DNA of 64,000 nucleotides from NCBI GenBank assembly GCA_034096865.1, contig JAWQFJ010016987.1:2501-66500 (forward strand), given 5' to 3'. The stretch comes from Theodoxus fluviatilis. Lineage: Eukaryota > Mollusca > Gastropoda > Cycloneritida > Neritidae. Below, one piece after another: positions 1 through 64,000 of this stretch. The number at the start of each line of letters is the position of its first letter. Position 1 is the first letter of the stretch. Below the pieces are notes generated by a model, which was not told the DNA's origin, searched no databases, and saw only the letters and a program-made list of their open reading frames with translations. The translations under genes were made by a program, and so were the position numbers.

Positions 1-519
1 TTGTATCATTCATTTCTGGTATCATATGTTTCATGTGCTTTTTGTTTTGTGAATAGTCCTTTTTGTTTATCATGTGTTCGACATATCTTCCGCATGATGT
101 ATTGTCCGTCATCATGATTTTGTCTGCCTAACTATATATCTGAGCACAGGGTTCACATGGCATAACACCACTTGTATGATTAAAATTGTCAAAACCCTCT
201 TTTAAAACCCCTCCCATTTTAAACCCTATTTTTCATGAAAATGTCAAAGCCATAAAATACTGGGAAGTAGCACTGCAAGATATCATATGAGGAAGTATAG
301 AGGCAGATGAAGCCAGGTCTGGTCCGATACATTTCATGTCTGAAGGAGCAAGACCGTGTGTGTGCATGCATTTTGTATGCACATACACACAAACATGCAT
401 TCCTGCATGTGTGCATGCACACAGTGTGGTGGCTGTATGACCATATGTACTAGAGCATACATGTCTTAGTCTGTGTTCCCACTACTGCTATCAGACAGCA
501 GTGCTCAGCTTCAAAGCAC
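1..519. other. VIPAS39 intron, left edge
   Basis: This lies downstream (minus strand) of the donor at 521-520. I see no exon-like stretch with splice sites. It contains a short CA/TG-rich patch at about 357-425 and is otherwise AT-rich unique-looking sequence. Confidence 0.5.
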
Positions 520-521
520 AC

Positions 522-3085
522 CTGAGCATGTCGAAGAGCTCCGCAAAGTCATAGTGTGCCTTGAGGTAGGCCAGGTAATGGCTGACCGCAACAGGCCTCT
601 TGGTCAGTTCCAGGTTGAAGATGGATGGCTTGATGGTCTCCTTCAGGTGAAGCACTGCCTGCAATACATGCACAGCAGCCTCTGATTCCATCTACTGCCT
701 CTCCATTTTAGCAAGGTACATAGGGGCTGAGTCCTCACACATCTGCTCCATTTCATATAGAGCAGGGCAGTTTCTCTTACACATACATGCATATTACTTT
801 AGACTATATTTACTTCAGAATCATAATTATGCTTGAAAAAAAATTCATATCCTAAAATCATCACCAACAAGAGCTTGTCCTTCCATTAAATTTGCTACTA
901 ACATCATAACTTTCCAGACTCCTTTGTTCACTCAGAGAAATTAATATGAATTTTTTTAAATCCAGTTCTGCAACTTATCTTGTGAACATAAGAAATGCCA
1001 AACAGGAATGCCTTTCATACAACATGATGATATTGCTATTAAAAAAACTTCAGTCAAAACTGCACTGACTGGGCTGGCAACCCTCTTCTCAGTGACACAA
1101 TGGGAAGGAACTCACAGCAGTGATAGCGTTTCCATCATGCACTTGGATGGCTTGGTCAAGCAAGGCCAGCTTGTCCCCCTTAGAGCGGTACATCTGTAGG
1201 CTGCATGGCTGTAAGAAAGTTACATGTGTGTATAATCAGTCAGTACATCTGTAGGCTGTACGACTGTAAGAAAGTTACAAGTGTGTATAATCAGTCAGTA
1301 CATCTGTAGGCTGCACGACTGTAAGAAAGTTACAAGTGTGTATAATCAGTCAGTACATCTGTAGGCTGCACGACTGTAAGAAAGTTACATGTGTGTATAA
1401 TCAGTCAGTACATCTGGAGACTGCATGACTGTAAGAAAGTTACATGTGTGTATAATCAGTCAGTACATCTGGAGACTGCATGACTGTAAGAAAGTTACAT
1501 GTGTGTATAATCAGTCAGTACATCTGGAGACTGCACGACTGTAAGAAAGTTACATGTGTGTGTAATCAGTCAGTACATCTGTAGATTGCATGACTGTAAA
1601 ATAGACACTTACACAAAGAATCAGTCCAAATATCTTTAGACTGCACAACTGTGTATAAAGTAACATACGTGTACTATCAGCCAATACATCTGAAGATTGC
1701 AAAACTACAACATGGTTGTGTCTACATGTAAGTAGCATCATTCTGTACATATGGACTCTGGGAGACTGTGTCATAGGCATATGTCATCTGCCTTCACAGA
1801 ACCAGTCCTTACTTATTTTTTGCTGTTTGGCGATGCAAGTATTTGTTTAGATCTGCTTTCTTTTCTGATTAATTTAATACGAGTATGAATACTATGGGAT
1901 TAACATTGTAAAACCTATGCCCATTTGAAGGAAGAAGTCATGCCAATTTTCATTAAAATGATCTCTGAAGTTCTACACGAGTGCTACAAAGTTGATGTGT
2001 GGCAAAATAAAGTTGATTTCCATGTGTCAAAGTGCACTTCAAGCAAATTATTTAAAGATTGGAACATTTTGTTGTAAATGATCCAGACTGATCCCTATCA
2101 TATATTTCTCCATGTAGCACCAACTCACCTTGCATGAGTTAGGACTGTTTTTGCATTGGAAGGTCACATATAATATCAGTACATTTCTACACTGTAATAT
2201 CAGTACATTTCTACACTATAATATCAGTACATTTCTACACTGTATGGCTGTACAATATGCATGCAGTATTGTTCCATACATCTGTAGATTGCACAACTGC
2301 AAGAAAGAAGTATCCAAGCAGCATCATTCTGTGCATATCTACACTGTATGACTGTAAATATGCCTGTGATACATTCCATACATATGTAGACTGCCAAACT
2401 GTCAGTAGTAAGCTGACACAGACCAAACTATCTACAAATATGACTGTGGTATCACTTTGCATGAATGTACACTTATGACTGTAGGATATTTGCACAGCAT
2501 TATTCTGTGCATCGATAGACTGTAGGACTGTAAGAAGTGCATCCATACAAACAAATTAATATACATACATAAGCAAAATCATGTATATATCTACACTGTG
2601 TGACTGTAAGATGTGCCTATAGTATCATTTTGTGCATCTCCGACTGCATCACTTTAAGTAGTATATCCATGCAGACTAAGATAAATGCCCCTCTCTTACT
2701 CTCCAAGACTATTACACAGAAAATTGTTGAAGTTAGCAAGATCTCTTGTTATATATCTACAATGTATTCAGTGGCTGTTTCAGAATATCTGTCATCAAGT
2801 CCAGCACAACCAACAGGGTGCAAACACATAGCTGACAGTTTACTTGAGACAACTAATCAGTCCTCATTAAATCTCTGGCTCACCTCTCCTCGGATCATTC
2901 TTCGTATTGTTTCATCCACAGGAATCTTATGCCATCGGTCATGCTTGCTGGTCTGAGGAGAGAGGAAAGAATTAATACTTTCAGGTATTTCACTTTTCTA
3001 CAAAGTGATTTGATATGTCAGCAACCAATTCCACTCCAGATATGATGATGGTGTGGCTCTCTAAGAATGTTTGAATGCTTTGTCT

Positions 3086-3140
<55 letters not shown>

Positions 3141-3884
3141 ATGAGTGCGTGTGTGTGTTTTTGTGCATGCATGTGCATGTGTGGTGTACATGTGTTCTTC
3201 TGCATATCTGATGACAATTGAATTTGGAACAGATTCTAAAGGCAAGCAAATCCTGATACACATATCAGAGAGTGGCTGTGCAACAGCTGTGCCTTTGGTG
3301 TATGATTAAACTTATTACTTAAACAGTCTGAATACGGGGCAGTCAGCAAGTCTGGAAAAGGGTGGGTTACATTTCCTCATCATTCCTGTATTAATCAGAA
3401 AGATATGGATGGCTTCTTCTTCTACCAAAGGTACATCATCATTCCATTTCAGAATCTGCTTGTCATGCTCTCCTGAGAGAGGTCTGGCAGAGCACCTGAA
3501 GAGAGGAAATTGAGACCTTACCCTCAGTGCATGCTTCAGCTGCACAATTTCTTTCTGCATTCGGGAATAGTCCTCTGGCGTCAGTTGTCTTTCAGGGGCA
3601 TTACTACTGACAACTGCAAATAAGATTTTTTTTTTTGCATCACAAAATAATACAGAATGGAGTATTTATGGAAAATGCAGTATTCTGTTCTCCTGAACAA
3701 AAAAATAAACACAGCCTTAATTCCTCCCTTTTCCAACATAACATTAATTAATGCATGCTTTTTTTTCAACAGACTTTATTCAACCATTCTAAATGCAGCT
3801 AGAGAAAGTAGCAGGATAACATTATATAAATAACCTCACACACATACACACACACACACACATACATACACACACACATACACA

Positions 3885-3956
<72 letters not shown>

Positions 3957-6900
3957 AAAACAAGACAAGAAGGGCAAAGCCCATACGACTCACATGCTTG
4001 ACCTTGACCTTTACATGACCTTGACCTTTACATGACCTGACCTTCAGGTGACCTTCAAGGTCAAAGTCAAACAACTAAACCTAGCAATGACATCATGCAC
4101 TAAGAAATGCTTTACACATTTTTCCTACCAAATTACATGTGACCTTGACCCAAGGTCAAGGTCATCCAAGGTCACGCAACACAAAGCTGTTAATTCAAGA
4201 CATAGGAAGCACAATGATGCTTATTGGCACTTTCTACCATGAGATATGGTCACTTTTAGTGGTTCACTACCCCATTTTGGTCACATTTCATAAGGGTCAA
4301 AGTGACCTTGACCTTGATGATATGTGACTAAATGTGTCTCATGATGAAAGTATAACATGTGTACTACAATGTTATGAAGTTTGGAAGAGTTATCTTCCAT
4401 AGTTCAGGGTCAAGGTCACTTCAAAATATGTATACAATCCAACTTTAAAGAGCTCCTGTGACCTTGACCTTGAAGCAAGGTCAATCAAACTGGTATCAAA
4501 AGATAGGGATTACTTTGCCCTATACACCATATATAGGTGAGGTATCCAATCTCAAAAACTTCAGAGAAAATTGAGAAAATGTGAAAAATGGCTGTTTTTT
4601 AGACAACATTTATGGCCCCTGCGACCTTGACCTTGAAGCAAGGTCAAGTCACTATGTATATTTTTTGAGGCCTTGTCATCATACACCATCATGCCAAATT
4701 GGGTGTTGATAGACTTAATAGTCTCCGAGAAAAATCCAACGTTAAAGTTTTTCACGGACGCCCGGACGCCCGGACGGACGACACGGGTGAGTACATAGAC
4801 TCACTTTTGCTTCGCATGTGAGTCAAAAAGGATAGTACTGCAAAAACAATACAGTCCACAATGTTCTGCAGGGAGGCACTTAAAACAACAAACAAACATA
4901 CAAACAAATAGAAAACACTACTAATAAGTACCAAAAGTGTAATCTATATTCTGACTGTCACAGATACACAATAATTCATACAGATGGATAACTAGGATCA
5001 CAGATATTAACACCCTTTTCTGGCATATGTTGACATGGACACATTGAAGTGCAAGAAAATGCTTTGGCCCTCTTGGGTCTTCACCTCCAGTGCTTCTCTG
5101 CATCTCAACAGCCTCTGATGAGGTATTGCTGGTTGTTACCCCTGAAAAACGCAGCATTCCTCCTTCAACAACTCAAAACTAGAGAGCACTCTGAGAGCGC
5201 AAACCCCCAAGGGAAGCACAACTACTCCTCCATGGCCTGCATAATTAATTCAGGCAGGATTTTCTGCTAGCCAGGCCTGATGCTACAAAGTTTAGTTCAT
5301 GTTAGTGTCTGAAAGTGGTTTCTGGGTGCTGAACACATGTCACGATGTCATCAACTTCATGATTTGCAATTAAAATTTATCTTTATGTTACAATTCCAAA
5401 ATGAGATGACCTCCAAAATTTCCTGGATTGTTCCTTGGGTGAAATCCTGACCTCCCATCAAATTTCATCAGGATCATTTGTAAACTTTTCTGGTTGTTTT
5501 GCTGAATAACTCATTAAATAACTAATGAACTAACCGAGGATAAAACATAATCTCTTTGGTGGAGGTAAATATAGGAGGCACGGGGTTACTGAATGTTAGG
5601 GGAAAGGGGAGCTTACTCTCATCGATGCGGGGGTCGCTGATGCTGGGCTGCATGCTGCCACCCTGCATGGGACGTCTTCCCGCCTCCTCTGTCTTGGACT
5701 TGCTGCCTGCAGGCAACACGTACCACCATTTCATCAAGGAGAGGCTTTCAGTTTGGGTCAACATGTCCTGTATTAATGTTACATAGAGTAAATTAGGCTA
5801 GAAAAAGGAAGCAAAAGACACAAAAACATAAATAGATTGTATCTGTTGCACACTCACTTCAGTTATCAACAGTATTTCCTATGTGGGTGATATCATTCTT
5901 TTTTTCAAGAACAACAACAGTGTCTGAGCAACCTAAAAAAAGATTTGAAACAGAAATGAAAATTACGTACTTATGCTGGTAAAAGAAAAAAGAAAATGCT
6001 AATTCTCCAAAAGACATGGATGCCCACATGCAAAGGTATGGACACGCTCTACAATTTTCATACCTGAACAGAATGCTCCAAATATAGTAGCCACATGGTA
6101 AACAACAATTAGACAGAGGAAAAAAACTGGAAAGAGACAGCAGCTGGGCCACAGCTGACAGGGAGCTCATCACAGGAAAGGCAGCACTGGCGGGAAGAAA
6201 GACTGCAAGACATGCTGGGTGTATCACTGTATGGGTACACGAATAGCTGCAGAACAACTGGGGGAAGTCATGATAAATGGTAGTGGGGAGTGCAGGGTGA
6301 TTACCATAAGTCAGGCTCTGCGATCTGTTGTGGGTCAGGCCAGCAGCACGACCGTAACCTCCGTAGGAGCCAGGAACGGAGGAGGTGGAGGAGGTGAAGG
6401 GGGAGGGGGAAGTGCCGGAAGCAACAACAGGGGTGGCCAGGTTGGACAGGTCAGGGGAGGAGCCTGGGATGCCGGGGCAGCCTGACTTACCACCACTGCC
6501 TGCCTCTGTGGTTGGCTTATCTGTGCGCAGCAAGGAGGAGGAGGACATAGGTTTCTCTGTAAGACATTTCCAGCAGCAGGTGCTGGCTTAAATGCTGCAA
6601 GCTTTGACATTCAGACCAAAAATTTATGTTACAATGATAAATATATGGTTCTATATGGAGACTAAATCATTAAATATTAGCAAGAATGTCTGCCGATTAT
6701 GCACATGTATATGATAGCTTTGGAAAAATCAAGTACATGTATTTAGAGTCTCTTTTGAAAAAATACTCACCAGATACTACAGATACAGAGATACACGTAC
6801 TTTATTTGCTGCTTTTAATTAAAAGGAATTTTTCTCGTCCAGCAACATATAAGACAAACGAGTGTACTGGAGTATTTACATAAAGAAAATATACATAAAT

Positions 6901-7897
6901 ACATTATTTATAGAAAAATGGATAGTTTAATTTAAAACTTTTTTACTGAATTAAGAAAATAATTCATTCTTTACAACGCTTCCAGATGGCACATCAGCAA
7001 CAAAACTACCATTGGGGTGCTAAATCCACTCTGGTTTTGTTTGTTTGTTTGTGTTTTCTTGAATGAATGATAAAAGCATCAAAAGCTTGAGGAGAGCATT
7101 CCAGGCAGACAACTGACTGTATTTGACTGCAGGCGTTCCATCCCAGTTGATTGTGTCATCATCATCTCCACCATCGTCATCGTATCCCATGCCTGCAGTC
7201 ATGATGTGTCGTTTGGCATCAGCAAATGACACCTGCAGAACCAAAATTAGACTGCTTCAAGTCCATGCTTGAAATATTGAAAGTATGATGAGCCAATTTT
7301 CTGAAAGTTCTCATTTGTGAAAATCCACAAAGATTCATATTTTGAGAACATCTTGGGCAGTATAATAAGTTTAGTTACTATTGTCATGAGTTACAATCAA
7401 ATGTAAATGTATTTAGTCTCTATCATATGGCTCTGGCATGTACAAAAAAAGCATGTTATCAAAATTAACAATTTTTTAATAACTGCAAAATTACCTATTT
7501 AAAAAGGCATGCACAATGTTAAAATTTTACCATTTTTCCACACACACACAATGCAGATCTATGACAAAGTCATTTCCTCACATCATCATCAAAGATATTC
7601 TTCCTTGACTTTCTGGAGTCTTCAAAATCCTCATCTTCAATGCTCTGCAAACAAAAAGAGAGTTCTTCAGTGACACATCACTAAGTTTGCATCTAGAAAC
7701 AAAATGTGATGCCAGACAACAAACATATATTCTATTGATAATTTTCCCTAGACATGCACTGAGGCATTATTCATTTGCTGTTGGGCCTTTTCAGATTCTA
7801 AATCCGATTTTACATGCATATATCTGAAATATTTTCATGCAAGAATCCACACATATATACACTTACAAACATTTGCACACACATAACACACATGTAT

Positions 7898-7965
<68 letters not shown>

Positions 7966-8567
7966 TCTATCCATGAGTCTGTGTGTCTGTCATGGTCTCT
8001 GTCATGGCGCGGACGTTGCCCTTCGTCATTGGATTAAACTCCGGATCCGTTTGCCTCGTTTGACACCTAGTGGTCTTCTCGTCGATTGGACAGCAAAAGC
8101 GAAGACAACACAGTCAACAGCCTGCATATTACATCATACTCGGAAGTGAATTACTTTATTAATACTTCACCAAATACATTTTCTCTCTCACGGCCTCACA
8201 GGTTCGGATAAATATGATTGGAACGAAAACCATATCGAAAGCACCACTACGTCCGACGACAAAGCACCACAGCTTATCAAAAAGTTGATATGAAGTTTAT
8301 ATGCAATGACAACGCGTCACAACACCAGCAAACAGTAATCATGAGTAATGTTGTCATTGTACAGACTACAGTTTATCAGCTCAATCAGTGAATGGGTCGT
8401 GAAAACAAGGAAAGCATTTATGTGCAAAGGAGCAAGCAGGAGTATTGAACAGATATACCAAGAACTGATGCATCTAACTGGCTCATATGACACACCCAGT
8501 CGAGACGTAACGATCACAGAGCGAAACTAGTGACGAATGTTTCACTTACGCTCAGCCGTCCTGCCAT
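522..8567 (-). CDS. VIPAS39: VIPAS39 / SPE-39 homologue, 5' nine coding exons (partial, runs off left edge)
   Basis: Coding exons in transcript order: 8567-8550, 7644-7582, 7232-7118, 6556-6305, 5706-5617, 3613-3522, 2952-2884, 1193-1116, 658-522. Every junction is GT/AG and phases join without a break, giving 304 residues plus two bases. The start ATG at 8567 is followed six codons later by a consensus donor. Residues 7-60 are acidic (NIFDDD, GYDDDGGDDDDTINW), as in the human N-terminus. Residues 66-180 are Ser/Gly-rich. PVDETIRRMIRGE (about 221-233), DKLALLDQAIQVHDGNAITA (240-259) and VLHLKETI...RPVAVSHYLAYLK (261-292) match the start of the Golgin A5/VPS16-like region of VIPAS39. The family protein partners VPS33B in a tethering complex for late endosome, lysosome and apical recycling traffic. 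The human protein is about 490 residues, so roughly the last 40% lies outside the window. The last visible donor, at 521-520, is followed by no recognisable exon in 1-519. Confidence 0.93.
1188..1790. repeat. 55-bp minisatellite abutting a VIPAS39 splice acceptor
   Basis: Units begin GTACATCTGTAGGCTG at 1188, 1243, 1298, 1353, 1408, 1463, 1518 and 1573, an exact 55-bp period. They then decay to about 1790. The first unit overlaps the first six bases of the VIPAS39 exon at 1193-1116 and its acceptor. On the transcribed minus strand every early unit therefore repeats the CCTACAG|ATGTAC acceptor-plus-exon sequence, just upstream of the real one. Confidence 0.9.
2170..2660. repeat. degenerate extension of the 55-bp minisatellite with a short 23-24-bp array
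   Basis: About 2170-2240 holds three copies of TAATATCAGTACATTTCTAC spaced 23-24 bp. From 2275 to 2660, phrases such as CATCTGTAGATTGCACAACTG and CTACACTGTATGACTGTAA recur at intervals like the 55-bp unit. It looks like an older, decayed part of the same array within the VIPAS39 intron. Confidence 0.6.
3085..3139. repeat. (GT)n microsatellite
   Basis: A nearly uninterrupted GT dinucleotide tract in the VIPAS39 intron between the exons at 3613-3522 and 2952-2884. Confidence 0.95.
3837..3953. repeat. (CA)n microsatellite with CATA interruptions
   Basis: About 115 bp of CA repeats with scattered ACAT units. It directly precedes the half-site repeat at 3965. Confidence 0.95.
3965..4829 (+). mobile_element. 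half-site repeat element, copy 1 (865 bp)
   Basis: It begins ACAAGAAGGGCAAAGCCC and ends GCATGTGAGTCAAAAA. GACTCACATGC near the left end is the inverse of GCATGTGAGTC at the right end. Near-identical copies lie at 30836-31700 (+), 34139-35007 (-) and, rearranged, at 35405-36568 (+). TCAAGGTCA, on either strand, recurs about ten times, for example at 3999-4007, 4016-4024 and 4055-4063. There is no convincing ORF and no clear target-site duplication. It is a non-autonomous interspersed repeat of unassigned class. Confidence 0.85.
4830..5426. other. VIPAS39 intron, no recognised feature
   Basis: Non-repetitive intronic sequence between the half-site element and the dispersed repeat at 5427. No exon is needed here by phase, and none is evident. 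Confidence 0.5.
5427..5571 (+). mobile_element. dispersed repeat tail (RTE/V-SINE-like 3' end)
   Basis: TTCCTTGGGTGAAATCCTGA through CTCTTTGGTGGAGGTAAAT is related along its length to 11703-11830. The pattern CAT-rich middle, then AACTAAY runs, then GTGGAGGTAA is typical of the 3' tails of RTE-type LINEs and the SINEs that share them in invertebrates. The class assignment is from memory of that pattern. Confidence 0.55.
7901..7962. repeat. (CA)n microsatellite
   Basis: A pure CA tract in the first VIPAS39 intron. Confidence 0.95.
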
Positions 8568-8780
8568 TTTGATAAAGCGGTATCACAAGTCAATGAGAGT
8601 TATGCCCCCTTGGCGACACCGCCCACTTTTACCCTATGATGTGGGGGTCATTGCTTTTACAACGGTCATGCCTGCTTCTTGCCAAATACAAGCGTGTAAT
8701 AAGAACAACGTCGAAAAGAAATTTGACAGGGAAGCAAGGCGCACATCTTAAGGTCATGTTTCTCTACATACAGACACAGT
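8561..8780 (-). promoter_or_regulatory. VIPAS39 start-proximal region with YY1-like motif
   Basis: On the minus strand the start codon lies in CAAAATGGCAGG, close to the YY1 core (AANATGGCGGC) often found over start codons and start sites of animal housekeeping genes. The upstream 200 bp are moderately GC-rich. No TATA box is evident. Confidence 0.35.
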
Positions 8781-9011
8781 GAGACAGGATGCAAAGTGCT
8801 TGACGGGAGAGAGGCTTATAATATACATGTATACTCTTAGTAGGAAGTTCTCCAGTACGTACCACTGTGCTGCCCCTTGCTGAGCATCTGGAGTAAGTCC
8901 GTAAGATCCGTCGCCACAGACTCTAGCTGACGAGAAGGGTGCCCAGAATCATTCGCATCATACCGCACTCAGCCCTCACAGGGCAGGGCTGATGAATGCA
9001 TTGCAGTAGAT

Positions 9012-9078
9012 CTTTCTGTCTCTGTCTGTCTGTCTGTCTCTCACACACACACGCACGCACGCGCGCACACGCGCGCCC
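9012..9078. repeat. TCTG / CA / CGCA simple repeats
   Basis: A TCTGTCTG tract runs into CACA and then alternating CGCACG, a purine-pyrimidine alternating stretch. Confidence 0.85.
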
Positions 9079-9504
9079 ATACACAAGCATGCACGCGCGC
9101 TCAGAATGATTGTTTACCGCAACAAACCAGCACATACGAAAAAAGACAATCCAACAAGGCAGACGTTAAAAAAGTTTGCTCGGAACGTGAGAACTTCCTC
9201 GTGAGATTCCAGGGTTGACAGGTAGCAACTTTCGAAATACCGTTCTGCGCTTGGTTAGATCATGACGGGACACTGCCCAATTCAGCCTTCGTATTCACCT
9301 ACTGTCGCAGTTCGCTGTACTGTTTTTGCTTTTAAGTGGTCAGCCGATCCGCTTCTCAGTCTCTGCTAGGTTTCCACCTGATAATACATTCATCACGTAG
9401 GCCTACGTAGGCCCATAGTGTGCTCGCATGGACGGAGCGCGTGTGCATGCGGGCGTGCATCTGTGTTGTGACTACCTTACTTGCAACGCAACGTAAGTCT
9501 GACC

Positions 9505-9690
9505 TTGCGTGGATGAATAATTGAAATGTTGAGGCCTGCCAGCCTTTGTAGGCCATGTACGGTAAGACCATTGATCACGAAAATTAGCAGACTGGTAAGA
9601 GGCTTAATTTCCCTGTTTATTTGCCTATTACTAATCGCATAGGAAGACGCTGAGGATCTTTTCTTACCCCCAACCCCAAAGACGAAAGAG
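9505..9690 (+). mobile_element. dispersed repeat of about 190 bp, copy A
   Basis: The order GCCTTTGTAGGC, CCATTGATCACG, TTTCCCTGTTTATTTGCC, CTTACCCCCAACCCC matches two further plus-strand copies at 20436-20645 and 37606-37790, and a minus-strand copy around 9950-10380. It has no coding capacity. Confidence 0.7.
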
Positions 9691-9716
9691 CAGTCGCCCC
9701 TAGGGGGAGCTGCATG

Positions 9717-9719
<3 letters not shown>

Positions 9720-9771
<52 letters not shown>
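9720..9771. repeat. (CA)n microsatellite
   Basis: About 50 bp of pure CA. Confidence 0.95.
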
Positions 9772-9772
<1 letters not shown>

Positions 9773-9949
9773 CGACCAAAATCCTGATTTATGCAACAAT
9801 TCGAATATTTTCTTCATGGAAAATGTAGACAGAAAAAGATGTAAACTTCATGCAACAGTAGTGATATCCAAAATTTCATTGGCATGATTTGGGAATGAGG
9901 AGCTAGGACAACTACACTACTGAGCAACATTCATCACAGTAAGTCCATT

Positions 9950-10380
9950 CAGTGTCAGAGATTGATCCTGTTCTTTCTCTGGTTTATCTAGCCACTGTGG
10001 GTTGGGGGTAAGAATTGACCCACCTTGTCTCCATACAGTATTCATAAGAGGGGGGTATGTAGAGAAATAGTGACATGACCTGCTCTTTACCTTCTTCTTC
10101 TTCTTCTTTCCGTTCCTGCCCACGATCATCAATAGTGATTACTTTGGCACGTGAATTTTTTACAGGTTGGGGAGTCTGGGGAGGTGGGGGGGGGGGGGGG
10201 GGGGGGGGGGGGAAGAGTCACAGTGGTCCCGTCCTAGCGGGAGGCACGCGACACGAACGTGTCGACAGTGCTGGCCTCAACCACGGCTGGAGGTAGGGCA
10301 TTCCAGTCCCTTAACCAGCTCTGTTGATATAACATGATCAATGGCTTTACATAGCCTTCAAAGGCTGATGGGCGGTGGAG
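9950..10380 (-). mobile_element. dispersed repeat of about 190 bp, minus copy, split by G-tract and LINE tail
   Basis: GTGGGTTGGGGGTAAGAATT at about 9997 and GGCTTTACATAGCCTTCAAA at about 10343 are the reverse complements of the two ends of the family seen at 20436 and 37606. Between them lie a G homopolymer (about 10187-10212) and a LINE-like coding tail. Confidence 0.6.
10238..10342 (-). pseudogene. non-LTR retrotransposon ORF2 C-terminal tail
   Basis: Minus-strand translation gives WLRDWNALPPAVVEAST, then VDTFVSR and a stop. This is the signature of the last residues of CR1/RTE-like reverse transcriptase proteins (NxLP..VV.A.SV..F..R). Only the tail survives. Confidence 0.6.
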
Positions 10381-10719
10381 CTCTGGGTTAAAACTCTTAG
10401 TGATGGATCTCATCTACCTATGAAAGACTGCCTTTGAAGCAGGGTAGCATTTTGCCGATTCAATGCATAGGTCATAACTGTTGACTGCATCACATATTTC
10501 TCTGCAACTCTCCACTGCTGTTCAAATCTGAGCCTGAGGTCTTCCTGCGAGGCTGTTCATTTCCGGCTGCTAGGAGTCAATTTCAAGTTATTCATGGACA
10601 TTGGTCATTAGTGAAAGTGTCAGCAGGCAGAGATTTCTTACCAGGCAGTTGTGCAAGTCCAGAAACCTAACTGCATGACCACACCCGCAAATGCTCATTT
10701 TGCTTTCCAACAAGGGAGG

Positions 10720-10890
10720 GAGGGGGGAGGGGGGGGGGGGGGGGAAGAGGGGGGCAAAGTGAGAGCGATTGAAGAAGAGACAGAAAAAGAAGAAGCTGAG
10801 GAAAAAGAAGGAAGAATGGGGTTGGGGGGTGGGTTGGGGAGTTGGGGGAGAAGGAGGTTGGTGAAGGCAAAGAAAGATGTAGGAGGAGGA
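10720..10890. repeat. G-homopolymer and GGA/GAA purine tract
   Basis: A G run with rare A is followed by about 150 bp of strongly purine-biased plus strand. Reading frames across it encode only low-complexity Gly/Glu or Pro/Ser. Confidence 0.85.
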
Positions 10891-12270
10891 GGAGAAAGAA
10901 AAGAAGATTCCTCTATGGGTCTATTCCAGACACAGCATAGATTTGAGCACATGATAAATAACAAACCCATAAGATACAATAACAAAACAAAATGATTTTC
11001 ATTGTTTTATTATTTAGTGCAGACAAGGTACAGCATCGTCACTTCTATATATTTTTCATGGCTTTCGAGTTGGTTTCACACAGCACTTTACTGTAGTCAG
11101 CTACGAAGGCTGCAACAAAATAATTGCACCCCTACAAGGTACCCTCTCATCCTTTCAAATGCGCCAATTATTAAAATCTGAAAAATGCCGACAAAAAGTA
11201 TGTGTTACATGACTGAAAATAAACCAAGCGTTCACCACACAAATCTATTACAAATAACAAAGCAGAAAAAACCATAACCATGTATTCATACAAAAAGCTA
11301 TGTTGCGTTCATAATGGCAGAACAGAAAAGTTTATATGCTTGGGGGTCAGTCATTATGCTTTCATAACCAATCAATTATGAGTAATAAATATACACAGAA
11401 CAATGCAAATCCAACAGACACCTGAAACACAATGCACTGAATACTGGTAATAGTCTCCCCTTATGAGCATGTGAGACTATTTCCTACAGTAACCAGTGCC
11501 GATCTGCCAGAGCCGACTCATCACTCCCCTGCTCCAATGCTGAGATGACTGTGTAAGTGTGTGATGATGGACTGATGACACAAGGCGCTCCGATAAAAAC
11601 TAGTCCTCAATGTACACTCATTATAAACTTTATGATGCACAACAAAATTTTTGTTTATGCTTTCAATTCCAAAACAACAGAACAGATAGCTTCCAAAAAG
11701 TAATGTATTGTTTCTTGGGTTAAACCTTGACCTTCCACCAATTATCATTAAAATCCATTGTGAACTCTGAGTTATTTTGCCAAATAACTAACAAACAAAT
11801 TGAGGGAAAACCACAACTTTCTTAGTGGAAATAATAACAGAACAAGATGCAAGACAGAAACTATGGGTAGGCCTAACTCTCAATATGTACCATTCCTTCT
11901 ACCTACAAGGAAATAAAGCTTTGTGCATCATTCTGTAAACAACTTTCTATGTTACCACTGCACTTATCTCCTATGTAACAAGGGAACTATAGCTGTGCAG
12001 TTCTGCTTTCAAATAGGCATACATGATATGAGGTGGGAGCAGCAGGAACATGATGCCCAATCACACACTTTCTAGAGAGCCCTTCAATAAAATAATGTGC
12101 TAAGACCTCTTTTTCTTCCATCATTTGCATTATCGTTGTTACATTCTATGCAAGTGCCATGCAAAACTGCGATAATGCACACACAATAAAGAGTTAGTCA
12201 AGACTCATTATCTCTTGTTGTCTTGATACCTTTTCAAGTTGACGTTGACTGAGCTTAGGTCATGAACAAC
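10891..12270. other. intergenic, AT-rich
   Basis: Apart from the repeat tail at 11703-11830, I see nothing recognisable here. Confidence 0.5.
11703..11830 (+). mobile_element. dispersed repeat tail, second copy (RTE/V-SINE-like)
   Basis: GTTTCTTGGGTTAAACCTTG through TTAGTGGAAATA follows the same order as 5427-5571 with about a quarter of positions changed, so it is an older copy. Confidence 0.5.
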
Positions 12271-12346
12271 CCCCCCCCCCCCCTCCACCCCACCTTGCCC
12301 CCCCCTCCACCCCACCTTGCCCCCCCCCCCCCCCCAACCCCTCCCC
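12271..12346. repeat. C-rich tandem (about 30-bp unit) with C homopolymers
   Basis: The phrase CCTCCACCCCACCTTGCCCC occurs twice about 29 bp apart, embedded in C runs of 10-18. Confidence 0.85.
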
Positions 12347-12507
12347 CAAAAACAACAACCTCAATTAGAAAACTCATAAAACTGCGTCAAAGTTCTACTT
12401 TGATTTGAAGTGGAATGAGGTAGGGATGAGCATGAAAATAAAAGAGTTAATCTCTCCAGAAAGAAAGAAAACAGAAAGAAAAGAAAATGACCAGAGGGAG
12501 GGAGGGA

Positions 12508-12608
<101 letters not shown>

Positions 12609-12749
12609 CAACTGGTTTATTGTGGGGGCCTCTGGCCCATTACAAATGACAGTAATAGCACAAAGTTTGAAGCAATCTTACCACTTCCCAGGCTACTATT
12701 GGACAACGGTGACAATTGTAGCTTGTAATCCATATCATCAATCATCAGT

Positions 12750-13400
12750 ACATTCTAATTTTCAAAAATGTCTATATAGCTGTTTAACAATGACATTGCT
12801 TCTGATCGTCTCCGAAACGCCTTATACAGATACATCGCAATATTTCTTCAGGCACAAACATCGTTATTTGAGAAAATGTTTGTCACAGGTCCTTCAGCAT
12901 CATGCTGTATACTTGGTAGTATGTGTTTCATGCGTAAGTCATAAGTAGCTGGACAGTGAAATAAAAAATGAATTTCATCTTCTTCATTTTCCATGCATAA
13001 TGGACATATATTTATGTAAGGAATTGCACTGTATCTATACTTATGTACGTACAAATTGCTTATTCCCATTCTGAAACGTATCAGGGCATCTCTAAAGACT
13101 TTTTTATCTACTACATATAGATACGGCTCTACGAATTGATCCACCTTAAGTAGTCTATAAAAGGAATATCTGACACTTGACTGTAGCTGATTTCTCCAGT
13201 CGTTTTTGTAACGTTCAATCATTCTACTTTTCAGTTGTTTTAAGAAGGTCGTTTCGTTTGGAACCATTTGACTGTCCCACTCTCTTTCAAAATTATACTT
13301 CAACAATAACATTTTTTATTCCTGTAGCCCAACTAAATCTATCATCCACCGTTTTTAGCATTGACATGTACATTTGGTGAGGATATCTATCATGGCCCAT
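12750..13400 (-). pseudogene. 5'-truncated non-LTR retrotransposon, RT C-terminal region with zinc-knuckle-like motif
   Basis: Minus-strand reading first gives MYMSMLKTVDDRFSWATG. It then changes frame near 13300 and continues FLKQLKSRMIERYKNDWRNQ and ALIRFRMGISNLYVH. A C-x2-C-x8-H-x4-C motif follows (CPLCMENEEDEIHFLFHC), the zf-RVT type arrangement at the end of many LINE ORF2 proteins. A TGA interrupts the frame at about 12848, and a further 30-odd residues (YLYKAFRRRSEAM) follow in the same frame. One frameshift and one stop make it inactive. Minus-strand AATAAA lies just before the (TC)n that closes the 3' end. Confidence 0.8.
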
Positions 13401-13411
13401 TCTGAAGAGTT

Positions 13412-13745
<334 letters not shown>

Positions 13746-14452
13746 AAATCAGGCAGACTAAAATATAAGTCAGTATCTACAAAGTAGACATAAATGCTGT
13801 AAATACATCAACAAAACTTATTTTGGCATCTGTGTGCATCTTGTGTGGTGCTATTGCACCCAAGATGAAAGAACAATACTTGCAAAACCAAAATACAAGA
13901 GAAACATTAAGGTAAAACAAAATTAAAACAGCAACTGAATAAAAGGTTTTTACAAACAAGTCTCATCACCAAAAAAGCACCTTAACTTCCATTGCTGTGG
14001 CTGGTAGCAAACCATGAACTTGGGCAAAATAATAAAACTGACAGCATCACATACACATGAAATAATCTATGGAATTCATTTCCCCCAGCATTAAACAACT
14101 TAATATTGCTTCTTGTGTTCATGTTCATTGCAGTGGGGTAAGAGTCTGAAATGCCCAGACAGTAGATCAAATTTTTCTTGCTCTTATAAGACCTTTCAAT
14201 GATAGGCCAACCTCTTTTAATCCTCAGACTCAAGGTTAACTGGAACAGTGATGAGAATTTCTGCTAACTCACAGTAATCATTCTACATTGATTACAAGTA
14301 AGTTTTTAGCTGCCATTTTAATTAATATAAGATGTGTCCAAGTCTGAGTACAGGTATTGATATTCACACAGTGACTTCAATAACTGAAACAGTTTATATG
14401 TCACCCATGGTTTTATCTTCTACAGAGGTGGGCATGTGGTGTGTGTGTGTGT

Positions 14453-14530
<78 letters not shown>

Positions 14531-17500
14531 ACGAACATGTTTCCATGATATTCATAGTATCTATTCCAATTTTTTTTGCAATTGTAAACATTATAATTTC
14601 ATGCCGACCCAAATTCTCCTATTCTACTCAGGCAACTCTTACACTATTTCCAATTTGCAACCAATAGCTGTTCTAAAGCTGTCTTGCCTACCTTGATATC
14701 AATGTCCACATAATAAGACAAAGGAGTCATGCACTAGGAAACAAGATTGACAAAAAGTACATTGGTATGAAAGTGATAAATGCATGGATCAAAAACCAAA
14801 GAGAATAGCAAACAAGTCAGTATCAAAATATGAATCACAGGATCATTCTGGAAGACAACTGTAAGTATTTTACTCGTTAAGTGTGCTGACAGCATGAAAG
14901 TCGGGGCCTTCCTAGGTGTGAGCTAGAAAGGACAGTGAATCCACAAAACATGTCTACAGGACTACCAGCAGCTTCCTTGGCCTGCCTCAAGATGTTGATG
15001 TGGTTCAGGAACCGAGGAAGTCAAGAGAGGTGTCAAGGTACCTGTTAGACTGCAGATTAGAAACAGAGTTTGAGGGTTTGAGGGCAATAGCAGAAGCGAC
15101 TAACAATCTTCAAGAAGCAATAACAAACAGCCACATGCCCAATCTTCAAGTCCAGACCCAATGATAAGATACTGCCATAACAGGGTGCCTAATTAAACCA
15201 CTGCAGTTGAGATTGGTGGAGAAGACTTCAATCTGGAGCAAAGCTATCATTAGTCAAGATAGAGACATGATGCCAAAACATCTCCAACCCCAAATATTTC
15301 ACCTCTTTTCCCTCGTCATTCGACAGGGCAGAAAGTGCTTGCCTGGATCCAACTCTTTATGTTCAACTTACTAATGACTGTCTACAACAACCTCAGATTC
15401 ATTAGTTATCAGACCAGGTTTACATAATGAAAATCTGCTGCCTCTGATGAAATTAGCATTCAAGAGTGATAAGGATGCAGCCTTGCATATTTCTGTATCT
15501 AGAAGCAATATAGAGAGGCATGGATCATTTCGTGTCAAAGCCACTAGCAGGGAGCATGTAGAACTATGAATATCACAACTGAAATGCCTACTTAGAAAGG
15601 AGTACCCTTATTTTGGCCTGGAAGTAATCAAAATCCTTCAGAACAGTGAAACTCCCTCTGTATAACTGCATTAATACTAAACTGTCCAAGCACTGACAAC
15701 AACCGGCAGCCATGTTTGCAATTCATGCATCCTAGGAGTATAAAAACTTCCTTCCCTTCATTCAAAACCACAAAAACTATTGATCTTGACCTCAATTTCT
15801 GAGCACTCATGGTTAAACAATCCGACACCAACGAAGGCAAGCACAATAAGAAATGTGGCAAGCTTTGATAACTAAATGTTTAAATCTGTGTAGAAGCTGT
15901 CAGGTTTTCCTACACAGAAAATCTAAGCCTCAATAACCTTGAAAAATAGCCTGAAGCATAAAACACACAATTCTTGCAAATTAATCATGCGTAGAACAGT
16001 AAAAATCAATATTTTACATACTGGTATATTAACAATACAAAAATTCAGTATTGCATCTACCATCCTAGCTGTCAGTTGTCACTTCCTGTCAAACCATGGC
16101 TTTCCTATCACAAAAATTGCGATTATACATGTACGTAGAGTTCACTTTCCCATCTCATACAAAAATGCATCTGCAACTCTTAACAGGGATGTAAAAATTA
16201 ACAAATAAAAATGCAATAGCAATACAGTCGCAGTGAGACAACATAACACACATCCCTTGTGGCAGCGACTGTCAATAAGTTTACTACGGCATTCACACAG
16301 TAACTGACAATTACAGACCAAATCTGGCACAATATAGTAATTTCGGGGATTAACTGCACACACCAGGGTAGCACATTAAAGCTTGCAACAAAATCAACCT
16401 CTTTCTGTGAATGAAAAAAATGTAATGGGCTGCAAGCAATTGCAGACACACATGCAAAGCATGCACAAAATGAACCACGTTACATCAGAACGCCACAGAA
16501 ATGAAGCACATTGTGATTCCCACACACCCCAAAGAATGCCAGCCAGATTGTGGTAGAGTAGGGCTCACTATGCTAAGGCTAATAAAGAGGACAACACACA
16601 ATGAGGCACGTCAGGAGTCCTTTCATGAGATTGTCAGGGATGCCTGCACATCTATTTATGCTTGCAGTGTGAAGCCATCATGTCAGACGTCAGTGTCTGC
16701 ATCCATCCTGCTAGAAGAAACTCCTTATCAAGTCATCTTCTGGCAAAGATGATAAAACAACCCATAATTGCCATTCACAAAGTATCTTTCCCTATGAGGT
16801 CATCAGATCTACAGGAATGGGAAGCAATAGTGGGTATCTCATGTTTACAGCCGTTAAAGTTAAAACAATTTGAAGAGATTCACTTTCGTTTAAAAAGTCA
16901 TTTCAACAATAATACCTCAGGTTAGAAAATTGATTGTGTTCAATGAACACAATTTTCACTTTTATGAGATTCTTATGTCTTTTGAAGGAATCACAGGTAA
17001 AAAGCAAACAAAACTACTTTTTAGATCTGAAAACTGTATAGTAAATTTTTAATGTTTTGCATTTTGCCTTGATGCAGTGTGCACTATACCAACTTACAGT
17101 AGAATGTGGCCAGTAAAAAGACTCATAAATCAACATTTACCAATTTAAAACAGGTATAGCACAATATCAGTTTAGATTCTCTTGGGCAAAGGGCTTTGGG
17201 GACACCTAGTAGTCGAAGGACACTGGGATACATTTCAGTTGTAAGCATTACAATTTAATCAAAGGCACTACAGTCCAAGATTCACTGCCTGCCAAGACGT
17301 CTGGCTGCCATGATTATGTTTCCTCTTGGGCATTACCCTTGCAAAGGGGAGTATTTGAAAGAGAAGCAAGTCCATTTCATTGCTCAGGATACAACTACTT
17401 CCAAATCTATTTCTGCAGCAGAATCAATCAAGAGTTTAATTTCCTGTGCCAGCAGGAAAACCCTCAAAAACTAACAAGATTATTCACAAAGATGTTCAGG

Positions 17501-18071
17501 TGGAGAGGTGTCCATCACATATTTACAAATAAAAGTAGTCTCACTGACTGAAAGTTTATCACCATGCTAATACATGATAAAAATCTAATTATTTATAACC
17601 AATGATTTATGAGAATAAATATTAAAATAAAGAGAGGAAACTACACCAATATTGGTTCATTGGCAAAATCACAATATCACTGGAAAACCCATGCACTCAA
17701 ACATCTGGATCCAAGTACATGTATACCAACACCAAAGAGTGGATAACGAGACAGGTGACGGGAAAGTGTTCACAGGCAAGGTTTCCCTTCCCCACACCGC
17801 TGGATTACAACTTCACATGCAAAAGCACAGAGGGAGTTCAACAAAGCAAAATCAGTGGACACTTCACAAATTGATATCACATGCACCGCATGCTGGCACA
17901 GGCTCAGAGAGTGTATGTACATTGTCTTGCCATGCAAAGACCACTGTGCTGATGAGACACACAGGGCATGGACAGCCTGCTTCAGCCACCACAAGCAATC
18001 ACCCACTCTCACATTCACACAGTTGAAGCCAGTCAGATCAAGCAAGCCAGGCCACTCACAACAAGTGAATA
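13746..18071. other. region downstream of the C16orf89 homologue (possible 3' UTR plus intergenic)
   Basis: No exon-like sequence was found. It contains a (GT)n tract at 14437-14529 and is otherwise unremarkable. I cannot place the end of the C16orf89 transcript: I see no clearly positioned minus-strand AATAAA close behind the stop codon. Confidence 0.45.
14437..14529. repeat. (GT)n microsatellite
   Basis: About 90 bp of GT with a single GA interruption. Confidence 0.95.
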
Positions 18072-21000
18072 TCATAACCTAAAGAAACCCTTAGGGCCAA
18101 AGCGAATGTGAAGTCTTCGCCTTCGGACAAATTTGTAGGCCAGGAAGAAGAGAATAAAGAAGCTGATGGAGAAAATGAAGTACATCACTTTGGGAGACAG
18201 CTGAGAGGGATTCAAGTCTTTGTGGAGCGTCTCTTTGGGGTATTCAGCCTGATGGCCCATGTAGGGTACTTCCACCTTCCCTTTCTCCATCGACTCTTTC
18301 TTTGGCGAGTCAACATTTTTCTTCTCTGGTTCTATATTGGGTTCATCATAGTATGTATACTCTACATCATCCTGAGCTTGCTGATCTGCAGTGTCTTTCT
18401 TCTTTCCTTCAATAGCAACTCCATTCTCATCCTCCCTCTTCAAGTCATGGCCAGCCAGCCCCGCATGTCTCCTAGGTCCCCCCGCTGCCTGCCTGTCTCC
18501 TCCAAAGTGCACTATCTTTCGGTCCCTGTTGTTGGGGTCAATGTTGTTGTTCTCTGGATACATTTCATCGTCATTGTCATTGGTGTCGTTGTAGTCAGCA
18601 TCAGTATCCCCATCGTCTTTGTAGTTGGCATCCTCATCTGCGTTGTCCTCACCTAGCTCTTCATCTTCATTGAAATCCATGTTCTCCCCATCAGCACCAC
18701 CATCAAGCATGTTGTCAATGGGATTCTCATCTGCATCCTCCTCTTCTTCCTCCTCCTCCTCCTCTTTGAAGTCGTTTTCATTCTGAATCATGTTCTGCTT
18801 GACAGGGATGAGGCCTTCCTTCTTTACCTTCTGCGAGTCAGCAGCCAAATTGCCTTTCTCCAGCAGTGTCCTGGATGTCTCCTGCAGGATGTGGCCAGTC
18901 TGATTTAGGACCATGGGGCCAGGGTCGATCAGGTACCGCAAGTACATCACCAAAGCTCCACTAGCCACTGCTGACTTGTGCGAGAGGCATCCATCTGGAA
19001 GAGATGGAAAGGAACAAAAAAAAATAAAACCATTGCTGAAGATTGGAATCAATAAAGGAGGAATACTGGCTTCCTTGCTGGACATAACGTTTGATCAATA
19101 TCATAACCTTTCCAGTCATTTGCAACTGCCGAGTCTCCGTTGATGTTCTGAGTCAATTGGAAGTGTGATTGTTTGCTGTTTACCTGAGGCTAAAGTGATT
19201 GACATACTGATGCTTCCAGACTGTTGTAAGTATTGTGATATGCAAAGAAACCCACTAAAGGAACTGATAGTTCTGGGCTACTGTTGATGCATGCATTGCC
19301 AGTACTTCACAAAATGGAATACCGACAAGTAAGAACAATAAGATGGGCCATAAAGTCCCATGCTATCAAGGGAAAGTAAATGATCCTTACATAGACAATG
19401 TGATGCACCCACCCCATCTGTTGCAATGGGGTTCATGTAATGACCTCACTTTTCCATCCAAGCAACGACCAAAATCCATGTACATCAGTGTTATGAATTT
19501 CAAGTCTACAAGTGCAGAAGTTCAGAAGTGGACATTACCTGCAAGCTCTTTCTCAGCCTGCAGTTTTCTTCCAAGCCTGATACCCGGATTCCTCAGGGTG
19601 CGATGTAAGAAGGGAGAGCGCAGACCACCTGGGATTTGCCGGTCCCCCACAAAGGGCACAGGTCGTGGGGGGACAGGGCCATCAGAGCCCTGACCCTGAC
19701 TCTGCCTACTTTGGGAGGGAACGGTCCGCAGACTGCGAGGCTTGTCCTTGGGCCAGCCCCGGACTGCCTGCTTCAGGGGATCCAGTGGGGCATTCTGAGA
19801 CTGCATGATGGCCTGTCGCCAGTTGGGAACAGCTGCTTTTGGGGGAACAGCCATTCCTGGGACACCAGCAGCTGCCTCTGGAGGAGCATCTATGTTGTTC
19901 TTCAGTTTCCAATGGCGGATGGCCGATACACTGGGAAGGTTCTGTGCAGCGCCCCTGTTGTCCTGTGACAGAAGGTTCTGTTCTCTGGCTTTCTCTCCTC
20001 TAAGACTGTTGCCATCCAGTGCAGGCATTTCCTGTTGGTTTGCTTGTCTCACTTGATTCTCCCTTGCAGCCTCAGCTGGAGCTTGTACTGGCATTCTCAA
20101 CACAGGCTGATGTGGGGCCATGTTTTGGGCAGCTTGTTCTGCGGGAAATTTCTGGGGTAACGACTGGACCTGGTCTTGCTTGTCCTGTCTCATCATCATC
20201 ACTGGTTCCTTGAAGGAGGGTTGGCGCGTACGGTGGTTTTTCCCTCCTGACTGCTTTCCACTAAGTTGGGTCTCAGGGAGTTCCCCATTCTTGCCATAGC
20301 AGCCACTGGGCAACTGCCAGGAGAGAATCTGTTGCAGATATTCACTGCTGAGAAATTCATAAAACCCCAGGCTAGGGCACACAAATTCTGCAAAGACAAG
20401 GTGAGAAAACTGAGTGAGTGCACCATTGCTTTTCAGTGTGGATGGATGGATGGATGGATGTTAATGACTCATCAGCCTATGCAGGCTATGTAAGGCCTTT
20501 AAGCATGATCACAACTAGAAGAGTTTACAGTTAGCACAAATCCATCATGATTTCCCTAATTATTCGCCTCATATGAAATGCACAGGGAAACGCGGTGGGT
20601 CTATTCTGACCCCCAACCCGCAGGGTGCGTTTGCTTTTCAGCAGCTGAAGCAGTATGTATCAAACTGCACATGAAGTACATGCCTGAGAAAAGTGTAAAA
20701 TCTGCAGTTATCATGATTATGAGAATTGATTCAACATTGACTGTGCAAATTGTCTTTTTTCTCTGTTTTAAGAGCACAGTTAAAAGGCAAAAAAGAAAGG
20801 AAGATTATCCATGTCTTGGCTTCAACACAAAAAACATCACCAACGCTCTGTATGAAGGCCTTAAAAAAAACTAATCGTTTACAAACGAGACTTACGCTGC
20901 TCAAGAAACAGGTCTTGATAGCTGGGTAGGATAGTGCCATGCATGACGGTTTGGACACTGCTCTCCATTTCCTGGAAGTTGTTGGCACAGAACACGGCCT

Positions 21001-21860
21001 GCTCTTCATCAATGCCACCAGCCCCGATGTTCTTCAGCTGGTAGTTTACAACATCGCCACAGCCAACCTGCCAAAAAAATAAAAGCTTGGTAGTGTGAGA
21101 AAGAACTAATATCTCCCTAAACAGGAACAGCACACTCTGCATGCAGCTCCAGTCAAGACAGCTCCAGTCCAGTGGTCAGTGGTCTTGCATGCAGTCTATG
21201 GGAAGCTGACAGGTGCAGTGTTTGCAGCTGCACAGATCCTTAAGTTGCATTATTGGGCAAACTGCTTCACCTGCATTGCCTCTCCTACCATGGAGTAAAT
21301 CCAGTTTCTGGGCACAACATAGCCACAACCAGAAATGAAATTCCCCAAACATCATTTTTTAAATAAAAGGGACAATTTAAATCAAGCAAAAACATCAAAT
21401 TATTTTCATTATTGGAAAATATATTACCATGCATGAGAAAACAAGGCTTAAGTACACAAAACAAAACGAGATATTTCAACCACAATATTATTTATTTATT
21501 CAAGCATATTTAAGAAAAAACAGCATGTTCAAGGCAGAAATCTTTCTCTTTTTTTTATATCAACATAAATATATGGAAATTGTACTTGTGACTTAGTACA
21601 CAGAAAAATTTATGAAGCGTCGTCTCAACAACTGCTTTTTGTACTGTGGCTTTGCTTCTCATGCAGAGTCACTTATGACTAAAGTAACAGCACCAACTCT
21701 CAAATCCAAAAACACTTTCAGTAAACACTCACAATTGAATAAAGAAACAAATAAATAAATGAACAAACAAGTGAATGAATGAATAAATAAATGAATGAAT
21801 ATTCAATAAATTATGTATTGACACCATTTCTGGTCCTCTATACTATACCATCATTTGCAT

Positions 21861-21933
<73 letters not shown>

Positions 21934-24900
21934 CGTGCGTGCAAGCGAGCAAAAGCCAAATTTGACCAACTTCTCCTTTTTTTTTTCCTTCACAACTTAT
22001 GAGCTTTCCCACATTAAGTGAACACCAATAATGGGGCACATGGCACAGACCACCAAAAAAAGTGTTTTGTTTGTTTCAGAGATGATGATTTGGACCCTGA
22101 AATGCTGAGACTGGATGAAAATCAAAATGATGAGCTGAAAGTTTGCTTGCACAAGTAGAAATGGATGCCATAATTGTAAAAATCATGTTAGAAAATTGCT
22201 ATATTTATGGTTAATTTGTTTTGACTTTATTATTAAACTTTAAAAGTCAAATTTTCCAAAATGTGGATTTCCTTTCTATGGTGACCTTTTTCTGCCCCTA
22301 AATATAAAGTGACTTGGAAGATAGCACATTGAATTTTAGCATGTTTGCATATAAATAGATGTAGAGCAATAAGACTAGTCAGAAAACTTTAACTTTATTT
22401 GCTACTTTTAATCATGTCATGCCGGAAGGGGTTTATTTCTGATTATAATGTCACTTACCCATAGAAACATTTGTAAGTGCAACAAATACATTTTAATGTG
22501 TTATTGTGCAATATAGTCCTTCTTCTTTGTTTGCAACCATTGCAGATCATAAAAAGGTTGATCATTGTAGTTTGAGAGAAGAGCAAAAATAGGTATACAT
22601 ATTTTTCAGTTACTATGTCATAAATCATTAATAACTCATTCTGAAACAATGAAAATAAGTCTGAATATTCCTTGAAGTGTGTTTGTATTGTTTGCAAAAT
22701 TTCAATAATATACCATTTATATTTGCTGAGCAATGAATGTTTTTTCTAATACCCAATTGTGACCCCGCACCACCAAACCAGTCTTAAGGTGGATTTTATC
22801 ATTTTTGAGATGTTTATATTTTTGAACTCTACAGAGTTTCCTGATTAATTTGACACCAAAACGAACCTGGTAGCTAAAGAATTGTGGAAGTTATAACGAG
22901 TTGAAGTTGAAAACTCAGTCGCGACTTGTTTTGAGAAAACGGACCTCAAAGTTTTGCATGCAATCCTCACACATTCTCCTTAGCAACAGGGTCTTAGAAT
23001 TATCCAATCATCTTGATTTTTGGCACAGCAGAAGAAAGCAAAGAAAGCGTGCGAAAGACCATGTGTTGAGGTTCTGCAAGGGTTACGTGTTGTTTTGCAG
23101 GGTCAAAATTGGTCGATTTTGGCAAATAAAAATGCTCTAAGTTATCACAATTATAACTTTAATTAATTTTTTAATGCACTTAAATACATTTTTAAGACAT
23201 AAAACTTATACCATTTTATAGATTAATTTTTAGAGAATGCAATGAACCGAAAACCTCAATTTCACCCAGGCAGACCCCCACCACCTTCAGAGCTGTGTAG
23301 TGCCGTTTCGATGATTGCGAGTTAAGACTGATTTCCAGAAATGGGTCACAATTGTTCTATGCCATGTGCCCTCATAAAAAGCTCGTACTATGGGATATAT
23401 ATAAACAAAGCTTCATTTTGTATGCCTCATGATTTGTTTGTTTGTTTCCTTTCTTTAAAAATTCAACATTTGATCAATTCAACATTTGATCAATTCTCCA
23501 AAAGGAAAAACTAGACAAGAATTTTTTTAAATAATTAGTCTAATGACAGAGGACAGGTATAGAAATAAAAAGGCTTCAGACAGCTTTCATCCCTGCCTTT
23601 CACAAGGTCACATGGCCTTACAATAAAAACTACATTTGATGGCCAGCCATCTTGTTCTAGACTGAATTAAAAGCACTCCTTCTGGTGCAGAACATGGCAG
23701 TACGTTCCCTGGTCCAGTGCATTCCCTGACTGCTCACCTTTTCTGCCAGCATTGTCCACAGCATCTGGTGGGTGATGCTGTAACCATATGAACCACGCCG
23801 AGTCATGACGGTCAGGCACTGATTGGAGAGGCTGCACTTGGGTTTCTTTCCCGTTCCCAGCAGCTCCATCATGCACCGGTCACTCATGTCCTCACTCAAA
23901 TTCACTGTTGCAAGAGAAGCAGACAGTCAAAACTAGACATGAACGATAGTCAGCAAAATGCTTTTGTGTGCATGTCTAAACCAGCAGTAAGCACTAGACA
24001 GTTTGCAAAATGTACTGGCATACACGTGTAAACTAGACATCAGGAGCTAAATTTCATGGGCTGGAGATGAGGTAACAGCAAAATTATTATGGGGTAAGAG
24101 AAATACTTGTGCCACTGCCATTATTAATATGCTCCCTGGGAACTTTTGAGTACTGTGGCTAGACATATAGCCTTGGAAGAAGATGATATTGCATGATTAA
24201 ATGTCACAAGTTGTTACTGCTCTTTCCATAGTGACAGAAGATGATAATATGTCTGTAAAACTGTATGTGAGAATAGAAGACATACACTTGGTCATGGAAG
24301 GTGTTAATCTTTCTCATGCAGAACACTTAATTACAGGGTCACTGAAACAATTATGCTATGTGCATCAAAGAGACATAAACATCTAAACAACCATTTTGGG
24401 TACTTTGTTTTGCTTTCTATCAAAATTATGCAAAGAAATGTTTTGCTCTCTTTCTTGACTGTCAGTATCTTGCAGTTAACAAGCACATAGTGTTCCATTT
24501 TCTAGTTTTACTTTTGATCGCATCAGATTTGTGACACATTTCATTTAGTTCTGCACTTTGGCTGCATAGTTTGACCACGATGTAAAAAAAAATATTTCAG
24601 TAGAGTCCTGAACAGAGAAGACATCGATTCATTTAATGCCAGACTGTTCAAACAAAAACAAAAACAAATGCTTTCCAACAGCAAGCACAGCCACAAGATA
24701 TGCTGAGAAGCAGATGACACAAAGATATGATTCCCTGACTGCGGTTTGAAAACACCACACTCCACAGTAATCACATCCTGAAACCTAACACAACGGCGAT
24801 TTATCGGCGATTTATTTTAACTCCGATTTATCTCTAAACTCAGACGATTCCAACTGCCTGTTCCGCTCTCCCTTGGCTAGAAACCAGTATATATGTGCAC

Positions 24901-27728
24901 GTCCATGATATTGCCTAACACTAGGTGGGACATACCTACTGAAAAATAAACCAAAAGCTATTTACATGTACTGCTGTTGTCTGGAAGCCTCAGTCTTTCC
25001 TGAGTGGGCCTAGTAATTTTTGTAAAAAAATGTCTTATGGTTTTCACACAATTTAAGAAATAAACATGATCCGCAAGCCATGATGTAAGTAACATGGTTT
25101 CCACCTTGCATTCTTTAAACACTCTTTTAACAATAGTTAGCCAAGAATTTATATGTAGATGTTTGCATTTGATGCCAAATAACCTTCTTATTAAGAAAAG
25201 AAAAGATTTTTTTTTTTGGATAGAGTAGATCGAGTGATACTTATGAGGAAACCGTAACTTACGCAAAACACACATAATGCAGTTTTTACTGTATCAAAAT
25301 GGAAACAAATTTTACAAAAAAGGTAATGGAAATCAACACCTATGCAGTCCTTGTTCTAGCTTATGAAATGTATATGAGCAATTCTAAAAAGGTGGCAATG
25401 GCGCATGGTTGTCCAGTAGAGTGTAAATAACACCAAAACTACAAACTTTTTATGATGTTACGTTTATATCATATTGTAGAGAAAAGATTAAAGATATACA
25501 TATAATAAATCTGTTCCGATTGTTGCTTTTGTGTGTGAATGGTCCGCATGTATTTAAAGAGAAACGTGAAAAACCGCCATTACCAAACGTGACATTTTTC
25601 ACCAAGAGGAAAAGGATTCCGTTTTCTCTTGAACCCCACATTTTTTTTCCTAACATCTGGTGGTTTTTAGACAAGAAAATAGTTAATGCTCAACTGCCAG
25701 CAACTAGAACTGAATGTTACCAACGTATTCTGATTTTATTTGGCTTCAAAATCCGCTTTTGCCTCGTCACGGCGTCGTGTCATTGCAGACAAATTTTTCA
25801 GTGTACGATAAGATCAACTATTTTCGGCGTGGTTTATTGGATTGGATCCAGGATTGGTGTAAAGTTATCGATAATATCGTCATAATTCTCAGAAAATTAA
25901 TCAATGCGTTTTTAAAGGAGTTGTAGGATGTGAAAGTTTAGCATCAAATTTCCGTCATAATGTGCCGAATCAACAAAAGCAAAAAAAGATGAATTTTCTT
26001 CGAAACTTTTCTGTTCCCGATCCATAATTTCGTTCTAACACATATGCCGGAAGTGCTGACCGAACAACACGAGGTAAAATGGAGCGCAAACGAAGAGGTA
26101 AGAGGTTTTGTATGTTGTGTCATCAGTTGTGGATGAGTGCCGAGACAACAAAGTACTAACCAGGAAGCCAAAATGCACAGATTTGAAAGCTTAGTTTCTG
26201 CATCTTCCTTCCAAAGAACGCCACATGTTTGGTATCGCATCGAAGCTTCATTTCCCGGCTTTACGTTGCAACTGTTTCCGGTACCGAAGAATAATTACCG
26301 AAGGCACACGAGGTAGAAATCAGAGGCCAGTGCAAACCAATGGAAAGCTTCGAAATAACGGCCTGTCTGTCAGCTAGGCTCTGATTCGCCGCTTGTGTGC
26401 AAGATCACAGCGTGATCACGGCGGAAGTGGCTGGCGGAAACGGCCGAACCATACTTCGACTGGCGGAAGTGGTGGGTGGAAACGGCCGAACCGTACTTCG
26501 ACTGTTTCCGACCTGAACATCGGCCGCCAAAGAAAACATCGGTTTCCTGTGTTGACTTGTCACTGATGACACAAAATTGATTTCTTCAATTAAATTGCTG
26601 CAAAACGGGAATTTTAAGCTGTACCTTTGCTACAGTGAATAAATGTTGTCATTTTTAGTACACAAACAGTAGTTGGTGTCTGTATTGCTTGTTTTTTGTA
26701 ATTACTGAGAAAGTGTACAAACGGATATGTTGACTAGTCACCGATGACATTACAAATGCTTTATAATTACCAAATTCAATTGTTTTTTTTATATAATTGT
26801 TTTACAGGATGTTATTGCATTAGGAATGACATATAATATAGTAAGAATAGTTAGTGTGACATTTTTGGTAATAACATATATTTGTGTTTTTTTTATGACA
26901 TGGGTGACTAGTCAACATTCACCTTTTTCCACTTTAACGCTCACATACACACACACAAAATAGCAAACTATCTTTTTATTCATAATTTATGATAAAATAC
27001 AGTTTGTTCTAACATTATATGCTGATTTCAGTCAAATCTGATGATTTTTACTAAATTAGTAATTAGGTCTAATGTCACACTTATCTTGCCACCTTTTTAG
27101 AATTGCTCATTTCCATTTAGTCACCACTTTTCATTGTGACGTTTCTCTCTGACTTGCATTTGCAGTCCTGCGGCAGTACTCCACTTCAAATGCAAGTTAC
27201 ATTTTGCTTCATTTTAATTTTAATCAAACATTTTCCTTCTCATTCTGTTCTGCATGACACCCCAAGTCTGGCAAAAATAGACACTTCCTGACCAAACCCA
27301 ATCATTGATTCAATTCTTTCACTGTATCATGAGAAAAGTGCTAACCCTGAGGAAGGTACATGCTTGGAGGCCAGATGTAAGACTTGTTTAGTTTCCGGTG
27401 CTTCTTGAGGTAGGTCCAGGGCTTCTCTATGAGGTAATTCATTTTCATGTAGTATTCTTCATCGTCCCGCTTGACAAACTCCAAGGCTTTGTTGCTGGTG
27501 TTGGTGGCCAGGTCAAGCATTTGCTGCAGCCTGGATACCATGGAAGCAGACAGGTGCTGGTGTAAGCCCTGTGCATGCTCCTTGAGCAGCAGGCCCAGGT
27601 GTCCTGAAGTAGAGAGGTAAAGAAAACATATATGCCTCACTCTACATAATGTTCTCTGTTATGTTTGTTATTCAAGCGTAAATACATGGGCTCTCTATAT
27701 ATAATGATTCAGTGACAGTGAAACATAA

Positions 27729-27826
<98 letters not shown>

Positions 27827-30800
27827 ATGTGTGTTGGTACCTGACTTTCATCTCCGTTTGTCATTTTAAATAATAAAACAGACTTTTGTTGTGGGAGGGC
27901 ACTGCAGTGTGCAGTAAGGCTAGCTGAAAGATCTATACAAGTTTCAATGTGTCCCTGTAATGCAAAGAGGACACACCAAATGTGCAGTAAGGCTAGCTCA
28001 AAGATCTATATACAAGTTTCAATGTGTCCCTGTAATGCAAAGAGGACACACCAAATGTGCAGTAAGGCTAGCTCAAAGATCTATACAAGTTTCAATGTGT
28101 CCCTGTAATGCAAAGAGGACACACCAAATGTGCAGTAAGGCTAGCTGAAAGATCTATACAAGTTTCAATGTGTCCCTGTAATGCAAAGAGGACACACCAA
28201 ATGTGCAGTAAGGCTAGCTCAAAGATCTATATATACAAGTTTCAATGTGTCCCTGTAATGCAAAGAGGACACACCAAATGTGCAGTAAGGCTAGCTCAAA
28301 GATCTATACAAGTTTCAATGTGTCCCTGTAATGCAAAGAGGACACACCAAATGTGCAGTAAGACTAGCTCAAAGATCTATACAAGTTTCAATGTGTCCCT
28401 GTAATGCAAAGAGGACACACCAAATGTGCAGTAAGACTAGCTCAAAGATCTATATACAAGTTTCAATGTGTCCCTGTAATGCAAAGAGGACACACCAAAT
28501 GTGCAGTAAGACTAGCTCAAAGATCTATACAAGTTTCAATGTGTCCCTGTAATGCAAAGAGGACACACCAAATGTGCATTCTCCAAATGTTAGCATACAG
28601 TTCAGGTGACTTGTAAGGGATGTGCACGGTGAGAGAGCATCTGGCAAGGACTTTGTTAAACAAACAACTGCTACATGTGCATCACAAATTTCCAGCTTCT
28701 TGCCAGGAGACATCATACTAACTAAATATCATCTGCTCAGTCATGCTGTGGGAAGTTCATGGTGACTTATAAAGAAAAAGCATTGTTAAAAGGATGCAAG
28801 GGCTTATCTTCCTTTTTTGTGTATTTGCCTCTCTCTCACACTGATGTATCTGGCAGCCTGGAAAATAGCCCACTGTAAAACTACAAGCAGGGATGACTGG
28901 ACAATACCATCTCAATCCATGCCTTAGGATGGTCATTGGGTGCTGGAAAGGGGAGCAAAAGGTCCAGAATGTTATTCTCAATCACAGCAGACTACACCCC
29001 CTGATCTTTGGCAAACATGTTGTAAGGTACCCCCTTCCCCCCCCCCCCCCCCCCCCCCCCCCCCACCCCAAAAAAAAAGAAGAAGAGTAAGTTGTGGTTA
29101 TGGTAACCCACCAACACTATTTTTTTCTGCTGACCCTGTATGCTGTAAGCATAATCTTTTTTCTATCAATTATCATGCACATTTTTTTTTTAACAAATGA
29201 AGAAATGGTCGTTTTCAATTAATTGTATGCTGAACCATCTTCCTGCCCTATGAGCACTCTGGGATTCAACAATGTATTAATTAATGAACAAGCATTTTCA
29301 GGGAAAGAGAGATATGTTCAATTTTGCCTCTTCTGTTTAAAAACTGTAACCAAAACCTTAAGGCTGACCTACCAACCCTTTTTTCCTTGCCTTGCTACTT
29401 AAGTTACTGTAACCACAATTATATAAATTATAATATATATGTATATGGGGTAGGGGGGGGGGGGGGGGGGGGGGGGCTTACTTCCAAAAATGTCACTCTC
29501 CATAATTACTGCCTTTCCTCAGAATCAGATTATTGCTCCTTGCCACCCACCGGAGGTATGGCATAGCTTTCTGTTTTCCTACTCAATTTCATTGTCCAAA
29601 ATTTATTGACCACATTGTGACCAACATTCACCCATCCTCCAATGATAACACTTGACTGTTAAAATCAGATAAATGTTTCAAAGGATGGCTTTCTTTTTAC
29701 TATTAATATTTTTGTTGTACTGTCTCCATAACCATTTTTATTTAGGACTATTCCTATATATCCAACAATTGTTTCTCCAGGATGAATAGGTATGAGACGA
29801 ATGTTCTGCTGATCTTGTCCCTCCCTTGCAGCCAAAGAGACCTGCAGTCTTTTCTATGGTTTTGATACTGTTTGTTGATTAGTTTCCATCATGTGTAAAC
29901 AAAAGCAGTTTGTGTGTTGGTCCATGTGTACACTGCCCATAAATTCAATGAGTTGCTTACTAGTTAGAGCTTAGCCTTTTCTGCTTTGTTTAGCACAAAT
30001 AACAGCTGTAGTGACTTGGCAGTGACTTGGCTACAACTTTTGCCTGCAAATACTGTACATGTATATATAATATACAAGTTACTGTACATGTATATACAAG
30101 TAAATGTTTTTAATTTGCACATTTTCTAATTTATGATATTTCAATTCTGAACTTGCAATGTGTATGGTACATATATGTTCTATTTAGTGCCTTTGAGCAT
30201 TCTAATATTAGATTCTGTATTCATTTTTTGTTGTGACTTTTTGTAATTCCTATTTAGCTGCTGTCATATTTATTTTTTCTCATTTGTTGTTGTTGATGAA
30301 ATTCACTTAAAGTCTTCCAATCTCTTTTATACTGTTGAGTGCATAACATCTCAAAGCTAATACTCTCTTCTTTCTAGTGAGATAAAATAAGATTTAATGT
30401 CACAGTGCTAGCAAGGAGTCTGCAAGTACCAGTGGGTATGAAGTCATGATTTCATGCTAACAATGGCAGATGTGAGAGTCATGGCCATGCTGATTTCCAT
30501 GCTATATGTCACAGAGTACAGATGTATAATGTGGTCTGTCAAACCTGTGCTGTCTTGCTGACTAATTTTTTTCTTCTTCAGACACAAAATACTACAGTGC
30601 AGGAAATCAGTTCCTACCAAAATTTGATTGACTTGCATTCCCTCCCCGCCCCCCCCCCAAAAAAAAAAAAAAAAAAAAAAACAACAAACAAAACAAAACA
30701 GTTGAGGTTATGGTAACCTGACAACCTTTTTTTTCCTCTTTGACTTTTAAACTTTTTTTTTCAATTATGCAGAAAGAAAGATAAAAATCAAGGGTAATCA

Positions 30801-32845
30801 ACAAACTGTATCAGTGTATGCTATACCATCTTCCAACAAGAAGGGCAAAGCCCATAGGACTCACATGCTTGACCTTGACCTTTACATGACCTTGACCTTT
30901 ACATGACCTGACCTTCAGGTGACCTTCAAGGTCAAGGTCAAACAACTAAACCTAGCAATGACATCATGCACTAAGAACTGCTTTACACATTTTTCCTACC
31001 AAATTCCATGTGACCTTGACCCAAGGTCAAGGTCATCCAAGGTCACGCAACACAAAGCTGTTAATTCAAGACATAGGAAGCACAATGATGCTTATTGGCA
31101 CTTTCTACCATGAGATATGGTCACTTTTAGTGGTTAACTACCCCATTTTGGTCACATTTCATTAGGGTCAAAGTGACCTTGACCTTGATGATATGTGACC
31201 AAATGTGTCTCATGATGAAAGTATAACATGTGTACTACAATGTTATGAAGTTTGGAAGAGTTATCTTCCATTGTTCAGGGTCAAGGTCACTTCAAAATAT
31301 GTATACAATCCAACTTTAAAGAGCTCCTGTGACCTTGACCTTGAAGCAAGGTCAACCAAACTGGTATCAAAAGATAGGGATTACTTTGCCCTATACACCA
31401 TATATAGGTGAGGTATCCAATCTCAAAAACTTCAGAGAAAATTGAGAAAATGTGAAAAATGGCTGTTTTTTAGACAACATTTATGGCCCCTGTGACCTTG
31501 ACCTTGAAGCAAGGTCAAGTCACTATGTATGTTTTTTGAGGCCTTGTCATCATACACCATCATGCCAAATTGGGTGTTGATAGACTTAATAGTCTCCGAG
31601 AAAAATCCAACGTTAAAGTTTTTCACGGACGCCCGGACGCCCGGACGGACGACACGGGTGAGTACATAGACTCACTTTTGCTTCGCATGAGAGTCAAAAA
31701 TTCATTTAGTTTTACTTGTCAATAGGAATAAATATGAAAACTTACAAATTTATACAAACAAACTCTGATCAAATTTATTCACGAATCAATTAAATACATA
31801 ACTATTACTGCCACTTTCTTTACAAATATTTCCCCTCCAAAACGGTTTACAACACACAAATTACAGAATGAAATGTCACAGAACTACAGCACAAGCACTC
31901 AGTGGTGTAGAAGAGCACTGATGCTCTTATGATGTTCCACAGTTTGAGATAATCGCGAATTGCAAGTCAAAATGAAATGTGAGGTCAGGTCTACTATTTT
32001 CCCCTTTCCTTTTCCTTAAAAAGCTTGTCATTTAGTTCCTCTGTAACATTAATGGCGTAAGAAATGTTATCGCCAATGCATTGTGAGTTTCTGTGCTGTT
32101 AGTTCTTTTCTGTGAAAACGAATGTGGATCCCTAATCCTTTGACGCATCAAAGCCAGTAACATATCATTCATAGCTGACAAAAGTAAATACTCACATTCA
32201 AAGCACATTCATCTTAGCAAGCCCTCTCGTGAGATTCTTTTTTCACTTGGGAAAACGGTTTGGAACTTCATTGTTTCCATTCAACGAATAACTCATTTCC
32301 CATTAATCGCAATAGAGTTTGCAGTATTCATTTCTGAACTACTAGCATGATGATAGGGCGATCATTGTACAAAACATGGGGCTTGTCTACCCGTGCCAGT
32401 TGCTACTGCAAGCAATCTTCGTGTATTGTTTACATACTAACATAGCATGCACACAGCATCTCCAGGCATGAATCAGCGCATAAAGGGATGCATGAGCAAA
32501 CCAACGAAAATCAAAGCCAAATAATGTAGCTAAGTCCACGAATGCATCAAGAAAAGTTGGGCGGGTGTTGGCAACTTCAGTGACTTTTTTTTCTGGAGTT
32601 TGATTTACTGTTACCCCTAAGCCTAGGGCTGGGCTAGAGCCTAGGGCTAGACCGCTAGTCTTACCTTCTGCAACGCGGAGTCCGTAAAGTCCATCGAGGT
32701 TAACATTGCGGTAATTGGAAATGTAATATCCGATAAGTTTTGACAACGCATTCACAACAATCGTCAGCGGTTGCTCTGTATCACCCGTCCACACAACGGG
32801 CAAGATAAACAAAGAGAGCAACACAATCACATTGGCAGCCGCCAT
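18072..32845 (-). CDS. C16orf89: C16orf89 (UPF0764) homologue, complete, with long linker and C-terminal membrane anchor
   Basis: Six exons: 32845-32665, 27603-27346, 23904-23738, 21067-20896, 20387-19539, 18994-18072. Total is 2550 nt, 849 residues and a stop, with exact phase closure. Residues 1-20 form a signal peptide (VIVLLSLFILPVVW). VNLDGLYGLRV (48-58), CMMELLGTG...C, GYSITHQMLW, AVFCANNF, FYEFLSSEYLQQILSWQ and DGCLSHKSAVASGAL (from 542) match the vertebrate family in order. NXS/T sites occur in NTS, NLS and NQT. Residues 293-541 are a Gln/Pro-rich linker inserted before DGCLSH. After the conserved core come an acidic stretch with a run of nine Glu, a Lys-rich part and a membrane segment at about 812-832, ending in RRRRLHIRFGPKGFFRL. 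The vertebrate protein is a secreted thyroid-enriched protein of about 360-400 residues without that anchor. The molecular function is unknown. Confidence 0.93.
20436..20645 (+). mobile_element. dispersed repeat of about 190 bp, copy B
   Basis: It starts in (GGAT)n, continues CATCAGCCTATGCAGGCTAT and ends GGGTCTATTCTGACCCCCAA. It is the same family as 9505-9690 and 37606-37790, and lies in the C16orf89 intron between exons 5 and 4. Confidence 0.75.
21858..21931. repeat. (CA)n microsatellite
   Basis: A pure CA tract in a C16orf89 intron. Confidence 0.95.
22754..23354. mobile_element. 601-bp TIR element (MITE-like)
   Basis: The left end CAATTGTGACCC and the right end GGGTCACAATTG are exact inverted repeats. 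A second inner block, CAGTCTTAA, also occurs near both ends in inverse orientation. AATT flanks GTGACCC on both sides and could be the target duplication. No ORF has recognisable similarity. Confidence 0.7.
24786..24895 (-). mobile_element. fragment of the CGGGCC-ended MITE
   Basis: ACGGCGATTTATCGGCGATT, then TAACTCCGATTTATCTC and GCCTGTTCCGCTCTCCCTTG, is the reverse complement of the right half of the complete copy at 51474-51707. Its outer terminus is missing. Confidence 0.8.
24900..27345. other. C16orf89 intron with an ETS-like tandem at 26040-26530
   Basis: This is mostly AT-rich. At 26414-26510 a 42-bp unit (GCGGAAGTGG...GGAAACGGCCGAACC...TACTTCGACTG) is tandemly duplicated, and CCGGAAGTG, an ETS-type core, also lies near 26050. 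This GC-richer island inside the intron could be an old promoter or repeat. I see no exon. Confidence 0.4.
27732..27825. repeat. (GT)n microsatellite
   Basis: About 94 bp of GT with one GA interruption. Confidence 0.95.
27909..28578. repeat. 73-bp tandem array, nine units
   Basis: Units begin GTGCAGTAAGGCTAGCTCAA at 27909, 27982, 28057, 28130, 28203, 28280, 28353, 28426 and 28501. The spacing is 73, 75, 73, 73, 77, 73, 73, 75 and 73. The extra bases are all in the TATA of GATCTATA(TA)nCAAG. Divergence between units is very low. It lies in C16orf89 intron 1. Confidence 0.95.
29036..29280 (+). mobile_element. GTTGTGGTTATGGTAACC repeat family, copy 1, with C homopolymer
   Basis: A run of about 28 C, then A-rich sequence, then GTTGTGGTTATGGTAACCCA, TTTTTTTCTGCTGACCCT and CCATCTTCCTGCCCTATGAG. 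The same blocks in the same order occur at 30650-30835, 47985-53702 and 62860-63125. Confidence 0.7.
29281..30649. other. C16orf89 intron 1, no recognised feature
   Basis: Apart from the G tract at 29449-29476 this is AT-rich sequence without exon-like or repeat-family signal. Confidence 0.5.
29449..29476. repeat. G homopolymer
   Basis: GGGGTA followed by 24 or more G. Confidence 0.95.
30650..30835 (+). mobile_element. GTTGTGGTTATGGTAACC repeat family, copy 2, truncated by half-site element
   Basis: A C run and an A run are followed by GTTGAGGTTATGGTAACCTG and end at CCATCTTCCA, exactly where the half-site element copy 2 begins. The element apparently landed in this repeat. Confidence 0.65.
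30836..31700 (+). mobile_element. half-site repeat element, copy 2 (865 bp)
   Basis: It is nearly identical to 3965-4829 over the whole length, with only scattered substitutions. Such low divergence implies recent spread. It lies in C16orf89 intron 1. Confidence 0.9.
31701..32664. other. C16orf89 intron 1, 5' part
   Basis: Unique-looking sequence up to the donor after exon 1. Around 32615-32665 the phrase CTAGGGCT is repeated (CCTAGGGCTGGGCTAGAGCCTAGGGCTAG), a small local palindromic duplication close to the donor. Confidence 0.5.
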
Positions 32846-32892
32846 CTTCAGCAGCCGCCACTACAGTTGCCCCCCCTTGCCGCTAGGTGGCA
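32837..32892 (-). promoter_or_regulatory. C16orf89 start-proximal YY1 motif and CTCF-like site
   Basis: On the minus strand AAGATGGCGGC spans the start codon and is an exact YY1 core. On the plus strand CCGCTAGGTGGCA at 32880-32892 fits the CTCF core CCRSYAGRKGGCR. Both are consensus matches only. Confidence 0.45.
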
Positions 32893-33040
32893 CGTTGGGA
32901 TTTCCGTAGAATAGAATAGGATTCTTCGGCTTGCTTAGGCGTCCAGTATGGTCTTTGAGGGCCTATCGCCGATTCTGGTGGTTCTCTGGCTGTATTTTTA
33001 TTGTTCTTATGGATACTGGTCTTTTACCAGGCCTAGTCTA

Positions 33041-33393
33041 TATCACTTGTGAGATAGAGAAAAAAGACCTAATTGCTGTGCAGCATCTGCGCCAGTGGTT
33101 CCTCCAGCTTGAACATAACTTGAACATATTATATCCTTGTATATGCTTGTCCACTCTGTTCTTGAACGAGTTCAGGCTCGGTGCCTCAACTACGCTATTC
33201 GGGAGGCTGTTCCACATGTTTATAACTCGCTGGGTGAAGAAATGCTGTCGTAAAGCCGTATTGCATCGGTTTTTCTTGAGCTTGTAGGCGTGACCTCTTG
33301 TGACACTATTGTCATCGCAGGAAAACAGATTCTCTCCAATCTGCTGAAATGGTCGAAGTCGGAAACATTCGGAACGTCGTTTAGCTTAAGATT
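33041..33393 (-). pseudogene. non-LTR retrotransposon ORF2 C-terminal tail, open frame of about 115 codons
   Basis: Minus-strand reading includes NSVTRGHAYKLKKNRCNTAL, RQHFFTQRVINMWNSLPNSV and VEAPSLNSFKNRVDKH. This is the characteristic C-terminus of CR1/RTE-like reverse transcriptase proteins (RG...LxK, FFxxRVxNxWNSLP, SxNxFKxRLD). It is 5'-truncated. The frame is intact to its stop near 33041, so the insertion is fairly young. Confidence 0.8.
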
Positions 33394-34138
33394 ACACCCG
33401 AATCACGCGGACCGTTAAGCCTGAAGGTGCATGGAGTACAGTACCGCCGAGCAAGACGTTTGTCACAAAATGCAGATTTATTAACGCGTCCGGATCTTAG
33501 CATAACTCCCCGGGCGTGCGAAGTCAGTCAGGCGGAGTGGCGGCTGCGGTCTGAGCTGAGCGCTATTATCGGTATGTCACGTGACTGTAAGGACGAGATT
33601 TCAAACTGAGGTACTCTGTCCGATCGGACAGTGTCCGGAAATGTTGCCGATAACGACCATTTCAGCGTTAATATTATGATGACATGGAAACGATATCCAA
33701 GACATCAATCACGCGATTCACGGGCAACAGGTGCAGTGTCCATCTGCATAACGTGTGACTGGTCCTCCCGAATTGAATTGTCGGGATAATTTTGTTCATA
33801 TTGAGATACGGTCAAATATTCATCCAAAGGGGTCACTCCAGCGATTTTGAGATTTAACTCGATTCTGAAAGCTGAACCATTCCAAAGTATACTCCGAGAA
33901 TCTCAGATTTCCAATCTACCGCAAAATTACTATTTACAAAAAATTTACGTCTTTATAGATTAGATAGACTCTGCACTTTCAATAAGTAAAAAACTTCGCC
34001 TGACAGCGTAGCACCTCTCCTCAATCACATCGCTTCTGTCGCACTCGAGAACAGATCGGCCAAGTAATTGGTATGCTTACACTCCGCAGGCTCTCATCGA
34101 ATGCGTAACTCATTTTCGTAGAGGGATGCTCTGGGCCA
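33394..34138. other. intergenic upstream of the C16orf89 homologue
   Basis: Moderate GC with no similarity I recognise. A 60-codon plus-strand frame at 33427-33609 has no coding signature. Confidence 0.45.
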
Positions 34139-35007
34139 TTTTTGACTCACATGCGAAGCAAAAGTGAGTCTATGTACTCAGCCGTGTCGTCCGTCCGTCC
34201 GTCCGGGCGGGCGTCCGTCCGGGCGTAAAAAACTTAAACGTTGGATTTTTCTCGGAGACTATTAAGTCTATCAACACCAAATGTGGCATGATGGTGTATG
34301 ATGACAAGGCCTCAAAAAACATACATAGTGACTTGACCTTGCTTCAAGGTCAAGGTCACAGGAGCCATAAATGTGGTCTCAAAAACGGTCATTTTTCACA
34401 TTTTCCCAATTTTCTCTCACGTTATTGAGAATGGCGACATTAGCTACAAGTGGTATATAGGGCAAAGCAAGCCCTATCTATTGATACCAGTTTGGTTGAC
34501 CTTGCTTCAAGGTCAAGGTCACAGGAGCTCTTCAAAGTTGGATTGTATACATATTTTGAAGTGACCTTGACCCTGAACTATGGCAGATAACTGTTTCAAA
34601 CTTAATAATTATGTGGGGCACATGTTATACTTTCATCATGAGACACATTTGGTCACATATCATCAAGGTCAAGGTCACTTTGACCCTTATGAAATGTGAC
34701 CAAAATGTGGTAGTGAACCACTAAAATTGACCATATCTCATGGTAGAAAGTGCCAATAAGCACCATTGTGCTTCCTATGTCTTGAATTAAGAGCTTTGTG
34801 TTGCGTGACCTTGGATGACCTTGACCTTGGGTCAAGGTCACGTGTATTTTTGGTAGGAAAAAATGTGTAAATCATTTCTTAGTGTATTTCTTAGTGCATG
34901 TTGTCATTGGTAGGTTTAGTTGTTTGACCTTGACCTTGAAGGTCACCTGAAGGTCAAGGTCATATAAAGGTCAAGCATGTGAGTCGTATGGGCTTTGCCC
35001 TTCTTGT
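34139..35007 (-). mobile_element. half-site repeat element, copy 3 (minus orientation)
   Basis: It starts TTTTTGACTCACATGCG and ends GGGCTTTGCCCTTCTTGT, the reverse complement of the copy 1 ends. It is somewhat more diverged than copies 1 and 2, with small indels. The TCAAGGTCA sites are largely retained. Confidence 0.9.
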
Positions 35008-35404
35008 TCATTGGTGTAGCATGTTTACTATAGTTACAGATAGGGGCTCGCTATGCGAAGTGTAGCTCAAACTTGAAAAAAAGTGTTCCTGGAACAGCAC
35101 TTTTTAAGCACATACGTTTGCGTATTCAATTTGTCATAACTCTGCAAACTCTGCACACACATCTATCATGATTGTTTTTGTATCATTTTGAAGAGCATTT
35201 AATGTTCTTTACGATAACACACCAAACTGAAGGTATCTTTGCGACTTATTTGGGCACGACCGTTACATATGAAGGCTACACGTGTATATCTCGTTTTCAT
35301 GGTTGGTGCCCATCCACATCATGGGGTGCGTTTGTTAGGAGTAGAATCTCGAGATTCTCCCTCGATGGCCAGTCGAGGGAGAGCGAGACGCTCATACAGC
35401 TAAA

Positions 35405-36568
35405 ACAAGAAGGGCAAAGCCCATACGACTCACATGCTTGACCTTGACCTTTACATGACCTTGACCTTCAGGTGACCCTCAAGGTCAATGTCAAACAACT
35501 ACACCTAGCAATGACATCATACACTAAGAAATGCTTTACACATTTTTCCTACCAAAATACATGTGGCCTTGACCCAAGGTCAAGGTCATCCAAGGTCATG
35601 CAACACAAAGCTCTTAATTCAAGACATAGGAAGCACAATGGTGCTTATTGGCACTTTCTACCATGAGATATGGTCACTTTTAGTGGTTCACTACCCCATT
35701 TTGGTCACATTTCATAAGGGTCGAAGTGACCTTGACCTTGATAATATGTGACCAAATGTGTCTCACGATTAAAGTATAACATGTGTACTACAATGTTATG
35801 AAGTTTGGAAGAGTTATCTTCCATAGTTCAGGGTCAAGGTCACTTCAAACTGTGTATAAAATCCAACTTTAGAGTTCCTGTGACCTTGATCTTGAAGCAA
35901 GGTCAAGTCACTATGTATGTTTTTTGACGCCTTGTCATCCTACACCACCATGCCAAATTGGGTGTTGATAGACTTAATAGTCTCCGAGAAAAATCCAACG
36001 TTAAAGTTTTTTACGGATTACAGGCCGCCCGGCCGCCCAGACGGACGTCCGGCCGCCTGGACGGATCACACGGGTGACCTAGTATGAAAGTATAACATGT
36101 GTACTACAATGTTATAAAGTTTGGAAGAGTTATCTTCCATAGTTCAGGGTCAAGGTCACTTCAAAATAGTATACAATCCAACTTTAAAGAGCTCCTGTGA
36201 CCTTGACCTTGAAGCAAGGTCAATCAAACTGGTATCAAAAGATAGGGATTACTTTGCCCTATACACCATATATAGGTCAGTTATCCAATCTCAAAAACTT
36301 TAGAGAAAATTGGAAAAATGTGAAAAATGGCTGTTTTTTAGACAACATTTACGGCCCCTGCGACCTTGACCTTGAAGCAAGGTTAAGTCAGTATGTATGT
36401 TTTTTGACGCATTGTCATCATACACCATCATACCAAATTGGGTGTTGATAGACTTAATAGTCTCCGAGAAAAATCCAACGTTAAAGTTTTTCACGGACGC
36501 ACGGACGCCCGGACGGACGACACGGGTGAGTACATAAACTCACTTTTGCTTCGCATGTGAGTCAAAAA
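35405..36568 (+). mobile_element. half-site repeat element, copy 4, internally rearranged
   Basis: The right-end phrase TAGTCTCCGAGAAAAATCCA occurs twice (about 35977 and 36457), and so does the AGTATAACATGTGTACTACA phrase. A unit with an internal deletion (35405 to about 36080) is therefore followed by the right part of another unit (about 36083-36568). At the join, GGACGGATCACACGGGTGA replaces the usual CGGACGACACGGGTGAG. Confidence 0.85.
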
Positions 36569-36624
36569 GTATGTTTAAGAAATCTTTTTTTTTTAATTCC
36601 CGTTTCGAATTCTTGTTTAAACGA

Positions 36625-36868
36625 AAGAGAGAGAACGAAAGAGAGAAAACGAGAAAAAAACGAAAGAGAGAAAACGAGAGAGAACGAAAGAGAGAAAACG
36701 AGAGAGAACGAAAGAGAGAAAACGAGAGAGAACGAAAGAGAGAAAGAGAACGAAAGAGAGAAAAGAGAGGGAACGAAAGAGAAAACGAGAGAACGAAAGA
36801 GAGAAAACGAAAGAGACACAAAACGAGAGAGAACGAAAAAGAGAGACAGCGAGAAAAAACGAGACAAC

Positions 36869-36912
<44 letters not shown>

Positions 36913-36950
36913 AAGAGAGAGAGACAGAGAGAGAGACAGAGAGAGAGATG
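36625..36950. repeat. GAGAGAACGAAA / GAGAAAACGA minisatellite grading to (GA)n
   Basis: AGAGAGAAAACGAGAGAGAA recurs several times at about 24-bp spacing, then degenerates to GA. The plus strand is almost pure purine plus C in ACG. Frames rich in Arg/Glu or Phe/Ser across it are artefacts. Confidence 0.9.
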
Positions 36951-37197
36951 ACGGCAATCAGAGTAATTCCACACAAATCCCATCGTCAAGGAAAGGAAAT
37001 GCAAGGTAGCCACTATTTTGCAAAACCACTTCACGTTTTAGTTTTTTTAATTAGTCATGATTATGGGATTTAGAATATCAAAGGTTCAAAATTACGAAAA
37101 ATATGGAGACTACGCCAGCAGCATTGCGTTGTGTGGCCTGAAACGCATTTACGTTGTGGGTGATGGTTGAAAATAGACGACAAGAGCCTTGTTCACG

Positions 37198-37356
37198 AGG
37201 CGCAGCAATGTGCAGCGCTGCACAGCGCTTGCGGCGTGAAACGGCTTGTTCAGGACGCACAGCGCTGCAAAACGCTGAATCACATGCAGCGCTACGCGTC
37301 CTGAACAAGCCGCTTCACGGCGCAAGCGCTGTGCAGCACTGCACATTGCTGCGCCT
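37198..37356. repeat. long near-perfect palindrome (60-bp arms, 37-bp loop)
   Basis: The arm at 37199-37258 (GGCGCAGCAATGTGCAGCGC ... CAGGACGC) is matched by the reverse complement at 37296-37355 with about three mismatches. The loop itself contains AGCGCTGC ... GCAGCGCT. It is much more GC-rich than its surroundings. It may be a foldback element or MITE. Confidence 0.9.
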
Positions 37357-37605
37357 GATTAGTTAGTGCCGCATGTTTGGAGTATAGTTGCTTACGCACA
37401 TACCACTTCATTACCTGGCATTTTTTCATTGATCTGTGTGAGTTTTTGTGTGCTGATTGAATTAAGTAATTTCCTCTAGAGAGGCCCGACGAATAAATTC
37501 AGTGTGTGTGCACGCGCGCGTTTGTAAATGGTGTGATTGTCTGCAATGGTTCTGCAAAGCAATGGACGCTTTACATTTCACTTCTTCGATGAAAGAAAGT
37601 TATGT

Positions 37606-37784
37606 GATGGATGGACGGATGGATTGAGTATAACGACCTATTAGCCTTTGAAGGCTATTTAAGGCCATTGAGCAAGAAAATCACGAATAGTTTACAGCAA
37701 GCGCAAATCAAGCCACTATGTCCCTATTTGTTTGCCTCTTATGACTGCGTAGGGAAATGCGGTGGGTCTATTCTTACCCTCAAC

Positions 37785-37816
<32 letters not shown>

Positions 37817-37820
37817 CATT
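37606..37820 (+). mobile_element. dispersed repeat of about 190 bp, copy C, ending in G homopolymer
   Basis: TTAGCCTTTGAAGGCTATTT through GGGTCTATTCTTACCCTCAA, then CCCATT and about 27 G. It is collinear with 20436-20645. Confidence 0.75.
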
Positions 37821-38594
37821 GCATGAAAATACACAGATTGCTGTGATCTCTGTGAGCCCGCCTGCACCCCTTGTGTGTGCATGTATGTTTCTCTGGGCAT
37901 TGAAGTTTAAAATGGAAGACTATCTTCAAAAAGATCCAATGTTGCTTTCCCGTTTGTCTCCTCTCTAGAGTTCAATATTTAGAGGCGAGCGATTTGTGTC
38001 AATAGGTATAAAAAACGTCCAGAGATGAGCTGTCATGGCAATAGTGTTCACATGAAATGGTTCAAGTAGAAGGAAAGGCTTGGACTTCACAAGCACTCGC
38101 CACTCTGTGATATTCATACAAGAAATAAACATCCAGACAAGTCTTTAAATTCTTTAACAATGAGCAACAACTGATTGAAATCACACTCATCAATCACAAC
38201 ATAAGTCTGGCACCAAAGAAACATTGAATATGATTTCTGTGAATATCAGCTGCATGCAAAGTGAGTTTTAAGCAAAGACAGTTCACATATTGAATTCTCA
38301 CTGCTTTAACATTATAAATTGTGCTTCATCACATATCATCTGACAGACCTGATTTACACACCTTAAATGTACAGCCTACATTTTTATAGCACACATGTGG
38401 AACAAAGCAGAAAGCCTAGCGATTACTGTTCAGCATTTTAAGCCTTACAAATCTTCTATTGCCAAACTTACTGTAACACCAGATTGTATTGGCAGATTTC
38501 ATATAGAACCTCACATTAAAGAAATGGATATACAATGTGCAATGCTTAAGCAATGCTTAGGCGACAGAATGTACTGTGGCTTTTCCAGGAAAGG

Positions 38595-39063
38595 TGACAC
38601 AAAGGTGCCCCTAATTAGCACTAATTAACACTGCATTCCAGCACTAGTTTTCATGAGAGGATGACACAAAGGTGCCCCTAATTAGCACTAATTAACACTG
38701 CATTCCAGCACTAGTTTTCATGAGAGGATGACACAAAGGTGCCCCTAATTAGCACTAATTAACACTGCATTCCAGCACTAGTTTTCATGAGAGGATGACA
38801 CAAAGGTGCCCCTAATTAGCACTAATTAACACTGCATTCCAGCACTAGTTTTCATGAGAGGATGACACAAAGGTGCCCCTAATTAGCACTAATTAACACT
38901 GCATTCCAGCACTAGTTTTCATGAGAGGATGACACAAAGGTGCCCCTAATTAGCACTAATTAACACTGCATTCCAGCACTAGTTTTCATGAGAGGATGAC
39001 ACAAAGGTGCCCCTAATTAGCACTAATTAACACTGCATTCCAGCACTAGTTTCATGAGAGGAC
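38595..39063. repeat. 67-bp tandem array, seven units
   Basis: Units start GACACAAAGGTGCCCCTAAT at 38595, 38662, 38729, 38796, 38863, 38930 and 38997. They appear identical except that the last lacks one T in CTAGTTTTCATG. Confidence 0.95.
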
Positions 39064-40454
39064 GACACAGAGAGTGAATGTGTAAGTCAAGATGGATGAT
39101 TTGCCAGTCCAACTTCCTCAAGAAAGAAGATTCAAAACATAGTGGAATGCTCATTTCAACAGTGATGGTAAAGGTAGCAATATGCGCATCGGAAAACACG
39201 TCAAGAAAGAAAAGTTTCTCCTCAACTAAACAAAGTATACACCAGACAAACACAGCATGCCAGTCATCTAAACAGAGCATATGTATTGTTATGCCAAAGC
39301 AAGGAATTTTATTTGTTAAGCTGCCTCTGGTGATAATATCAAAATTAATAAACAAAACAGGCATGAATCCTTGCCATCTGTGCATTTAGAAGGAAATAGA
39401 TCAATCATACCACAATAAAGACTAGTAATTCTAAACTTCACATGCTAAAGGGCATTAAAAATAGCTTTAAAATTGAAAGAAAATAAACTTGGTGTCATCT
39501 ACAACTTATCCTGGGTGTGACCATGGGAAATAAACAGGAAATAAACAGTAAATAAACATATTCTGTGAGTCTATTTTTCACAAAGCTGTGGTTTGTTCAG
39601 GAAGTTTCCAGCATATTGGGAGTTGGTAATGGCGCCCCAATTCTCCCCATGTCCAAGATCAACTTGTTCCCAAATGACTTAACTCTGGTGATATCACCAA
39701 AGTACCACTTCTGTTGGAGTATAAAATTGCCACACTTTTCCAGGCAGAAAGCACAAGATTTCAATCATTATTTACATCTTTGCCTTTGGTTTCAAACACT
39801 CAAAGTGAGTAGACAGGATCATCCCACACATACCATGCTGATATGAGCAAGAGATGCTGTCTACACAATCAGTTCTAATGTGGTAGATGGGAAATAAGAA
39901 AAGGGTATAATGAGGTAGTAGAAACCAGCCATTATGGGGGGTCCAAACAATTCCTTTAACACAAAATGCTTCATATAACATATTTCCAATTGATAAAAGG
40001 CATATTCCTTTAAATATATGTGTGTGAGACAGACAAGAAGATGTTGCAGAGAAACCATGTCCAAAATGGACTTGATATTCAGCAAAAGAGAATGCTCTAC
40101 GAAGAACAGAGAACAGCATATTAACATCAATGCTCCTCGCAATATACTGTACATATGAACAATGGCACTTTATTCTTGTTTCATTCTTCAATAATATCCT
40201 CCTAGTTTTTCCTGACACGATGCTCCATAGTGACTGAAGAACATTATCTGATCAGTGGCCTCACAGATGTTCATTCCAAGCTCTGGGAAAACACCCTCTG
40301 AAGATCATCTATCGTGTTGCTGCATTACCAGAGAAAAGAGAGGGCAAGCACTTGAGATCACCAACCATCTTTCTAGGCAGAGTTTCGGACAGTTTGACAT
40401 CAGATAAAGGAAGTTCAGGTTTCAAAGTCTTGCTGCCTCACACCAAGAGAAGTA

Positions 40455-40740
40455 CAGTGTAGGGCAAGGTAAGGGAAGTCATGGTAAGGTAAAGAGTGGT
40501 AAGGTAAGGAGTGGTAAGGTAAGGAGTGGTAAGGTAAACTATGGTAGGTTGAGGTGTGGCAAGCTAAGATAAAGTGAGGAAAGGTCAAGGGAAGCATGGT
40601 AAGGTAAGGTAATGGCACGGGTAAGCTCGAGTACAATAAAGTTCAGTGAAGTGAATTTATTGGCAACAAATAAAGGGGGGAGAGGCAAAGTTAGGTTTGG
40701 TAAGATTGCTAAAGAGCAAAGGCAAGCCAAGGTATGGTAA
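40455..40740. repeat. imperfect GGTAAGGTAAGGAGT tandem
   Basis: GGTAAGGTAAGGAGTGGTAA recurs four to five times and then decays into looser GGTAAGGT phrases. Confidence 0.8.
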
Positions 40741-41623
40741 TGTCGTTAGTGAGGTGGATTTCTTTCTAAGATGACTTTCAGGAGTATTTACACTCTCTAT
40801 TCAATATAAAAAATGCCACTGTGAAGTTACATTATGTCTCCAAATGGCACTTTATGGCTCTAAGTGTGCACTAAATCCAACGGACTGCCTCCCTAGATGG
40901 TTACAATGATATCAGTGTTATACTTTCATACATGGAAGTGTGAGCATCTTAAATGAAGTGAGCATCGCCTGTTATTCTTTGACATCTGATTCAACCCCTA
41001 CAAGTGTAGGAGTGACTGCTGGCTGTGACACTGGAATTGCTGGCCTCTTGTTCAGCACATCCACACAGGAACTCCACTCTACTGAATCTGAATTCCATGA
41101 TTTGTAGGACAGTGGCTGAGAAAAACTACAAAGCTATGTCACTTGACCATCCATACAAAAGAGTGCAAACCTCACACCCAAAATTCATGAATTTGCATCA
41201 CAGTCCTAGGAATGTCTGGAAACCTTGTTTTATGAGTAAAACATCAAGACACCGCTCTCAACAGACAACTTGTGGACCACAATGGAAACCATTCTGATTA
41301 CAGTTCCACTAAACACTAATGGAACCTCTGGAGAAATAAAAGGATTACAATACAGGTCTCCTTTACAAAGGGTAGGTTCTTGGCCTTGAATGCAATCACT
41401 ACACGTACAGTAACATACTTTTTACAAATCACTGGTGTCACAGCTGGTATGGGATGTACATGGATTACTGGTATGGTGTCATGCACAGGTGAATTTCAGG
41501 ACTCACTGGACACATTTACTCCACAAAAAGACCTCAGGAGAGAAGCTACATCACCAGTTAGCATCACACCCATTTTCAAGGCAAACAGCAGGACTGTTGA
41601 GGTTTCATCCAACATTATCTCCA

Positions 41624-41750
41624 TCAGCTGTACTGAGTCAGGAGGTCCACAACTTCTTTCTGGCAGTCTCTGTCCTGGTGACATAAGGAGAGAGAGAGAA
41701 AAAAAAGTAGAGTGAAGAGAAGAAAAAAAAATACACACACACACACACAA

Positions 41751-41792
<42 letters not shown>

Positions 41793-43172
41793 AAAATAAA
41801 ATGTTACCCCCCCCCCCCAAAAAAAAAAACCCCAAACACAACAAAAAACAACAAAAAAACTCTGCAGACCAAATCACAGAAAGAGTCCATTGATGCAGCC
41901 ATGTGCATTCACTCTTTTATAAAACCTGAAGATACAGTGGAACACACTGACAATAAACACACTTGAAATGCATGATCAGAAATATCAATTTCATTTGCAG
42001 TTATTTTGTCTCTCTTCCTCTGTAAATTATTCACACTTGTAACAAACTAAAAATAACAAACTGACAGATGAAACAATCTCTTTTAATTGTCTGAAAACCC
42101 ATTTTTGTACTTTATCATTGACTGATATAATGAACAGCAAATGAAATGATGCCCAGAGTAGCCCAGCAAACAGACACTTAAGTCAATGCCAAATGGCTGC
42201 ATTCCACATGTTGCTATGGCAGCAGCTCTCAGGAAGGCCATGGTCTGACTCCAAGGTCGGGTGCCATTGTTTTACTTAGAACTCCATGCCTATGTTGCTC
42301 TAGACTTGAGAGCAGGATAGATCTACAAGTGTGTATCTCATCATGTCATCATGAAAGAGATCTGCCTACACACTAGACTTCTGGCAGCATGGTCAAAGGG
42401 GAGACAACCTATTTATCTAATGGTCAAAAGTGGGAACGCTGCTGAAATACATGTACAACTGTACAAGGAAGTCTGCCTCACAAATGATGGGACAAAGAAG
42501 GCTGACAAGTTTGCTCTAGATAAAGCTGGGTACAGAATGCTCAAGCTGTGTTCCTGAAAATGATGGCCTATTGCTGATTCTTAAGAGTCATGTTCCTGTA
42601 ACACTTTTCCTAATTGTTACATGTATTTCAATCTGTTTGCATTATGTGTACATGTATTATTCACCCATTACTGTTCACTTGTATTGAAATATGTGGCTGA
42701 TAGATATAGGGAACTACTGTTATAAAGAACTGAATATTCTGCCTAGGCTCGTACGTTATATCTGTGTTCTATGCTACCTTCCCTCATCAACCCTTTAACC
42801 GTCGCAGTGCCTGCTGCCGCCCTACATTCTCACCTTATTTTTCTTTTATGTCTGCTTGTAATTCTTTGACATTTTAAAGAATTAACTCCCCTATGCTGGG
42901 AGATAGGAGTTAATGTCTCGTGTAACCTGTTTTTCTCAGTTTTCATAGCATCCTCTGTCAGCCAATAAAGGCAAAGAGTGCTTCATAGACTAATAATAGT
43001 AATATGCAGACCTGGGTACCCCAAATTTTGCCTCAGCGTACTCACTGGTTCAGATATGCGTATATTTATAAAACTGTGCGTATTTTTTGCGCTGACCGAC
43101 AATTTAAAAAATGCAGCTTTTGGTTTGCATACAAAGAGGCAATGCAAGTGAAGAGTTACCTCCCCCTTGACC

Positions 43173-43240
<68 letters not shown>

Positions 43241-43558
43241 GACACTGGTCACGTAGCCTCTTTGTTCTATGTATTTTCGCTTGGGAATCATTCTCATTTA
43301 TTAACACTGCTGCAGTTTCCCGAAATCTCATATTCTACGCTCGCACTGTGTCTACATGCCATTGGATATCTGTGCTTCGTTTGGACTAAACTAGAATTTC
43401 CACAACGTTCATTTGTTGGGTACTTCTGGAGTACGTTTATTGACATCTTTGCAGCTGTATACAGTATTTGTTTGTTTTCCCGTTTTCTCGAAAGCGGATT
43501 CAGCTTATGATCCGAGTGTGCCCAACGCATCATGATACAAGCGTCATAATGGAGAGAG

Positions 43559-43622
<64 letters not shown>

Positions 43623-43654
43623 GAGTGACACAGAGAGAGAGTGACAGAGAGAGT

Positions 43655-43696
<42 letters not shown>

Positions 43697-43724
43697 GAGT
43701 GACAGAGAGAGTGACAGAGACAGA

Positions 43725-43756
<32 letters not shown>

Positions 43757-43822
43757 CAGAGAGAGACACAGAGAGAGAGAGACAGAGACAGGGAGAGAGA
43801 CAGAGAGAGAGAGACAGAGAGT

Positions 43823-43869
<47 letters not shown>

Positions 43870-45664
43870 ACAGAGGTGTGAGGTATCCTCCCTGCAAATG
43901 TTATTTTAAGATTGCCTGACCCACTTCTTACCCCAGCATCCTGTAGCAGTGAGGCTCAACTAAACAGCCCTCTGGGAACGGCCGTGCAGTCACAACAGTG
44001 TTGTCAACACATGTTACACAAATGTCCGATGAAGAGCTCTTGTCAAAACAAAACTCGAACAGTACGAGACTGCTTCCAGCCTCAGGAAAATTAAATTGTG
44101 GATCGGAACTTCACCAGGGGGGGGGGGGGGGGGGGTAACCTTTTGATTTCATGATTGTCGTATTTTTTTATTTCACCATTGTCATACTTTTTCACACAAG
44201 TTGTAGTAGTCGTTTTTTCAATAGTTTGGCATAAAAAATATGCCAAAATCGTATAGGTAAACAGGTCTGAATATGATACATGTCATAATCAATGTACACT
44301 ACTCCAGAAACAAAAATTTCCACAACATATAATAACATTTTCACATCCATTGGACAAGGGTGGTGGGTGGGTGGGTGGGTGGGTGGGTGGTGGTGGTGGT
44401 GGTGGTGGTGGTAATGATGACGACAACAACGATTTTAGATCACATCAATGATGTGAGGATGATGATGACAACAACAATGATGATAATGGTAAAGGTGATG
44501 ATGATATGCTGTTGCTCTAGGTGGTGATCTCCCAAGAGGAAAGAAACAACTTACATCAGTGGAGACACAGGGAAGACCCTTGGCTTTTTGAAGCCAGCCA
44601 ACAGCCTCTGGGATTTGGCCTTCCTGTATGAGGCACTGAAGACAAAGCACAGAGGCATTTAGACATTAGCTGGGGTGTCTAGAAGCCTCAGTTGCCTCAT
44701 GACCAGCGTGAGATCCAGCAATAGGACTGTAGGCTGGGATAATCTGACATACCAACATCACAGATATGTTCCATACTGCCATTCTCTGCACTTTGCCCCC
44801 CCCTTACCCCCCCCCCCCACCCCCCCCCCCCTCCCCCCCAGGGACAGAGCAAGTTCCCTCTCAAATTTTCCTCATCTGGCTCATTGTTCTAAATTTAGTG
44901 TGTGGCACATCTGCCATGTGACCACCACATGATAACTAAATTTAGAATAAAGAGTTGCCGAGGGAGGAATGAGAGGGAGCTCAACCCATCTCTGGAAAGG
45001 GATTGGCAATAAGAGATGGAGAATGGTGGCATAGGATGTAACACTTCAAGATACTCTCCTAGAGATACTGCTTTACAACTTAGGTGCTGAGATTGTGCAG
45101 TCAGATGATGAAGAAAGTGCACAGTCCAGAACTACGGAGAGGGAATTACTTAAAAGAGAGATAATCCACTGGCAGCAAATGTGATTCTGTACATACATCT
45201 TCTCCATAGGTTTGTTGTTAATTCCCTCCAAGAATGTGCAAAATTGTCTCCTGCATGCTTTTAGCCAATCTATGAAGCAGCCATTTTTCTATCCAGTGCT
45301 GTGGTACAGCGAGAAGAGACAAAAATCAGAGAGACATCTTACCTTGGCAATATACAGCTGGTTTCCCTTCCACTTTCCTGGAACAAGTTCCTCAACCTGA
45401 AAGTAACCGTGTAGAATACAACACTGCAACCATATGTCCAGACATGTCTGTCTGTCTGCATATCTCTATGCTTGAGTGCATATCTGTCGGTCTGTTCATC
45501 CATCAATCGACCCATCTCTCTGGTAGTCTATTGTCAAACTGTCTGTCCATTTCCCTTATGATGATACACACATACATAAATTCATTCACAGACATAAACA
45601 AAAACACACATTGACACATGCATGTGTAAATGCATACAGGGGATGGTCCAGGAATCAAAATCAG

Positions 45665-45717
<53 letters not shown>

Positions 45718-48700
45718 CTAGCTCATAATCAAATAAAAGCAAAAATGAGCAAATGCAAACTGATACTCTAAACTGTGAATACCAGTTTGTTGAGTAGGCA
45801 TTTCAGTTCCAACCCTGCGTTTCTCAATGCCGTATATTCAAAATGAAAATAAAGAATAACATGCTATCAATCTGTCTAGCACCCATCTCTTCTTACAGTG
45901 AGGTATGTAGTTTCCAGACATATTTTCTCAACATCTCAAATTCAAACCAGGTAAAGAACAGCAAATTCAAACTATCCATTTTAAGTTCTCATAGTAAATA
46001 ACATGAATCGTAGCCTTTTTTTCCTCTCACATCTCAAGTTCAAATAAAAATGAAATAAAATTAATTCTGTGCATACAAACTGTCTGTACTACAAACAATG
46101 CCATTTCATAAAGAAAGGCATCCAAATTCCAGCCCCACCTTTCGAAAATGTCCCAGGGCCTCTTTAACTGTGGCAGTGGGGGGGCTGTGGAAAAATGCTG
46201 CTGCTGCCTGTCGCTCCAGCCATGTCAGCATGTACACCTGGCATGAAAAACATTTCAACTGGTCATGTGACACACAAAGCTTTCCACCTAAACCCAGGAA
46301 TATTACATAGCTGCAGCATCTCTTCTGTGAACTATTTGATTCCACACAAAACCTCAAAATGATCAATTTTGAACAGTTTATTTATGCCATAAGTCAACCT
46401 TTTGAAATGATGTTTTGGATGCAGTCACTGCATGCGATTGCCACAGTGGAAAAAATTCTAGGTTTCTCAAGAAATTTTATGAAACAAGCTTTCTGATCCT
46501 TTCAAGCAAGGATTTGCCATGGCAAAACTACAAAAACTTTCTTTTAAGGGGGTGGGGGTGGGGTTTGTGTTCTTTTTTAATCACAAGTGACTGGGAAACC
46601 TCCATAACATGCTTTAAAACCAAGATCTCTACATGCTTTACCACTTGGCATATGCTGGACACTGGGAGTAGGGGTAGTCTACGCTACTGGGCATTATCAT
46701 TGAAGAAACCAGATGGAATTTAACCAACAAAACTTTTGAATACATCATTAAATGAAATGAATCATCCCCTTTCCCATCCTCCTGCTGCTCCTCCTTCTTC
46801 TTCACCACAATCATCTTCACCATCAATGCTGGCTGATATGGACATTTCTTAAATCCAGCTCAAAAGTAAAAGGTTACCGTTAGAAGTACACTGCTTCATG
46901 TGACTTCCATAAACTACTAACAGTTTGTAGACAGCACAGAGTGCAGGCAACATGTTTAATCAACTCACACTGTAGCACCATCTTCCAAGCATGTACAGGC
47001 AGGTGGACTCTGCTGGGTTTATCTTCAATGCTTTCTCTATGTGTTCCTGAAAGCAAAGTGGTTCTCAGTGTCGCGGTTGGGGTAGGTGGTAGTTGGCTCG
47101 ACCATCAACCGGACAGTAAAAATAAATAAATATGGGAAATTCTTTCCTCAGTCACTAATCACATTTCAAGACAAAGACGCCACAAACCGAATTCAATGTA
47201 AAACAATTAACTCATTACAGAAAACCTTTTTCTAAATAAATGAACATACAAACTGCAAACCAATTATTACAAACATAAACTTTTAAAACCGCCCAGCGGG
47301 CTACAGTGATTTACATTAAAGCTCTTAGTCTCATTTCTTCTTCTATTTTTATTCCTCTTTCCATTCCCCATTGCAAAATAAAAACCAGTCTTTATATATA
47401 AAAAATTCCCTGTGCAAGAACCCGTAAATACTGTGCAACAGGGGACAGGCAGCATCAAGGTGGAAAAGCACGTGCAAAAACACCTCTGACAGCAAGCGCT
47501 GACGCTGCATAACGCTTAAAGGTGAATAATGCCGTCCGTACTAAAAAAAAAACATGAAGTGGACTTAAAGTCACGCCACCCATGAGCCGTGTCAGACCTT
47601 CTCTTTAATCTTTTCATAATATTATAAAATAATAAACTGAGTCGTGACACTCAGATCAAATTCAGACTGGTAAGCAGAGTTACAAGTCTGCACTCAACTA
47701 TCATCTACATCAGGCATTAATCATGAAAATGAACTTTGACCTCTCAAGCCCAGTGAGGAGCAGTCCAGACCCATCAGAGCATGAAAGGAGATAATGCAGC
47801 CAGCCTCAAGGAGCCCCTGGGGCAGTGCCTTGTCCTCCACCACATCTCAACTCATGGCAGATACACATCATATTAGGCCCCCACCAGAGCAGGAAAGGAG
47901 ATAATGCAGCCAGCCTCAAGGAGCCCCTGGGGCAGTGCCTTGTCCTCCACCACATCTCAACTCATGGCAGATACATATCATATTAGGCCCCCACCAAAAA
48001 TAAGTTGTGGTTACGGTAACCTGACCGACCCCTAATTTTTACTGCTGACCCTAACCACTCTTTGGGATATGTTTTAACATGGTCAAAAGTACGGAGGTGA
48101 GCAGAGAGCTGTTACATGAGTTCCTAAAAGTAAACTTTATGAAAACTTAACAGTTTTGCATGAATATGGTAGGATTTGTCATGAGAATCAACTACCCAGC
48201 ACATAAATTTAAGATGATGCTTTGTTTGGTTGCATTTTTGAAAAAAGATGTTGAGTCTGTTCACAACATTAACGCCGTCACACATTTCAAACACACACTG
48301 TATAAACTTTTAAAAGTGGAAATCTTTGTTATTACATCTTGAGAACTCACCACATGAGTCAAAACTGTCATACACATTACAAATTTGAACTGAAAACTAG
48401 TAAACAAAGACTTTAGAAAATATAATAATGAGTCTGTTCACAACATAACGCCACAACACAATTCCTCATTGAAAGTCATGCTTTAAGCATTAAATATGTC
48501 AATTTTAGTATTAAACAGTTTTTAGATGTATTCTAAATGTAACAAACACATATTTAAAGAAAAGCAATGGCACTGGGAATGTATATATCATTAGATAATT
48601 ACTTAAGTCTTTCGACCATTTTAAATGGTTACATTTTTTCCATTTAAGCACATCTGTTGGACCAATGTACTTATTCTCACAGTCCAAGTTGAGCAGTGGA

Positions 48701-51700
48701 CATCAGAAAACTTAAAAGTGAAATCAGAAAATAAAAATATTTGAATCCACTCTTTGTAAACCCAAAAATTGAATTCTGATCAATGTCTGTTCACAACATT
48801 ACACCGTTACAAACTTTTTTCTTTTTTTTAAAGTGACAAATTTTGAATTCTGAATCAGGAAGAATGTTTCAGAGGGTGCATAAGGAAGACAGCTACAATT
48901 GCATCCCTTGCCATGCTTATTAAAACCCTTCACAGTAATCTTACATGAAATAATAAGATTTTGTTCACAACATCACACAAATTTGTTCACAACATAACAC
49001 AAAACCAATGAAAAAAAGTGCATGGAAACAGTATTTTATTACCAAATGAATACACCATACAAAGCAACATAAAAGTAAACTACTATTACAAGAAATAGTC
49101 ATGAAACATATTTTACTCCTGAAACATGATATGACATCACATGTAGTAAAGTGTGAGAATGAACTCGTTACTGTCTGGTGTCCTAAGTTTCATTCCAGTC
49201 AAACACTATTTGTCACATCAGGATTGCAAGAGTTTTAAGAGAACTATAGAGCCATAAATAAAACAAAAATGAAGAGTTACAAGGTCACCACTCAATAAAA
49301 ACCTCACTTGAAGTTCACCGTACCACTAAAAAGGTAATCTGCAGAATCACAAGGACACTACACCACAAAAACAATAATAATCTGAAGAATCCCAAATGTC
49401 AGTACATCACAATCAAATAATCTGGAGAATCACAAATTTACGTACAACACAAACACATATTTTAAAGGCCTGTTCTTACACACGATTATGATAAACTGGT
49501 GCTCTCATCCATGACGAAAGCATATCAAATGCTAAAACTTAAAAAGAAATGAGCCATAAAACATCAAAAACCATGTGAACAAATATTCAAGAAAGAACTA
49601 ACTTGAAATTTCAGACTAGTACAGAGTACTGCTTGTTAGCTAATGTGACCAGAAATTACTTAAAACAATTCTGAGGGAACACTTTAAAATGCTACTGTGA
49701 ATGGGTTCTATACAATCATGCAATACATCCCCTAGGGACCAAAATAAGACTGCTATTTGGAGGTAGGGTGCTATTCAGGTTCATTCAGACTGACAAAGAC
49801 AAATCAGTACAACATGACACAGTGCTATTAGCAGATGTACGGTGCTAATTGGAGGGGTGCTATTTGCAGGTTCCACTGTACATGCTTCATAGTGTACAAA
49901 GAAGTTTTACATCCTTCACACTAAGTGGGGCCAGCAACTTCAACAATAAAAATGAAGTTGATAATATTCACTTTTGAAAAAACAACAACTTTCTTACAAA
50001 AAGTTATGATAAACTGGGGTTGTCATTATCTGGGACACAAAAGCATATCAAATGCTAAATGAAATGAGCCATAAAACATAAAAAACCATGTGACCAAAAC
50101 TTGACATTTCAGAATGGGTAGTCAAATCAAATGTTAAAAGTATAATGCCCTCTCCTGTCCACATGGGCGTCTAAAACGCAACAGATGTCTTGCAGCAGTA
50201 CCAGCGCCTCATCTGGAATGTCTGGGAACTGGTAAGACCCCCCTAGCTTCTTCAGGAAACTAATCTCCACCCCACCTTTGTCAGGCCTCAGACGCTTGAC
50301 CTGTAAACAATGATGACAAACATTAGAACATTTAAAACCATGCAAGTTCGCCAAAAAATGTGCCTTACTTCATAATATTAAATTTTATGAATGAATGTAA
50401 ATTATATGGAACTATACTGCAACGCCTTTGCATTAGGTAATAAAGTGAGGTTCAGTTCATTTCTGTACTTACACATCCCACAAACTGCTTTGACTCTACT
50501 CCTGATTCCGCGTACACCGTTGCCTGCACGAAGTCGCCATTCTTGACAGTTGATCTGCAACAGACATATGGCAACATATACAATTAAAATTCACAATCTA
50601 TGTTTCAGCACAACACAAAAGAATACCTCATTGTCCGACATTAATTTTAGTAATTATCAACTCTACTCTGTACTTACTCAAATTAGAATAAACACATCTA
50701 CATGCTGTGTTTGTACATAACTTAACACCCAACCTTTGCGTACTGTTATGAACTGCCTAGATTTATTAAATAATCATCAATTTCTTTGTTTTTTGTTGAG
50801 AAAATATAACATGGTGTGTTCAGAAAAGATGATGTTTACTTTTACAAAAGATTTAGTACTTTTGGAAGGTTGGGTAGAATTTTACAGTCTGTTCACAACA
50901 TTACACAAAGCTCTTTCTTCAGCCAGCATATCCATTGTGTATGGTTATGAACAAATGCTCACATGAGTTCAAATTGATTTTTCAAAACAAATTCTATGTT
51001 AGATTTTATGTTTTGGCAACAACAGAAAATTAAAATTAAGTCCAAGAATCTAAATTTCAAATTAGAATAAACACATCTACATGCTGTGTTTGTACATAAC
51101 TTAACACCCAACCTTTGCGTACTGTTATGAACTGCCTAGATTTATTAAATAATCATCAATTTCTTTGTTTTTTGTTGAGAAAATATAACATGGTGTGTTC
51201 AGAAAAGATGATGTTTACTTTTACAAAAGATTTAGTACTTTTGGAAGGTTGGGTAGAATTTTACAGTCTGTTCACAACATTACACAAAGCTCTTTCTTCA
51301 GCCAGCATATCCATTGTGTATGGTTATGAACAAATGCTCACATGAGTTCAAATTGATTTTTCAAAGTAAGGTCAACAGGATTTCTCACTTTTCATTGTCA
51401 GCATTTCATTCAGCACAAAGCAAGTTAAAAGTATACAATCACAAAAAAAGTTGTTGAAAATTTTAATGTACATGGCCCGTATTCACAACGGCGATTTATC
51501 TTTTTAACACTCGATTTATCCCCTAGCCCCGCGTTATCTTGATCGGTTAGATAAGGTACGCTCGTCAGAAGATTCTAGGTTGCGCTTTGCTATATATACT
51601 GGTTTCCAACCAAGGGAGAGCGGAACAGGCAGTTGGAATCGTCTGAGTTTAGAGATAAATCGGAGTTAAAATAAATCGCCCATAAATCGCCGTTGTGAAT

Positions 51701-54700
51701 ACGGGCCCATAACTTTACCCCCCAAAAATTGCGTTAGATTGTGAACAAACCATAACTTCAGTAATCTCATAAATGAGAAATAAACTTTGTTTTTCTCTGC
51801 TTAGTACTGATAAAAGTAATGTATAAGCAACAGGGCATTTCATTTTAGATGTTATTTGGGGTTTATGTGCCACTTTCCAAGTCTGTTCTTAACATAACAC
51901 ACAGCAGCTTCCTTACCCAGGGTGTTAGGTTATGAACAAACAGTAGTTGTTAAAAAATATATTTTCAATCAGAACTTTATTTTAATAAATGTTGCTAAAT
52001 GTCAAACAAATGTACTGACCTACCCAAATTCTCAAATGTATCTCTATTGTGGTTTATCAGTGGTTGTTCTTAACATAACACCATTGGATGATTAGCACTG
52101 AATGTGTAAAATTATGAACATCCTGAAAGTTCTTCAAAATGAAGACATGAATTTGACAAGTTCACAAGAACGTTCCAAGAAATAATTTATGAGGAAGGAA
52201 ATAGTTGCTGGGTATATTTATCCTTCAGTTTCAAAAATAAAGCATGTTTTCTTCGTACATAACAATAACTCCACGACTGTGACAATGTGTGTGTGTAATG
52301 TTGCGAACAAAATGCGTTTTCGGTAAAAACGCGCCAAGATCAGATCTGCCGATCCTGTGAGTTTTCTTTCATTTTGAACTTTGTCAAAAATCGCAAATCA
52401 AGTATACCTACCGAGTTTATGGTTAATTTATCATGGTTTGTATCCGTTTGCAACTCTTACACCCTGGGTCATCAATTATACTTACAGTCGACGTACGTTT
52501 TTCGATCAAAAGAACAGACACGATGGGTTTTCAGTTCCGAGAAGAAAGTGGTGCAAAGCTGAACAATCGATCTCGTATTTACCAACACTAACTATACACA
52601 AATAATGTTCACAACGTCAGATATTAGCTGTTTTCCCTCAAAACAAGGCACATTTGGCCGTACACAACGGAATATCACCTCAAACTTACCTTCGTTATTT
52701 GCCCCAGGCATATCCATTCTTCAACTGCACGCGATCCTCAATGATAGCGTGGGCACGTGACTGCGCAAGAATCGACATCCCGCAGAAAAAATATTTCCGC
52801 AACGTGATTTATTTGAAAATGTTCGAAACAAAATGGTAACACAATTTCTGCCACGATTGTTAAAATGTTGTTTTTTATGCGTAAAAACAAAAAATTTCGG
52901 ATTTTCGAATCAATAAACATGAAAAACAATTGCTGCGGCAGTTCTACCGATGATTGCGCAACGCATGACGGTGTCGTCTGCAAAACGTGAACGGTTTAAA
53001 ATTCGCAAGCAATTGTTACGCAAATAGTTGCGTACGGATTGCCCCCGTTTTGTTCCTCAAATTCATCATTCTGGGTTATGTTTTTTTGCCTTCCAGCAAG
53101 TTTGCTATGAAGAACAATGTCCCAAGTATAATCATGGTATAAAACGATCATTGAGATCGCTTTCTGTGTATGTGAATTTTTGCTTGAAAACTAACACTCG
53201 TGGAAAATGTAACACTCTCTCTGTTTTCCAACACCCGATTTTTCAAACAAAAACGCAAATAACTCAACATGCAGTATTTTTTATTGACACAAACATTACA
53301 TTGCCAGAAACATGAATCTATTCAGAATGCAGCAAAACAAGTTTGAAGCCTTTGTGAGGTCATGATTGAGTTTGAGAGACAAAGTTTCTGAGACAGGTAG
53401 CGAAATTGGCCCTCTGCTCACCTCCGTACTTTTGACCTCATGCAAAGACAAAAAACCAAAAACAAAAGAGAGAAAAATTGGCAGTAAATAATGGACTGCG
53501 TGCTGTTCCATCTTCCCTGCCCTTTGAGCAATCAGGGGAATCCCCTATTAAATATTATGTTTAAAAAAGCGTTCTCAGCAAAAGAGAAAATTGACTTGTG
53601 TACAATCTGGCCTCCTCTACAACAAAAATGTAAAATAAAATTTAAGTTTCAGGCCAACCTACTGATCCACCTTTTTGTTAACCATGTTACCATAACGACA
53701 ACTTTTTTTGTTTTGGTGCCTTACTAATCCACATTGAAGTGATTCTCCATCCCCACAAGTCTCATTGATTTCTTGTCAAATGACAGTTGCAAAATTTAAC
53801 ACATTTGTTGATTTTATATATTAAACTTTCACTAATTTTAATACACAGAATACATGTCTGAGCAGACTATGCTCAAGTAACACCAGTGCATGAATCAAGA
53901 TCTATGAATTACATGTAAGCTCCTGCAACGTATATATATATATATATATATATACATTTGGGGAAATAACTTCTATTAGTACTGTTTGCAATTACACACA
54001 TTTACTGATTATAAAATTTGTACTAAATTTGTCAAATCTTGAAATCTGATATAGATTCTGAACTTGCTTCAAGAATTAAAACTAGATCATTTTTTAAAAT
54101 GGCCCTTCACTTGACAAAGATATACTCACCTTGATGGCATAGCTGCTTTTAATTTTGTCAGTGGTCGTCTCAAACTCTGTGAGCTGTCCTAATACAATGG
54201 CATACCTACAAGAAAATGCACCCTAATGATAAAAAAGTACATGTCTGCATATTATCAGACAAGAAAAACTGTTCATACACATCTATTTGTATATAAAAAA
54301 AACACTAACTCAAAAGATATTCAATTTACACAATCACATAACATAAAGTATTAGAGTGATGAGGGGCTCTAAAATTTTGGGAACCTATTTAGAATGTTTC
54401 TTTATCAACATGTTTACCAGCATTTGTGCTCTTAGCATTAATAATATGTTGTGTTTTTGGTAAATATTATCTACACTGTGATAAAAACTTGCTGAGCGCT
54501 TCCAATTTCTTTAGGATGCTCATAAAAGCAGTGATAATGAATTATGATGAATGAGGAGGAGGGGAAGGGGGAGGGGGAGATGGAGGAGGAGGACATTGAA
54601 GGGGGGGGGGGAGGAGGAGGAATAGGAGGAGGAGGAGGAGGAGGAGGAGGAGGAGGAGGAGGAGGAGGAGGAGGAGGAGGAGGAGGAGGAGGAGGAGGAG

Positions 54701-57700
54701 GAGGAGGAGGAGGAGGAGGAGGAGGAGGAGGAGGAGGAGGAGGAGGAGGAGGAGGAGGAGGAGGAGATGGAGATGATGATGATAACGATGATGGCAAGGA
54801 AAGGGAATTGAAAATGCAATAGCAGGAGGAGGTGGAGGAAAAAGAAGGAAGACAGATGAGAGAGGCAGACAGGCAGCAGAAGCAGGAGCAGGTGGAGCAG
54901 GAAGGAAGTAGAGAACGAGGAGTAAGAGCAGCACAGGAGCTGGAAGTGGGTGAGGAGGAAGACAAGAAGGCAAAACAAAGCAAGACTACAGATATCTCAG
55001 AGAGAGGCCTCCATCTGGCTCACCACTTATGGCACTCTGCAGAGTCCTCCCCTAGGGACACTGCTGAAGAAGCGAACTCCTTGGCTTCGTACAACAGCTG
55101 GCGTCGCCTCTCAGTGTGGTTCTGCAGGCCCACCATGTCTCCCAGCTGCACTGTGGCTTTCACCAGTCGACAGTAGTACTCAGGGTCTGTCAAGTACTGT
55201 CAAGAAAACGGCCCTGAACAGCTCCACCCATTAATGTCACCAGAACATTTCTCCACTGTACAAAAAAAAAATTAAAGACACCCACAGCACTGGAAATGGT
55301 GTGTGATACAGAGGGCAAAAGAGGGAAGAGTTTTTTGAATCTAGACAACTTACAACTGATCATTGTACACTTAAACACTTTGTCAAATTCAGACATGAAT
55401 GCATAAATGCAATATGATTTGCCTAGGATGCTTCCATACAAATTAACTACAAAACAACACCATTTGATACTGGTTATTCAAACAAGTTGGCTTAGTAACA
55501 GACAGGGGATTTGGCTGATAAGCCAATCAGATGCTTTCTACTGAGCTGTTATGGCACACATGCCCGGATATAAAGCTCTACCTCAAGTCGTGGTTGCTGT
55601 CAAGTTTCCAAATGCTGAGGGCAACAGGAGAAATGCATTAATGAAAACATACCAATAAAATTCAGTCTGAAACACTTAAGAGTCATGGACTTTGCCATTC
55701 AAGCATCACTTCACCACATTTTCTGCATCAGTGTCCATTATTGTAAGGAGTTCATTCGGTAGAAGTTGTCTTACCTGCAGCATAGACTTTTCAAACATTC
55801 TATTTGCAAGGAACTCCTTCATGTTGAGCAACTTACTGCCTTCTCAAGATTGCAAATGAGCTTGTGCAGAACAAACTTAACAATATATGATTAAATCAAG
55901 GTTGATCATTTTCACAACAAGTGAACACCAAGTGGAGTTTACAAAAGAGCTATGCTGTTGCCATGGAATTTTTTAAAATGAGGAATAAGATTAATATCGC
56001 CAAAGGCTCTGTTCAATAAAGCCTGCCTTGCCCCATTTTGTTAATGAAAGAACATCATCATCATCATCATCATCACCACCGTTATAATTGTTTGTTGTTG
56101 TTGTTATTATTATCATCATCATTATCAGCAAATTTCATCAGCAAAATCCCTTACAATTTAAATTGCTAAATGGTACATTGTTCCCAAGACAAACTTTGCT
56201 CTCCAAACATAAGATTAATTTCATATCTGCTTTTAAGTATATGCTCCAGAATCTATAATCAGATCGGTAACATTTTTCACTTGAAAAGCTTAGCATGGTG
56301 TAGATCTGATTTAAAGTTCCTGCAACGTTCACCACAAGAACATCAGTTTGGTTGTCCAGACAATGAAAGCCACCTTGGACCGATGAGACAGGAGGAACTG
56401 GTGGATGGTTTCTGGGCTGGTGCCATTGTCAAACATGCGGTCTGCTGCAGCCAGCACATCCTCGTCATCCTTCCAGCGAGGTGAAATTTCTGTCTCACTG
56501 CTGAAAAACAAGAAGTAAAACTAAAAGTAAAACGAACTCTAAATACTGCTGAATTCTTTTTGTCCTTTCACTGAATGGGATGGGCATAGAAAAAAAATAG
56601 CTGTGTACATTTTTTGTGAAATGTGATCCAATTCCAAGGCTTGCTAAAGTTTCAAGACAGAAATTCATTCAAACAGATTCAGGTTTGTAACCAGTTCTCT
56701 CTTACACCCTAATAAATCCTTTATCATTTCCATCACCGCTTGCTACAACCAAAACTCTCAGAGGACCATGTAGTACCAAGTGATACTGTCATCAGATGAG
56801 AGTAATTAATTCTTGATCACATATTTTAAACTAAAAAGAAAGAACTCTTCAATACGTGCAGTCACATACATGTACTCTCACCACAAACCCCCACCCCACC
56901 CCCATACACACACAGGGTGTGAAAAAGGAGCACTTTGATATAGTTTGAAAAGCTGTCAAGTGGCATTTTGCATTTGTTGCAAAGGGCTGTTAGATTGGGT
57001 GCCTGTTTAAAAAGCAAGGAGGCAATTCCTAACAGTGCAGGTTATTGGGCAGAAAACAAACTCATAACCTCTCACTTAACACCCCAGTACTAATTATTCA
57101 GAGCACTTGTCATTAGAGATACTTTAAGATAAACATATTGAAGCCATCTAACCCAAATGATCAAATATTAAAAGTTTCCCACATGTATACTCATTCTCAA
57201 AGCAACAATTCTAAAATCAAAAGCTTCAACATGCACACACATGGAACAAATCATTGAAGAACATTTATCTAATTGATGTGACAACATAAGTTCCTGAAAG
57301 AAGTGCTAAAGTTCAAAGACAGCTTTCATGTGGCATCAGGGACATGCTTTACATCAGTTCTGAAGAGGATGTGAGCACAAATCATTGAAACAGAAGGCAC
57401 TGCAAGAATAGCAATGGCTAATGATTCAGTAGCACAAGGAAAGCTGAGCATGTAAACACACATCTTTGTATATGAATCAAATGAAGAAGCACAACATTCA
57501 TTTTTCAACAAGTAAAAAAGATTCAAAGCAGCTGAGCTCTCAGCACTTACAGTAGGGGCTTTCCTGATGCTTGCAATGGAAACAAGCAATGAAGAGACTA
57601 ACTTATCAAATTAACAAGCCCAGGTTTACTCTGCACCACTATTTGGTGAGGAAAGTGTTATCTACAATGCTGACCCTTGTGTCACCTTTATCAGTGGCCA

Positions 57701-58144
57701 TGTTCGGTGCCGAGAGAGTGGGGGTATGACAGACCTGCAGGTCTCACTGTGCATGGTAAGATGACAAAGATGACAGAAATAACATGGACTTCAACAACGA
57801 CTAATGCAAGGGGGGTGGGGTGGGAGTGGGTGGAGGGGAGTGGGAGTGGGTGGAGGAGGTGGAGAGGGGGAGGTGGAGAGGGGAAGGGGGAGAGGGGGAG
57901 GGGGAGAGGAGGGGGGGGGGGGGAGAGAGGAAGAGGAGGGGCGGGGGGGGGGGGGGGGGAATCTTTTTCATTTGGCTTTGGAGGGGATTTTCTTATTAAC
58001 CAATGCCTATATTGTTCCATGCCTTTAACTAAGGACCTGGAGGTTTTAAAAATGTTTCACTAATAAAAATGTAGGTTTCTAATCAGTCTACAGATAACAG
58101 CATCAACAATGCAACAATTCAAAAACATATCACACACACACATG

Positions 58145-58206
<62 letters not shown>

Positions 58207-59601
58207 TATACTGACTGCATGATCATGATCTAGAGATAACTGTTATGTTATCTTGAGCCATTAGCATGTAAGTTTCACTTAACTTTGTTCTGCATGGAGG
58301 AATTCATGCAGTATCGAGTTTGAACTAAAGAAATATAATTTTAAAGCATAAAACATCCATGGATAAGCCCCTTATACTAGTCATTCCGCTGATCAAATTT
58401 TAACTAAGAATACAATGTAAAGACATGGGGAATGGAAGAAAGACCTCTGAAACATGATTGAGGAAGTTCAGAAGCTGAAACACAGGATAAAATTATTTCA
58501 AAATGACAGTGAAAAGGTTGGGAGAAAAAGAATTATAAAAAAAGAAGATAAACTAGTACTTACAAAGGAGTTTATTAGCAGACTGACAGTAGACAAGCAT
58601 TGCAATTCATTCATGCACTTAAAAAACTACACCTCAACAGAATGCATATGCTGCATTACTTGGCTATTGTCAAAACTGTAAATCTAAACTTGTCTAATAC
58701 AGCAATTATTCAGTCAGCTCTAGTTTGCACAATCCTCTTCATCCACCCTACCCATCCCCTCCTCTACACCATGACTTCCACAAGAAGGGAGATATTTCTA
58801 TGTGGCATCTATTTTCTCTGTCTAGAAAATCCATCTGGCCCAGATAATTTGTATAGATCTGCATGAAGAGGTTCCTTCCTACTTGCTCCTCTATCTAACG
58901 AAGATTTTGACGGTTATCATGGCTGCCCTTTGGGACAAATCTGGAGGGTTTGCAGCACGTTGGTGGTGCTAGTTACAACTCGAAGTAAGGTTCATCTAAT
59001 CTGTGCATGGTTAAGATGTTTACCGCACTTATCTCCACACCCACTAATTAACAGATCTTGACAAATAATGATCCTGATATGCATTTTGACAATCGTCTGC
59101 TTTTCTGTTTCGGGTGATGTGCATTCGACTAGTTAGGAGGACTCGCAGAAAACCCAGCTCACGAATGAACTCAGTAGGCGGTATCACCTATGGCTAAGTA
59201 CACGACCAAACTCCAAAGTGCAACAGCTTCACGCGGTGCCGGAAAAACATTCAGCGTGTGTAAGCACTGGGCTTGTGAGTTGTGTCCCTGTCAGGGCGCT
59301 CAACGGCAAGGATAATAAATGAACCTCACCCTGCAATTGCATCCTGGAAAATATCTTCGTCATCGTCTCCGCTGCTGGGTGCGATTGTCGAATAGCCGCT
59401 ACGAGGTCTTCGTCGACGTCGTAGTTGAGATTTGAGGTCCTCAACTTCTTCTCGAAGGTTAGTTACAGCAGCAACAAGTTTTCTCAGCTCTCGCGAAACG
59501 CATCGAAGTCGATAGTACAACAATGCAACTCCAGTGCCTACCAAAAGACCTGCACCCAAACCAGTGACAAGAACAATATATGATCGCGTCGTGGGCGGCA
59601 T
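41624..59601 (-). CDS. RMDN3: RMDN3 (PTPIP51)-type regulator of microtubule dynamics homologue, complete
   Basis: Nine coding exons: 59601-59330, 56500-56374, 55196-55024, 54205-54130, 47046-46969, 46237-46139, 45396-45343, 44635-44555, 41674-41624. They total 1011 nt, 336 residues and a stop, with every phase closing. Residues 8-30 are a membrane segment (GLGAGLLVGTGVALLYY) and 36-60 a short coiled coil, followed by five Arg. IFQDAIA at 84-90, after acidic residues, resembles the FFAT motif that binds VAP. The TPR-like region follows, with YYCRLVKA, AVSLGEDSAECHKWYAIVLG, EHIEKALKINPAES, LGRWCYS, LTWLERQAAAAFF and TATVKEALGHF, collinear with vertebrate RMDN2/3. The family anchors in the outer mitochondrial membrane and tethers it to ER. 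MPPTT at 59601 is chosen because the membrane segment begins at once, as in vertebrates. An in-frame ATG at 59787 would add 62 residues. The 336-residue length is shorter than human RMDN3 (470). Confidence 0.94.
41732..41790. repeat. (CA)n microsatellite
   Basis: CA repeat with one ACCACA interruption, in the last RMDN3 intron 58 bp upstream (minus strand) of the terminal exon. A C10/A10 homopolymer pair follows at about 41807. Confidence 0.95.
43177..43240. repeat. (GA)n microsatellite
   Basis: GA repeat with one ATA interruption in the last RMDN3 intron. Confidence 0.95.
43552..43866. repeat. long compound (GA)n microsatellite
   Basis: About 310 bp of GA with GTGA and GACA interruptions. 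It gives spurious Glu/Arg and Leu/Ser frames. Confidence 0.95.
44118..44411. repeat. G homopolymer (44118-44136) and (GGGT)n/(GGT)n (about 44361-44411)
   Basis: The G run is followed by GTAACC, as in the GTTGTGGTTATGGTAACC repeat family. The second tract is GGTGGGTG then GGT repeats, followed by GAT-rich sequence up to the exon at 44555. Confidence 0.85.
45664..45715. repeat. C homopolymer of about 51 bases
   Basis: An uninterrupted C run between AATCAG and AACTAG, in an RMDN3 intron. Confidence 0.9.
47775..47994. repeat. 110-bp direct duplication
   Basis: CAGAGCATGAAAGGAGATAA ... TAGGCCCCCAC is repeated at 47885 with only two or three differences. It abuts the left end of the transposon complex at 48004. 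Confidence 0.9.
50127..52717 (-). CDS. candidate exons of an unrecognised gene inside the transposon
   Basis: Two minus-strand exons join in frame: 50554-50473 (acceptor GTTGCAG, donor GTAAGT) and 50300-50127 (acceptor TTTACAG, ending in a stop). They encode TVKNGDFVQATVYAESG, SKQFVGCVKRLRPDKGG, VEISFLKKLGGSYQFPD, then DICCVLDAHVDRRGHYTFNI. The pattern (FVG.V, EVSFL.K..GS..F, DI...L) resembles a small beta-rich C-terminal module seen in many uncharacterised, often transposon-linked, invertebrate proteins. A candidate first exon lies at 52717-52690 (MDMPGANNE, then GTAAGT). Its phase does not join directly to 50554, so at least one exon is missing or the link is wrong. I do not assign a function. 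Confidence 0.45.
50679..51365. repeat. 308-bp tandem duplication (379-bp period)
   Basis: 50679-50986 and 51058-51365 look identical base for base. Each carries two forward and one reverse copy of the 17-bp motif. The same 76-codon plus-strand frame occurs in both, but it has no coding signature. Confidence 0.92.
51474..51707. mobile_element. complete 234-bp MITE with TIRs and CAT target duplication
   Basis: The left end GGCCCGTATTCACAACGGCG and the right end CGCCGTTGTGAATACGGGCC are exact inverted repeats. CAT flanks both sides (51471-51473 and 51708-51710). A 3-bp duplication and these termini suggest a PIF/Harbinger-type MITE. A partial relative lies at 24786-24895. Confidence 0.88.
53932..53954. 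repeat. (AT)n microsatellite
   Basis: A pure TA run in an RMDN3 intron. Confidence 0.9.
54553..54768. repeat. (GGA)n trinucleotide array of about 200 bp
   Basis: About 50 GGA units, almost uninterrupted from about 54610. Poly-Gly, poly-Pro, poly-Ser or poly-Leu frames across it are artefacts. It lies in the RMDN3 intron between the exons at 55196-55024 and 54205-54130. Confidence 0.95.
56501..57809. other. RMDN3 intron 1, 3' part
   Basis: No exon or repeat family was recognised. The phases of exons 1 and 2 join directly, so no exon is required here. Confidence 0.5.
57810..57960. repeat. G-rich tract (GGAGTGGGAGTGGGTGGAGG, GGGGGA, G runs)
   Basis: Dense G3+ runs over 150 bp in RMDN3 intron 1, with strong G-quadruplex potential on the plus strand. 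Confidence 0.9.
58131..58202. repeat. (CA)n microsatellite
   Basis: CA repeat with one ATGCATA interruption. Confidence 0.95.
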
Positions 59602-60213
59602 CACATTGTCTGCACTATCCGGTGATTCTACCAGAGTGCACGAGGTGCACTTAATGTAGCGGGCTAAATCTGCAGGTACGAGAGCTGTCTTGTCTCCCCC
59701 TAACGCGGGTAGTGCCACGGCTGACACGCATGCGTTGCGGCCCATAGCGCGATTGCAAGCTAAAAATACTTCTGCATGGCGTAGCAACCAAGGGAAGTAA
59801 CTGTTAAAAAATTGTCCTTACTGGTAGAAGGTCATCATTTGCAGAACCTGGCAAATATTTTGTATTTTAAAAATTGCCCTATATTTTTTTCTATATCGCA
59901 TATCACATATCTTCGACTTAACATCTCTTGGTTTTATGAAACTGCCAAGAACTATTACCTTCAGCCAAGGCCCAGCTCTTCTGTGATGTAGCAAGGGAAG
60001 GAACTCCGTATTATGGATGTCCGTGAAAAACAATCGCGAGTCACAAACTGCATGTGCACATCTGGGATGGTTCACTGAGAAGGGAGAGCACGTCATTTGC
60101 CGCTACGTAGCACCACCATTGTTTTCAGCGACGCACGTTTTGGAGCTTTGACGAAAAACGAAGTTCTTTGATCACATCCTGTCACCTGACTAATATAATT
60201 ACTGGCATTAGAA
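59602..60213. promoter_or_regulatory. bidirectional promoter region between RMDN3 and GCHFR
   Basis: The two start codons face away from each other across 612 bp. Both 5' UTRs and any shared promoter must lie here unless there are upstream non-coding exons. Base composition is mixed and no TATA box stands out for either gene. Confidence 0.6.
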
Positions 60214-61399
60214 ATGCCTGTCGTATTCGTCAGCACTCAGATTCGTTTGGTAGGTACGAGTGATGGTGGCAGCTGTTTTTCTCCTGTAAGTGATTCCTTA
60301 AGAACGCTTTGTTTCTTGCACTCACATCATAGAGTGCGACAGGATGTGTGTTTGGGTAGTATGAACTGTAATGCCCTTCTGAATGGTGTGATGCCTGATA
60401 AGCTAATGATTATTACTATTAGCAGCCTGTTTTGCGCCGTGCGATAAGAAGGCAAAGTGAAAGAAAAATGAAAAAAGGGATATTAATTTAAGGGCGAGTT
60501 AATGTAAGTGTCCAGAGCAGTGTATCTGGAGACATTCTTTATTTAAATTGATACATTACCAAAGAGTAAGATTACCTGTCTTTGCCAAGGGGTATTCAAA
60601 CCAGGCCTGGAACTTGTTCTGTAAGTGCAGCTTGTACCTGTCACATTAACTACATCAATGAGAAAACAATATGCCTGGTTTCGTTGCTAGGAGTATTCCC
60701 ATAGTTTGATTTTCAGGGAGGAAACTCGCTTTCCTCTTTTATCTCAACACCCCTCAGACCAATGGAAAAATTAAATTATGTTGCATAATTGCAGCATTTC
60801 ATTCAATCCTTTTCACATTGTTTACTAGTTTAAGTTCAACTCCAGGCCATTTCCCACCTGTACTCTTGCCCAACTGTTACATATGTGTAGGTTTAGGATC
60901 TAGAAGGAAGTAACCTGCTACTTCCTGAAATGTTTGATTTGTTTGGTATAAATTGCCATGTTTCAGATCATATGCTGACTCAGTGCATTTGATTCAGGTG
61001 AACTGTAGCATGAATTTCAAATGGTTGAAAACTCGCATTTCATCTTCTGATGAATGTTGAGATCAAGAGACAATTTAGACTTGTTCAGTTGTTGTTGACT
61101 TTAGCCAATGATCACCCTAGATAAACAGCTTTGGTGGCATGGAAACACATTTTTCACCACCTTTATTGTACTAACTTGAGGTGCTGGAAGTGAAAATTTA
61201 TTTGGAAACCCAGTACTCATTCAGGAGTGCTAAGGAATCATGCTAGACACCGAAGTGCAGTGTGCATGAGGAGCATACTGACTGTAGGTGGTTCTTGGTT
61301 GCAGGAGGTGGGACCCACGACTGTTGGAGATGAGTGGAGTGATCCAGATCTGATGGCCTACCTGGGCGCCAAGCTCTACAAACAGCTGGGCAACAACTT
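60214..61399 (+). CDS. GCHFR: GCHFR (GTP cyclohydrolase I feedback regulatory protein), first two coding exons, partial
   Basis: Exon 1 is 60214-60249 (MPVVFVSTQIRL, donor GTAGGT). Exon 2 is 61305-61399 (acceptor TTGGTTGCAG, EVGPTTVGDEWSDPDLMAYL, GAKLYKQLGNN plus two bases, donor GTAAGT). STQIR, VGPT.VGDE.SDP.LM..LGA and LGNN match the N-terminal half of GCHFR without gaps. The family protein is about 84 residues and binds GTP cyclohydrolase I. It mediates inhibition by tetrahydrobiopterin and stimulation by phenylalanine, so it sets cofactor supply for aromatic amino acid hydroxylases and nitric oxide synthase. The remaining half (about 40 residues) was not found up to 64000 and should be in an exon to the right. 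Confidence 0.94.
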
Positions 61400-62859
61400 G
61401 TAAGTCTGGACAGATTGTCTAGACCACTCCGAAAGGACGGCTTTGCCACTTGCTCACAAAATCTGTCAGCACCACCACACCACCACCATTACCACTATCA
61501 CCCCCCTCCCCCTCCCACCACCACCACCACCACCACCACTGCTACCACTTCTACCATGGCATAGAGCAGCAGAATGTAATACAACTACACTGCGCTAGTT
61601 CAGTGGATTGTACATTACAGACAAATGTTGACATATATGATGTCTGTGGTCACCTTAAAATACTTTGTTTTCCTCTTTTAGCTGTAAAAGTCTAGTGTCA
61701 TGGTTTATGATAATTTTAAGACCAAAAATACCACCAATACTCCCTGCATAAGTCTTGATATCAATCCAGCATCTGCATTGTCACCTAGTAGAGTTGCCAT
61801 TGTCCAGATGTAAACAGTGATTACAGTGATGACATGATGCCTCCTGCAGCAGGAACATGATCACTCCTCTTCTCAGGATGTGGAAGTGAAGAGCAAAGTC
61901 AGCATGATGAAATTAATCTGTCATGCTATCTTACACAGATCTTTGTGAAAACCTGAGAAAGTCTATGTCTGCATGTTTCTAAATGTAGTACCACAGCGAC
62001 ACAATGCAGAGCTTGCAGCTGCTGGTTTTGGTATCACACTGTTCTCATAACTTTCTCTGTTGCAGCATCTCACTTAACTCTTAAGGTCCTGTAAGTCCTT
62101 CATGTGTTTCATTCCCCAGTCCTGAAAGAATTATGCAATTTGTTGAAAAAAATCAATCAAATAATAGCCACGTGGTGTGGGCAGCTACGGGCGGTACCGG
62201 ATTGAGCAGGGCGGGCGGTAATGGGTAGTACAGGATCTTAAGAGTTAAGAGCAAAGGACTCCTCACCACTAAAGTCAAGTTGCTCAAACCCCACTCTACC
62301 CCCTGATCTTTGGGTCAGTCTAATTGTCATTCCAGTGCCATCTCAGCTTGCCAGGGGACCACTATAGACATCATCATAAAATATCTTTCCACTCCAGCCC
62401 TCATGGGTATCTGGTGCTTCTCTGGACTGCAGAGGACCCATGTGAATTAATCATCTTATTGATGCAGCTCTAGGATCTGAACATCTTCGACAGCTGTTTT
62501 CCTCTAGCTGCAAGCTATTGCATGTCAAACAAAGCCAAAGCCCTGCATCATTATGTCAAGGTTACTCCAACGGGAAGTTGATCTCTGCATTGTAGTGCAC
62601 AGTGTGAAACATCTTCCTAAGACTACTGAGGGTAATAGTTGCAACCTTCACAATTTGAAGAGTGCCTTTAAAAAGCATATGGATGAGGATGTGGTTTTTT
62701 TTCATTCACTGCATTTCAAGGAGTCCATGTCAAAATGTCACAAGGGCAAATTGTTTGCTTTGGCTTGTTTTCCTTCCTCTTCATTTGGATAGTCCTTGGT
62801 GTGAATGATGTTATGTTTGAAATGGTTACAACATATCCAAATCCAATTACTTAGATAGA
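61400..62859. other. GCHFR intron 2, left part
   Basis: It contains a (CCA)n tract at about 61505-61545. Otherwise it is unique-looking. A weak plus-strand LINE-tail-like phrase (LHNLKSAFKKHMDEDV) lies near 62640-62695, too short to call. Confidence 0.45.
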
Positions 62860-63062
62860 AAAAAAGTTGACAGACTCTATTTTTTCTGCTGCCTCTAAAC
62901 TATTTTTGATTGTGCAAAAGAAAGAATGAAAAAGAAAGAAAGAAATGGGTGGTAAACACTGAACTGTGTACTGTCCCATCTTCCCTGCCCTATGAGCAGC
63001 TGGGGGAGTCCACTATTCAAGTAAAAAGAAAAATTGTTTTCAAATCCAGGCCAACCTACAAA

Positions 63063-63105
<43 letters not shown>

Positions 63106-63125
63106 GTTACTTAACCACAACCATT
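62860..63125 (+). mobile_element. GTTGTGGTTATGGTAACC repeat family, copy 4, with 40-base C homopolymer
   Basis: TATTTTTTCTGCTGCCTCTA, CCCATCTTCCCTGCCCTATG and CCAGGCCAACCTAC are followed by about 38-40 C, then GGGTTACTTAACCACAACC, the right terminus. The left terminus is not recognisable. Confidence 0.7.
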
Positions 63126-63290
63126 TTTGAAAATTTCCTTTTGGCACTTTTTCTTTTGAATTCATCAGGATGATTTAATACTATTATTGGTTTATAATTG
63201 TTCTCCCTGCATTTTATAAGATCCACCACAGATGTACACCACAGATGTACCTGGTAGCACAAAACTCTTGGTCAATCAATGTCAGACTTG

Positions 63291-63790
63291 AAGTGCAGCC
63301 ATGTCACACTTGAGATGCAGCCATGTCACATTGGAGGTGCAGCCATGTCACACTGGAGATGCAGTCATGTCACACTGGAGATGCAGCCATGTCACATTGG
63401 AGGTGCAGCCATGTCACACTTGAGGTGCAGCCATGTCACACTTGAGATGCAGCCATGTCACATTGAAGGTGCAGCCATGTCACATTGGAGATGCAGCCAT
63501 GTCACACTTGAGATGCAGCCATGTCACATTGGAGGTGCAGCCATGTCACACTTGAGATGCAGCCATGTCACACTTGAGATGCAGCCATGTCACATTGAAG
63601 GTGCAGCCATTTCACACTGGAGGTGCAGCCATGTTACACTTGAGATGCAGCCATGTCACACTTGAGGTGCAGCCATGTCACACTTGAGATGCAGCCATGT
63701 CAAACTTGAGGTGCAGCCATGTCACACTTGAGGTGCAGCCATGTCAAACTTGAGGTGCAGCCATGTCAAACTTGAGGTGCAGCCATGTGT
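63291..63790. repeat. 21-bp tandem array, about 24 units
   Basis: The unit is GTGCAGCCATGTCACACTTG plus A, with G/A and TTGA/TGGA variants. Because 21 is a multiple of three the array is open in several frames, but it lies in the GCHFR intron and is not a gene. Confidence 0.93.
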
Positions 63791-64000
63791 CGCGTGATGG
63801 GGTGGGTGATGAGGGGTTATTAAAATAAATTAAATAAATAAACAATGGATGGACCCTGATGATGTAAACACCACACCCCGGGATTTTCAACAAAATCCAA
63901 ACTGCCACTTTCCTTGCAACTGTAAAGTGAATAAACATGGAAAACAACAAATTAAATAAGACACTGAGGGAAGGAGATAAATTTCAAAACAATATTTTAA

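Follow-up and report, generated by a model that had tools for sequence, protein, structure and literature searches.

In the window, the whole 64-kb stretch of DNA analysed here, which comes from an animal and probably a molluscan genome, a defective, non-autonomous TIR transposon (48081-53437) carries a 17-bp motif that recurs about every 180 bases, which is close to nucleosome spacing. Together with related TIR transposons of animals it forms a group whose target duplications are 4 bp long, and different motifs at similar spacing in its relatives hint at a self-made system that organises or opens chromatin. Motif arrays in transposons are already known; a ~180-bp spacing kept across families that differ in motif would tie transposon sequence evolution to nucleosome geometry and make self-engineered element chromatin a testable idea.

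Results

The element is 5.4 kb long and internally deleted. Its 26-bp TIRs match each other at 26/26 positions which, together with genome copies and target-site duplications (TSDs), bears out the TIR transposon proposed in the preliminary description; no further TIR match was found within the 64 kb at a tolerance of ≤6 mismatches. The flanks of the window element read ACAT/TCAT, probably a decayed 4-bp TSD.

48081-53437, no strand: family A non-autonomous TIR DNA transposon (TIRs, genome copies, TSDs)
48081-48106, plus strand: left 26-bp TIR (exact match)
50678-51365, plus strand: exact duplication of 309 bp at a period of 379 bp, or roughly two rungs
51474-51707, no strand: nested MITE, 234 bp, 26-bp TIR, TSD CAT
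52321-53060, minus strand: CpG-rich region (CpG o/e 1.56), presumed to be the promoter of the truncated gene
53412-53437, minus strand: right 26-bp TIR (exact match)

The nested MITE is younger than its host element and is missing in 8/8 other family A copies checked, while the duplication, with halves at 50678-50986 and 51057-51365, is missing from copies L011 and L012. The CpG-rich region ranks first of 1055 when the 64 kb are taken in 740-bp windows; it adjoins the array of motif pairs described below, as would suit DNA that is protected from methylation. The window gave no match in Rfam or tRNA scans.

Seventeen matches to the motif at ≤3 mismatches, all of them within the element, compare with 0.85 expected. 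A weight matrix derived from the element's own sites finds, at a cut-off of 11 bits, 20 sites within the element and one outside it in the window, the lone outside site (12252, 11.9 bits) being on a level with the weakest inside one (52254, 11.8 bits); one more site is split by the MITE. The left sites start at 48258, 48435, 48788, 48962 and 48984 and all point one way, as first described, and the right side holds eight convergent pairs (+ then -).

48258-49000, all plus: left array, five unpaired motif sites, best period 178.5 bp
50712-50754: convergent pair 1 (50712+/50738-)
50890-50953: convergent pair 2 (50890+/50937-)
51091-51133: pair 3, copy of pair 1 from the 309-bp duplication (51091/51117)
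51269-51332: pair 4, copy of pair 2 from the 309-bp duplication (51269/51316)
51467-51747: pair 5 (51467+, split by the MITE/51731-)
51884-51938: convergent pair 6 (51884+/51922-)
52065-52120: convergent pair 7 (52065+/52104-)
52254-52309: convergent pair 8 (52254+, weak/52293-)

Every right-hand pair listed previously exists, and three had been missed (50712/50738, 51091/51117, 51467/51731); the one given as probable (52254/52293) is counted as pair 8, although its + site, 52254, scores poorly (1.7 bits in leave-one-out). With the MITE removed site 51467 scores 13.9 bits in leave-one-out, against a matrix maximum of 11.6 outside the element (116,886 scores in the leave-one-out comparison for this site), and it is unsplit in 8/8 family A copies checked. 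Start-to-start distances within pairs run from 26 to 47 bp and spacers from 9 to 30 bp, not from 38 and 21 bp upwards as had been stated. Spacers were also said to differ in sequence, but those of 50890/50937 and 51269/51316 are identical because of the exact 309-bp duplication. A degenerate site at 48611 and further rungs at 49138, 52205 and 50533 were unsupported by the ungapped matrix. Neither the TIR nor the exon peptide had a match in viral contigs and phages, and the stretch 50100-53437 had none in phages; the 17-bp motif itself had two single exact matches in these collections.

Paired motifs of this kind might act as DNA or RNA hairpins. As single-stranded DNA, two of five pairs do outdo their shuffles in folding (z -3.3 and -2.0), yet no such excess is seen in the remaining three (z -0.7, -0.1 and +1.7), co-variation within pairs is not seen, and the arms of one pair are no more alike than arms taken across pairs, which argues against hairpins. 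We reject this reading and leave it hardly any weight.

The ladder of sites at ~180 bp is the strongest feature of the element and was absent from the preliminary description. When the MITE is removed, the midpoints of the eight pairs, two of which stem from the 309-bp duplication, lie 188.5, 190.5, 188.5, 188, 185.5, 181.5 and 189 bp apart (mean 187.4 bp, range 181.5-190.5), with 126-137 bp between neighbouring pairs. The pair array minus one duplicate has a best period of 186 bp, and 0/4000 random placements were equally regular; in the left array, with rung spacings of 177, 353 and 185 bp, the best period of 178.5 bp has a null fraction of 0.0018. Regular spacing extends over >1.3 kb. Midpoints are not significantly more regular than arms (0.067), and helical-face phasing of the sites, which drew weak support in tests, was set aside.

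Such a ladder could be what is left of a satellite-like tandem array of ~180-bp units, so decayed that only the motif is recognisable, its spacing being a leftover of past duplication. Duplications do occur (309 bp in the window element, about 710 bp in the sister-family copy L034 relative to L035), and mollusc satellites of similar unit length share motifs and reside in mobile elements according to the cited part of one account (PMC5139131). With motif arms masked, however, no unit-to-unit similarity was detected in 15/15 comparisons (p>0.15), and gaps in register (0.315 and 0.278) differ little in likeness from gaps out of register (0.295 and 0.296); recognisable tandem repetition thus does not explain the spacing. 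Neutral decay to unrecognisable sequence should moreover add indels, yet the spacing varies by a few bp, which counts against this origin, and the same interval class recurs across four distinct motifs (A/B, C, E, F). A decayed satellite, which ranks second among the rivals, is to our minds improbable.

The 965-Mb assembly holds 331 exact matches to the motif and 0 to a reversed control pattern, and 97 of the first 100 listed lie within ~2 kb of another. We fetched 20 loci, all from these first 100, and all 20 align to the element and have at least one of its TIRs (≤4 mismatches), 13 having both; within this sample, motif copies equally frequent outside elements with these TIRs, which would have spoken against the preliminary description, are not seen. 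Family A copies (L011-L018) have aligned blocks that are 97-100% identical, some of the exon region being missing in L018. Family B (L019-L029) is ~2.4 kb long where both ends are seen; its left 966 bp are mostly 90-92% identical to the window element (L021 is mixed over this region, 97% then 75%) and its right end ~66% where aligned. The paired arrangement recurs here only in part: family B is without the eight-pair array but retains the left array, has + + and - - doublets 22 bp apart and one convergent pair, and in most copies an additional motif site. Its best period is 178.5 bp (0/4000 random placements for L024; 0.047 for the part of L024 not shared with A, taken alone). Exact 4-bp TSDs flank 10/14 elements having both ends, the exceptions being the window element, L013, L015 and L028.

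Selection on the motif, as suggested at the outset, looks to be operating, since the motif is kept better than its surroundings in a diverged B-like copy, L030. Compared with the window element, 76/85 motif positions are identical (89%) versus 572/855 (67%) elsewhere in the left region (p 6.5e-6 by Fisher's test, and p 0.003 when the five-site comb is shifted circularly). The same contrast in the family B copy L024 (82/85 versus 777/855) is not significant alone (p 0.10), and family B internal sites (83/85 versus 429/449) are too highly conserved overall for a contrast.

Sites for a host factor, whether transcription factor or insulator, that the elements had acquired would suit the position of the pair array between the CpG-rich region and the retained exons. 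The clustering of 97 of the 100 listed matches (of 331) and the 20/20 fetched loci that are such elements speak against a host factor, as does the fact that each family examined, except A and B, has its own motif; we consider this source of the motif quite improbable.

Four sister families extend the comparison. Family C (L034, L035; TSDs ATAT and GTCT) has the same C-terminal exon (65-66%) and carries the motif GTAACCTGCG at 385, 584, 773, 1504, 1689, 1855 and 2031, the match at 1504 being weak in context. Family D (L037, L038) has TIRs, TSDs ATCT and ATAT, copies that are 99.985% identical and a 1033-aa frame; its motif CAGTYGAAAC occurs only outside that frame, with convergent pairs 45 and 35 bp apart. 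Family E (L041) has a TIR, the TSD TATG, an 844-aa frame and the motif TGTAACTTAC, and family F (L039/L040), whose right end is not seen, has a 1116-aa frame and the motif CGGACATGAA at 541, 720 and 897 and at four positions towards the opposite end. With the exception of A and B, which share theirs, these motifs are not recognisably one sequence, the closest (C and E) having 7/10 in common where the random 95th percentile is 6.

For an unbiased scan we took, in one copy per family, the 10-mer giving the most successive intervals of 165-200 bp (≤1 mismatch, strand disregarded, sites within 60 bp of each other counted as one). Family A was represented by L011, which has neither MITE nor duplication, and L031, L032, L033 and L036 were fetched and left out, their element ends being undefined. 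Interval counts were 5 for A and C, 4 for B, 3 for E and F and 2 for D; none of the Markov shuffles (100 per family) reached 3, and 34/100 family D shuffles reached 2. The nine remaining 35-bp bins never exceeded 2, apart from B at 340-375 bp (3, the double period), and among overlapping tiles of the surrounding window 1/22 scored 3 as well, where TGACCTT repeats lie. Judged by these counts against the shuffles, enrichment is found in five of the six families, being strong in A, B and C (A and B having motif and left array in common) and weaker, that is suggestive, in E and F; family D, with one copy scanned, shows none.

The main rival sees the motifs as ordinary subterminal transposase-binding repeats (as in hAT or CACTA elements) that serve end recognition and synapsis only, ~180 bp being where sites stay accessible in chromatin. 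Motifs that differ between families are in line with this, as are the sites of D and E outside the long open frame, none being seen within it among the matches listed, and in Hermes BED-bound subterminal repeats are required, as the cited portion of that study has it (PMC10368747). The Hermes sites described there, however, crowd the tips, whereas here the first site lies 177 bp from the element end and the pair array >1 kb from the right end, and synapsis would have no obvious need of regular spacing over >1.3 kb. On balance we find a role in end recognition alone unlikely, though it deserves more credit than any other rival.

Two exons are kept in the window element. They come from the C-terminal domain of a ~900-aa protein, so far uncharacterised, whose frame is open in related elements.

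50127-50300, minus strand: last coding exon, C-terminal domain (VKRLRPDK...HYTFNI stop; splice site by eye)
50473-50554, minus strand: exon, C-terminal domain (STVKNGDFVQ...FVGC; splice sites by eye)

Pfam, PDB and homologue searches with the exons gave no match, a 601-aa ORF of L031 hit 0 Pfam families at E≤1, and the protein matches no integrase model in Pfam or NCBIfam. Relatives whose frame is open code for a protein of ~850-1100 aa with a predicted integrase-like DDE core: a homologue of the L031 ORF has a predicted fold that resembles integrase cores, and there is a triad of acidic residues on a predicted RNase H-like fold, as in DDE/RNase H-fold transposases. Prediction from a single exon was of low confidence. 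We take the retained exons to belong to a candidate transposase with this predicted fold. P0001 has at least 51 matches in the genome, 50 of the 18,456 first-look candidates having been scored. What emerges is a large family of candidate transposases that matches neither Pfam nor NCBIfam and offers several putative DNA-binding specificities for comparison.

Discussion

We infer that the 17-bp motif is a putative site, the family's own, at which a protein encoded by the element binds; the likeliest candidate is the transposase, or else an accessory version of it, which may bind convergent pairs as a dimer. In the non-coding ends and the 5' region, one nucleosome repeat (~177-187 bp) separates the sites, so the bound protein would phase or exclude nucleosomes, and promoter and ends may thereby be kept open against silencing, marked for end recognition, or both. 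Change of the motif from one family to the next, with the spacing retained in most of the families scanned, is as expected if protein and site co-evolve under a chromatin constraint. We give this explanation as a whole about an even chance. Wider still, and held more tentatively, is the idea of an unnamed group of animal transposons in which each family has a private motif and a private protein at nucleosome-repeat spacing, so that motif and protein specificity turn over while host nucleosomes hold the spacing, an animal counterpart of plant anti-silencing that works via nucleosome positioning. In the open literature (subscription journals and Repbase lying outside its scope) the motif and TIR letters were not found, and no description among the titles and abstract openings listed was recognised as this system.

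A P, hAT or KDZ-type affiliation, raised in the preliminary description, is unsupported because the TSD is 4 bp long and the exons are those of a candidate transposase with an integrase-like predicted fold; the observation itself is confirmed as real and its interpretation partly supported. P elements have TSDs of about 8 bp. Those of hAT elements are usually 8 bp, with variants of 5-7 bp, and those of KDZ elements (Kyakuja/Dileera/Zisupton) 7-8 bp, in the cited portion of the source (PMC12730594); here they are 4 bp (exact in 10/14). TSDs of 4 bp, found here also in families C, D and E, are reported for Ginger1 and some IS481EU families, which together with Ginger2 are related to retroviral integrases (PMC10045372). 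Our elements resemble these groups in TSD and, by predicted fold, in integrase relatedness; they differ in that their protein matches no integrase model of Pfam or NCBIfam and in their motif ladders, which the cited part of that source does not describe for Ginger1, Ginger2 or IS481EU.

Hermes, as far as the cited text goes, has five subterminal sites within the first 55 bp of each end that are bound by BED domains, and the first two of them make up a quasi-palindrome (PMC10368747). Both systems have repeated subterminal sites beyond the TIR that are in part palindromic, whereas the Hermes sites are short and crowded at the tips and no long-period ladder is described there. Mollusc pearl elements and the BIV160/Cg170 satellites, whose names suggest monomers of ~160-170 bp, are conserved-motif repeats resident in mobile elements (PMC5139131); their monomers are, in the part of the account cited, recognisably interrelated, unlike the units here.

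The closest functional parallel is VANDAL. In Arabidopsis VANDAL21 and VANDAL6, according to the cited portions of two studies, family-specific non-coding motifs recruit the anti-silencing protein VANC (PMC5735166, PMC10398659). The VANDAL21 motifs described there have a single orientation within tandem repeats, in contrast to convergent pairs in unlike units at ~180-bp spacing; VANDAL TIRs are degenerate, ours perfect; the host kingdom differs, and the binder is putative in our case. Common to both, on the same partial accounts, are a short, family-specific motif that is dense in non-coding DNA (for VANDAL also in introns), its variation among related families, and dense arrays that are unique to the elements.

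Duplications and ladder phase

The motif ladder, with rungs ~177-187 bp apart in family A, stays in phase across length changes in two families. When the two family C copies L034 and L035 are compared, L034 carries a duplication of about 710 bp, which is close to four rungs and leaves the ladder in phase, and the 379-bp period of family A, about two rungs, likewise does so.

Other repeats are found inside the family A element itself, two of them in its motif-free middle:

49376-49455, 40-bp tandem repeat, motif-free middle
49473-49583 and 49991-50098, ~110-bp repeat with copies about 518 bp apart, motif-free middle
51474-51707, MITE GGCCCGTATTCACAACGGCGATTTA.., nested in the element

A fragment 97% similar to this MITE lies in opposite orientation at 24789-24894, and a search around that fragment for an inverted-repeat pair found none.

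Related elements

In the relative L031, the two parts of the DDE-like candidate transposase gene are separated by a hAT transposase ORF:

L031 2100-4214 (-), hAT transposase ORF, 705 aa, Dimer_Tnp_hAT

Long repetitive coding sequence precedes the C-terminal domain in two relatives, L031 (5568-6404, of the type PPLRLPPLLPPLRL in the L031 frame) and L032 (5636-7096, of the type ETAATAT), and tandem repeats also occur within the long frame of the family D copy L037.

Paired copies on one contig were seen twice in the assembly searched (G000), in inverted relative orientation each time: C249 carries a pair of family A elements separated by about 7 kb, and C10736 a pair of protein relatives with about 19 kb between them.

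Rest of the window

Large interspersed blocks that contain TGACCTTGACCTT-rich repeats are 79-99% alike, and two of them are exactly 26871 bp apart:

3965-4780, TGACCTTGACCTT-rich block
30836-31651, TGACCTTGACCTT-rich block
34200-36515, TGACCTTGACCTT-rich block

One tile of this block type also reached 3 in the ladder scan (10-mers by successive 165-200-bp intervals).

DUF4735-like ORFs occupy 18072-20382 (-) and are the clearest host gene seen within the window; among them, only the ORF at 19522-20382 passed the Pfam cut-off.
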